Positions 1-35,366 of a DNA stretch of 35,366 nt are shown here, one piece after another. Position numbers and translations under genes: made by a program. The DNA comes from a virus. The stretch is from positions 1 to 35,366 of IMG/VR virus record IMGVR_UViG_3300045996_001175. One strand, written 5' to 3'. A model generated the notes under the pieces. The model was not told where the DNA came from and did no database searches. It saw only the letters and a list, made by a program, of their open reading frames with translations. How positions within the stretch are numbered: the first letter of the stretch is position 1; each line of letters starts with the position of its first letter.

Positions 1-446
1 CCCTCGTCCTCGCCGTTCTCCTCGGAGGCGGCGCTCCAGCGGCCACCGCAGCGCCGGCCGCCCCGACGGCCGCCCAGTTCGCCCAGGCCAAGGCCATGGG
101 CTTCCCCGCCGGCTCGTTCGTCTCGTCCGCTCCTGTCGCCGCTCCCGCGCTCGACACGCTGGTCGCTGCCCCGATCCTGAGCTACAAGGCGTCGTCCACG
201 AAGGCCTGCTGGGCGGGAAACCGTGGCCACGTCACGTCGTCCGTGTCGCAGCAGTCGAGCACCTCGGCGTCGTACAAGATCACGGCCTACAAGCCGTCGT
301 GGTACACCAACTGGGTCCGTGCCTATTTCGACGGGGTCGGCAAGAACTACGCCAACTCGACGATCTGGGTGAACGTGCCCAACCATGCCATCCACACGAT
401 TCGGATCTACACCGCGGCCGGCGATACCTGCGCTGTCAGTCACTGA
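1..446 (+). CDS. Exported small protein of unknown function, 5' end outside window
   Basis: The reading frame is open from position 3, so the true start lies upstream of the window. The visible N-terminus is a hydrophobic Leu/Val/Ala run followed by small residues and APAATA-type Ala-X-Ala sites. This is the end of a Sec signal peptide, so the product is probably secreted. The mature part is about 110 residues, rich in Ser, Thr, Tyr and Trp, with only two cysteines (in KACWAG and DTCAV) that could form one disulfide. No enzymatic motif is visible and I do not recognise the family. A strong hairpin follows at 461-489, which suggests this gene ends a transcription unit separate from the packaging genes. 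An in-frame ATG at 96 exists but would remove the signal peptide, so I reject it as the start. Confidence 0.7.
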   Translation, partial: LVLAVLLGGGAPAATAAPAAPTAAQFAQAKAMGFPAGSFVSSAPVAAPALDTLVAAPILSYKASSTKACWAGNRGHVTSSVSQQSSTSASYKITAYKPSWYTNWVRAYFDGVGKNYANSTIWVNVPNHAIHTIRIYTAAGDTCAVSH

Positions 447-460
447 CCGGACGCACGACC

Positions 461-489
461 GAGGCCCCCGTCGAACCGGCGGGGGCCTC
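461..489 (+). terminator. GC-rich hairpin after the first gene
   Basis: GAGGCCCCC (461-469) pairs perfectly with GGGGGCCTC (481-489) around an 11-nt loop. No U-run follows, which is usual for terminators in high-GC actinobacteria. It lies 15 nt after the stop codon and just before a -10-like hexamer. The same GAGGCCCCC core recurs in the hairpins at 7542-7576 and 7671-7704. Confidence 0.7.
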
Positions 490-498
490 GTCGTCCCC

Positions 499-504
499 TA
501 TGAT
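499..504 (+). promoter_or_regulatory. Putative -10 element (TATGAT) for the packaging operon
   Basis: TATGAT lies 10 nt after the hairpin at 461-489 and 46 nt before the ATG at 551, in an otherwise GC-rich gap. No convincing -35 hexamer is seen. It matches the TANNNT pattern found in most other gaps of this window. Assigning it as a promoter is inference. Confidence 0.4.
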
Positions 505-550
505 CGTTCCACCGGCGAGGCAGGCCCTCGCCCCGAGCACAGGAGTCGAC

Positions 551-1054
551 ATGGCCGTCACCGGACCCATTCCCAAGCGCAGCGAGGAGCGTCGCCGGCG
601 CAACGACCGCACTGAGGCCGGTGAGTCGACCGAGGCCGAGGAGCTCGAGGTCGAGGGGACCGTCGAGATCCCCACGCCGGACGACAGCGGCTGGCACGCT
701 ATCGCGAAGACCCTGTGGAAGAGCGTCACCGAGAGCGCCTTCATCCGCTTCTACGAGCCCTCGGACTGGGCTGTGCTCGAGCTCGTCTGCGAGTCCCTGA
801 GTCGCGACCTCGGCGAGCAGGTCGTCGGCATCACCGAGGACGGCAAGGTTGTCAAGGACACGATCCCGCTCAAGGGTGCGTCCCTGTCGGCCTACTCCAA
901 GGTCTTCGGCGTGCTCCTGCTCACCGACGGCGACCGCCGGCGCCTGCGCCTGGAGATCCAGCGCCGTGACGCGGTCGCGGAGGCGGTCAAGGCCATGCCC
1001 GAGGTCGTTGCCGACCGCGCCTCGCTCTTCGCCATCGACGGTGGGAAGAAGTAG
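551..1054 (+). CDS. Terminase small subunit
   Basis: This 167-residue protein has a basic, disordered N-terminus (KRSEERRRRNDR) and a following acidic stretch. A helical domain comes next, containing WHAIAKTLWKSVTESAFIRF and a DWAVLELVCESLSR segment, as in small terminase proteins of actinobacteriophages. The small subunit recognises phage DNA ends and loads the large subunit. The ATG at 551 follows an AGGAG at 541-545; the longer open frame upstream has no comparable ribosome site and overlaps the hairpin. The gene ends in TAG overlapping the GTG of the next gene. The call rests on those helices and on position two genes before the large subunit. The family is sequence-diverse, so a divergent homologue of another DNA-binding protein cannot be excluded. 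Confidence 0.7.
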   Translation: MAVTGPIPKRSEERRRRNDRTEAGESTEAEELEVEGTVEIPTPDDSGWHAIAKTLWKSVTESAFIRFYEPSDWAVLELVCESLSRDLGEQVVGITEDGKVVKDTIPLKGASLSAYSKVFGVLLLTDGDRRRLRLEIQRRDAVAEAVKAMPEVVADRASLFAIDGGKK

Positions 1055-1263
1055 TGGGCAAGGGGAAGAAGAAGGTCACGAGCCCGCTGCCGGAGACGGC
1101 CGCGGGTGTGCTGATCATCACCGTGGATGGCCAGGGCAACGTCGGCTACGAGCTCGAGTCGGAGCTCTCGCCGGAGATCATCGAGGACGTGCTGCGCCGC
1201 TGCGCCGACGAAGTCGCCGGCAAGATCGACCGCGCCGCGAACGCCTGGGGGCGGGGATCGTGA
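1054..1263 (+). CDS. Small acidic protein between terminase subunits
   Basis: This 69-residue protein begins at a GTG that shares its G with the upstream TAG stop. Its own TGA overlaps the next ATG, so it is translationally coupled on both sides. After a Lys-rich start (MGKGKKK) it has a beta-like stretch (VLIITVDGQGNVGYELE) and a helix (PEIIEDVLRRCADEVAGKID). No motif identifies it. The position suggests a role in packaging or simply co-expression with terminase. I do not recognise a characterised relative. Confidence 0.6.
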   Translation: MGKGKKKVTSPLPETAAGVLIITVDGQGNVGYELESELSPEIIEDVLRRCADEVAGKIDRAANAWGRGS

Positions 1264-1514
1264 TGGTCGTCATCCTCGCCGGCACACCGTACGAGGGTGA
1301 GGAGTACCGCAAGGTCGCCGGCTTGGCTCTGGCGGATGTGCTGATCCCGAGTTCGCCGTCGGCCTTCTCCGGCCTGGTGCTCCGCGACAGCGACCTGATC
1401 GTCGAGTTCCCCTCGTTCGACGGCCACCCCAAGGCCGGGCAGATGCGCCACCTCCTCAAGCACCGCCTGCAGCGTTGCGGCGCGAACCCGCCCTGGGAGA
1501 GGATCACGGGATGA
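1263..1514 (+). CDS. Small unknown protein preceding the large terminase
   Basis: This 83-residue protein starts at ATG 1263, overlapping the previous TGA. A GTG one codon earlier is an alternative start. It ends at 1514, overlapping the large terminase ATG at 1511 in an ATGA arrangement. It contains a hydrophobic beta/alpha-looking N-terminus (MVVILAGTPYEGEEYRKVAGL), then VEFPSFDGHP and a basic helix (QMRHLLKHRLQRCG). The codon bias is like that of its neighbours. No known domain is recognised. Genes of this size between small and large terminases occur in other actinophages but have no assigned function. Confidence 0.55.
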   Translation: MVVILAGTPYEGEEYRKVAGLALADVLIPSSPSAFSGLVLRDSDLIVEFPSFDGHPKAGQMRHLLKHRLQRCGANPPWERITG

Positions 1515-3469
1515 GCACCGCGGTCGAAGAGCGCACCGACCGCATGACGTGGGAGAACATCCGCGACTTCCAGTTCTATCTCGACATCCCCGAGCCGGTG
1601 CACTACGGGCCCACCTGGCAGATCGACGAGAAGACCGGCAACTTCGTCCAGCCCGAGCACACCCTCGGGTGGCAGATCATCCGCTGGGTTGAGGCCAACC
1701 TCCTCAACGACGAGGGCGCCCCGTTCGTCCTCACGTTCGAGCAGAAGCGTCTGCTCCTGTGGTGGTACGCCGTCGACGAGCGTGGCCGGTTCGTCTACCG
1801 CAAGGGCGTCTTCCAGCGCCTCAAGGGTTGGGGCAAGGACCCACTGGTGGCGGTCATCGCGGCGGTCGAGTTCGTGGGCCCCTGCCGCTTCGCCGGCTGG
1901 CTCGCCAAGGACCGCTCCGACCTCGAGCTCCGGCGCGGTGACCCGCTGGCCAAGCCGAACCCGAAGGCCTGGATCCAGATCGCCGCGGTCTCCAAGGAGC
2001 AGACCAAGAACACGATGAAGATCTTTCCGACGCTGTTCACCGAGGCCTGCAAGCAGCAGCACGGGATCGACATCGGAAAAGAGGTCATCTACGCGTACCA
2101 CGGTGGCCGGACCATCGAAGCTGTCACGAGCGCCCCGGCCACCCTCGAGGGGGCTCGCCCGTCGCTGGTGATCAAGAACGAGACCCACCACTGGAAGGCC
2201 AACAACGAGGGCCACGAGATGGCCGCCGTGATCGGTCGTAACACCGCGAAGTCCAAGGGTGGCGCTGCGCGCACCATCTCGATCACGAACGCCTACGAGC
2301 CCTCCCAGGACTCCGTCGGCCAGCGCGAGCGCGAGGCATGGGAGAACGAGCGCGACGGCCTGAACGTCAAGACCGGCGTGCTCTACGACTCCGTCGAGGC
2401 GCACGAGGACGCCTACATGCGCCTCCCGCGCAAGCCCGACGGCAGCATGCCCACCGACGAGGAGACCCGCGCCTACGTCGGCGCTGTGGTCGACTCGGTG
2501 CGCGGCGACGCCTGGTGGCTCGACGTCGAGTCGATCCTCGGGGAGATCTTCGACGAGGTGAACCCGGTCTCCCAGAGCCGGCGCTTCTACTACAACCAGA
2601 TCGTCAACGCCGAGGATGCATGGCTCGACGCCGGCCTAGTCGGCGGCCGCCTGGTGCACCCACTCGCGAAGCAGTACCGGGCCGAGATCGGGAACGACGA
2701 CCTGCGGGCTGGTTGGCAACTCGTCCTCCCCGAGGACCCCGTGGCGATGTTCTTCGACGGCTCGAAGTCCGACGACGCCACGGCACTCGTGGGGTGCCGG
2801 CTCGACGACGGCTACGTCTTCACCCTCGGCGTCTGGCAGCGGCCACGCGGCGAGCGCGGCAAGCACTGGCTCGTGCCGCGTGAAGAGGTCGACGCCCGCG
2901 TCATCGAGTGCGCCGGCTGGTCCGAGCGTGACATCAAGGGCCGTTTCAACGTCGTCGCCTTCTTCGGTGACCCCTCCCACGCACTCGACGACGAGGACTC
3001 CACCCGGTACTGGGACGGCCTCTTCGACCGCTGGCACCAGCGCTACAAGGACCAGCTTCAGATCTGGGCGACCAAGACAGGCAACCGCCAGCATGCCGTC
3101 ATGTGGGACATGACCTCGCCGTTACACCAGGCCGAGTTTGTCGCGGCCGCCGAGCGCTTCGTCGGCGAGGCCGAGCACCTGAACGACATCGAGGAGTTCG
3201 AGCCCGACTTCCAGATCGACGGCCACCCCGCCCTTGTGCAGCACCTGCGCAACGCGAAGAAGTACCCGACGAAGTACGGCGTCAGTCTTTGGAAGGGCGC
3301 GCGCGAGGCCGAGAAGAAGATCGACCTAGCTGTCGCAGCCGTCGGCGCCCGCATGGTCCGCCGTATGATGACCAACGTCGGTCTCGAGGAGCCGGAGAAG
3401 GGTCCAGCCGAGCTCTGGGGCAAGTGGAGCGGTATGAGTCCCGACCAGTACACGGAGGGTCGGTGGTGA
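1511..3469 (+). CDS. Terminase large subunit
   Basis: This 652-residue protein is the ATPase/nuclease that cuts and pumps DNA into proheads. A Walker A-like KGWGKDPL is near residues 105-112. A Walker B-like SLVIKNETHHW is near 218-228; it keeps the catalytic Glu, with Asn where Asp is usual. The C-terminal RNase H-like nuclease shows FFDGSKSDDATALV with D416, a second acidic region (FFGDPSHALDDEDS) and KIDLAVAAVGA near the end. Length is at the upper end for the family. I chose ATG 1511 because it makes an ATGA overlap with the upstream stop; an in-frame ATG at 1475 lies inside the previous gene. It is followed by a 45-nt gap with a -10-like hexamer before the portal. Confidence 0.95.
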   Translation: MSTAVEERTDRMTWENIRDFQFYLDIPEPVHYGPTWQIDEKTGNFVQPEHTLGWQIIRWVEANLLNDEGAPFVLTFEQKRLLLWWYAVDERGRFVYRKGVFQRLKGWGKDPLVAVIAAVEFVGPCRFAGWLAKDRSDLELRRGDPLAKPNPKAWIQIAAVSKEQTKNTMKIFPTLFTEACKQQHGIDIGKEVIYAYHGGRTIEAVTSAPATLEGARPSLVIKNETHHWKANNEGHEMAAVIGRNTAKSKGGAARTISITNAYEPSQDSVGQREREAWENERDGLNVKTGVLYDSVEAHEDAYMRLPRKPDGSMPTDEETRAYVGAVVDSVRGDAWWLDVESILGEIFDEVNPVSQSRRFYYNQIVNAEDAWLDAGLVGGRLVHPLAKQYRAEIGNDDLRAGWQLVLPEDPVAMFFDGSKSDDATALVGCRLDDGYVFTLGVWQRPRGERGKHWLVPREEVDARVIECAGWSERDIKGRFNVVAFFGDPSHALDDEDSTRYWDGLFDRWHQRYKDQLQIWATKTGNRQHAVMWDMTSPLHQAEFVAAAERFVGEAEHLNDIEEFEPDFQIDGHPALVQHLRNAKKYPTKYGVSLWKGAREAEKKIDLAVAAVGARMVRRMMTNVGLEEPEKGPAELWGKWSGMSPDQYTEGRW

Positions 3470-3475
3470 CCCGGC

Positions 3476-3481
3476 TACGAT
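3476..3481 (+). promoter_or_regulatory. Putative -10 element (GC-TACGAT) before the portal gene
   Basis: TACGAT sits in the 45-nt gap between terminase and portal. It would give a transcript with a leader of about 27 nt containing AGGAG before ATG 3515. The core GCTACGAT is repeated at 5858-5865 and on the minus strand at 34722-34729. No -35 element is recognisable. Confidence 0.4.
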
Positions 3482-3514
3482 TGGCCCGTCACCACACGCC
3501 GCGACAGGAGCATC

Positions 3515-4939
3515 ATGGGTAAGCAGTCCGACGCCATCGCCCTGGCGCGCGAGCACTTCAAGGAGTTCCTCGAGCAGCGCAACGAAGCCATCGTGGCCGA
3601 CGACTGGATTCGCGGCGACAACGAGCACCCGACACGCCCCAAGGACACCACCAAGGAGTACGACGAGCTCGAGGCGCGCGCCGCGACCCCATGGCTCGGC
3701 CTGGTCACTACCGCCGTGGCTCAGTCCCTCTACGTCGAGGGCCACCGGCCCCGCAAGGGCCGCGAGGATTCCGCGGTGTGGAAGAAGCTCTGGCAGCCGA
3801 ACGGCATGGATGCGCGTCAGATCGCTGTCCACCGCGGTGCCATCGGCCACGGCCTCGCCTTCATCAAGGCCGTCGAGGGTACCCAGCCCCTTACTGGGGA
3901 CAAGCTCGTCCAGTTCCGTGGCATCAGCGCGATGCGGATGGCCGCCTTCTACGCGGACGCTTCGGTCGATGAGTACCCGATGTTCGCCATCGAGGCCGAG
4001 AAGGAACTCGTCAACGGTGAGGAGGGCTGGCGCGTCTGGCTCACTGACGACGAGGTCACCCACAGCCTCATCTGTGGCGACATCGCCGGCGAAGAGCACT
4101 GGGAGTACATCACCTTCGACCGGCACAGCGCTGGAGTGCCGCCCATCGTGCGCTTCGCCAACAACCTCGACCTCGAGGGTGCTTCGCGCTCCGACATCGC
4201 CCCGTTCATCCCGCTCGCGAGCCGGATCGACCAGGACACCTTCGACCGGCTTGTCGTGCAGCGTTTCGGCGCCTGGCGCGTGCGGTACATCGCCGGCATG
4301 GCCAAGCCGAGCACCGAGGAGAAGGCGCGCCTCGAGGCGATGGCCCTGCGTGTCGAGGACCTGCTGATCAGCCCTGATCACCAGACGAAGTTCGGCACGC
4401 TCGACCCGACCGACCTCGACGGGTACATCAAGGCCCGCGACGCCGACATCCGCGACCTCGCGGCTGTCACGCAGACCCCACCGCACCACCTGCTCGGCCT
4501 GAGCCCCAACGTCTCGGCCGAAGGTCTCGTGGAGGCCCAGGCGGGCCTGATGCGCAAGGTCGACGAGCGCAAGCACCTCTTCGGGGAGTCCTGGGAGCAG
4601 ACGATGCGCCTGGGCGCCCACATGATGGGCATGACCGAGGAGGCCAAGGACTTCGAGTCCCAGGTGCAGTGGAAGGACACCGAGTCCCGCTCACTGGCAC
4701 AGTCGGCCGACGCCCTCGGCAAGCTGGCGCAGATGCTTGGTGTGCCGTTCGAGCTTCTGTGGGAGCGGATCCCGGGCTGGACGACGAAGGACTCCGAGGA
4801 CGCCAAGCGGATCCTCGAGGAGCAGCGCGCCGAGGCAATGCTCATGCAGGAGCTCGAACTGGGGGCTGCCGACGCCGGCGCCGCCGGTGGGGCGCTGCCC
4901 CCTTTCTCGGGAGCGCCGCCCCAGGCGGGGACAACCTGA
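3515..4939 (+). CDS. Portal protein
   Basis: This 474-residue protein has the length and layout of SPP1 gp6-like portals, which form the dodecameric DNA gate at the capsid vertex and dock the terminase. Visible family features are an N-terminal helical part (EHFKEFLEQRNEAIVADDW), LVTTAVAQSLYVEGHRP, a central beta-rich wing, the DRLVVQRFGAWRVRYIAG segment, a long helix, and TQTPPHHLLG followed by SAEGLVEAQAGLMRKVDERK. The C-terminus is Ala/Gly/Pro-rich. The start at 3515 has an AGGAG about 6 nt upstream. Near the 3' end a CCCTTTC heptamer (4900-4906) lies in the frame that would allow a -1 shift into an overlapping open frame ending at 5019. Confidence 0.93.
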   Translation: MGKQSDAIALAREHFKEFLEQRNEAIVADDWIRGDNEHPTRPKDTTKEYDELEARAATPWLGLVTTAVAQSLYVEGHRPRKGREDSAVWKKLWQPNGMDARQIAVHRGAIGHGLAFIKAVEGTQPLTGDKLVQFRGISAMRMAAFYADASVDEYPMFAIEAEKELVNGEEGWRVWLTDDEVTHSLICGDIAGEEHWEYITFDRHSAGVPPIVRFANNLDLEGASRSDIAPFIPLASRIDQDTFDRLVVQRFGAWRVRYIAGMAKPSTEEKARLEAMALRVEDLLISPDHQTKFGTLDPTDLDGYIKARDADIRDLAAVTQTPPHHLLGLSPNVSAEGLVEAQAGLMRKVDERKHLFGESWEQTMRLGAHMMGMTEEAKDFESQVQWKDTESRSLAQSADALGKLAQMLGVPFELLWERIPGWTTKDSEDAKRILEEQRAEAMLMQELELGAADAGAAGGALPPFSGAPPQAGTT

Positions 4940-4971
4940 GCGAGGACGAGCGAAAGCGCAGGAACCGCATC

Positions 4972-5019
4972 ATGGGCGGCTACGGCCCCGACTGGGACGG
5001 TGACGGGAAGAAGAACTGA
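4972..5019 (+). CDS. Possible micro-ORF or frameshift extension of the portal
   Basis: The portal and MuF-like genes are 79 nt apart, but a -1 frame stays open across the gap and ends in a TGA (5017-5019) overlapping the MuF ATG. The shortest version starts at ATG 4972, after an AGGA, and encodes 15 residues ending in GPDWDGDGKKN. The upstream part of the same frame reads LSEDERKRRNRI and has no ATG, GTG or TTG start. It could therefore be reached only by slippage at CCCTTTC (4900-4906) or by a non-standard start. The stop/start overlap is the main reason for thinking it is translated. It could also be plain spacer. Confidence 0.25.
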   Translation: MGGYGPDWDGDGKKN

Positions 5020-5849
5020 TGGCAGCGCTACCAGGTGACCGACTAACCGCCGCCTACCGCGCGGCCCAGGTACGCAACGCCGCCCTCCTGGCGGCCAAGC
5101 TCCGGCGCCGCTACGCCGCCGTCGACCTGTCGGTGACCGAGTCCCAGCGGGCCTTCCTCGAGCTCGCCACCGGCGACGTCGTCTTCCACCACGCCCGGGC
5201 GACCGACCAGAGCGTTATCTACCTGCGGTCGCTACAAAGCCTTGAGGCCGCCGGCCCCCTGGTTCCCGTCGACGCCGGGCCGCCGCCGAACCTCGAGCAG
5301 ATCCGCCGCTCGCTGGCTGTGATGGGCCCGGTTGCTGGTCGGCAGCGCGTCGCCGAGGTCCAGTCTGACCCCGAGAGCGCGCGTGGGATCGCCGAGCGGA
5401 ATATCGCACAGCGCAAGACCGCAGCCGGTGTCATGGGTGCCGGCATCCGGCACGCCCAGAACGGGGCCCGTGACACGGTTCGCCAGTACGTCGAGAAGGA
5501 CCGACGCGCCCGGGGCTGGGTGCGTGTCACGGCCCAGGATGACCGGGTGTGCGCCTTCTGCGCGATGCTCGCCAGCCGCATCGACTGGAAGGAGGGCAAC
5601 TTCGACGCCTCCGACGCCGAGTTCGTCGGCCCGGGGACGGCTAAGGTCCACGACTCCTGCCGGTGCCACCTGCGTCCGATCTACTCGCGCGAGCTCCCCG
5701 AGGAGACCCTCTTCTACCGCGAGCAGTGGTCGGCGTTGTCGGCCGAGGCCATCGACGGCTCGAACCGTGGGCTCGCCAGGAACTTCCGTTCGCAGTGGGA
5801 GAAGCGACAGCGCGGCCTAGATGCAGGTCAACCGTCGCGGGTTGCGTGA
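5019..5849 (+). CDS. MuF-like minor capsid protein
   Basis: This 276-residue protein lies directly after the portal, the normal place for the MuF/SPP1 gp7 family, which is packaged in the head near the portal. The C-terminal half carries the family's cysteine/histidine signature. VCAFCAML (C178, C181) is followed about 30 residues later by HDSCRCH (H211, C214, C216, H217), probably a metal site. The N-terminal half is helical and Arg/Ala-rich (AALLAAKLRRRYAAVDL). The TGATG overlap at 5017-5021 suggests translational coupling; only a weak GAAGAAG precedes the start. No toxin or ADP-ribosyltransferase domain is fused, unlike some MuF proteins. Confidence 0.88.
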   Translation: MAALPGDRLTAAYRAAQVRNAALLAAKLRRRYAAVDLSVTESQRAFLELATGDVVFHHARATDQSVIYLRSLQSLEAAGPLVPVDAGPPPNLEQIRRSLAVMGPVAGRQRVAEVQSDPESARGIAERNIAQRKTAAGVMGAGIRHAQNGARDTVRQYVEKDRRARGWVRVTAQDDRVCAFCAMLASRIDWKEGNFDASDAEFVGPGTAKVHDSCRCHLRPIYSRELPEETLFYREQWSALSAEAIDGSNRGLARNFRSQWEKRQRGLDAGQPSRVA

Positions 5850-5859
5850 CCCGCGGTGC

Positions 5860-5865
5860 TACGAT
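5860..5865 (+). promoter_or_regulatory. Putative extended -10 element (TGC-TACGAT) before the scaffold gene
   Basis: TGCTACGAT (5857-5865) lies in the 70-nt gap between the MuF-like and scaffold genes. The TGN before the hexamer fits an extended -10 promoter. The same nine bases occur on the minus strand upstream of the SSB-like gene. A transcript from here would carry the AGGAGG at 5907-5912 in its leader. Confidence 0.45.
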
Positions 5866-5919
5866 TCCCATCAAGCGCGCGGCGAGGTGCCGAGCACTGA
5901 TGGCCCAGGAGGCCAAACC

Positions 5920-6501
5920 ATGGCACTACCGAAGTTCGAGGATTGGAAGCGTCCGTGGAAGGACGAGGAGTTTGACGCCGAGAAGGCGGCCAAGCTCATC
6001 TACAACCTCCACAGGGACAAGGAGCAGTTGACCGAGTCCCGGGACGCTGCGATCACCGAGCGGGACGAGCTCAAGACGAAGGTCATCGAGTTCGAGGAGA
6101 AGGATCTGAGCGAGGTCGAGCGGCTTCGCAAGGAGAACGAGCGGTTGAAGGACGCACCGGCGAAGGTCGCCACGAAGGGGCAGGGCTCCTCCGAGGACGC
6201 ACTCCGCGCCGACCGTCTGGAGATCGCACTCGAGAAGGGCCTCACCAAGACGCAGGCTGCGAGGCTCGTGGGTTCGACCCGCGAGGAGCTCGAGGCCGAC
6301 GCCGATGCCTACATCGAGGAGCACGGCCTTGCCGGCGCCAGTGGCGAAGGCAAGCAGCAGGACGATGGCAAGGAGGGGCAGGCACCCCCGAGCCAGCGAG
6401 CGAAGGTCACAACCGCATCGCGCCAGCGTCAGGAGCCGGCCGACCCAGACGAGAATCTGGATCCCGGAAAGCTCTACGACAAGGTGCACGGGCGCGACTG
6501 A
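5920..6501 (+). CDS. Capsid scaffolding protein
   Basis: This 193-residue acidic protein lies just before the major capsid gene. It has the typical scaffold layout. An N-terminal segment (KFEDWKRPWKDEEF) precedes a heptad-rich coiled coil, roughly residues 25-80 (RDELKTKVIEFEEKDL, EVERLRKENERL). A short helical region (GLTKTQAARLVGSTREELEAD) follows, then a Gln/Gly/Ala-rich disordered part and a charged C-terminal end (PGKLYDKVHGRD) of the kind that binds capsid subunits. The start at 5920 is fixed by a perfect AGGAGG seven bases upstream. No protease domain is fused and no separate prohead protease is seen in the head cluster. Confidence 0.85.
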   Translation: MALPKFEDWKRPWKDEEFDAEKAAKLIYNLHRDKEQLTESRDAAITERDELKTKVIEFEEKDLSEVERLRKENERLKDAPAKVATKGQGSSEDALRADRLEIALEKGLTKTQAARLVGSTREELEADADAYIEEHGLAGASGEGKQQDDGKEGQAPPSQRAKVTTASRQRQEPADPDENLDPGKLYDKVHGRD

Positions 6502-6582
6502 CGCACCGGTAGCACCCGCACGGTCTCGTCGGCACGAGGCTTGCCTGCGGCCCCCATCCGCCATCTCTCTCAGGAGGATCTC

Positions 6583-7530
6583 GTGCCGAACACCTACATC
6601 AAGGCGCCGAAGTACGCGGCTCTCGCCGTCGGCGCCCTGGACCGCACCACGGTGCTCCCCCAGGTCTTCACCCGCTACGACGGAGGCAACTTCGTCGGCG
6701 CCCTCGACGACACGGTCACCTTCAAGCTCCCGGGCGTGACCCAGGCGCGTGACTACGAGTGGCGTACCCGCACGAACCCCATCGTGCTGGACAAGATCGG
6801 GCGCACGAAGATCTCGATCAAGCTCGACACGCACACCTACTCGGCCGTGCCGATCACCGACGAAGAGCTCACGCTCGACCTCGAGAACTTCGCCACCGAG
6901 GTGCTCGACCCGCAGATGACCGCGGTCGTCGACCGGCTCGAGGGCAAGGTCATCGCCGCGCTGCGCGTCGCGCCCTTCAAGACCACCACCCTGGCCGCGG
7001 CCACCGCGGACAACCCCTACCACAAGGCCCTCGAGTGGGACGCCCTGCTCGACGCCCAGTTCACCCCGTCCGACAACCGGATGCTGCTCCTGGGCTCGAA
7101 CGCCTGGATGTGGCTGATGAAGTCCGACGCTCTGCGCCTCTACGACCCGCAGGCGGCCACCACGGCCTTCCGTCGGGCCACGGTCGCGCAGATCGGCAAC
7201 TTCACGGTCGTGAAGAGCGCTCGCCTCACGGCGAACGAGATCTTCGCGGTCCACCCGTCGGCCCTCGTGCTCGCCAACGTGGCGCCGGAGAACCCGCAGG
7301 GCGCGGTCTACTCCTCGCGTCGCTCGTACCGGGGCTACGGTCTCCGCGTGCTGCGCGACTACGACCCGAACTTCCTGCGCGACCGCTCGGTCATCTCGAC
7401 CTTCACCGGGATCTCCTCGGTGAACGACGAGTACCAGACCGACGCCAACGGGCTCGTGCTGGACGTCAACGGCGACCCCACCCTCACGAACAAGAACGTC
7501 CGTGGGGCGCGAGGCACCTTCGTTCCGTGA
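6583..7530 (+). CDS. Major capsid protein (HK97 fold)
   Basis: This 315-residue protein starts at a GTG five bases after AGGAGG (6572-6577). A longer in-frame TTG start at 6541 has no ribosome site. Features of HK97-fold coats of the P22-gp5-like actinophage group are visible. An N-terminal arm (PNTYIKAPKYAALAVGALDR) is followed by beta-rich VTFKLPGVTQ and VLDKIGRTKISIKLDTHTY, a spine-helix region (PITDEELTLDLENFATEVLDPQM), and a C-terminal domain with GNFTVVKSARL and SRRSYRGYGLRVLRDYD. There is no obvious N-terminal delta domain, which agrees with a separate scaffold. It is followed by a strong hairpin at 7542-7576. Confidence 0.92.
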   Translation: MPNTYIKAPKYAALAVGALDRTTVLPQVFTRYDGGNFVGALDDTVTFKLPGVTQARDYEWRTRTNPIVLDKIGRTKISIKLDTHTYSAVPITDEELTLDLENFATEVLDPQMTAVVDRLEGKVIAALRVAPFKTTTLAAATADNPYHKALEWDALLDAQFTPSDNRMLLLGSNAWMWLMKSDALRLYDPQAATTAFRRATVAQIGNFTVVKSARLTANEIFAVHPSALVLANVAPENPQGAVYSSRRSYRGYGLRVLRDYDPNFLRDRSVISTFTGISSVNDEYQTDANGLVLDVNGDPTLTNKNVRGARGTFVP

Positions 7531-7541
7531 TCTGACGGGAT

Positions 7542-7576
7542 CAGCGAGGCCCCCGGTGACCCCGGGGGCCTCGCTG
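7542..7576 (+). terminator. Hairpin terminator after the capsid gene (copy 1)
   Basis: A perfect 15-bp stem (7542-7556 with 7562-7576) closes a 5-nt loop, 12 nt after the capsid stop codon. The stem begins CAGCGAGGCCCCC and is almost identical to the second copy at 7671-7704. No U-tract follows; instead a TATGCT hexamer abuts it directly. It probably limits transcription from the abundant capsid transcript. Confidence 0.85.
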
Positions 7577-7582
7577 TATGCT
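7577..7582 (+). promoter_or_regulatory. Putative -10 element (TATGCT) for a small transcript
   Basis: TATGCT touches the 3' end of the hairpin at 7542-7576. With a 6-nt discriminator, transcription would begin near 7589, 5 nt before an ATG at 7594, and run into the hairpin at 7671-7704. The same hairpin-TATGCTGG unit is repeated at 7671-7712. Confidence 0.45.
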
Positions 7583-7588
7583 GGGGGC

Positions 7589-7704
7589 ACGAGATGGCGC
7601 AGTCGGGAGAGCATCGCGTGATACGAGTCGCGCACAATAAGCCCGGCCAGTCGGTGGTCTAGGACCGACGCAGCGAGGCCCCCGAGCAATCGGGGGCCTC
7701 GCTG
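7589..7704 (+). ncRNA. Candidate small RNA or 22-residue leader peptide transcript
   Basis: About 116 nt lie between a -10-like TATGCT (7577-7582) and a 15-bp terminator hairpin (7671-7704), forming a self-contained unit between the capsid and adaptor genes. The insert can form local stems: GCGTGA with TCGCGC, and GTCGGT with ACCGAC. It also holds a 22-codon frame (ATG 7594 to TAG 7660-7662, beginning MAQSGEHRV) without a clear Shine-Dalgarno. The segment GGCGCAGTCGGGAGAGC resembles a tRNA D-arm, but there is no T-arm or acceptor stem. Whether the product is an RNA, a peptide or nothing is unknown. Confidence 0.35.
7671..7704 (+). terminator. Hairpin terminator (copy 2)
   Basis: A perfect 15-bp stem (7671-7685 with 7690-7704) closes a GCAA tetraloop. 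The first 14 bases match copy 1 at 7542. It would end any transcript started at the TATGCT of 7577-7582. It abuts a second TATGCT that would start the neck/tail operon. Confidence 0.8.
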
Positions 7705-7710
7705 TATGCT
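7705..7710 (+). promoter_or_regulatory. Putative -10 element giving a leaderless adaptor mRNA
   Basis: TATGCT ends exactly 6 nt before ATG 7717, so the predicted transcription start coincides with the start codon. No Shine-Dalgarno is present in the preceding bases. The hexamer abuts the terminator hairpin, leaving no room for a conserved -35 outside the stem. Confidence 0.5.
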
Positions 7711-7716
7711 GGCGCC

Positions 7717-8286
7717 ATGATGCTGATCAGCGTGCCCGAGCTCTCGCTCTGGGCAGAGGGTTCCTACACCGCGATCAGCCCCGGCGACCCCCTCGCCAAC
7801 TGGATCATCGACCAGGCGAGTACGCTCGTCATCGACGAGTGCCGGCAGCCCACCTGGACAGCTAGCAGCGCCCCGGGCCGCGCCAAGATCGTCGTGGCCA
7901 ACATCGCGAAGCGGTGCTGGAACAACAGCGACCAGGAGACCCGCTCGGCCATCGCCGGCGGGCCCTCGAGCAGCGTCATCGACGAGGCCGCGCTGGGCCT
8001 GCGCCTGTCCGACGCCGAGGTCATCGAGTGCGCCAAGATCCGCCAGGCAGTCCTCGAGGCGGCCGGTGACGACCCCAACGGCTTCTGGACGCTGAGCATC
8101 AGCCGCGGGCCGGTCGAGATGGACATGCTCGTCGGTGACGACGCCTGGCCGCTCTCGAGCCCTATCGGGATGCTCACTCGTGACCTCGACCCTGAGTACT
8201 TCCCGACCATTGACGATCCGCTGCCCATCGCCGGCCCTGACGCCGAGCTCACCAACACGATCATCGACGCGCCGCCGGTGATCTGA
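7717..8286 (+). CDS. Head-to-tail adaptor (connector)
   Basis: This 189-residue protein is the first gene after the capsid, where adaptors of the HK97 gp6 / SPP1 gp15 type sit. These form a ring under the portal. It shows the helical pattern of that family: MISVPELSLWAEGSYTAIS-like start, WIIDQASTLVIDECRQP, a helix with AKIVVANIAKRCWNN, and a C-terminal extension that is acidic and Pro-rich. The start has no ribosome site but lies 6 nt after a TATGCT, so a leaderless mRNA is likely. A second ATG follows immediately (the protein begins MM). The stop overlaps the next ATG (TGATG). Function is inferred from gene order and size more than from motifs. Confidence 0.75.
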   Translation: MMLISVPELSLWAEGSYTAISPGDPLANWIIDQASTLVIDECRQPTWTASSAPGRAKIVVANIAKRCWNNSDQETRSAIAGGPSSSVIDEAALGLRLSDAEVIECAKIRQAVLEAAGDDPNGFWTLSISRGPVEMDMLVGDDAWPLSSPIGMLTRDLDPEYFPTIDDPLPIAGPDAELTNTIIDAPPVI

Positions 8287-8645
8287 TGGCGATCAAGGGG
8301 TCGGAAGAGGTCATCCTCGTGCGCCCCTCGGGCGACGTGGATCGCTACGGCGACCCCGTGGGCGAGGCCACCACCCTGGGCATCTTCGAGCAGTGCGTCG
8401 TCTGGCCCCGCATCTCGACCGAGGTAGCTCGCGAGGGCACCGTCATCAGCGAGGGGTACAACGTCTGGATCCCATGGCGGCCGGCGGTCAACCAGGAGGT
8501 CATCGACGAGGCCCTGGAGCTCGTCGCCACCGACATGGTCATCCTCCGTGGCGACACCTGGCACCTGCACGGCACGCCGGCCGACCAGCGGAGCATGCGC
8601 GGCAAGCGCCTCGGTGTGCAGATGGTCGTGGGGCGGATCGCATGA
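8286..8645 (+). CDS. Head-to-tail stopper
   Basis: This 119-residue, beta-rich protein (VILVRPSGDVDRYGDPVGEATTLG, YNVWIPWRP, DMVILRGDTWHLHGTP) is the second neck gene. This matches stoppers of the SPP1 gp16 / HK97 gp7 kind, which seal the channel after packaging. It is coupled on both sides: ATG 8286 overlaps the preceding TGA, and its own TGA overlaps ATG 8642. The GDxWHLxGxPxDQR stretch near the C-terminus is typical of actinophage versions. The assignment is by gene order and predicted beta content. Confidence 0.72.
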   Translation: MAIKGSEEVILVRPSGDVDRYGDPVGEATTLGIFEQCVVWPRISTEVAREGTVISEGYNVWIPWRPAVNQEVIDEALELVATDMVILRGDTWHLHGTPADQRSMRGKRLGVQMVVGRIA

Positions 8646-9073
8646 CGGTCACGCGGATCACCTACAAGCAGGACGCACCCGGGCGCACCGCGCCGTACCC
8701 GGGCTCGCCCTACCTGCCGTTCGGCGCCTTCGTCATGTCCCCGCGGATGCAGGGCCTGGTCAACAAGATCAGCCGTGATGTCGCCGTCCTCGCCCGCATG
8801 CTCTCGCCAGAGAGCGAGGACGAGCGCGAGGACAAGCCCCGCTACAAGGACAGTTTCGGCACCGCGGTCGGCAAGCCGGTCAAGATCGACGGTCTCACGC
8901 GTGTCAGCGGCCTGGTCTTCAACACCTCCCCGCAGGCGCCGGCCATCGAGTTTGGCTCCGGCTCGGAGTCCATCGGTGACGCCGCTGGGGAGGACCGCCC
9001 CCAGGGCGGGTACAACAAGCCGTTCCGAGTGCTCGGCAAGGCCGGGCGGATCATGGGGGACTTCCATGAGTGA
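8642..9073 (+). CDS. HK97 gp10-like neck/tail protein
   Basis: This 143-residue protein occupies the third neck position between stopper and tail terminator, the usual place of the HK97-gp10 family. After a Pro-rich N-terminus it has a helix (MQGLVNKISRDVAVLARMLSPE). A region KPRYKDSFGTAVGKPVKIDGLTR and VFNTSPQAPAIEFGSGS then resembles the family's segment where strands and a Glu-Phe-Gly motif near the middle to end mark the domain (AxxxEFGS). ATG 8642 overlaps the previous TGA and the gene overlaps the next by 8 nt. Its role in joining head to tail is known only in outline for this family. Confidence 0.68.
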   Translation: MTVTRITYKQDAPGRTAPYPGSPYLPFGAFVMSPRMQGLVNKISRDVAVLARMLSPESEDEREDKPRYKDSFGTAVGKPVKIDGLTRVSGLVFNTSPQAPAIEFGSGSESIGDAAGEDRPQGGYNKPFRVLGKAGRIMGDFHE

Positions 9074-9524
9074 AGTGGCCTACGACGTGCCGCGTCGAGT
9101 GGATCCCCTCGACGTCATGCTCGATTTCGTGCTCTCCTCCCGAGTGGCCCTGACGGCAGCCGGCGCACTTGCGCCCGCCGCGCTTCTCGACAAGAACGTG
9201 GCCCTCGACCTCCCCAGCACGGGGCTGGTCGGCCGCCTCCCGTTCGTCTGGGTCCAGCCCGGCCCAGGAGCCGACACCGACCGCTTCGAGAGTGTGGCCG
9301 ATGTCGACGTGCACGTCTTCGCCGCCACCTACCCGGTGGCGCGTAACCTCGCGTTCGGACTGGAGAGCCGCCTGTTGGGCTATCCTTTCCGTGTCAGCAC
9401 AGGCGGCAGGTCCGTACTGGTGGACAGGGTGACGGTCGCCGTCCCTGCCGCCGAGGTCGAATGGCAGCAGGACAGCGCAATCCGTCGCTTCCAGGGCACA
9501 TACCAGATCAGCAACCGTCGCTGA
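9066..9524 (+). CDS. Tail terminator
   Basis: This 152-residue protein lies directly before the major tail protein, as tail terminators (lambda gpU type) do. They cap the tube after polymerisation and contact the neck. Motifs are an N-terminal helix (DPLDVMLDFVLSSRVALTAAG), a strand pair around GRLPFVWVQPGPGADTDRF, VADVDVHVFAATYPVARNLAF and the C-terminal QDSAIRRFQGTYQISNRR, which matches the typical final strand. The start overlaps the previous gene by 8 nt. Evidence is gene order plus the strand/helix pattern. Confidence 0.75.
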   Translation: MSEVAYDVPRRVDPLDVMLDFVLSSRVALTAAGALAPAALLDKNVALDLPSTGLVGRLPFVWVQPGPGADTDRFESVADVDVHVFAATYPVARNLAFGLESRLLGYPFRVSTGGRSVLVDRVTVAVPAAEVEWQQDSAIRRFQGTYQISNRR

Positions 9525-9545
9525 CGACACGAAAGGCAGGCCACA

Positions 9546-10229
9546 GTGGCTGGCACCAAGTACGACGTCCTCAAGGAAAAGCAGACCGAGCTCATCCGCA
9601 AGGCACTCGACGGCTCGGCGTTCATCGCCTCCATCGACGCGCCGACGCTGGCCGGTCTGACCGACGCAGCGGACTCGCTGCTCAAGCCGCTCCCCGCAAC
9701 CGGCACGCCGAAGCTCCCCTGGGGGGACCTCGGCTTCCTGTCCGCGGACGGCGCCCAGTTCTCCCGGGACGTCTCGTCTTCGGACATCACCTCCTGGGGC
9801 TCGGTCGCCCCGACTCGCTCCGACGTCACCGCGGACTCGTCCACGCTGACCGTCGCGTGCCAGGAGACCAACATCCGCACCATCGGCCTGTCCACCGGTG
9901 CCGACCTCTCCGCGGTCACCCCGACCGCGGGCTCGGGCGAGATCCAGATCAACAAGCCGGGTCGCCCCTCGAGCCGGTTCTACCGCGTGCTCGCGCTCGC
10001 GGTCGACCAGGGTGACGCCGGCGAGATCTACATCGCGCGGTACATGCCGCGCGCCAAGGTCTCGGGCTTCTCCGAGCAGGCCTTCGGCGGCGGCGACGAC
10101 CCCATCATGTGGGGCGTCACCTTCACCGGGTTCGAGGACTCTGACCTCGGTTACTCCGAGTCCTGGATCTTCGGCGGGCCGGGCTGGAAGGCCCTCCTCG
10201 TCAAGATGGGCTTCCCGGCCGCCACCTGA
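9546..10229 (+). CDS. Major tail (tube) protein
   Basis: This 227-residue protein starts at GTG 9546, after AAAGGCAGG. It has the length, position and composition of siphovirus tube proteins: beta-rich, Gly/Ser-rich, with few cysteines. Segments such as LGFLSADGAQFSRDVSSSDITSWG, TRSDVTADSSTLTVACQETN and YMPRAKVSGFSEQAFGGGDDP fit actinophage tube proteins in which hexameric rings stack into the tail. It ends with GPGWKALLVKMGFP. A large hairpin (10238-10277) follows 9 nt later, consistent with a need to keep this highly expressed gene separate. Confidence 0.88.
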   Translation: MAGTKYDVLKEKQTELIRKALDGSAFIASIDAPTLAGLTDAADSLLKPLPATGTPKLPWGDLGFLSADGAQFSRDVSSSDITSWGSVAPTRSDVTADSSTLTVACQETNIRTIGLSTGADLSAVTPTAGSGEIQINKPGRPSSRFYRVLALAVDQGDAGEIYIARYMPRAKVSGFSEQAFGGGDDPIMWGVTFTGFEDSDLGYSESWIFGGPGWKALLVKMGFPAAT

Positions 10230-10237
10230 CCGGCCTA

Positions 10238-10277
10238 GCGGCCCCCGCCAGAGCTTCGGGCTCACAGCGGGGGCCGC
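10238..10277 (+). terminator. Hairpin terminator after the tube gene
   Basis: GCGGCCCCCGC (10238-10248) pairs with GCGGGGGCCGC (10267-10277). The 18-nt loop can form an inner GAGC/GCTC stem around a TTCG-containing loop. No U-run follows. Confidence 0.75.
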
Positions 10278-10299
10278 ACCTCACTCGGCCCGGTGCGGC

Positions 10300-10305
10300 T
10301 ATGCT
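10300..10305 (+). promoter_or_regulatory. Putative -10 element (TATGCT) after the tube terminator
   Basis: TATGCT lies 22 nt beyond the hairpin and would start a transcript near 10312. That transcript would carry the AGGAG used by ATG 10358. It repeats the hairpin-then-hexamer arrangement seen at 461-504 and 7542-7710. Confidence 0.4.
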
Positions 10306-10357
10306 CGGGCGGGGATGGTCGCACCGGGCCTCCCGCCACCTGAACCAGGAGAACGAC

Positions 10358-10633
10358 ATGTCGGAGTTCCAGCCCAAGACCCTCAAGAACGTCCACGGCG
10401 ATGAGCGTCGTGTCACCACGGTGGCCGAGCAGGTCGCGGCCGAGTTCGACGGCTTCGTCGAGAAGCTCCCGAGCCGGTCCAACGCCGGTTCGGCTCAGCC
10501 GAAGCCAGAACCGCGCCAGCGCGTCGCTCGTGGCAGCAAGAAGGCCGGCAGCGCCAAGGCACAGGCCCAGGCCGGCGGCACCGCCGGCACCGGCGGGGAG
10601 AAGACCCCCGCCACCGTCACTCCCCCGGCCTGA
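10358..10633 (+). CDS. Small protein with disordered Ala/Lys/Pro tail
   Basis: This 91-residue protein starts at ATG 10358, with AGGAG at 10347-10351. The first 45 residues look folded (SEFQPKTLKNVHGDERR, then a helix TTVAEQVAAEFDGFVEKLPS). The rest is low-complexity Ala, Gln, Lys and Gly and is likely disordered. It lies between the tube and tail-chaperone genes, where small uncharacterised proteins are common in actinophages. I do not assign a function. Confidence 0.6.
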   Translation: MSEFQPKTLKNVHGDERRVTTVAEQVAAEFDGFVEKLPSRSNAGSAQPKPEPRQRVARGSKKAGSAKAQAQAGGTAGTGGEKTPATVTPPA

Positions 10634-10680
10634 CCCCAGTCCGGTAGATCCACCCCGCCCGCACAGGAAGCAGGATCGAC

Positions 10681-11037
10681 ATGCCAACAGGTACCCCTCG
10701 CAAGCCCCGCACGCGCGCCGGTGGCTCCGTGAGCTCCATCAGCAAGGGCGACAACAAGGTCGCCCTCAACCTCGACACCCTCGAGCGTGAGGACAGGTAC
10801 GACGAGTTCGCCAGTGTCATCGGCGGCCGCCGCATCGTCTTCACCGACGCCGCCGAGCTTGACTGGCAGGTGCTCGCCGAGCTCGACTCCCCCGAGGACT
10901 TCATCGAGAACTGCACCACCGACGAGGATCGCGAGCACATCCTCAAGCAGTCGATCCCGGGCTGGAAGTTCCGTGCCCTGTGGGAGGCCTACCAGGCCCA
11001 CTACGGTCTCGGGAACCCGGGAAACGCACGCGCCTGA
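10681..11037 (+). CDS. Tail assembly chaperone, short (G-type) product
   Basis: This 118-residue protein sits immediately before the tape measure gene's second chaperone frame. It is the analogue of lambda gpG, which coats the tape measure during tail assembly. It has a basic, Gly/Ser-rich start. A compact region follows, containing FASVIGGRRIVFTDAAELDWQVLAEL, SPEDFIENC and WKFRALWEAYQAHYGLG, characteristic of actinophage chaperones. Near its end a canonical slippery heptamer GGGAAAC (11019-11025, read G GGA AAC) precedes the TGA at 11035-11037. Confidence 0.88.
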   Translation: MPTGTPRKPRTRAGGSVSSISKGDNKVALNLDTLEREDRYDEFASVIGGRRIVFTDAAELDWQVLAELDSPEDFIENCTTDEDREHILKQSIPGWKFRALWEAYQAHYGLGNPGNARA

Positions 11038-11516
11038 TCTACGTCCTCCGCAAGTATCACCAGGCGCTCGAGGCCGACTTCGCCACGGTCTACCCGATGT
11101 TTGATCTGGGTGGACTGTGGCGAAGTCGCCAGTGGCGGAAGCTCCTCAACCTGATCGACCACCTCCCCCAGGACACCTGGTACCACCAGATGATCTCGGA
11201 GGACATCGAGCACGCCATGATGATCCTGCGCGCCCAGAAGCGCGCCAAGGAACGCGGCGACCGCGTGGAGCCACCCAAGGGCCCGCAGGTGAAGACCTGG
11301 TCGCCGGAGGTCGACGCCCTCACCCGCGTGCTCGACGCGGTCAACAACGTCGCCTACGTCACAGCTAAGGGCGCCGGCAGCAAGAGCATCAAGCCGCCCA
11401 GGCCGGCGCTGCGTCCGCAGACCGCCATGGAGCGAGCCAAGCTCCGGCTGCGGCAGGAGGAGCATGACATACTGGTCCGGCGGATGCTCCCGCACCAGTT
11501 CCCAGCCGACGACTAG
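10681..11516 (+). CDS. Tail assembly chaperone, -1 frameshift (G-T) fusion product
   Basis: A -1 shift at GGGAAAC (11019-11025) joins the first chaperone frame to a frame with no plausible start of its own; its first ATG is at 10980, inside the upstream gene. The fusion is about 278 residues: 115 from the first frame, then RTRLIYVLRKYHQ onward. The added domain (YHQALEADFATVYPMFDLGG, LWRSRQWRKLLNLIDHLP, ISEDIEHAMMILRAQK) matches the T-type extension, which links the tape measure to tube subunits. Such programmed shifts are conserved in long-tailed phages. The heptamer and frame relation are directly visible; efficiency is not. Confidence 0.85.
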
Positions 11517-11525
11517 GAGACCCCG

Positions 11526-14500
11526 GTGGCTGCAGGTCGTCGCTACTCGGCGGGCCGGATCTTCCTGCAGGTCGTCCCCTCCTTCCGCAACGTGCAGCGC
11601 GACACGCGCCGCGAAGTGGAGAAGCTCAACAAGGCTATGTCCGGCCAGATGGACAAGGCCTCCGAGGCGGCCGGCCGCCGCGCTGGGGAGACCGCTGGCT
11701 CGAACTACGTCATGGGCTTCGAGAAGGCCGCTGTGCGCGACCAGAAGGCGGTGCAGCGCGCCTGGCAGAAGGGGCTCCTCGACCTCGACAAGATGAACCG
11801 CGCGTCCTACGAGCGCTCCAAGCGCGCCGCCGAGAAGGTGTGGCAGGACGCCCGCAAGCGCGCCGCGCGCGAGCGCGAGGCCGCCATCCGTGCCGAGCGC
11901 AAGGCGGCCGCTCGAGCCGAGCAGATCGCGATTCAGCAGGCGCAGCGTGAGGAGCGCCAGGAGGTCGCCCGCCTCAAGAAGCTCGGACGCCTCCAGGCCG
12001 CCGCCCACGCTGAGGACCTGCGTCGCTCGAGCCGCGCCAACGCCCTCGCCGCCAAGGAGCGCCAGAAGGCCTACGCGGCCGAGGAGAAGGCCCTCCGCGA
12101 GAGCATGGCTCGTCGCGGCGGTGCGGCCCGCATCGAGATCGAGAAGGCGATCAAGGGCATCGAGCGCTCCATTGGTGACGTCGACCTCTCCACCCCCATC
12201 GGACGCGAGCTCGACAAGATCGTCCGCAAGTCGAAGCAGACCTCCGCGGAGATCGGTGCCGGCCTGATCCCTGTCGAGCAGGGTCGCCGGCAGATCGAGG
12301 CCCTCGGGCGCGACTTCGACCGCGTCCTGCGCCGACTCCCGCGCGGTGACATCTCCCAGCGCGGCAACGTCAAGGCCGCCATCCGCGACATCCGCGACAT
12401 GACCAAGGCCCTCGACGGGGCCAACAGCCGGGGCGGCTTCATGTCCCGCTGGCTGCGCGGTACGGCCGGCGACGCCAACGACGGCGCCAACGCCTTCCGC
12501 ATCTTCAACTACCGCGTCCTCGGCGCGGTCACGCTCCTGCCCCTCCTCGTGCCCCTGCTGGCCGCGACCGCGGGCGGGCTGGTTGGCCTCACCACGGCGG
12601 CCCTGGGGGCTGGAGCGGGCCTCGGTGTGATGCTGCTGGCCTTCTCCGGCATCGGTGATGCCGTCAAGGCTCTCGGTGACGTCCAGGACAACGCCGCGAA
12701 GGACTCCCTGGCGGCCTCCAAGACCATGCGCAACGCTGCGCGGGGGGTCCGTGATGCTCAGCAAGGCTTGGCCCAGGCGCGCCTCTCAGCGGCCCGTAGC
12801 GCCGAGGACAGCAACCGCCGCATCGCCGATGCCGAGGAGCGCCTCGCAGACGCCCAGCGTGACGCCACGGAGGCTCAGGAGGACCTGCGTGAGGCGCGCC
12901 GTGCGGCACAGGCTGACCAGGACGCACTCGCCGACCGGATCGCCTCTGGCGCGCTTGACGAGCGTCAGGCCCTGATCGACCTCTTCAACGCCCAGGTGGC
13001 CTACAACTCGGCGATGGCCGATGGGGGTGCCACCAACCTCGAGCGCGAGCAGGCATCCATCGACCTCGAGCGCGCCCGGCTCGCCATCAAGGGCATCCGC
13101 CGCGACAACAAGGAACTGGCGGCTGAGCAGCAGCGGTACGCCAAGGAAGGCATCAACGCCAACGAGGGTGTCCAGGCCGCGACCCAGAAGGTCGCCGACA
13201 GCCAGCGTGCCGTGCGCGACGCCGAGCGTGACGTCGCCGAAGCGCGTCGCGATGCAGCCGAGGCCGCCGTCGACGCCCAGCGCCAGATCCGCGACGCGCA
13301 GGAGCGCCTCACCGACGCCCAGATGTCCTACCAGGAGGCCCTCACCCAGACGGGTGACATCGGATCCGGCTCGATGCAGAAGCTCGAGCAGGCCATGGGC
13401 AAGCTGTCGCCGGCCGGTCGCGCCTTCGCTCTCTACCTGTTCTCCCTGCGTGAGGGCTTCTACGAGCTCCGCGCGCTCGCGCAGGAGGGCCTGCTCCCCG
13501 GCCTGCAGGAGGGCATGGAGACCGTCATCGGTCGCTACGGTCCCGGGTTCGCCCGCTTCGTGTCGACCATGGCCAAGGGCATGGGCGACTTCTTCCGCGA
13601 GGCGGCCGTCGTTCTCACATCTCCGGTGTGGGAGAACTTCTTTGCGATGATGGAGCGGAATAGCCCCAAGTTCGGGGCTGACTTCGGCACCACGTTCCTG
13701 AACGTGATGACCGGGATCGTGGCCCTGATGACGGCCTTCGAGCCCATCGCATTGGCCATGTCCGACGCCTTTGTGCGGCTGTCGGGTGACTTCGCCGAGT
13801 GGGCTGCTGGCCTCGGCGAGAGCGAGGGCTTCCAGTCCTTCCTGGCCTACCTCGAGAAGACCGGGCCCAAGGTCTGGCGCCTGCTCGAGGCCATCGTCGG
13901 TGCCTTTGTGAACCTCGGCATCGCTCTCGCGCCCATCGCCGACAAGCTCCTCGACTTCGCGATCTCGTTCTTCGAGTGGATCGCGAACATGGACCCCGAC
14001 CAACTGGCCGCCATCGCTACCCTGGTCCTCGGCTTCGTCCTGGCCAGCCAGCTAGCAGCCGGTGCGACCCAGTTGCTCATCACCGCGATGACGCCCTTCC
14101 ACTCTGTCGTGGGGGCCGTGGTGTTCGCGCTCGTCGCCCTCGGCGCTGGGCTGCTCTACGCCTACCAGCACAGCGAGACCTTCCGCGAGGTCGTCGACAA
14201 GGTCTTCGGCTTCGTGCGCGACCACTGGCAGATCTTCGCGACCCTCGCTGGTGTCGTGCTCACGCTCGGTGTGGCCTTCGTGGCCGCCTTCCGCATCCTG
14301 TCGATCTTCTATGGGCCGCTCGGTGCGCTGTTCAAGATCTTCGGCTTCCTGCGCTTCGCTCTGCTCGGCATCACCGGCCCCATCGGGCTCATCATCCTCG
14401 GGATCGGCCTCCTGATCGCGGCCTTCGTATGGCTCTGGCAGAACGTCGAGGGCTTCCGCAACTTCTGGAAGGCGGCCTGGGACGGCATCGTCACCGTCGT

Positions 14501-16049
14501 CACCTGGGTGTGGACCCATGTCCTGCAGCCCTACTTCAACCTCATGTTCGGCATCTTCCGCACCCTGTGGGAGATCGTGTCGTGGGTCTTCTCGCTGATC
14601 AACCCCGTCATCGAGCTCTTCGCCGCCATCATCCGCGCCCTGTGGAGCAACACCGTCGGCCCCGCGCTGGGCTGGATCGGTGGCAAGTTCCAGTGGCTCG
14701 GTGAGAAGCTCGGCGCCATCTGGTCCGGCTGGATCGAGCCCTTCCTCGACAAGTTCGGCCTCGGTGCCGACGACCTCAAGCGCATCTGGAGCGGCGCCCT
14801 CGACGCCATCGGGCGGGCCTGGCACAACCTGCAGGACCTGGTCAAGAAGCCTGTCCGGTACATCGTCGAGACGGTGATCAACAAGGGCTTCGTCGCGAAC
14901 TTCAACAAGCTCGCCGCCTTCTTCGGCACCACCCCGATCAAGCCCCTGTCGCTCTCCTGGCTCAACAACGCAGCCGCGGAACCGCGCCGGTCGGCCGGTG
15001 GCGGCCGCAACACCCGCGGCGGCTCGTGGCACACCGGTGGTTACACCGGCCCCGGGGCGAAGTTCCAGCCCGCTGGCGTGGTGCACGCCGACGAGTACGT
15101 CATCCGCAAGGAGGCCACCAACCGAATCCGCGCGAAGTACGGCCTCCAGGCGCTCGACTACATGAACATGCACGGCGAGATGCCTGGCTTCGCTGGTGGT
15201 GGTCTCGTCAGCCCCATCTACAAGAAGCTGACCGCCTGGGTCAAGCAGAACCTGCCCGGCAAGGTCATCACCTCCGGCTACCGCCCCGGGGCGATCACCG
15301 CGCTCGGGAACCGGTCCCTGCACGGGATGGGCATGGCGGTCGACATCGGCCCGCCGGACATGGCCGCCTTCCGCGAGATCAAGGCCGCGTTCGGCAAGGC
15401 GATCACCCAACTGTTCTACTCGCCGGCTGGTGGCGCGCAGGTGCTCAACGGCCGCAACTGGTACTCCGACCCGGTCACCCGCCGTGGCCACTGGGACCAC
15501 ATCCACTGGGGCATGCGCTCCTTCCGCGGCGGTGGCGCCCTGGGTGATGGTGGCGGGTTCTTCGACTGGTTCGCCAGCCCGATCAACTTCCTCAAGAAGA
15601 CCGTCAATAGCCTGACCGACGACCTCGGCGACCACCCCTTCGCGAAGTTCCTCACGAGGGTGCCGCTCAAGCTCGTCGACATGGCCACCGACAAGATCAG
15701 CGACATGCTCGACTTCGGCGGGAGCGAGGACCAGGGTCGGGCGCCGCGCGACAACGCCGGGCAGTTCTACACCGGCGGCCTCGTGCACAACGGTGCGATG
15801 ATGTACGACTCGGGTGGGTACCTGCCGCCCGGCATCACCACGGTCATCAACGCCACGGGTCGCCCCGAGCCGGTGTTCAGCGCCGACCAGTGGGACGACA
15901 TGCAGGTCGGCGGTCGCTCCGCACTCATCGGTAACCTTGACCTCGACGTCAACGGCACCGACCTCACGCCAGCCGACGTCATCGGAGAGCTCCTCTACCA
16001 GGTGGAGCGCGTCAACCACGGTGGCAAGTACGCCGGATTGGGGAACTGA
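11526..16049 (+). CDS. Tape measure protein with M15-like peptidase domain
   Basis: This 1507-residue protein, the longest gene here, starts at GTG 11526 after AGGAG. It sets tail length and is injected during infection. Residues about 85-190 and 395-600 are Ala/Arg/Glu-rich coiled coils. Hydrophobic segments lie near 332-380, 826-880 and 902-970, as expected for a protein that crosses the host membrane. Gly/Thr-rich GGSWHTGGYTG and GVVHADEYVI follow near 1160-1195. Residues about 1235-1335 form a peptidase-like domain. TSGYRPG and SLHGMGMAVD (H1266, D1273) precede HWDHIHW (H1325, H1327), matching the metal-binding pattern of M15-type D,D- or L,D-peptidases. That domain could trim peptidoglycan during DNA entry. 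The end contains further Gly-rich and beta segments. Confidence 0.93.
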   Translation: MAAGRRYSAGRIFLQVVPSFRNVQRDTRREVEKLNKAMSGQMDKASEAAGRRAGETAGSNYVMGFEKAAVRDQKAVQRAWQKGLLDLDKMNRASYERSKRAAEKVWQDARKRAAREREAAIRAERKAAARAEQIAIQQAQREERQEVARLKKLGRLQAAAHAEDLRRSSRANALAAKERQKAYAAEEKALRESMARRGGAARIEIEKAIKGIERSIGDVDLSTPIGRELDKIVRKSKQTSAEIGAGLIPVEQGRRQIEALGRDFDRVLRRLPRGDISQRGNVKAAIRDIRDMTKALDGANSRGGFMSRWLRGTAGDANDGANAFRIFNYRVLGAVTLLPLLVPLLAATAGGLVGLTTAALGAGAGLGVMLLAFSGIGDAVKALGDVQDNAAKDSLAASKTMRNAARGVRDAQQGLAQARLSAARSAEDSNRRIADAEERLADAQRDATEAQEDLREARRAAQADQDALADRIASGALDERQALIDLFNAQVAYNSAMADGGATNLEREQASIDLERARLAIKGIRRDNKELAAEQQRYAKEGINANEGVQAATQKVADSQRAVRDAERDVAEARRDAAEAAVDAQRQIRDAQERLTDAQMSYQEALTQTGDIGSGSMQKLEQAMGKLSPAGRAFALYLFSLREGFYELRALAQEGLLPGLQEGMETVIGRYGPGFARFVSTMAKGMGDFFREAAVVLTSPVWENFFAMMERNSPKFGADFGTTFLNVMTGIVALMTAFEPIALAMSDAFVRLSGDFAEWAAGLGESEGFQSFLAYLEKTGPKVWRLLEAIVGAFVNLGIALAPIADKLLDFAISFFEWIANMDPDQLAAIATLVLGFVLASQLAAGATQLLITAMTPFHSVVGAVVFALVALGAGLLYAYQHSETFREVVDKVFGFVRDHWQIFATLAGVVLTLGVAFVAAFRILSIFYGPLGALFKIFGFLRFALLGITGPIGLIILGIGLLIAAFVWLWQNVEGFRNFWKAAWDGIVTVVTWVWTHVLQPYFNLMFGIFRTLWEIVSWVFSLINPVIELFAAIIRALWSNTVGPALGWIGGKFQWLGEKLGAIWSGWIEPFLDKFGLGADDLKRIWSGALDAIGRAWHNLQDLVKKPVRYIVETVINKGFVANFNKLAAFFGTTPIKPLSLSWLNNAAAEPRRSAGGGRNTRGGSWHTGGYTGPGAKFQPAGVVHADEYVIRKEATNRIRAKYGLQALDYMNMHGEMPGFAGGGLVSPIYKKLTAWVKQNLPGKVITSGYRPGAITALGNRSLHGMGMAVDIGPPDMAAFREIKAAFGKAITQLFYSPAGGAQVLNGRNWYSDPVTRRGHWDHIHWGMRSFRGGGALGDGGGFFDWFASPINFLKKTVNSLTDDLGDHPFAKFLTRVPLKLVDMATDKISDMLDFGGSEDQGRAPRDNAGQFYTGGLVHNGAMMYDSGGYLPPGITTVINATGRPEPVFSADQWDDMQVGGRSALIGNLDLDVNGTDLTPADVIGELLYQVERVNHGGKYAGLGN

Positions 16050-16933
16050 TGCCAGCGGCGCTGGAGGAGATGCAGTTCGAGCTCGAGGACTTCGTCTTCG
16101 GGAACGGCAAGCCTGTCTTCATCGACGCCTCCGGCTTCGACCCCGGCGAGTCCGTCGAGATCCTGCAGGACGGCACCAACCCGATCAACGGGGCGCGCAC
16201 CTGGGGCCGCGACATGCGGGGCCCGAAGACCTGGACCTTCTCGGCGCACGTCGACCAGGTCGACACAGCTACTGCACTCGCCGGCCTGGCCGAGATGGGC
16301 AAGGTGTGGCAGGCGCCGAAGTGGCTGCAGCCGCAGAACGTCGCCATGCTCCGCTACCGAGTCGGCGACCGCACCCGCTGCGTCTTCGGCAAGCCCCGGC
16401 GCTTCTCGCACGCCGTGAACAACAACATCTTGCAGGGGCACCTCCCCCCGGTGGCCACCTTCGACCTGGCCGATCACCGCCACTACGAAGATGCCGAGAA
16501 CGTCCTCGACGTCTCGGTCAGCCCCACCACGCCTGGCGGCTTCGAGGTGCCGATCACCTTCCCCTTCTCCATCGAGCTCGCGGCGACCAGTGTCCGCGCC
16601 GGCGTCTTCTCCGTCGGCGGCGACTGCGACACGCCGGTGATGATCGACTTCGTCGGGCCCCTCACCAACGGCAAGGTCACCATCGGCTCCTTCTTCGAGG
16701 TGGGCTTCGTCGGGACACTGGCCGCCGGCCAGTCGATCACCGTCGATGCCCGGCCGTGGTCGATGGGGGTCTACCGCTCCGGTGGCGGATCCGTCGTGCT
16801 CTCGCGCACGACACGCCTCTCCCGGGCGCTGGTCAGCCCCGGGAGCGGCTACGAGGCCGTGCTGAGCGGGACAGACCAGTCGGGCACCTCCAAGGCCCGG
16901 GTACGATGGCGGAACGCCTACACCACGCTCTGA
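16049..16933 (+). CDS. Distal tail (Dit-like) minor tail protein
   Basis: This 294-residue protein comes straight after the tape measure (TGATG overlap), the standard position of the distal tail protein that forms the ring joining tube to baseplate. The N-terminal half (MQFELEDFVFGNGKPVFIDASGFDPGE in pieces, then GARTWGRDMRGPKTWTF) and the middle (MLRYRVGDRTRCVFGKPRRF, LPPVATFDLADHRHY) match actinophage minor tail proteins of this slot. The C-terminal half is a beta-rich, galectin- or jelly-roll-like region (TFPFSIELAATSV, PVMIDFVGPLTNGKVTIG). Assignment is by order and pattern. Confidence 0.75.
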   Translation: MPAALEEMQFELEDFVFGNGKPVFIDASGFDPGESVEILQDGTNPINGARTWGRDMRGPKTWTFSAHVDQVDTATALAGLAEMGKVWQAPKWLQPQNVAMLRYRVGDRTRCVFGKPRRFSHAVNNNILQGHLPPVATFDLADHRHYEDAENVLDVSVSPTTPGGFEVPITFPFSIELAATSVRAGVFSVGGDCDTPVMIDFVGPLTNGKVTIGSFFEVGFVGTLAAGQSITVDARPWSMGVYRSGGGSVVLSRTTRLSRALVSPGSGYEAVLSGTDQSGTSKARVRWRNAYTTL

Positions 16934-16943
16934 GAGGGCCACC

Positions 16944-17942
16944 ATGGCAGTCGAGAACATCCCTTGGGTGATCAAGGGTGGGAAGCACAGCGAGTTCGCT
17001 GCGCGACGCGTGCTCTTCCACGCCACCGGTGGCGCCGAGGGGGTCTCGAGCATCGGTGACATGCGCGTCCTCCAGCAGAGCGTGGCCGCCGGCTCCGTCA
17101 AGGTCACCCCCGGCTCCTGCGTCATGGTGAACCGCTACCCGGGTGCCCTCAACGAGTCCTACGACGGTCGGAACGCCAGCGACACGACGGTGACCATCGC
17201 CGCCAACGGCTCCGGCTCGACGCGCTACGACCTTGTCATCGCACGGGTCGACGACTGGAACTACGCCGGCCAGCAGGCCACCCCGGGCACCCTCCCCACC
17301 GACACCGTCCCGGCCTTCAAGCTCGCCGTTATCCAAGGCGTCGCCTCGACGACGAAGAAGGCCAGCCAACTGAACCTCGGCTACCCGGCCATCGCCCTGG
17401 CCCGCATCGCGATCCCCGCGGCGACATCGGCCATCACCCAGGCCATGATCACTGACCTGCGCGAGAAGGCCGTGCCCCAGCGCAGGCGCGTGCTCAACAC
17501 TCGCGCCCTCGTCATCGGTGAGGCCGACTCGCTCGACGCCACCGGCGTCGCCGGCGAGCAGTGGCCCAACGTGGCCGGCTGGACCGTGGAGATCCCCGAG
17601 TGGGCGACCCGGGTCCGCATGGTCGCCTCATGGAACGGCGTCAAGGAGGCCGCCGGCTCGTCGCGCTACGGCGTCGTCTGGATCAAGATGGGCAACGGCA
17701 CCGCGACCCCGTTCCAGAGCCAGATGACCGGCTGGGACAACTCGGGAGCGACGCAGATCCTGCGCCGTGACTTCGGGCTCTCCGACGACGTCGCCATCCC
17801 GGCCGTGCACCGTGGCACCTCGATCACGTTCCTGATGATGGGCCGCTCCGTCGGCGGTTCGGGCACCTTCCTGCTCGCCGACGAGTACACCTCGGTGGTC
17901 CTGGACCTCGAGTTCCTTGAGGCGCCGACCGAGGACGTCTAA
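16944..17942 (+). CDS. Minor tail protein
   Basis: This 332-residue protein has its ATG after GAGAGGG, and its TAA overlaps the next ATG. The N-terminal 200 residues (VLFHATGGAEGVSS, GDMRVLQQSVAAGSVKVTPGSCVMVNRYPG, TRYDLVIARVDDWNY, ARIAIPAATSAITQAMITDLRE) resemble the conserved minor tail protein found next to the hub in many actinophages. That domain handles a repeating beta structure and ends with the Ile-Thr-Asp-Leu-Arg motif. The C-terminal 130 residues form a separate beta-rich domain that may contact the cell surface. The receptor is not known. Confidence 0.75.
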   Translation: MAVENIPWVIKGGKHSEFAARRVLFHATGGAEGVSSIGDMRVLQQSVAAGSVKVTPGSCVMVNRYPGALNESYDGRNASDTTVTIAANGSGSTRYDLVIARVDDWNYAGQQATPGTLPTDTVPAFKLAVIQGVASTTKKASQLNLGYPAIALARIAIPAATSAITQAMITDLREKAVPQRRRVLNTRALVIGEADSLDATGVAGEQWPNVAGWTVEIPEWATRVRMVASWNGVKEAAGSSRYGVVWIKMGNGTATPFQSQMTGWDNSGATQILRRDFGLSDDVAIPAVHRGTSITFLMMGRSVGGSGTFLLADEYTSVVLDLEFLEAPTEDV

Positions 17943-19078
17943 TGGCCGACTGGCGCTACCTGGCCTACCGGCTGAACGGTGACGGCACCGAGACCCTCCT
18001 CGACCCCGAGCTCCCCCTGCAGGGGGTGCAACTCACTGACGTCGTCTCGGGCCCCGCCGGGCTCTCCGCGCGCATCGAGCCGGCGGCTGCGCGCCTTCTC
18101 GGTCCCGACGGGAACCCGATCATCCAGCGCTACTCGACGGCCATCTACGCCGAGAACGACAACCAGATCGTGTCCGGCACCATCGTCACCGACACCGCAC
18201 GCACCGGCAGCGAGCTCGGCATCACCGGGACTGGCTTTGCCGGTTTCCCCAAGAACGAGCCGTACGACGGCGACACAAACTTCGTGCAGACGGACCCCCT
18301 CGACATCTACCGGCACGTCTGGGCGTGGCTGCAGGGCCGCCCACGGCGCAACCTGGGCGTTACCCTCGGAAGCACCAAGGTCGGGCGGCTCATCGGCACC
18401 GTGCTGACGCAGGTCGAGTTCGACTCGGCCGCCGGCCCTGTGTCGTTCGAGGCGGGCCCCGTCAAGCTCAACTGGTGGGACGTCGACGACCTCGGCGACT
18501 TCCTCGACAAGCTCGCCACCGAGCAGGACTTCGACTACGTCGAGAAGCACACCTGGTCGGGCGAGTTCGTCTCCCACCGTATCGAGTTCGGCGTCCCCCG
18601 CATCGGCAAGCGTCGTGACGACCTGCGCTTCGTCGTCGGCGAGAACGTGCTCGTGCAGCCATCCGAGAACTTCGCCAGCGGCTCCTACGCCTCCGAGGTC
18701 ATCGTCCGCGGGGCCGGCGAGGGGCGCACCATGATCCGCGGCTTCGCGTCGCGCACCGGCGAGGGCCGCCTGGGTCGCACCGTCATCGTCGAGGACAAGA
18801 GCCTCAAGTCGGTCACGGCCGCGAACCTGCGCGCGCGCAAGGAGCTCGCGATGCGCTCCGGCAACGCCGAGATCTCGGACATCGTCGTCAAGGAGATGAG
18901 CGACCACCTATACCCGCGCCTGGGTGCCTGGCAGGAGGGTGACGACATCGAGCTCTTCGGCGAGGGTGAGTGGGGTTCGGAGAGCGCCTGGTACCGCGTG
19001 CTCTCGACGACCATCACCCCCAACGACCTCTCGGCGGCCCGGCTGGCCGTCGTGCGGGCCGATATGATCCCTGCATGA
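17942..19078 (+). CDS. Tail hub / tail-associated minor tail protein
   Basis: This 378-residue protein begins at an ATG sharing its A with the upstream TAA. Its layout fits tail-associated hub proteins of the gp37-like actinophage group. An N-terminal beta domain (GVQLTDVVSGPAGLSARIEP) leads to DPLDIYRHVWAWLQGRP, a helix-containing middle domain (NWWDVDDLGDFLDKLATEQDFDYVEK in pieces) and a C-terminal domain (SYASEVIVRGAGEGRTMIRGFA, LRARKELAMRSGNAEISDIVV). The gene overlaps the next one by 4 nt. No peptidase motif is seen in it; in this phage the peptidase-like domain is in the tape measure instead. Confidence 0.78.
   Translation: MADWRYLAYRLNGDGTETLLDPELPLQGVQLTDVVSGPAGLSARIEPAAARLLGPDGNPIIQRYSTAIYAENDNQIVSGTIVTDTARTGSELGITGTGFAGFPKNEPYDGDTNFVQTDPLDIYRHVWAWLQGRPRRNLGVTLGSTKVGRLIGTVLTQVEFDSAAGPVSFEAGPVKLNWWDVDDLGDFLDKLATEQDFDYVEKHTWSGEFVSHRIEFGVPRIGKRRDDLRFVVGENVLVQPSENFASGSYASEVIVRGAGEGRTMIRGFASRTGEGRLGRTVIVEDKSLKSVTAANLRARKELAMRSGNAEISDIVVKEMSDHLYPRLGAWQEGDDIELFGEGEWGSESAWYRVLSTTITPNDLSAARLAVVRADMIPA
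19063..19068 (+). promoter_or_regulatory. Putative -10 element giving a leaderless fibre mRNA
   Basis: TATGAT ends exactly 6 nt before ATG 19075 and lies within the last codons of the hub gene. There is no Shine-Dalgarno. The ATGA overlap with the hub stop would also allow translational coupling, so both modes are possible. Confidence 0.4.
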
Positions 19079-22000
19079 GCGACCCGCAGACGCGCCGGCT
19101 CGCGACTCTCCTGGCCGACAAGACGAACCAACGGGGCTCGCAACTGGCCTTCTCCTCCCTCGAGGACGGGGCTATCCGCGAGTTCGACGTCGGGGGCGCC
19201 CTCGTCGCCATGTATGGCGCGCAGTGGGACGGCACCCACACCGCCGCCTCCCTCAACGGCCCCACCCCGCCACACCCATCAGCGCCTATCGTGGCGGGCG
19301 TCCCCGGCGGCCTGCTGGTTGGCTGGGACGGCTTCTTCGCCGATGGTCCGACCGTCGTTGCCCCCATGGATTTCGCTCGCGTCGACGTCTCCGTCGGTCC
19401 CGTTGGGTTCGACCCCATCGCCACCCCACCTACCACCGCCTTCATGTCCCCTCGAGGCGGCTCGGTCTTCATCTCCAAGGCGGTCGGCACCTACGAGGTG
19501 GCGCTCATCACGCGCACCCAGTCTGGCGGCGCGTCAACGGTCTCGACCATCGTCAGCGGCACCGCCGCGGCTCTCACCGGCACCGCCGAGGACGCCACCG
19601 CGCGTGCGCTCGCGCAGCAGGCCATCGACGATGCGGCCGCAGCCGCCGCAGCGGCCGCCGCCGCGCAGATCGCCGCTGACGCGGCCGCCACCATCTACCG
19701 CCAGGCAACCGCCCCGGCTTCCGGCATGGTCGCCAACGACATGTGGATCGACTCCGACGACGGGCTGCTCTATGTCTACGTCGGCAGCACCTGGACCCTC
19801 TCGGCCGACCAGCGGATCGCCGACCTGGTCACGACCACCGGTACCAAGATCACCCTCTTCGCCCAGGCCTCGGCCCCCACGACGACCGGACGCACCGAGG
19901 GCGACATCTGGGTCGACACCGACGACGGCAACAAGGTCTACGTCTGGACCTGGGGTGGCACCGGCTGGACCGCGCGCACTTTCGGGTCCGCCGCGATCAG
20001 CGCCACCGCACGCCAGCTTGGCGCCGTGACCATCTATCGCCAGAGCACCGCCCCCGCCTCAGGCATGATCACGAACGACCTGTGGGTCGACTCCGACGAT
20101 GGCCTGCTGTACATCTACACCGGCACCTGGACCCTCTCGGCCGACCAGCGCATCGCGACCCTCGTGACGTCCAACGCCACCAAGATCACGCTCTTCACGC
20201 AGACCTCCGCACCCTCGACGAGTGGGCGCACCAATGGTGACATCTGGATCGACACCGATGACGGCAACCTGATCTACATCTGGACCGGCACCTGGGAGAA
20301 CAAGCGCGACACCACCATCGCCGCTGCGGATGCTAAGGCCGTGCAGGCCCTCGCGGATGCCGCGACCGCGGCTGCTGCAGCGGCCGCCGCCTCGGGGGCC
20401 GCCCAGACGGCCCTGGACTCGGCCAACGGCAAGAACTCGGTCACGCACTCGACGACCGCTCCGACCAACGAGGCCAACGTCATCGACGACGTGTGGTTCG
20501 TGCGTGACGCCGAGGGCAACATCGTCGGGCAGTACGTGGGGCTGGGTGGGACCTCCTGGGCGCCGATCAAGATCACCCATCAGGTGATCGCGTCGGTCGA
20601 CCTCGGTACCGCCACCGTCGGGAAGCTCGCCGCCAACTTCATCGAGAGTGGTGTCCTCGACGCCGCCATCGCCATGACCGGCTACCTGCTCGCCGGCAAC
20701 CCGGCCGGCGCGCGCGTCGTCATCGACGACGCCGGCATCCGTCAGTACACCGCGGCCGGTGCGATCCTCGTCAACATTCCCACGGACCCGCTGCTGCCGG
20801 CCCAGTTCGAGGGCACGGTCCTCGCGTCGTCGATGACCATCCTCAACAACTTCGCCCTGCGCGGGGTCGACAACGAGATCTCCAAGGGTGCCCGACTGGC
20901 ACTGAGCAGCGGCACCACATCCCCGACGAGCCCGCCCTCAATCGCCGTCGGTTACCAGACCTACGACCCGGCGCGCTGGAACTACCTCTTCATCCCGGCG
21001 GGTGTGCACGGTGACGTCGATGACTCGCCCGACGTCATCGGGGCGATGTTCTTCTTCGGCTACGGCAAGTTCATCGGCAAGTCGGGCGCCTACTGGAGCG
21101 GGGCCGAGTACACCGACTCCACCGGCACCAAGCGGAACATGTGGGGCCAGATGGGGGCGGCCTCGCCGGTGGCCGTCGGTGGCGCGGAGCGGCTCGTGGT
21201 GCGCTCTATCTACACCTCGGGCAACGGCGCTACGGCCGCCGGTCAGATCGGCTCCTTCGACCTCGCCCCGATGAACAGCAGCGGCACCGCCGCGCCGCTG
21301 CTCAAGACCTCGATCCCCGTCGTTGTCGACTCGCTCAGCTTCTACGTCCGGCTCGGGCGCGTGTTCTCCGGCGTGGGCTCGACGCTCTACAACGACCGCG
21401 TGGCCATGGCCATGCTCGGCTGGAACGGCACCACCTACGAGAACGGGATGATCCACCTTCGGCAGTACACGGTCACGGACAGCGCAATCGGCTTCGCCGC
21501 CGGGGCGACCAGCGTGACCGTTGTCAGCCCGCTCGCTGCCGGTGAGGAGCTCATCGGCGTGACCCATGGATCCTCGGACAAGCTCGGGTATCCCGGTGCG
21601 GCCCAGTATCTTTGGCTGCTCCACGGCAAGAACAAGACCTACGCCTACAACGCCCTGGCCACCTCTAGGCTGCCGGAGTATGACTTCCCGACCCCGGCCG
21701 GTGCGGCGCGGATGATGGCCTGGGGGTCGGTGCTCAACAACGGCTTCGTCGGCTTCCGCACCACCTCCCACTCCGACGTCAGCGTCGTCACGAAGCTCAC
21801 CAACAACCACTGGTTTACCGGCACCTCGGACAAGTGGTGGGTCTCGAGCACCTGGTACGACTCCGACGTCACTGACAGCACCCATGAGAGCACCCAGGGC
21901 CCGCGCGCCAGCATCACGATGAAGAAGCGTGCCGGCCTCGTGATCACCGTGCCGCCCTACCCCGAACGGCCGACCCCGACGACGACCGACGACGTCATCG

Positions 22001-22686
22001 CGGCACGGGTCTACCTCGCGCGCGGCACGAACGACCCAGGCCGCACCAACATGGAGCGCGTCGCCGAGCTCACCGCCCCGAACCGTTCCGGCAGCGTCGG
22101 CAACTTCACCTTCCCGGCCGGGGCCGCCGCCTCACCGCCACCGGCCGCGAGCAACTTCCCCGCCAGCGCCCCCGCACGCGTCTCATCGGCCGACGACGTC
22201 GGCTGGATCCTCACCGGCGACGGCAAGGCCACCCTCGCCGGGGTCGAGTTCGACGCCGTGCGACCGGGGTTCAAGGCGACCTCGATGCGCCCGCAGGACA
22301 CGGGGCTGGTCGGCACCGCGCAGACGACGACCTCGACGTCGATGGTGCATCACACCAGTGGCCCCAGCATCGTCTTCACGGCCCCACCGTCTGGCGTGGT
22401 GCGCGTCGACGGATCGTTCTTCCTCAAGAGCAGCGTCGACGGCCAGTTCACCGAGGCCGCGGTCTTCCTGCGCACCGGCGGTACGGTCACCGGTGGCACC
22501 CTGGTCGACACCCAGATCGCAGCCACCAACTACAACGTCCAGTGGGTCCGCAGCGCTGGGTACGCGGTCTTCACGGGCCTCACCCCGGGTTCGACCTACC
22601 ACGTCTATGTCGGCTTCAAGTCCGGCACCGGGACGAACACCGCCTCGATCTCGACGGGTCGCCTGACCCTGACCCCGCTGCCGTAG
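19075..22686 (+). CDS. Large tail fibre / minor tail protein with internal repeats
   Basis: This 1203-residue protein has an N-terminal part (MSDPQTRRLATLLADKTNQRGSQ in pieces, PRGGSVFISKAVGTYEVALI) that probably anchors it to the hub. Ala-rich helical stretches lie at about residues 180-205 and 420-450. Between them is a repeat region with two copies of a roughly 100-residue block beginning TIYRQxTAPASGM. Each copy holds two NDxWxDSDDGLLYxY / GDIWxDTDDGN modules, which look like small beta-structures with Asp-rich, possibly calcium-binding, turns. After residue 500 comes a fibre shaft (VDLGTATVGKLAANFIESGVLDA) and a large beta-rich head that may bind the host. Translation starts at ATG 19075, which has no ribosome site. 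Confidence 0.8.
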   Translation: MSDPQTRRLATLLADKTNQRGSQLAFSSLEDGAIREFDVGGALVAMYGAQWDGTHTAASLNGPTPPHPSAPIVAGVPGGLLVGWDGFFADGPTVVAPMDFARVDVSVGPVGFDPIATPPTTAFMSPRGGSVFISKAVGTYEVALITRTQSGGASTVSTIVSGTAAALTGTAEDATARALAQQAIDDAAAAAAAAAAAQIAADAAATIYRQATAPASGMVANDMWIDSDDGLLYVYVGSTWTLSADQRIADLVTTTGTKITLFAQASAPTTTGRTEGDIWVDTDDGNKVYVWTWGGTGWTARTFGSAAISATARQLGAVTIYRQSTAPASGMITNDLWVDSDDGLLYIYTGTWTLSADQRIATLVTSNATKITLFTQTSAPSTSGRTNGDIWIDTDDGNLIYIWTGTWENKRDTTIAAADAKAVQALADAATAAAAAAAASGAAQTALDSANGKNSVTHSTTAPTNEANVIDDVWFVRDAEGNIVGQYVGLGGTSWAPIKITHQVIASVDLGTATVGKLAANFIESGVLDAAIAMTGYLLAGNPAGARVVIDDAGIRQYTAAGAILVNIPTDPLLPAQFEGTVLASSMTILNNFALRGVDNEISKGARLALSSGTTSPTSPPSIAVGYQTYDPARWNYLFIPAGVHGDVDDSPDVIGAMFFFGYGKFIGKSGAYWSGAEYTDSTGTKRNMWGQMGAASPVAVGGAERLVVRSIYTSGNGATAAGQIGSFDLAPMNSSGTAAPLLKTSIPVVVDSLSFYVRLGRVFSGVGSTLYNDRVAMAMLGWNGTTYENGMIHLRQYTVTDSAIGFAAGATSVTVVSPLAAGEELIGVTHGSSDKLGYPGAAQYLWLLHGKNKTYAYNALATSRLPEYDFPTPAGAARMMAWGSVLNNGFVGFRTTSHSDVSVVTKLTNNHWFTGTSDKWWVSSTWYDSDVTDSTHESTQGPRASITMKKRAGLVITVPPYPERPTPTTTDDVIAARVYLARGTNDPGRTNMERVAELTAPNRSGSVGNFTFPAGAAASPPPAASNFPASAPARVSSADDVGWILTGDGKATLAGVEFDAVRPGFKATSMRPQDTGLVGTAQTTTSTSMVHHTSGPSIVFTAPPSGVVRVDGSFFLKSSVDGQFTEAAVFLRTGGTVTGGTLVDTQIAATNYNVQWVRSAGYAVFTGLTPGSTYHVYVGFKSGTGTNTASISTGRLTLTPLP
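19690..20310 (+). repeat. Duplicated fibre block (about 100 codons, two copies)
   Basis: Copy 1 starts near 19690 and copy 2 near 20029. Both encode IYRQxTAPASGM, then a WxDSDDGLLYxY segment, TWTLSADQRIA, TKITLFxQxSAP and GRTxGDIWxDTDDGN. The copies differ by many silent and conservative changes, so the duplication is not recent. Each copy contains two related half-modules of about 45 residues. A fifth, degenerate module (TAPTNEANVIDDVWFVRDAEG) lies just downstream. Confidence 0.8.
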
Positions 22687-22694
22687 GAGGAGCC

Positions 22695-22913
22695 ATGGCC
22701 ACCATCACCCTCAACATCCCCGACGCCGTCGTGCCTCGCGTGGTCGACGCACTGTGCGCGGCCGGGCACTGGAGCGAGGACCTTGGTGTCACGCGAGCCG
22801 CCTTCGCGAAGCAGGAGGTCGCCCGCATGGTCCGTGAGCGCGTCGTGGCCATCGAGACAGAGCAGGCGCGTCGCGCAGCAGAGGTCCATCCTCCTGAGCC
22901 CGATGTCACCTGA
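22695..22913 (+). CDS. Small helical protein downstream of the fibre
   Basis: This 72-residue protein starts at ATG 22695, after GGAGGAG. It begins with a strand (MATITLNIPDAVVPRVVDAL), then AAGHWSEDLGVTRAAFAKQEVARMVRERVVAIETEQARR, a long charged helix. Proteins of this pattern are common in tail or lysis regions of actinophages, but none I know has a tested role. It is the last gene before a probable new transcription start at 22921. Confidence 0.65.
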   Translation: MATITLNIPDAVVPRVVDALCAAGHWSEDLGVTRAAFAKQEVARMVRERVVAIETEQARRAAEVHPPEPDVT

Positions 22914-22920
22914 TCTCCTT

Positions 22921-22926
22921 TACACT
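22921..22926 (+). promoter_or_regulatory. Putative -10 element giving a leaderless membrane-protein mRNA
   Basis: TACACT lies in the 19-nt gap before ATG 22933. It ends exactly 6 nt upstream of the start codon, and no Shine-Dalgarno exists. Confidence 0.5.
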
Positions 22927-22932
22927 CGAGAT

Positions 22933-23367
22933 ATGCCGACCCCCGCACACCAGCGCGCCCGCCTCATTGGCACGGTCGGCGCCGCTGTTGCGCACGGAGC
23001 TCTCGCCATCCTCGCCGGCCTCGACCTCCTCGACTACACGGTGCCGACCAGGTACCCGCTGATCGACCTCGTCGCCGGGGATCATGTCTGGATCTGGATC
23101 CACTCCCTCGTGGCGATCCTGCTGTTGGTGAGCCTCCACTGGCGACACCGCCCCCGGGCGGCCGTCGACCACATGCCGTGGCCAGCGGTGGCCTGCTCAA
23201 TCGCGTTCGCCGCCATGGTCACCTGGGCTTTCTTCAATCTCCTGTGGGGGCTCTCGGCGCTTCGACCGGTATCCTTGGCAGGGCCGGTCCTCGCATTCAT
23301 TGTTGGTGCCGGAGAACACCTCCTGGCGACCGCCTGGAACCGAGGATCACACATCAGGAGTCAGTGA
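22933..23367 (+). CDS. Four-helix membrane protein
   Basis: This 144-residue protein has four predicted membrane segments: about residues 9-29 (GAAVAHGALAILAGLDLL), 50-72 (WIWIHSLVAILLLVSL), 84-108 (AVACSIAFAAMVTWAFFNLLWGL in pieces) and 112-134 (AGPVLAFIVGAGEHLLATAW). A basic segment (HWRHRPRAAVDH) joins the second and third. The stop overlaps the next ATG. It lies between two tail fibre genes rather than in the lysis cassette. It could be a holin or antiholin, or act in superinfection exclusion, but nothing in the sequence decides. The start has no ribosome site and fits a leaderless mRNA. Confidence 0.7.
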   Translation: MPTPAHQRARLIGTVGAAVAHGALAILAGLDLLDYTVPTRYPLIDLVAGDHVWIWIHSLVAILLLVSLHWRHRPRAAVDHMPWPAVACSIAFAAMVTWAFFNLLWGLSALRPVSLAGPVLAFIVGAGEHLLATAWNRGSHIRSQ

Positions 23368-23618
23368 TGGGGACGCTGGACGGTGGCACCATCAGCGCCC
23401 TCCTCATCGGCTTCACGAGCCTCATCACCTTCCTCCTGAGCCAGAACTCGGCCAAGGCCCGGGAGCAGCGCCGGCGCATGCGGGTCCTGACGAAGCGCGA
23501 CATCGCCTGGAGCTCGTGGGGCCACAGGGTGCTCGTGTGGGCCGCGGGTCACGGCTATGACGACATCCCGAAGCAGCCCGCCATCCTGACCGAGGATGAT
23601 GACGAAGAGGCCGTCTGA
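23367..23618 (+). CDS. Small single-span membrane protein
   Basis: This 83-residue protein starts at an ATG overlapping the upstream TGA, with AGGAG nearby. Residues 8-26 (TISALLIGFTSLITFLLSQ) form one membrane helix, followed by a basic stretch (KAREQRRRMRVLTKRD) and an acidic end (EDDDEEAV). The pattern suggests an N-terminus outside and a cytoplasmic C-terminus. It resembles short membrane proteins annotated as holin-like in other phages. Its co-translation with the four-helix protein suggests they act together. Confidence 0.62.
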   Translation: MGTLDGGTISALLIGFTSLITFLLSQNSAKAREQRRRMRVLTKRDIAWSSWGHRVLVWAAGHGYDDIPKQPAILTEDDDEEAV

Positions 23619-23623
23619 CCCGC

Positions 23624-23629
23624 TAGACT
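23624..23629 (+). promoter_or_regulatory. Putative -10 element (TAGACT)
   Basis: TAGACT lies 5 nt after the preceding stop codon. It would yield a leader of about 28 nt holding AAGGAG (23649-23654) before ATG 23664. An identical TAGACT precedes the endolysin at 27313. Confidence 0.4.
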
Positions 23630-23663
23630 GACCGTGCCTCGCCCGCAGAAGGAGAACATCCCG

Positions 23664-23855
23664 ATGAGCACCACCGAAGAGCAGTCTGTGATCGAGCCGT
23701 TGAAGCTGACGGTCAAAGCTGTCGGCATCGTCTACGACGCTGACGGCAACGAGATCGGCCGCTCCCCGGTGACGCTCACTGGGGAGGCCTCCAGCCCTGA
23801 GCATGCCAAGCAGATCGCTGCCGAGCTCGGGACGACTTACACGGATGAGGAGTAG
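23664..23855 (+). CDS. Small acidic protein, unknown
   Basis: This 63-residue protein begins at ATG 23664, nine bases after AAGGAG. A GTG at 23634 in the same frame lies only 4 nt from the -10-like hexamer and would probably not be in the mRNA as a usable start. The sequence has a beta-like centre (LKLTVKAVGIVYDADGNEIG) and an acidic tail. It may be an accessory of the adjacent tail gene. I do not recognise the family. Confidence 0.6.
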   Translation: MSTTEEQSVIEPLKLTVKAVGIVYDADGNEIGRSPVTLTGEASSPEHAKQIAAELGTTYTDEE

Positions 23856-23858
23856 GAC

Positions 23859-24239
23859 ATGGCACGAGGTTTCGCGGCGGCAATCGTCAACGCGTTCCTG
23901 GACACGAACTTCGGCACCACCTGGGTGAAGCTCCACATCGGAGACCCGGGCGCCGCTGGAGCGTCAAACCCTTCGGCGGGCGACTCGACCCGCAAGCAGG
24001 CCACGATGGGCGCCGCAGCGGCGGGCGTCAAGGCCATGACCGGCACCGCCGGCCCCTGGACCCACGGCAGTGCGTCGGGCGCCGGCACCGAGACGATCAG
24101 CGACGTGTCGCTGCACACGGCAAGCACCGCTGGCACCTTCAACGCCTCCGGTGCGCTCACCACGCCACAGCCGTGGTCGGGCACCAACACCTTCGTCCTC
24201 CAGACTCTCTCCGTCTCCGGCGCTCCGCTCGCGGCCTGA
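23859..24239 (+). CDS. Tail fibre-associated protein (Gp80-like)
   Basis: This 126-residue protein shows FLDTNFGTTWVKLHIGDPGAAG near its N-terminus, followed by SAGDSTRKQATM and a beta-rich remainder (ETISDVSLHTAST, LTTPQPWSGTNTFVLQTLSVSG). The KLHxGDPGAAG pattern is shared by small actinophage tail proteins placed next to fibres. It starts 4 nt after the previous stop and is closed by a hairpin at 24249-24286. A structural role at the tail tip is inferred from family and position. Confidence 0.7.
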   Translation: MARGFAAAIVNAFLDTNFGTTWVKLHIGDPGAAGASNPSAGDSTRKQATMGAAAAGVKAMTGTAGPWTHGSASGAGTETISDVSLHTASTAGTFNASGALTTPQPWSGTNTFVLQTLSVSGAPLAA

Positions 24240-24248
24240 TCGGACGCC

Positions 24249-24286
24249 CCGAGAGCCCGCTCGCCTGAGGGTGGGCGGGCTCTCGG
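24249..24286 (+). terminator. Hairpin terminator between two fibre genes
   Basis: CCGAGAGCCCGC (24249-24260) pairs with GCGGGCTCTCGG (24275-24286) around a 14-nt loop. The next gene's strong ribosome site (AGAGGAGGTGA) begins 4 nt later, and no -10-like hexamer is obvious between them. The stem may act on mRNA stability or attenuate the fibre gene as much as terminate. Confidence 0.65.
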
Positions 24287-24304
24287 CCTGAGAGGAGGTG
24301 AACC

Positions 24305-26992
24305 GTGGCGCTGTCTGTGACTGCGTCGGCCTGGGTGTCGAGTGGCACCTCCGTCACTCCGGCCGACCCGTTCGGTCTCGCCGTGGGCGACTATGTTGTC
24401 CTCACCCTCGTCTCCAAGTACGACGACGCGATCCTCGGTGGCGCACCTGCCGGGTGGACCGACCTCGGAACCGCGATCAACACCGGGCGCACTGCCGGCA
24501 CCGACAACGGCAACCTGCGGATGCGGGTGTTCGGGAAGATCTGGCAGGCGGGCGACACGATGCCCGCGCTCGCGCCGACCCCGAACAACGTCTCCACGGT
24601 CAAGGCGTCCGCGTACCGGGCCGCCGCCGGGAAGACCTTTGACGTCGTCTGCCATGCCCTGGCCGACAACACCACCGGCACCCCACTGGCCGGGACCACC
24701 GCCGCCATCCCACTCGCCCCCGGCGATCACCTTCTCACCGACATGGTGCTCAATGGCGACGCGCCGACGTGGGGCACGACCACCGTCACCGCCCCGTCGA
24801 TCACGTTCGGCACGATCACCACCCCGACCGCTGACGCCAACACCACCACCGGTACCGACCTGCGCATGCGGGCGATGAACCGAGTGGTCTCGGCCGGGAC
24901 CGCGAGCTCCGCGGTCACTGTGTCGACGGTGCTGGCGGGGACGACCACCAACGCGGTCGGCACCATCGCCGTGGTCCGCATCCGTGAGGTCGACCCCCCG
25001 CCGGTCATGCCCACGGGGGATGCGGCTCTCGCGCTGAACCTTGGCGTCAACGCGTCTGGCCAGGTCGGCAAGGTCGGGGCGGCCGCTCTTGCGCTGGCCC
25101 TGGGCGTCACCGCCGAGGGCGTCGCCCAGAGCGCCGCGGCGTTCACGGTCACCGCCAGACACGCGGTCAACACCGGGTCGACCAGTGGGCAGACCGCGAC
25201 CACGAACTCGGCCACGCCGACGGCTGACTCGCTGCTCCTGGCGGCCTACGGCGTCGAGTCGAACAACCACTCGACCCTGCCGACCCTGGGCGCACCCACT
25301 GGCGGCGCGTTGTCGTTCGACCTCGTCACCAAGGACGGTGACGATGCCGGGTTGCCATGGGCCGACGCCACCGCTTACAACTCGGGTTCGGCGCTGTACC
25401 GGGCCCAGGTCGGGTCGTCGCCGTCGGCTCACACGCTCGCGTTCGACGCCTATGCCGCTGCGCAGGTGGGTTACTACTCCGGCGTCGCCATCGATGTCAC
25501 CGGACACGACACGAGCAACCCCGTGGTGCAGTCGAAGGTCAACGGGGTGATCGTCAACCCGTCCTCGAGCAGCGCATCCGGCACCGTCACCCTCGACGCC
25601 ACACCTTCTGCCGGGAACCTGCTCGTCGTCGCCATCTATGCCGCCGCCGATGGCGGCGGTGGGTTCACCTCGCCCACCGCCGGTGCGGGCAAGGCGATGA
25701 CCGCGCACCACAACCAGAACGCATCGTTCACGCAGATCGGCATGTGGTCGCGCATCTGCGATGGCACCGAGTCCGCGACGATCACCTGCGCTGATCTCGG
25801 CAACGAAGTCGGCACCTACATCTTCCACGCGGTCGAGATCCGACCCGCTGGCGGCGGCACCCCGGGCGAGGTCACCGGCAGTGCCACCCTTCCTCTCACG
25901 CTCGGCACGACCGCCTCAGGCACCGTCGGCAAGGCCGGTGCCACCACGGCTGCCCTGAACCTCGCGACGAACGCCTCGGGCACCGTCGGCAAGGCCGGCG
26001 ACTCCACGGCCGCCCTGAACCTCGGCGTGAACGCCACCGGAGCCGTCGGCAAGGCCGGCGCCAGCAGTGCGGCCCTGACGCTTGCGATGGAGAGCTCGGG
26101 CACCGTCGGCAAGGTCGGCGCGGCCAACCCCGCCCTGACCCTGGCCGTGGTGGCCACCGGCGTTGTGAACGCCAACCCCACCGGCCAGGCGAGCATCCCC
26201 CTCAACCTGTCCGTGCTCTCGAGCGGGTTCGTCGGCAAGGTCGGTGCGGCCAATCTGCCTCTCACGCTCGGCGTGTCGGCCGCCGGCCGCGTTGGCAAGG
26301 TCGCCGACGCCAGCATCCCACTGAACCTCGGCGTGAACGCGACCGGCTCGGTGGGCAAGCGGGGCGACGCCACCCTGCCACTGACGTTCGCGGTGAGCTC
26401 CACCGGTGTCGTCGGCAAGCGCGGCAGCGCCAGCCTCGGGGTCACCTTCGGGATCACCGCCAGTGGCGCCACCGTCGCACCGGGACAGGGTGGGGCGGTC
26501 ATCGCCGGCACCTTCACCGTCGTAGCTGTCGGTGTCGTGGGCCGCAGTGGTGCCGCCAGCCTGCCCCTGACGCTGGCCCTGGCCGCCACGGGTGCGAAGG
26601 GCGTCCAGTCGCCAACCAGCCTCGGCGCGACCTTCGGCATGCAGGCCAGCGGTCAGGTCGGGGTGGTCGCCGATGCGTCGCCGGCGCTGAACCTCGGCGT
26701 GAACGCGTCGGGTGCCGTGCGAGCGCAGGGCGGCGCGGCGCTGGTCGGCAGCTTCGCCGTGGAGGCCTCTGGCCAGGTCTTCGTCGAGCACGAGGGTGAC
26801 GCTGCCCTGCCACTGACGCTGGCGGTCGCGGCCGCCGGTGCGGTCTACGAGGGGCGGCCGCCGGGGCTGCCGAACACGCGTCTGGTCGCCTGGCGGGAGC
26901 GCGTCGGTCGTATCATCAATGTGCGCGAGCGCACCAAGACCGTCGACGTCCGCGAGCGCGGTCGGATCATCAACGTCAGGGAGCGCGAGTAA
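24305..26992 (+). CDS. Tail fibre built from a 20-residue tandem repeat
   Basis: This 895-residue protein starts at GTG 24305 after a near-perfect AGGAGGTGA. Residues 1-235 form a beta-rich domain (VGDYVVLTLVSKYDD, LRMRVFGKIWQAGD). Two units of a 20-residue repeat follow (about 238-278). A second beta domain (about 279-515, containing SAGNLLVVAIYAAADGGGG) precedes about 16 further repeat units (520-848). The consensus is GxAxLPLTLGVNASGTVGKx. The regular spacing suggests a beta-solenoid or shaft. The C-terminus is highly charged with a short repeat (RIINVRER, VDVRER, RIINVRER). The TAA overlaps the next ATG. Host-binding or decoration functions are plausible but unproven. Confidence 0.75.
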   Translation: MALSVTASAWVSSGTSVTPADPFGLAVGDYVVLTLVSKYDDAILGGAPAGWTDLGTAINTGRTAGTDNGNLRMRVFGKIWQAGDTMPALAPTPNNVSTVKASAYRAAAGKTFDVVCHALADNTTGTPLAGTTAAIPLAPGDHLLTDMVLNGDAPTWGTTTVTAPSITFGTITTPTADANTTTGTDLRMRAMNRVVSAGTASSAVTVSTVLAGTTTNAVGTIAVVRIREVDPPPVMPTGDAALALNLGVNASGQVGKVGAAALALALGVTAEGVAQSAAAFTVTARHAVNTGSTSGQTATTNSATPTADSLLLAAYGVESNNHSTLPTLGAPTGGALSFDLVTKDGDDAGLPWADATAYNSGSALYRAQVGSSPSAHTLAFDAYAAAQVGYYSGVAIDVTGHDTSNPVVQSKVNGVIVNPSSSSASGTVTLDATPSAGNLLVVAIYAAADGGGGFTSPTAGAGKAMTAHHNQNASFTQIGMWSRICDGTESATITCADLGNEVGTYIFHAVEIRPAGGGTPGEVTGSATLPLTLGTTASGTVGKAGATTAALNLATNASGTVGKAGDSTAALNLGVNATGAVGKAGASSAALTLAMESSGTVGKVGAANPALTLAVVATGVVNANPTGQASIPLNLSVLSSGFVGKVGAANLPLTLGVSAAGRVGKVADASIPLNLGVNATGSVGKRGDATLPLTFAVSSTGVVGKRGSASLGVTFGITASGATVAPGQGGAVIAGTFTVVAVGVVGRSGAASLPLTLALAATGAKGVQSPTSLGATFGMQASGQVGVVADASPALNLGVNASGAVRAQGGAALVGSFAVEASGQVFVEHEGDAALPLTLAVAAAGAVYEGRPPGLPNTRLVAWRERVGRIINVRERTKTVDVRERGRIINVRERE
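25870..26840 (+). repeat. 60-bp coding tandem repeat
   Basis: Units encode 20 residues each. Copies of CCGTCGGCAAGG recur exactly 60 bp apart (near 25923, 25983, 26043 and 26103). Later units drift but keep the period, with single-unit irregularities near 26161-26200 and 26460-26520. Two outlying units lie at about 25015-25130, separated from the main array by an inserted domain. Confidence 0.85.
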
Positions 26993-27315
26993 TGTCGATC
27001 AACGTCAACCGCTACGGGCGGAAGTTCGTCGAGGTCGAGATCTCGACGACGCCACAGATCGAGACCGGTTTCGAGGCGCTCTTCGGTAGCACCGGAGGAT
27101 GGAAGACGGGCGAGATCCTGGCCGAGCCCGACCCGGCCCCTGTGGTCGCGACAGCCGTCGTGGTGCGCTGGCTCGTCGCTGGTGCCGAGTGTCCCGCCGA
27201 GGAGGGCATCATCCCCGACTACACCCTCACCGACGAGTTCGTGCAGATGACGATTCGCGCACCCGCGCACCCCGAGCTCGAGGCGTTCCCGGGTCCGATC
27301 CTCATCCTCCAGTAG
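26992..27315 (+). CDS. Small protein after the repeat fibre
   Basis: This 107-residue protein begins at an ATG overlapping the fibre's TAA. It opens with MSINVNRYGRKFVEVEIST, echoing the charged Ile-Asn-Val/Arg repeats at the fibre C-terminus. A compact acidic and hydrophobic region follows (VVATAVVVRWLVAG, EFVQMTIRAPAHPEL). It may be a fibre chaperone or tip subunit; this is inference from coupling and position. The TAG stop is contained in the TAGACT hexamer thought to drive the endolysin. Confidence 0.6.
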   Translation: MSINVNRYGRKFVEVEISTTPQIETGFEALFGSTGGWKTGEILAEPDPAPVVATAVVVRWLVAGAECPAEEGIIPDYTLTDEFVQMTIRAPAHPELEAFPGPILILQ

Positions 27316-27318
27316 ACT
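27313..27318 (+). promoter_or_regulatory. Putative -10 element (TAGACT) of the lysis cassette
   Basis: TAGACT overlaps the preceding stop codon and would start a leader of about 28 nt with GGAGGA before ATG 27353. The hexamer and leader length match those at 23624. Confidence 0.42.
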
Positions 27319-27352
27319 GGCCCCGCATCACCCGCCCACCCATGGAGGACTC

Positions 27353-28390
27353 ATGTCCGACAACACCGCACCGGTCATCGCCCTGGCTGACCTCGAGGAC
27401 GACGCCGACGACGAGTTCTACCCCTGCGAGGAGACCACCGACCTCGTCGGGATCGCTCGCTTCGGTACCACCAGCCGGCACGTCCTCGCGACTTGGCTCC
27501 CCGCCGCCTTCAGGAAGTGGGGCGTGCGCTTCGCGCTCGTCGAGGGCTGGGAAGACCGCGGCCGCCCGATGTCCACGGGGTACTTCGACCCCAACGCACT
27601 GCTGAACCATCACACCGGGACGACCTCCAGCGAGGAGAAGCCGGCACCGTCCCTGGCGACAGTGGTCAACGGCCGCAGCGACCTCTCCGGCCCGCTGTGC
27701 CAGGTGGCCACCGACTACAACGGCCTGACGTACATCGTCGCCGCCGGCCGGGCCAACCACGCCGGCACCGCCAAGGCCGCCATGGGCAACCCCAGCGGCG
27801 ACGGCAACGCCATGTACATCGGCAACGAGATCATGACCAGTGGCCTGCAGAGGATGCCCAAGGCGCAGTACGACGCCGTCGTGCTCGTCTCCGCGGCCAT
27901 CCTCGACCACTTCGGCTACACCAGCGCCACAAAGGTCGGTCTCCACCACACCACGAGCACCTCCGGCAAGTGGGATCTCGGCGCCGGCACCGGGGCAGTG
28001 GCCCCGTACGATGTCACCAAGCTCCGCACGGACGTTTCCGCACGGCTCGCCGCTGGACCCCCCACCACCACAGAGAAGGACTGGTTCGACATGGCAACGC
28101 TCGCAGACCTCAAGACCGCGCTCAAGGACCCCGAGGTCCTGCGCGAGATCGCCCGGTTCGTCTGGACCGGCTACGCCTTCGGCCCCGAGGGCTCCCAGAA
28201 GGTCCCCGCCGGGTACCTCACCCTGCAGGAGCAACTGACCCGCATCGCCATCCAGGCCGCGAACGACGACCTCACCCCCGAAGAGGTCAAGGCCGCTCTG
28301 GCCGAGGTCGTCACCTCCGGCCTCAAGGTCGAGGGCGAAGTCCACCTCGTGCCGCGGGCTCCCGCGCCCGTAGAGGGGGCCCAGTCGTGA
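27353..28390 (+). CDS. Endolysin, N-acetylmuramoyl-L-alanine amidase
   Basis: This 345-residue protein contains a zinc amidase domain of the amidase_2/PGRP type. NHHTGT (H86/H87) precedes a strand region YIVAAGRANHAG (H136), IGNEIM and then LHHTTSTSGKWDLG (H198/H199 with the Lys-Trp-Asp that follows the last ligand). It cleaves the bond between MurNAc and the stem peptide. The first 65 residues may form a separate small domain. After a Pro/Thr linker (PPTTTEKDWFD) the C-terminal 100 residues are helical and may bind the wall or oligomerise. An in-frame ATG at 28091 after AAGGA could yield this part alone. No signal peptide is present, so release depends on a holin. The stop overlaps the next GTG. 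Confidence 0.9.
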   Translation: MSDNTAPVIALADLEDDADDEFYPCEETTDLVGIARFGTTSRHVLATWLPAAFRKWGVRFALVEGWEDRGRPMSTGYFDPNALLNHHTGTTSSEEKPAPSLATVVNGRSDLSGPLCQVATDYNGLTYIVAAGRANHAGTAKAAMGNPSGDGNAMYIGNEIMTSGLQRMPKAQYDAVVLVSAAILDHFGYTSATKVGLHHTTSTSGKWDLGAGTGAVAPYDVTKLRTDVSARLAAGPPTTTEKDWFDMATLADLKTALKDPEVLREIARFVWTGYAFGPEGSQKVPAGYLTLQEQLTRIAIQAANDDLTPEEVKAALAEVVTSGLKVEGEVHLVPRAPAPVEGAQS

Positions 28391-28839
28391 AGGCACTCGT
28401 CGAGCGGCTCCGGCGCGAGCCAGCCGTCATCCTCACGTTCCTCGTGGCCCTCTTCGGGCTGCTCGCGGCGTTCGGCTTCGACCTGACGAAGGAGCAGACC
28501 GGCTCGATCATCTCGCTCGCCACGGTGATCGTCGGCTTCCTGATCCGCAGCCAGGTCACCCCGACGGTCTCCGTCGGGGCCGCGGAGCAGAACGATGCCC
28601 CTGGTGCGGATCTCGTAGCTGGCCCCGCCTCAGCGCTGCCGAACGAGACCCCTGTCGACGTCGTGCCGGCCGAGGAGGTCTTCGGCGAGGGCACCGACCT
28701 CAGCCGCCTCGCGGGTCGCAGGGACCAGGCACATCACCGCGACGAGCGGGGCGAGCGGGACGTCAACGGCATCCTCCTCACGGTCGTGCTGGTGCTGGTC
28801 GGCCTCGCGGCTTTGGTGTACCTCGTCCGCGTGTTCTGA
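28387..28839 (+). CDS. Holin-like membrane protein
   Basis: This 150-residue protein starts at GTG 28387, overlapping the endolysin TGA. Residues about 13-32 (AVILTFLVALFGLLAAFGF) and 40-54 (SIISLATVIVGFLI) form two membrane helices. This pattern, with a basic N-terminus (VERLRREP), is common in holins beside actinophage endolysins. An unusual long acidic and then His/Arg-rich linker leads to a third helix at 128-148 (GILLTVVLVLVGLAALVYLV). The third helix is outside the usual two-helix model. It could be an antiholin-type or fusion module. The stop overlaps the next ATG. Confidence 0.75.
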   Translation: MKALVERLRREPAVILTFLVALFGLLAAFGFDLTKEQTGSIISLATVIVGFLIRSQVTPTVSVGAAEQNDAPGADLVAGPASALPNETPVDVVPAEEVFGEGTDLSRLAGRRDQAHHRDERGERDVNGILLTVVLVLVGLAALVYLVRVF

Positions 28840-29405
28840 TGCGTCGGCTCGTCCTCGCGGCCCTGTCCGCAGCGGCGCTGGTCCTGGGCTTCGGAGCTCA
28901 GGCCAGCGCCGCGACCTACTACGTCGACCACCCCTTCACGAAGGACTCGATCCCCTACTTCAACGCCACCGGACGCTCCAACGTCCCAGTGGCCGTCGAC
29001 CGCTGGGACGACCTCAGTGGCCTGAACCTGTGGCCCACCACGGCCAACCCGTCGAGCGGCATCGACGTCCGCTGGGGCTCGACCTCGCACCCCTACTACA
29101 ACAAGAAGATCGGTGGCTGGGTCGAGGCGACCTGGGTCTGGTCGAGCGGGCAGTGGGAGATCAAGGACTGCACGGTCTTCGTGAACCGGAAGGTCTATGG
29201 GGCTGGTCAGCCCTACGGCAGGTGGCTCGAGGCCATCGTGTCCCACGAGGTCGGGCACTGTCTCGGTTGGTGGCGGGACGGCATCATCGGCTACCCGTCG
29301 ATCATGCGCTCAGGCCTGAGCAAGTCCGGCACGCTCGCCGGCATCGCCTACCGACCGACGAACGATGACCGACGCAAGATCATCGCTGGGCTGGCCACGA
29401 ACTGA
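28839..29405 (+). CDS. Exported matrixin-like zinc metalloprotease
   Basis: This 188-residue protein has a clear Sec signal peptide (residues 1-24: RR, then a hydrophobic run ending AQASA). The mature part carries HEVGH (136-140) followed by CLGWWRD, and SIM at 154-156 that fits the Met-turn. The closing PTNDDRRKIIAGL matches the end helix of matrixins (P..DD...I..L). In the metzincin pattern HExxHxxGxxH/D the third ligand should be residue 146, here Arg, with Asp at 147. Either the spacing is shifted by one or the site is altered. It would digest proteins outside the membrane, in the cell wall space or medium. It is translationally coupled to the holin-like gene, so it may assist lysis or modify the host surface. 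Confidence 0.8.
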   Translation: MRRLVLAALSAAALVLGFGAQASAATYYVDHPFTKDSIPYFNATGRSNVPVAVDRWDDLSGLNLWPTTANPSSGIDVRWGSTSHPYYNKKIGGWVEATWVWSSGQWEIKDCTVFVNRKVYGAGQPYGRWLEAIVSHEVGHCLGWWRDGIIGYPSIMRSGLSKSGTLAGIAYRPTNDDRRKIIAGLATN

Positions 29406-29411
29406 CACACT
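29406..29411 (+). promoter_or_regulatory. Putative weak -10 element (CACACT), leaderless
   Basis: CACACT ends exactly 6 nt before ATG 29418, in a 12-nt gap. It differs from TANNNT in its first base. No Shine-Dalgarno is seen, only GGG. Confidence 0.25.
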
Positions 29412-29417
29412 GGGTGC

Positions 29418-30461
29418 ATGCAACCCATCACCCGCCTCATAGCTGTCCTGCTGAGCAGTTTCGCGCTCATCCTCGGCGGTGCCACGCCCGCCCATGCCCT
29501 CGACGGGCCCGTCCTCCTCGCTGACCACCCCGACATCTCGGACGTCACCGAGAGCAGCAACAACATCCAGGACCTCGGCGTCGAGGGCGACCGGGTCTAC
29601 ATCGGTCACGGCGACTACGGGACCAACACCGGCCCGGTCGCTGTCGCCTGGGCGAACCTCTGGGGCACCGCCATGGGGTCGAACTACAGCTACCCCGGCG
29701 AACAGATCGACACCTTCCGCAACGACGGTGGGCGCCTGCTCATCCCCAACATCGATCCCCGGGGCAGTGGGCCAGGCGGGTACGGAACCACGAGTGGATA
29801 CGTCGCCGCGACGCCACAGGTGCACACTTTCGATGCCACCCGCTTCGCGGGCGCCCTCTACCTCGTCGGGGCAGACTACGACGGCGCAACCAGGGGCGCA
29901 TCGGTCTATCGCTCGGCCGACAACGGTGCCACCTGGAGCCGGGTCCTCGCCGTCACCGACAACCCCTACACCGGGTACGAGCGCTTCTACTACATCGCGA
30001 CCGCGAGCGGCAAGCTGTTCGTCCAGGCGCGCCACAAGGGCTACGACCCGAGCAACCCCATCACCGTCTCCGGCAGTGACTTGTTCCCCCTGATGTCTTC
30101 GAGCGACGGCTTGCGATGGAGCAAGGCGAACAGTCGCGCCAGCCTGGGCCCAATCGGCTCGGGCCATTCGGTGGAGTCCTTCGCCGGCAGGATGTGGAGC
30201 ACCGGCGGCAAGGTCAGTGACGGGAGCCGGGCGGTCGCGAGCGGACTGCCTCACAACGTGCGGGACCTCTTCGTGGCTGGCGACCGGCTCTATGCCATCA
30301 CCATCGACGGCACCGTGCTCTTCACGACCGGATCGACCACCTGGACGGTCCTGCCCGGCAAGGCGGTCCCGGCCGGCGTCAACGCGCTGTCGATAGCCGT
30401 CGCAGGCGGCCGCGTAATCGCCGGAGATGACGCCGGACGGCTCTGGGCCACCACTCTGTAG
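29418..30461 (+). CDS. Exported Asp-box (BNR) beta-propeller protein
   Basis: This 347-residue protein has a signal peptide (1-27, ending PAHA). The rest is a repeated beta pattern. One perfect Asp-box, SADNGATW in YRSADNGATWSRV, is followed by a degenerate one (SSSDGLRWSKA) and weaker repeats (FTTGSTTWTVL, DDAGRLWATTL). This is typical of sialidase-like and other secreted propellers. The sialidase Arg triad cannot be identified by eye, so a glycosidase activity is not supported. It is the last gene of the rightward block and is followed by a strong palindrome. It may bind or modify surface glycans or act in superinfection exclusion; these are guesses. Confidence 0.7.
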   Translation: MQPITRLIAVLLSSFALILGGATPAHALDGPVLLADHPDISDVTESSNNIQDLGVEGDRVYIGHGDYGTNTGPVAVAWANLWGTAMGSNYSYPGEQIDTFRNDGGRLLIPNIDPRGSGPGGYGTTSGYVAATPQVHTFDATRFAGALYLVGADYDGATRGASVYRSADNGATWSRVLAVTDNPYTGYERFYYIATASGKLFVQARHKGYDPSNPITVSGSDLFPLMSSSDGLRWSKANSRASLGPIGSGHSVESFAGRMWSTGGKVSDGSRAVASGLPHNVRDLFVAGDRLYAITIDGTVLFTTGSTTWTVLPGKAVPAGVNALSIAVAGGRVIAGDDAGRLWATTL

Positions 30462-30473
30462 GTTCGGACGCGT

Positions 30474-30507
30474 CAGAGGCCCCCACGGACGTCCGTGGGG
30501 GCCTCTG
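30474..30507. terminator. Perfect 34-bp palindrome between convergent operons
   Basis: Two 17-bp arms (starting CAGAGGCCCCCACGGAC) are fully complementary with no spacer, so either strand can fold into a strong hairpin. It lies 12 nt after the rightward block and 12 nt after the end of the leftward block. This is the expected place for a bidirectional terminator. It shares the AGGCCCCC core with the other hairpins. Confidence 0.85.
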
Positions 30508-30519
30508 GGGGTCCGTGCG

Positions 30520-30792
30520 TCACTCCTCGGAAGTGCGCTTGACCTTCTTCGCGTCGAGAGGCTTGTCGAGCTTCTTCGCCGCCTCCCAGCGGTACAGGGT
30601 GAGCTCCTCGTCGGGGTCTGCGAAGACCGAGTCGCTGGTCGCGATCACGTCACCGTCGCGCACGAGGCGCACGAGACCGTTGTCGAGGTGCTGGGCCTCG
30701 ACCGGGGGCGTGGCACCGTCGACCTTGACCGAGACGACCTCGTGGCCGCTCGCGCGCTGGACGGCGTACAGGTACTGCTTCTTGCCTGCCAT
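30520..30792 (-). CDS. Small basic/acidic protein downstream of the metacaspase
   Basis: This 90-residue protein starts after GAGAGGA, 12 nt beyond the metacaspase stop, so it is probably the last gene of that operon. It has a beta-like N-terminal half (KKQYLYAVQRASGHEVVSVKVDG, LVRLVRDGDVIATSDS). A charged helix follows (EELTLYRWEAAKKLDKPLDAKKVKRTSEE in pieces). I do not recognise the family. Position makes it a candidate partner or substrate of the metacaspase, which is speculation. Confidence 0.6.
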   Translation of the reverse strand: MAGKKQYLYAVQRASGHEVVSVKVDGATPPVEAQHLDNGLVRLVRDGDVIATSDSVFADPDEELTLYRWEAAKKLDKPLDAKKVKRTSEE

Positions 30793-30804
30793 GGGGTGAT
30801 CCTC

Positions 30805-31617
30805 TCAGAAGGTGTAGTAGCGCTGGTAGGGGCGCTCGGTGATCAGTTGCGGCGTCTGGTCGAAGCTGCCGACCAGCGCCCTGATGCTCTTGGCCCAGGA
30901 GGCGTGGGTGGTGGCGGTGTCGGGGAGGCCGTCGATGGCGGCCCGGGTGAACGCCCCGTTGAAGCGCCGGGTGTCGGGGAAGTAGGCGTCCCAGGCGACC
31001 TCGGGCTCGGCACAGGCGGTGTGCCAGATGACCTTGCCCGGCAGCCGAAGCTTCGGGAGGGCCTTCGCCCATTCGCTGACCGCCGGGCTGGCGTTGACGA
31101 GGCGCTGCTGCGCCCTGGTGAGCTCCATCGCCTTGTGCGGGGGGATGAACCGCGAGAAGCGGGGCCAGCGGGGAGCCTCCAGTAGCTTGGCCATCCCACC
31201 GGAGTAGCAGGAGTCGGCCAGCCAGATGGCCTGGGAGCCCCAGGCACGCCTGCCGAGCCGCTGGGCGACGGTGTCGTCGAGGATGAGGCCAGCGGTCTGG
31301 AAGTCGTCGGGGCAGATGGCCTCGTCGCGCCGGTCCTGCTCGCCCACAGCGGAGGCGTTGGGGACGTAGGTGCCATGGGTGCTGTTGGTGACGACGATCC
31401 GGTCGCCCCACCTGGTCTTGGCCACGATCTCGTCGATGGCCTCCTCGATGTTGGCCTTGGATGCGTCGGTGCCGAGAAGCTGGGTGACGAAGGCGCCGCG
31501 CCGGGTGAGGGCGTCGGTCCAGTCACGGGCGTCGTTCTCGCAGCCGAAGAGCTCGTAGTCGGAGCCCCTGTAGTTGGTGCCGAAGCACAGTGCTCGGGTG
31601 GTCATCATGGGTCTCAT
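30805..31617 (-). CDS. Metacaspase (caspase-like C14 cysteine protease)
   Basis: This 270-residue protein has the full order of metacaspase/orthocaspase landmarks. ALCFGTNY (strand 1) leads to LFGCENDARDW and a helix, then DRIVVTNSTHGT with catalytic H81. DEAICPDDF, GLILDDTV and the active-site IWLADSCYSGG with C137 follow, and ACAEPEVAWDA and NGAFTRAAIDGL come in the small-subunit part. Family members cleave after Arg or Lys and act on cytoplasmic proteins. There is no signal peptide or repeat domain. The start at 31617 is fixed by an ATGA overlap with the upstream gene and a GGGAG site; a longer frame exists but is antisupported by the coupling. It sits in an operon with an endonuclease VII and a mini zinc protein, not among head genes, so a capsid-maturation role is unlikely but not excluded. 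Confidence 0.85.
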   Translation of the reverse strand: MRPMMTTRALCFGTNYRGSDYELFGCENDARDWTDALTRRGAFVTQLLGTDASKANIEEAIDEIVAKTRWGDRIVVTNSTHGTYVPNASAVGEQDRRDEAICPDDFQTAGLILDDTVAQRLGRRAWGSQAIWLADSCYSGGMAKLLEAPRWPRFSRFIPPHKAMELTRAQQRLVNASPAVSEWAKALPKLRLPGKVIWHTACAEPEVAWDAYFPDTRRFNGAFTRAAIDGLPDTATTHASWAKSIRALVGSFDQTPQLITERPYQRYYTF

Positions 31618-31817
31618 CTTATCTCCCGGGGTTTCGTGGCTTGGCTGGTGAAGTGCCAGTGGTCGCCGCACTCGTAGACGCGCTGGGGCTTGTGGCCGGA
31701 GTGGCCGGCCCGTCGGCGCGTGCCGGTCGTGCGGAGGTCGTCGACGGCCTGCTGGGCGGCCTCCTGCGTGTCGTAGCAGGTCTTGAGCCGGCCGGAAGCA
31801 GCACAGAGCCTGGCCAT
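31614..31817 (-). CDS. Mini zinc-ribbon-like protein
   Basis: This 67-residue protein starts at ATG 31817, overlapping the endonuclease VII stop, and ends in a TGA overlapping the metacaspase ATG. A helix (YDTQEAAQQAVDDLRTTG) is followed by a basic stretch with two His and then VYECGDHWHFTS. That ending matches short actinophage proteins with a C..C/H-type terminal knuckle (YxCxxCxxWHLTS in relatives). One of the usual Cys pair is His here. Cys residues at the N-terminus (RLCAASGRLKTCYD) may complete a metal site. Tight coupling suggests it is made together with the metacaspase. The function of the family is unknown. Confidence 0.65.
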   Translation of the reverse strand: MARLCAASGRLKTCYDTQEAAQQAVDDLRTTGTRRRAGHSGHKPQRVYECGDHWHFTSQATKPREIR

Positions 31818-32737
31818 CAGAACCCCGCGAAGGGGTCGTCGGCCTGCGCGCGCGTGCGGGTGACCTGGCTGCGCTGGTCGATGGTGACGGGCTCCTCGCC
31901 GGCCTGCATCCGCTCGAGCGGGGTCTTGGTGACGTACTCGAGAGCTCGCCTGGCCATGGCCGGGCTGTTGAGCAGCCGGCGCAGGGTCATGTTGCACCCC
32001 CACTCGTCGCTGGCGCAGAGGAGGCCGCGAACGAGCATCGTGCGGTGGTCGTGGTCGACGGCCAGGCGCTTCTTGTGGGGAAGCTGCTGGCAGATGTAGC
32101 AGCGGCCCTTCTGCCACGCCAGGAGGGCCTCATAGTCCTCCCGGGTGAAGTCGTACAGGCGCTTCGTCAGGGACGCGTGAGCGGCCCGCGACGCGTGCGC
32201 CTTGCAGCGGCTGCCGGTGCAGTAGAAGACCGGGATCATCGTCTGACACTCGGAGCACCAGCGGGTGCCCTCGAGCCACTCAGCCTGGGGGACGCGAGCT
32301 CGGTAGGCGTACCCCTCGGCGCGCTCCGCGATCCCGCGGCGCTGGTCGGCCCACTCGGTCTGGAGCTCGATGGGCTGACCCTCGAGCCAGTGCCACATGC
32401 AGGAGCGCTTCCCCTCGAGGAGGGGCCGCAGGCAGGGTGTCGTGAGCGGTTCCTGAACGCCGATCTCGACCGGCTTGCGGCACTTGCCCTTCATGTTGGC
32501 GCCGCGGGCTTGCTTCTCCGGCTCGACATAGTCGCCGAGTTCGACCTGACCACGGCTCGCGAGGGCGGCGTTGAGGCGATCCCACTGGGGGCGGGTGAGC
32601 TTCCACTCGGAGATGAGGACGGCCGGGCGCAGCATTCGCAGGCGGGCGGTGTCTTGGAAGTTCTCGATGAGCTTCTTGTGCAGCGGCGCCGGGAGGTGTA
32701 GGTCCTCGAGCGGGATCGGTTGCTTTGAGCGGGCCAT
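31817..32737 (-). CDS. Endonuclease VII-like HNH/His-Me nuclease with extra zinc clusters
   Basis: This 306-residue protein has a C-terminal recombination endonuclease VII core. GRCYICQQL (C213, C216) precedes LAVDHDHRTMLVRGLLC (D228-H231, C241), and GCNMTLRRL (C248, N249) follows. T4 endonuclease VII resolves branched DNA, and phage relatives debranch before packaging. The N-terminal 210 residues are not part of that core. They have a Cys/His group (C86, C102, C113, H116) and a second one, WCSEC then YCTGSRCKAH (C161, C164, C173, C178, H181), probably additional zinc sites. It is longer than most stand-alone relatives. Coupled TGATG overlaps join it to genes on both sides. Confidence 0.82.
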   Translation of the reverse strand: MARSKQPIPLEDLHLPAPLHKKLIENFQDTARLRMLRPAVLISEWKLTRPQWDRLNAALASRGQVELGDYVEPEKQARGANMKGKCRKPVEIGVQEPLTTPCLRPLLEGKRSCMWHWLEGQPIELQTEWADQRRGIAERAEGYAYRARVPQAEWLEGTRWCSECQTMIPVFYCTGSRCKAHASRAAHASLTKRLYDFTREDYEALLAWQKGRCYICQQLPHKKRLAVDHDHRTMLVRGLLCASDEWGCNMTLRRLLNSPAMARRALEYVTKTPLERMQAGEEPVTIDQRSQVTRTRAQADDPFAGF

Positions 32738-32982
32738 CAGTTGGCGGCCTCGACCTTCACGAGGATGCCGAGCGGGCCCGCGATGATCGGCATGCCGAGT
32801 ACGCGACCCTTCGCGAGGTTGTTCTTGAAGTTGGCCGCCTCGGGGTAAGCGGCCAACATGTGCTCGGTCTCGATGCCCTCGACGTTCAGCCAGTGCTGTA
32901 GGCCAGCAAGGGCCTCCATCTGTCGGTAGGTAGGTGCGCCGGCTGCGGCGAGGATCGCCTCGGTGCTGGTGGGTCGGGCCAT
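32737..32982 (-). CDS. Small unknown protein, first gene of the metacaspase operon
   Basis: This 81-residue protein starts after AAAGGACG, just downstream of a hairpin. Its stop overlaps the endonuclease start. The sequence is helical at first (TSTEAILAAAGAPTYRQMEALAGLQHWL), then KNNLAKGRVLGMPIIAGPLGILVKVEAAN. It is neutral and has no cysteines. I do not recognise it. Its operon position suggests shared timing with the endonuclease and metacaspase. Confidence 0.6.
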   Translation of the reverse strand: MARPTSTEAILAAAGAPTYRQMEALAGLQHWLNVEGIETEHMLAAYPEAANFKNNLAKGRVLGMPIIAGPLGILVKVEAAN

Positions 32983-33007
32983 GTTCTCACGTCCTTTCGG
33001 GGATGTA

Positions 33008-33058
33008 CCACGGCCCCCCCGCGCCCGTGCTGTCAGGGGTCTCTCGGGGGGGCCGTGG
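33008..33058 (-). terminator. Hairpin between the coiled-coil gene and the metacaspase operon
   Basis: A 13-bp stem (33008-33020 with 33046-33058, containing seven consecutive G-C pairs) closes a 25-nt loop. On the minus strand it follows the coiled-coil gene by about 17 nt and precedes the next ribosome site. It would separate the metacaspase operon from upstream transcription or allow partial read-through. No -10-like hexamer is evident between it and the next start, so read-through seems needed. Confidence 0.7.
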
Positions 33059-33075
33059 CGGCTGGGCGGGGTCGG

Positions 33076-33366
33076 TCAGAAGTCGCCGAGGCGCTCCGCA
33101 CCGGGGGTGCCGACCTTCGGGTCGGCCTCGGCGCCCTCGCGCTCCTTGACGGTCGGCGTCGTCTCCTGCGTCAGCGCCGGGTGCTGCTTGAGGAAGTCGA
33201 GCTGCCTCTGCGCGGCTACCAGGTCGTCGAGGACGGCCTGGCCCTTGGCCGCGAGGTCGTCGCGACGAGCCTCGAGCTTCTTGACCTTGCGCTGGGCGAC
33301 GTCGACAGCCTGCTGGGCCTTCTCCTGAGCCGTCTGCTTCGGCTTCTTGGTGGTGGTCTCACTCAT
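33076..33366 (-). CDS. Coiled-coil protein
   Basis: This 96-residue protein starts at ATG 33366 (MSETTTKKPKQ). A longer frame upstream overlaps the signal-peptide gene and has a different composition. Residues 12-65 form an amphipathic heptad-rich helix (KAQQAVDVAQRKVKKLEARRDDL, VLDDLVAAQRQLDFLKQHPAL). The C-terminus is acidic and disordered. Short coiled-coil proteins of this pattern are frequent in actinophage early regions, with no known role. Confidence 0.65.
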   Translation of the reverse strand: MSETTTKKPKQTAQEKAQQAVDVAQRKVKKLEARRDDLAAKGQAVLDDLVAAQRQLDFLKQHPALTQETTPTVKEREGAEADPKVGTPGAERLGDF

Positions 33367-33416
33367 GGTGGTCTCGCTTTCGTTCTGGTTGGGCGGGGAA
33401 GCTGTGCCGCTGGGTC

Positions 33417-33956
33417 TCAGTAGCACTTGCGGGCGTAGTACGCCCTGGCGGTCTCGACGGCCTGGACCGCGACGTCGAAGCGGTTTGTGGTACAGCCGAT
33501 GTTCTTCTCGGCGATCTTGCGGCCCCACTTGTCGAAGACCTTGACGATGGCGGTGACCTTGTAGCTGCCCGACTGCAGGCGCAGACAGTCAGCGTCGTAC
33601 CAGAACGGCGTCGTCTGGCCCGGGTACACGGTTCGGATGTTGCCCGAGCAGTTGCCGGCCTTGAACCGCGTGGTGGTGTAGCGGTTGTCGTACGAGCGCA
33701 CGGTGGAGCTCGACGTCGACGAGTTGCTGATCTTGCCGACGACGATGTCAGCGTCGAGGCCCTGGGCGCCACCGGGATCGGTGTAGTTGTCCCACTCGGT
33801 GCCCTCGGGCGGGTCGGCCAGGTTGCCCGAGCCGTCGGTCTCGCCGGGCTCGACCTCAGCCACGATGGCGGTGGGCGCGGCGGCGGTGGCCGTCGTGCTG
33901 AGGCCGAGGATGAGTGCGAGCGCGGCGATGATGCTGGCGATGATGCTCTTGTGCAT
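33417..33956 (-). CDS. Exported cysteine-containing protein, unknown
   Basis: This 179-residue protein starts after AAGGGAGA. It has a Sec signal peptide (1-26, IIASIIAALALILGLSTTATA in pieces). The mature chain begins with an acidic, Pro/Gly-rich segment. A beta-rich domain with four cysteines (GNCSGNIRT, DADCLRLQ, NIGCTTNRF and the terminal RKCY) follows, suited to two disulfides. No enzyme motif is visible. Being exported but carried in the leftward, presumably early-expressed block, it may alter the host surface. The family is not recognised. Confidence 0.65.
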   Translation of the reverse strand: MHKSIIASIIAALALILGLSTTATAAAPTAIVAEVEPGETDGSGNLADPPEGTEWDNYTDPGGAQGLDADIVVGKISNSSTSSSTVRSYDNRYTTTRFKAGNCSGNIRTVYPGQTTPFWYDADCLRLQSGSYKVTAIVKVFDKWGRKIAEKNIGCTTNRFDVAVQAVETARAYYARKCY

Positions 33957-33973
33957 GGGGATCTCCCTTGATC

Positions 33974-34009
33974 GGGTGCGGGGGTGGGGGTTGATCGGGG
34001 GTGGGCGGG
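33974..34009 (+). other. Potential G-quadruplex tract
   Basis: Six runs of three to five G lie within 36 nt on the plus strand (33974-76, 33980-84, 33986-90, 33997-34001, 34003-05, 34007-09). The spacers are 1-6 nt. The tract lies in the 103-nt gap between the SSB-like and exported-protein genes. Both are transcribed leftward, so the G-rich strand is the template. TTGATCGGG occurs twice in it (33968 and 33991). Confidence 0.4.
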
Positions 34010-34059
34010 CTGACTACTCGTACAGCCTGCACTCCGCGCTGGAAGTGGCGCCCGACCGA

Positions 34060-34656
34060 TCAGAAGGGCGGCTCGTCGGCGGTGACCGTAGCCGACGTGG
34101 ACACCGAGGTGGTGGCCTGCGCCGGGGCTGCCGGCTCGTCGAAGAACCCGTCGTCCTTGCTCGTGGCCGGCGGGGTGTAGACCGCCTTGTACTTCGGGAA
34201 CGGGTTGTTCCCGGGGGTGGTCGACTCGACGAGCTCAGTGATCTTCACGCCGAGCTTGCTGCCGATGGCGGGGGCGCCGGACTTGCCGGTGGCCTCGCGC
34301 ACGGCGTCGCCGACCGCACCGATCATCCATCCGCGGACGTAGATCGCGCGGCGACCGTCGTCCTCGGAGGGCGGCAGGGGCTGGTCGTTCTCGCCCTTGG
34401 GGACGACGGCGACCTTCTCCCAGTTCCGGTACTCGGTCTGCAGGACGATCTTGACCTCCTGCTTGACACCCCCCTTGCCGTCGGGGATCGTCTCGCCCTT
34501 GAGGTTCTTCTGGTCCTGCTTCTGCAGGGAGAGAACCTCTCCGACGATCTTGCCGCCGACCTCGGTGTTGCCACCGGGGCCGGTCGCGTTCGTGAACTTC
34601 CCGGTGGGGATGAACTCGCCCTGTCCGAAGAAGTCGTCGAAGCTGTCATTGCTCAT
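34060..34656 (-). CDS. Single-stranded DNA-binding protein-like
   Basis: This 198-residue protein starts after AAAGGCAAGGA. Its C-terminus, TVTADEPPF, is the acidic tip by which bacterial SSBs recruit repair and replication proteins. The tip follows a flexible Ala/Thr/Ser/Pro region, as in SSB. The N-terminal 150 residues are beta-rich (GGKIVGEVLSLQKQDQKNLKGE, QEVKIVLQTEYRNWEKVAVVP, RRAIYVRGWMIGAVGDAV) and fit an OB-fold-like domain of actinophage type rather than the classic SSB sequence. It should bind ssDNA during replication or recombination. It lies next to a Cas4/RecB-like nuclease. Confidence 0.72.
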   Translation of the reverse strand: MSNDSFDDFFGQGEFIPTGKFTNATGPGGNTEVGGKIVGEVLSLQKQDQKNLKGETIPDGKGGVKQEVKIVLQTEYRNWEKVAVVPKGENDQPLPPSEDDGRRAIYVRGWMIGAVGDAVREATGKSGAPAIGSKLGVKITELVESTTPGNNPFPKYKAVYTPPATSKDDGFFDEPAAPAQATTSVSTSATVTADEPPF

Positions 34657-34721
34657 GGCGGTCCTTGCCTTTCAACTGGGTGTACCTACTGTGGCCGGGG
34701 TGGCCGTTGTGCGACGAATGG

Positions 34722-34749
34722 ATCGTAGCACAAGTCACTGACTACGCAA
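34722..34749 (-). promoter_or_regulatory. Putative promoter of the SSB-like gene and downstream operon
   Basis: On the minus strand TTGCGT (34749-34744) is followed by a 16-nt spacer and TGC-TACGAT (hexamer 34727-34722). This is an extended -10 promoter with a recognisable -35, the best sigma-70-type match in the window. The predicted start lies near 34715 and gives a leader of about 60 nt before ATG 34656. Confidence 0.55.
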
Positions 34750-35366
34750 GGGCACCGATGATCTCGATGGCGAGCTTCGTGTGCTCGTCGGACCAAGCGT
34801 AGAGATTGAGTTCGCGAATCGCGAGAAGCTCCTCACGGGAGCCGGCGTTCATGACCTGCTCGCCGAGCATCTCCTGCTCGGCTTGGTGGGCCGCGAGGAT
34901 CTTGTCGTTGACGTTGCGCTCGACCTTGAACTTGCCGGCGGCGTGTCCGTCGCGGACCTGGCCGGCGATCTCAGCCATCTCGAGACCCCAGCGCAGGTCG
35001 ACCTGGTGGAACTCGGTCGTGCCCTTGCCGGCTGAGATGTCGATCACGAAGGCGACGTCGGCCGAGAGGTCCTCGTCCCACGGTGTGCGAGTGTCGTTCT
35101 CCCAGTCGTAACGCTCACCGAACCGGTAGATGGCGAACTGCACGGCGTGCTCAAGCTGCCGGAGCTCGCCGGTCTTCTTGTCGCCGAGCACCTTGCCGAA
35201 GCCTGGGACATAGAGGACATGGTCGACGGTGCCGGCGCCCTTGAGGCGGTCGTTGGCGGTGAAGACCTCAGTGTCGAGGATCTTGACGCCGAGGCGCTCC
35301 ATCGTCACGGCGAAGCTCTCGACGTCGGGCTTCATCCGCTCGGGGATGTGGGAGCGGTCACCGTTG
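34742..35366 (-). CDS. Cas4/RecB-like PD-(D/E)XK nuclease, 5' end outside window
   Basis: The frame stays open to the window edge (reading NGDRSHIPERMKPDVESF), so the ATG at 35335 is internal and the N-terminus lies beyond. The visible 207 residues show the nuclease core. GTVDHVLYVPG holds the first metal Asp. VLGDKKTGE gives the D-x-K motif, and LEHAVQFAIYRF gives the Q-x3-Y motif of the RecB/Cas4 group. An acidic segment and a helical C-terminus follow. Such phage enzymes act as DNA exonucleases in recombination or end processing. An SSB-like gene next to it supports that role. No cysteine cluster for an iron-sulfur centre is seen in the visible part; it could be in the missing N-terminus. 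Confidence 0.8.
   Translation of the reverse strand, partial: NGDRSHIPERMKPDVESFAVTMERLGVKILDTEVFTANDRLKGAGTVDHVLYVPGFGKVLGDKKTGELRQLEHAVQFAIYRFGERYDWENDTRTPWDEDLSADVAFVIDISAGKGTTEFHQVDLRWGLEMAEIAGQVRDGHAAGKFKVERNVNDKILAAHQAEQEMLGEQVMNAGSREELLAIRELNLYAWSDEHTKLAIEIIGALA

Follow-up and report, generated by a model that had tools for sequence, protein, structure and literature searches.

Metacaspases, protein-cutting enzymes of plants, fungi and bacteria, are discussed as host cell-death enzymes. The presence of a gene for such an enzyme in a stretch of tailed-phage DNA raises the question of whether the gene truly belongs to the phage, whether its product is likely to be a working protease and, if so, what use a phage would have for it. 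The DNA in question, referred to here as the window, is a 35,366-base IMG/VR virus record that is classed as linear and is probably a fragment.

The gene and its phage setting

The window encodes terminase, portal, head protease, major head, major tail and tape-measure genes, and its terminase is 40-42% identical to the terminases of Microbacterium, Bifidobacterium and Streptomyces phages. Judged by this gene content, the window is assigned to an actinobacterial siphophage. A megablast search of the window against phages returned no match. The features on which the following account depends are these:

1511..3469, plus strand: terminase large subunit, which with the structural genes indicates a tailed phage of actinobacteria
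5019-5849: head maturation protease
27353..28390, plus strand: endolysin (Amidase_2; Pfam and PHROGs), in a lysis module convergent to the metacaspase and 2.4 kb away
28387..28839, plus strand: holin (phrog_9752; PHROGs)
30520..30792, minus strand: 90-aa ORF directly downstream of the metacaspase, with its own Shine-Dalgarno sequence GAGAGG; a possible operon partner
30805..31617, minus strand: metacaspase gene, 270 aa, with ATG at 31617 (from motifs, Pfam, PDB relatives and predicted fold)
31608, minus strand: alternative metacaspase start ATG, also possible
31614..31817, minus strand: 67-aa Cys/His-rich ORF directly upstream of the metacaspase
31623..31627, minus strand: GGGAG, a likely ribosome-binding site 5 nt ahead of the metacaspase ATG, as read from the sequence
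31817..32737, minus strand: endonuclease VII (EndoVII), in the operon of the metacaspase
34742..35365, minus strand: phage exonuclease (phrog_466), which opens the DNA-metabolism operon and runs off the window

On the minus strand, the gene order is exonuclease, phrog_1911 protein, EndoVII, 67-aa ORF, metacaspase and 90-aa ORF. The metacaspase start codon and the stop codon of the preceding 67-aa ORF overlap as ATGA, and the GC3 of the metacaspase gene is 0.94, compared to 0.85-0.94 in the surrounding phage genes. Given the flanking phage genes, this overlap and the matching GC3, the metacaspase belongs to the phage. Host contamination and mis-assembly were considered as sources of the gene, and are ruled out by the matching composition and the gene overlaps.

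The initial annotation of the locus had placed a metacaspase with an intact catalytic dyad at 30805-31617, without stating the strand. The coordinates are exact and the strand is minus, as the plus-strand reading of the same interval is interrupted by a stop. The six motifs named in that annotation are all present, and in order, in the 270-aa translation: THGT (starting at residue 80), DEAICPDD (98), LILDD (111), DSCYSGG (135), ACAEPEVAW (201) and NGAFT (220). The dyad residues H81 and C137 are as named there, and they stand in the sequence context of metacaspases (MEROPS C14B), HG ... D(S/A)C(H/Y)SG.

The annotation had proposed a profile search and a structure comparison as checks, and both point to the same family. 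The protein scores 54.2 bits on Pfam Peptidase_C14 (E 2e-14), where the cut-off is 21.4. A phmmer search against solved structures found Arabidopsis metacaspase-4 (AtMC4) as the best match (1.4e-12), along with GSU0716 and metacaspases from yeast and trypanosomes, and a profile built from 14 relatives reached 9e-59 on GSU0716 and 5e-55 on AtMC4. An AlphaFold2 model, built from 64 aligned sequences, has a pLDDT of 87 and a pTM of 0.87; its sole stretch of at least three residues with pLDDT below 50 is 141-147, directly after the catalytic Cys. In a comparison made at the level of the fold, the top Foldseek matches of the model in the PDB are AtMC4, AtMC9 and GSU0716, with E values from 3e-19 (AtMC4) to 2e-17. 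Both the model and the Foldseek matches indicate a p20 followed by a p10 in a caspase-hemoglobinase fold, and the p10 motifs C202, G221-T224 and Q254-P256 are present and conserved. The N-terminal prodomain that is characteristic of type I metacaspases is absent, given that the catalytic domain begins at most 10 residues from the start codon. At the level of sequence and predicted structure, the gene is confirmed as that of a full-length, phage-encoded, free-standing metacaspase without a recruitment domain, with the intact dyad that the annotation had described.

The absence of a recruitment domain had led to the expectation that a partner is encoded nearby. This is unproven: the 90-aa downstream ORF, a possible candidate for such a partner, has no detectable homologue among deposited phages. 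PADLOC, run on the metacaspase and five genes around it, found no defence neighbour (gasdermin, TPR-CHAT/Cas or sensor), and its single match was a weak 'caspase' on the metacaspase itself (E 1e-4). Elsewhere in the window, signal-peptide-like N-termini without a convincing PHROGs match are encoded at 28839-29405 (plus strand), 29418-30461 (plus strand) and 33417-33956 (minus strand); the first two of these secreted-looking products come after the holin.

Catalytic residues, S1 pocket and calcium site

The residues that bear on activity and specificity are encoded as follows, with assignments by alignment and, for the dyad, also by motif:

31531..31533, minus strand: codon of D29, which aligns with S1-pocket Asp95 of TbMCA2
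31375..31377, minus strand: codon of catalytic H81
31213..31215, minus strand: codon of D135, which aligns with S1-pocket Asp211 of TbMCA2
31207..31209, minus strand: codon of catalytic C137
31186..31188, minus strand: codon of K144, at Cys +7, the position of the eukaryotic Ca2+ ligand Asp220

Conservation was assessed in an alignment of 134 sequences, 54 viral (the window included) and 80 genomic. H81, C137, D29 and D135 are invariant throughout the alignment, and C26 and S79 are nearly so. The S1 pocket of TbMCA2 includes Cys92, Asp95, Ser156 and Asp211 (PMC4357240), with which C26, D29, S79 and D135 of the phage protein align. Given this correspondence, Arg/Lys specificity is expected; D29, C26, S79 and D135 would form an acidic P1 pocket, and cleavage would occur after Arg or Lys.

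The calcium site may differ. The Ca2+ ligands of TbMCA2 are D173, D189, D190 and D220 (PMC4357240). The first three positions are kept in the phage protein as D98, D114 and D115, and the fourth, at Cys +7, is K144. Lys or Arg occupies this position in 134 of the 134 aligned sequences, and Asp occupies it in Candida MCA-I, Yca1 and AtMC4. With K144 at the fourth ligand position, calcium dependence may differ, and calcium control of the phage metacaspase is probably altered. Lys or Arg at this position runs throughout the sampled bacterial and phage group and is also found in GSU0716, and it could serve as an easily read marker of metacaspases that may not depend on calcium.

The viral sequences in which the dyad and pocket are invariant are nearly all less than 70% identical to each other, and dN/dS is 0.05-0.06 in one trio of related phage copies. 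The invariance of these residues and the low dN/dS predict a working Arg/Lys protease rather than a decoy. Taken with the sequence, the predicted fold and the operon context, this conservation indicates a phage metacaspase that is catalytically competent, cytosolic and prodomain-less.

Relatives in uncultured viruses and their neighbourhoods

Among deposited phages, such genes are nearly absent. A tblastn search with four metacaspase queries against 50,697 deposited phage records gave one match, LR745208, an uncultured 485-kb phage, and the window metacaspase has no match in PHROGs. In the viral structure library BFVD, giant viruses and an ascovirus account for the named matches at E<=0.001, all of them eukaryotic viruses; one further entry carries no name, and no named phage entry is among the matches. 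No paper describing a phage metacaspase was found in the open-access literature, and Table 1 of PMC4357240 appears to mark metacaspases as absent from viruses and animals.

In IMG/VR, alignment-based scans found 14, 50, 29 and 74 loci, in overlapping sets. Of the 54 viral sequences analysed, with the window among them, 53 have a gene call, and these fall into 51 clusters at 70% identity; later scans add 25 clusters, for about 75 sequence-distinct viral relatives overall. Single-protein scans of viral contigs with the window metacaspase (P0001), EndoVII and exonuclease found no close relative. The rarity of free-standing metacaspases in phages, as first proposed, thus holds for the deposited records but not for the uncultured phages of IMG/VR, in which the gene is recurrent. 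The enzyme class itself is known; within the reach of the searches made here, there is no description of phage-borne lineages whose members are stand-alone and apparently active.

A quick tree was built from 96 sequences; on it, the distribution of virus and cell labels takes 4 changes, compared to 30.5 in shuffles, so viral copies mostly group with viral copies, with a separation that may be exaggerated because the genomic side was sampled from the best 80 loci only. The window groups with L026, L009, L027, L033, L031 and L043, with weak support and on a long branch.

The direct neighbours of the metacaspase in viral contigs include endolysins of the GH25, M15, muramidase, phage lysozyme, NlpC/P60 and amidase types. 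Whole contigs that carry the metacaspase yielded 14 Pfam endolysin domains above cut-off, of which 8 are at most 1.5 kb away from it. Chance would give 0.88, and in 200,000 random placements a count of 8 never arose. The figure of 8 of 14 is inflated: Amidase_2 was set beforehand, but five of the six families were picked after they had been sighted among the neighbours. If one near instance is removed for each post hoc family and three later families are added, 3 of 11 are near (roughly p=0.03, calculated by hand). Of the later families, CHAP and M15_3 gave one distant match each and no near ones, and GH19 had no match in the viral contigs, nor in any control genome. The terminase, used as a control, lies within 1.5 kb in 2 of 6 (p=0.1) and within 3 kb in 4 of 6 (p=0.012), such that the endolysin signal may partly reflect a location in the late region. 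PHROGs endolysins adjoin the metacaspase in L026 and L043, both of which group with the window in the tree.

Genes for small membrane proteins are also enriched one or two genes to either side of the metacaspase (37/179 versus 93/854, p=7e-4). The same measure, fixed before a second sample was taken, was applied to fresh contigs and gave 15/98 versus 18/393 (p=5e-4); since gene calls and membrane segments came from the author's own scripts, the effect sizes of the enrichment are approximate. An excess of lipoproteins (Rz1-like) at position -1 was seen in the first sample (p=1e-3) and did not replicate in the fresh one. Many viral relatives have no adjoining lysis gene, and all of these statistics concern relatives: the lysis genes of the window itself lie 2.4 kb from its metacaspase, on the opposite strand and in a separate operon.

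Another setting recurs in one clade. ClpS is encoded one to three genes downstream of the metacaspase in eight contigs (L178, L179, L180, L193, L204, L203, L181 and L190), and Hsp20 is the next downstream gene in all of these except L190. Where a ClpS contig extends far enough and the gene was called, ClpX-like and YkuD-like genes are found upstream. Pfam was run on representatives of this clade only. The regions concerned include:

L178, 3501-9169
L181, 6433-10572
L190, 3975-9335
L203, 4119-9790

The metacaspase, Hsp20, ClpS, ClpX-like and YkuD-like genes may possibly constitute a phage protein-degradation module. A protease that exposes new N-termini, encoded beside the N-degron adaptor ClpS, makes coupled degradation of host proteins a hypothesis for this clade.

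Single neighbours of viral metacaspases include one with an Acb2/Tad1 hairpin domain, which is an anti-defence domain, and one with an ADP-ribosyltransferase domain. A protein with a lipoprotein-like N-terminus is encoded immediately upstream of the metacaspase in L023 (6932-7999) and L024 (2880-4013), and two scanned neighbours that match Patatin are probably these upstream proteins.

Possible roles and known counterparts

The initial annotation had offered cleavage of host defence proteins, action as a decoy, killing of the cell on superinfection and processing of a phage protein as roles. The context of the relatives points instead to lysis genes, joined in one clade by Clp-type protein degradation, and not to a defence system. 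The best-supported role, favoured here although it falls somewhat short of an even chance, is that of a late-infection cytosolic protease that serves lysis or host shutdown and takeover. By homology, the H81-C137 dyad would cut after Arg or Lys; the enzyme would act in later infection on host proteins, phage proteins or both; and, as the neighbourhoods of relatives suggest, such cleavage would support host shutdown and lysis. In the window, the metacaspase runs in the same direction as the exonuclease and EndoVII and towards the lysis genes, an arrangement that does not require it to be a late gene. A rather unlikely reading is that phages have long-standing metacaspase lineages of their own within the host-killing programme, in which cleavage of a holin-like or host protein would set off or time lysis, as a viral counterpart of caspase-gasdermin cell death, and of which one clade would feed cut proteins with new N-termini to a phage-encoded ClpS/Clp route.

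The location of the window gene in a DNA-metabolism operon, a common site of accessory genes, would suit a counter-defence protease that is made early and shields the phage by cutting a host immune protein, which might be a sensor, an effector or a partner of gasdermin. The metacaspase family is very diverse, as arms-race genes are, and the relative with the Acb2/Tad1 neighbour fits as well. Given that no defence or anti-defence neighbour recurs across the surveyed loci and that one phage trio is under purifying selection, counter-defence is judged possible but doubtful. The TIR, patatin and giant-protein genes around chromosomal relatives resemble conflict systems, which might suggest that the protease kills or arrests the cell on the arrival of a second phage, or protects a lysogen. 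Such exclusion of competitors is improbable, as the metacaspase is free-standing, without a sensor or partner domain, and the genes examined in the window, itself a fragment, include no recognisable integrase or repressor.

Processing of a structural or lysis protein of the phage is supported by the portal, terminase, baseplate or tail genes that adjoin some relatives, and has a similarly small probability: a separate head maturation protease is already encoded by the phage, and no structural gene adjoins the metacaspase in the window. Phages do use inactive mimics elsewhere, but a decoy or binding protein without an enzymatic role is very hard to reconcile with a dyad and S1 pocket that are invariant in 54 of 54 viral relatives analysed, and the decoy idea is strongly disfavoured.

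The viral metacaspases in the structure library searched are only those of eukaryotic giant viruses and their relatives. A conserved, apparently active version in tailed phages, recurrent in viromes, would give phages a part in the caspase-type proteolysis of bacteria, and its repeated placement beside membrane-protein and lysis genes or Hsp20/ClpS/ClpX is part of that significance. The phage gene also provides a straightforward way to test at the bench how a minimal stand-alone metacaspase acts inside bacteria.

Of the solved structures, GSU0716 from Geobacter (PDB 3bij) is a close parallel: it is a single domain with about 26% identity, the same motif order and Lys at catalytic Cys +7. However, GSU0716 is chromosomal and uncharacterised, whereas the window gene sits in a phage operon. 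Stand-alone metacaspases encoded on the chromosomes of Rhodocyclales, Planctomycetota and Dactylosporangium share all key residues at no more than 39% full-length identity; unlike the window gene, many Rhodocyclales-type copies lie directly upstream of a gene for a 1,785-1,984-aa protein. On bacterial chromosomes, the closest relatives (L061, L062, L064, L066, L074, L077, L092, L109 and L136) are encoded directly upstream of a protein of about 1,800-2,000 aa. Some of these loci have TIR-, patatin- or GH19-like genes nearby, as judged by eye, and in L092 there is a tail-sheath (contractile injection) gene cluster as well. A plasmid-borne example is found on pCYAN10605.01 of Cyanobacterium aponinum (63 kb, NC_019777.1; L005/L007), where a stand-alone metacaspase at 49834-50670 is overlapped by a 65-aa ORF, with a type III-B CRISPR locus and a gene for a glycoside hydrolase (peptidoglycan) in its vicinity.

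The cyanobacterial orthocaspase MaOC1 is prokaryotic, Arg-directed and reportedly calcium-independent (PMC7475262). Cyanobacterial homologues of the MaOC1 type are described as lacking a p10-like subdomain, whereas the phage protein has a p10. The Arabidopsis type II metacaspases 4 and 9, the top Foldseek matches, have the dyad and acidic S1 residues in common with the phage protein, but are longer, with a long p20-p10 linker, and AtMC4 has Asp rather than Lys at the fourth Ca2+ ligand position. The type I enzymes TbMCA2, Yca1 and Candida glabrata MCA-I have the same p20-p10 order and corresponding S1 residues (PMC4357240), but carry an N-terminal prodomain and a four-Asp Ca2+ site; in the phage protein the prodomain is absent and K144 stands where Asp220 would be. 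The metacaspases of giant viruses (Fadolivirus, Yasminevirus, Clandestinovirus and medusavirus) are likewise virus-borne and give the best BFVD matches, but they come from viruses with eukaryotic hosts, and their sequence identity to the phage protein is low, at 21-31% for these best matches.
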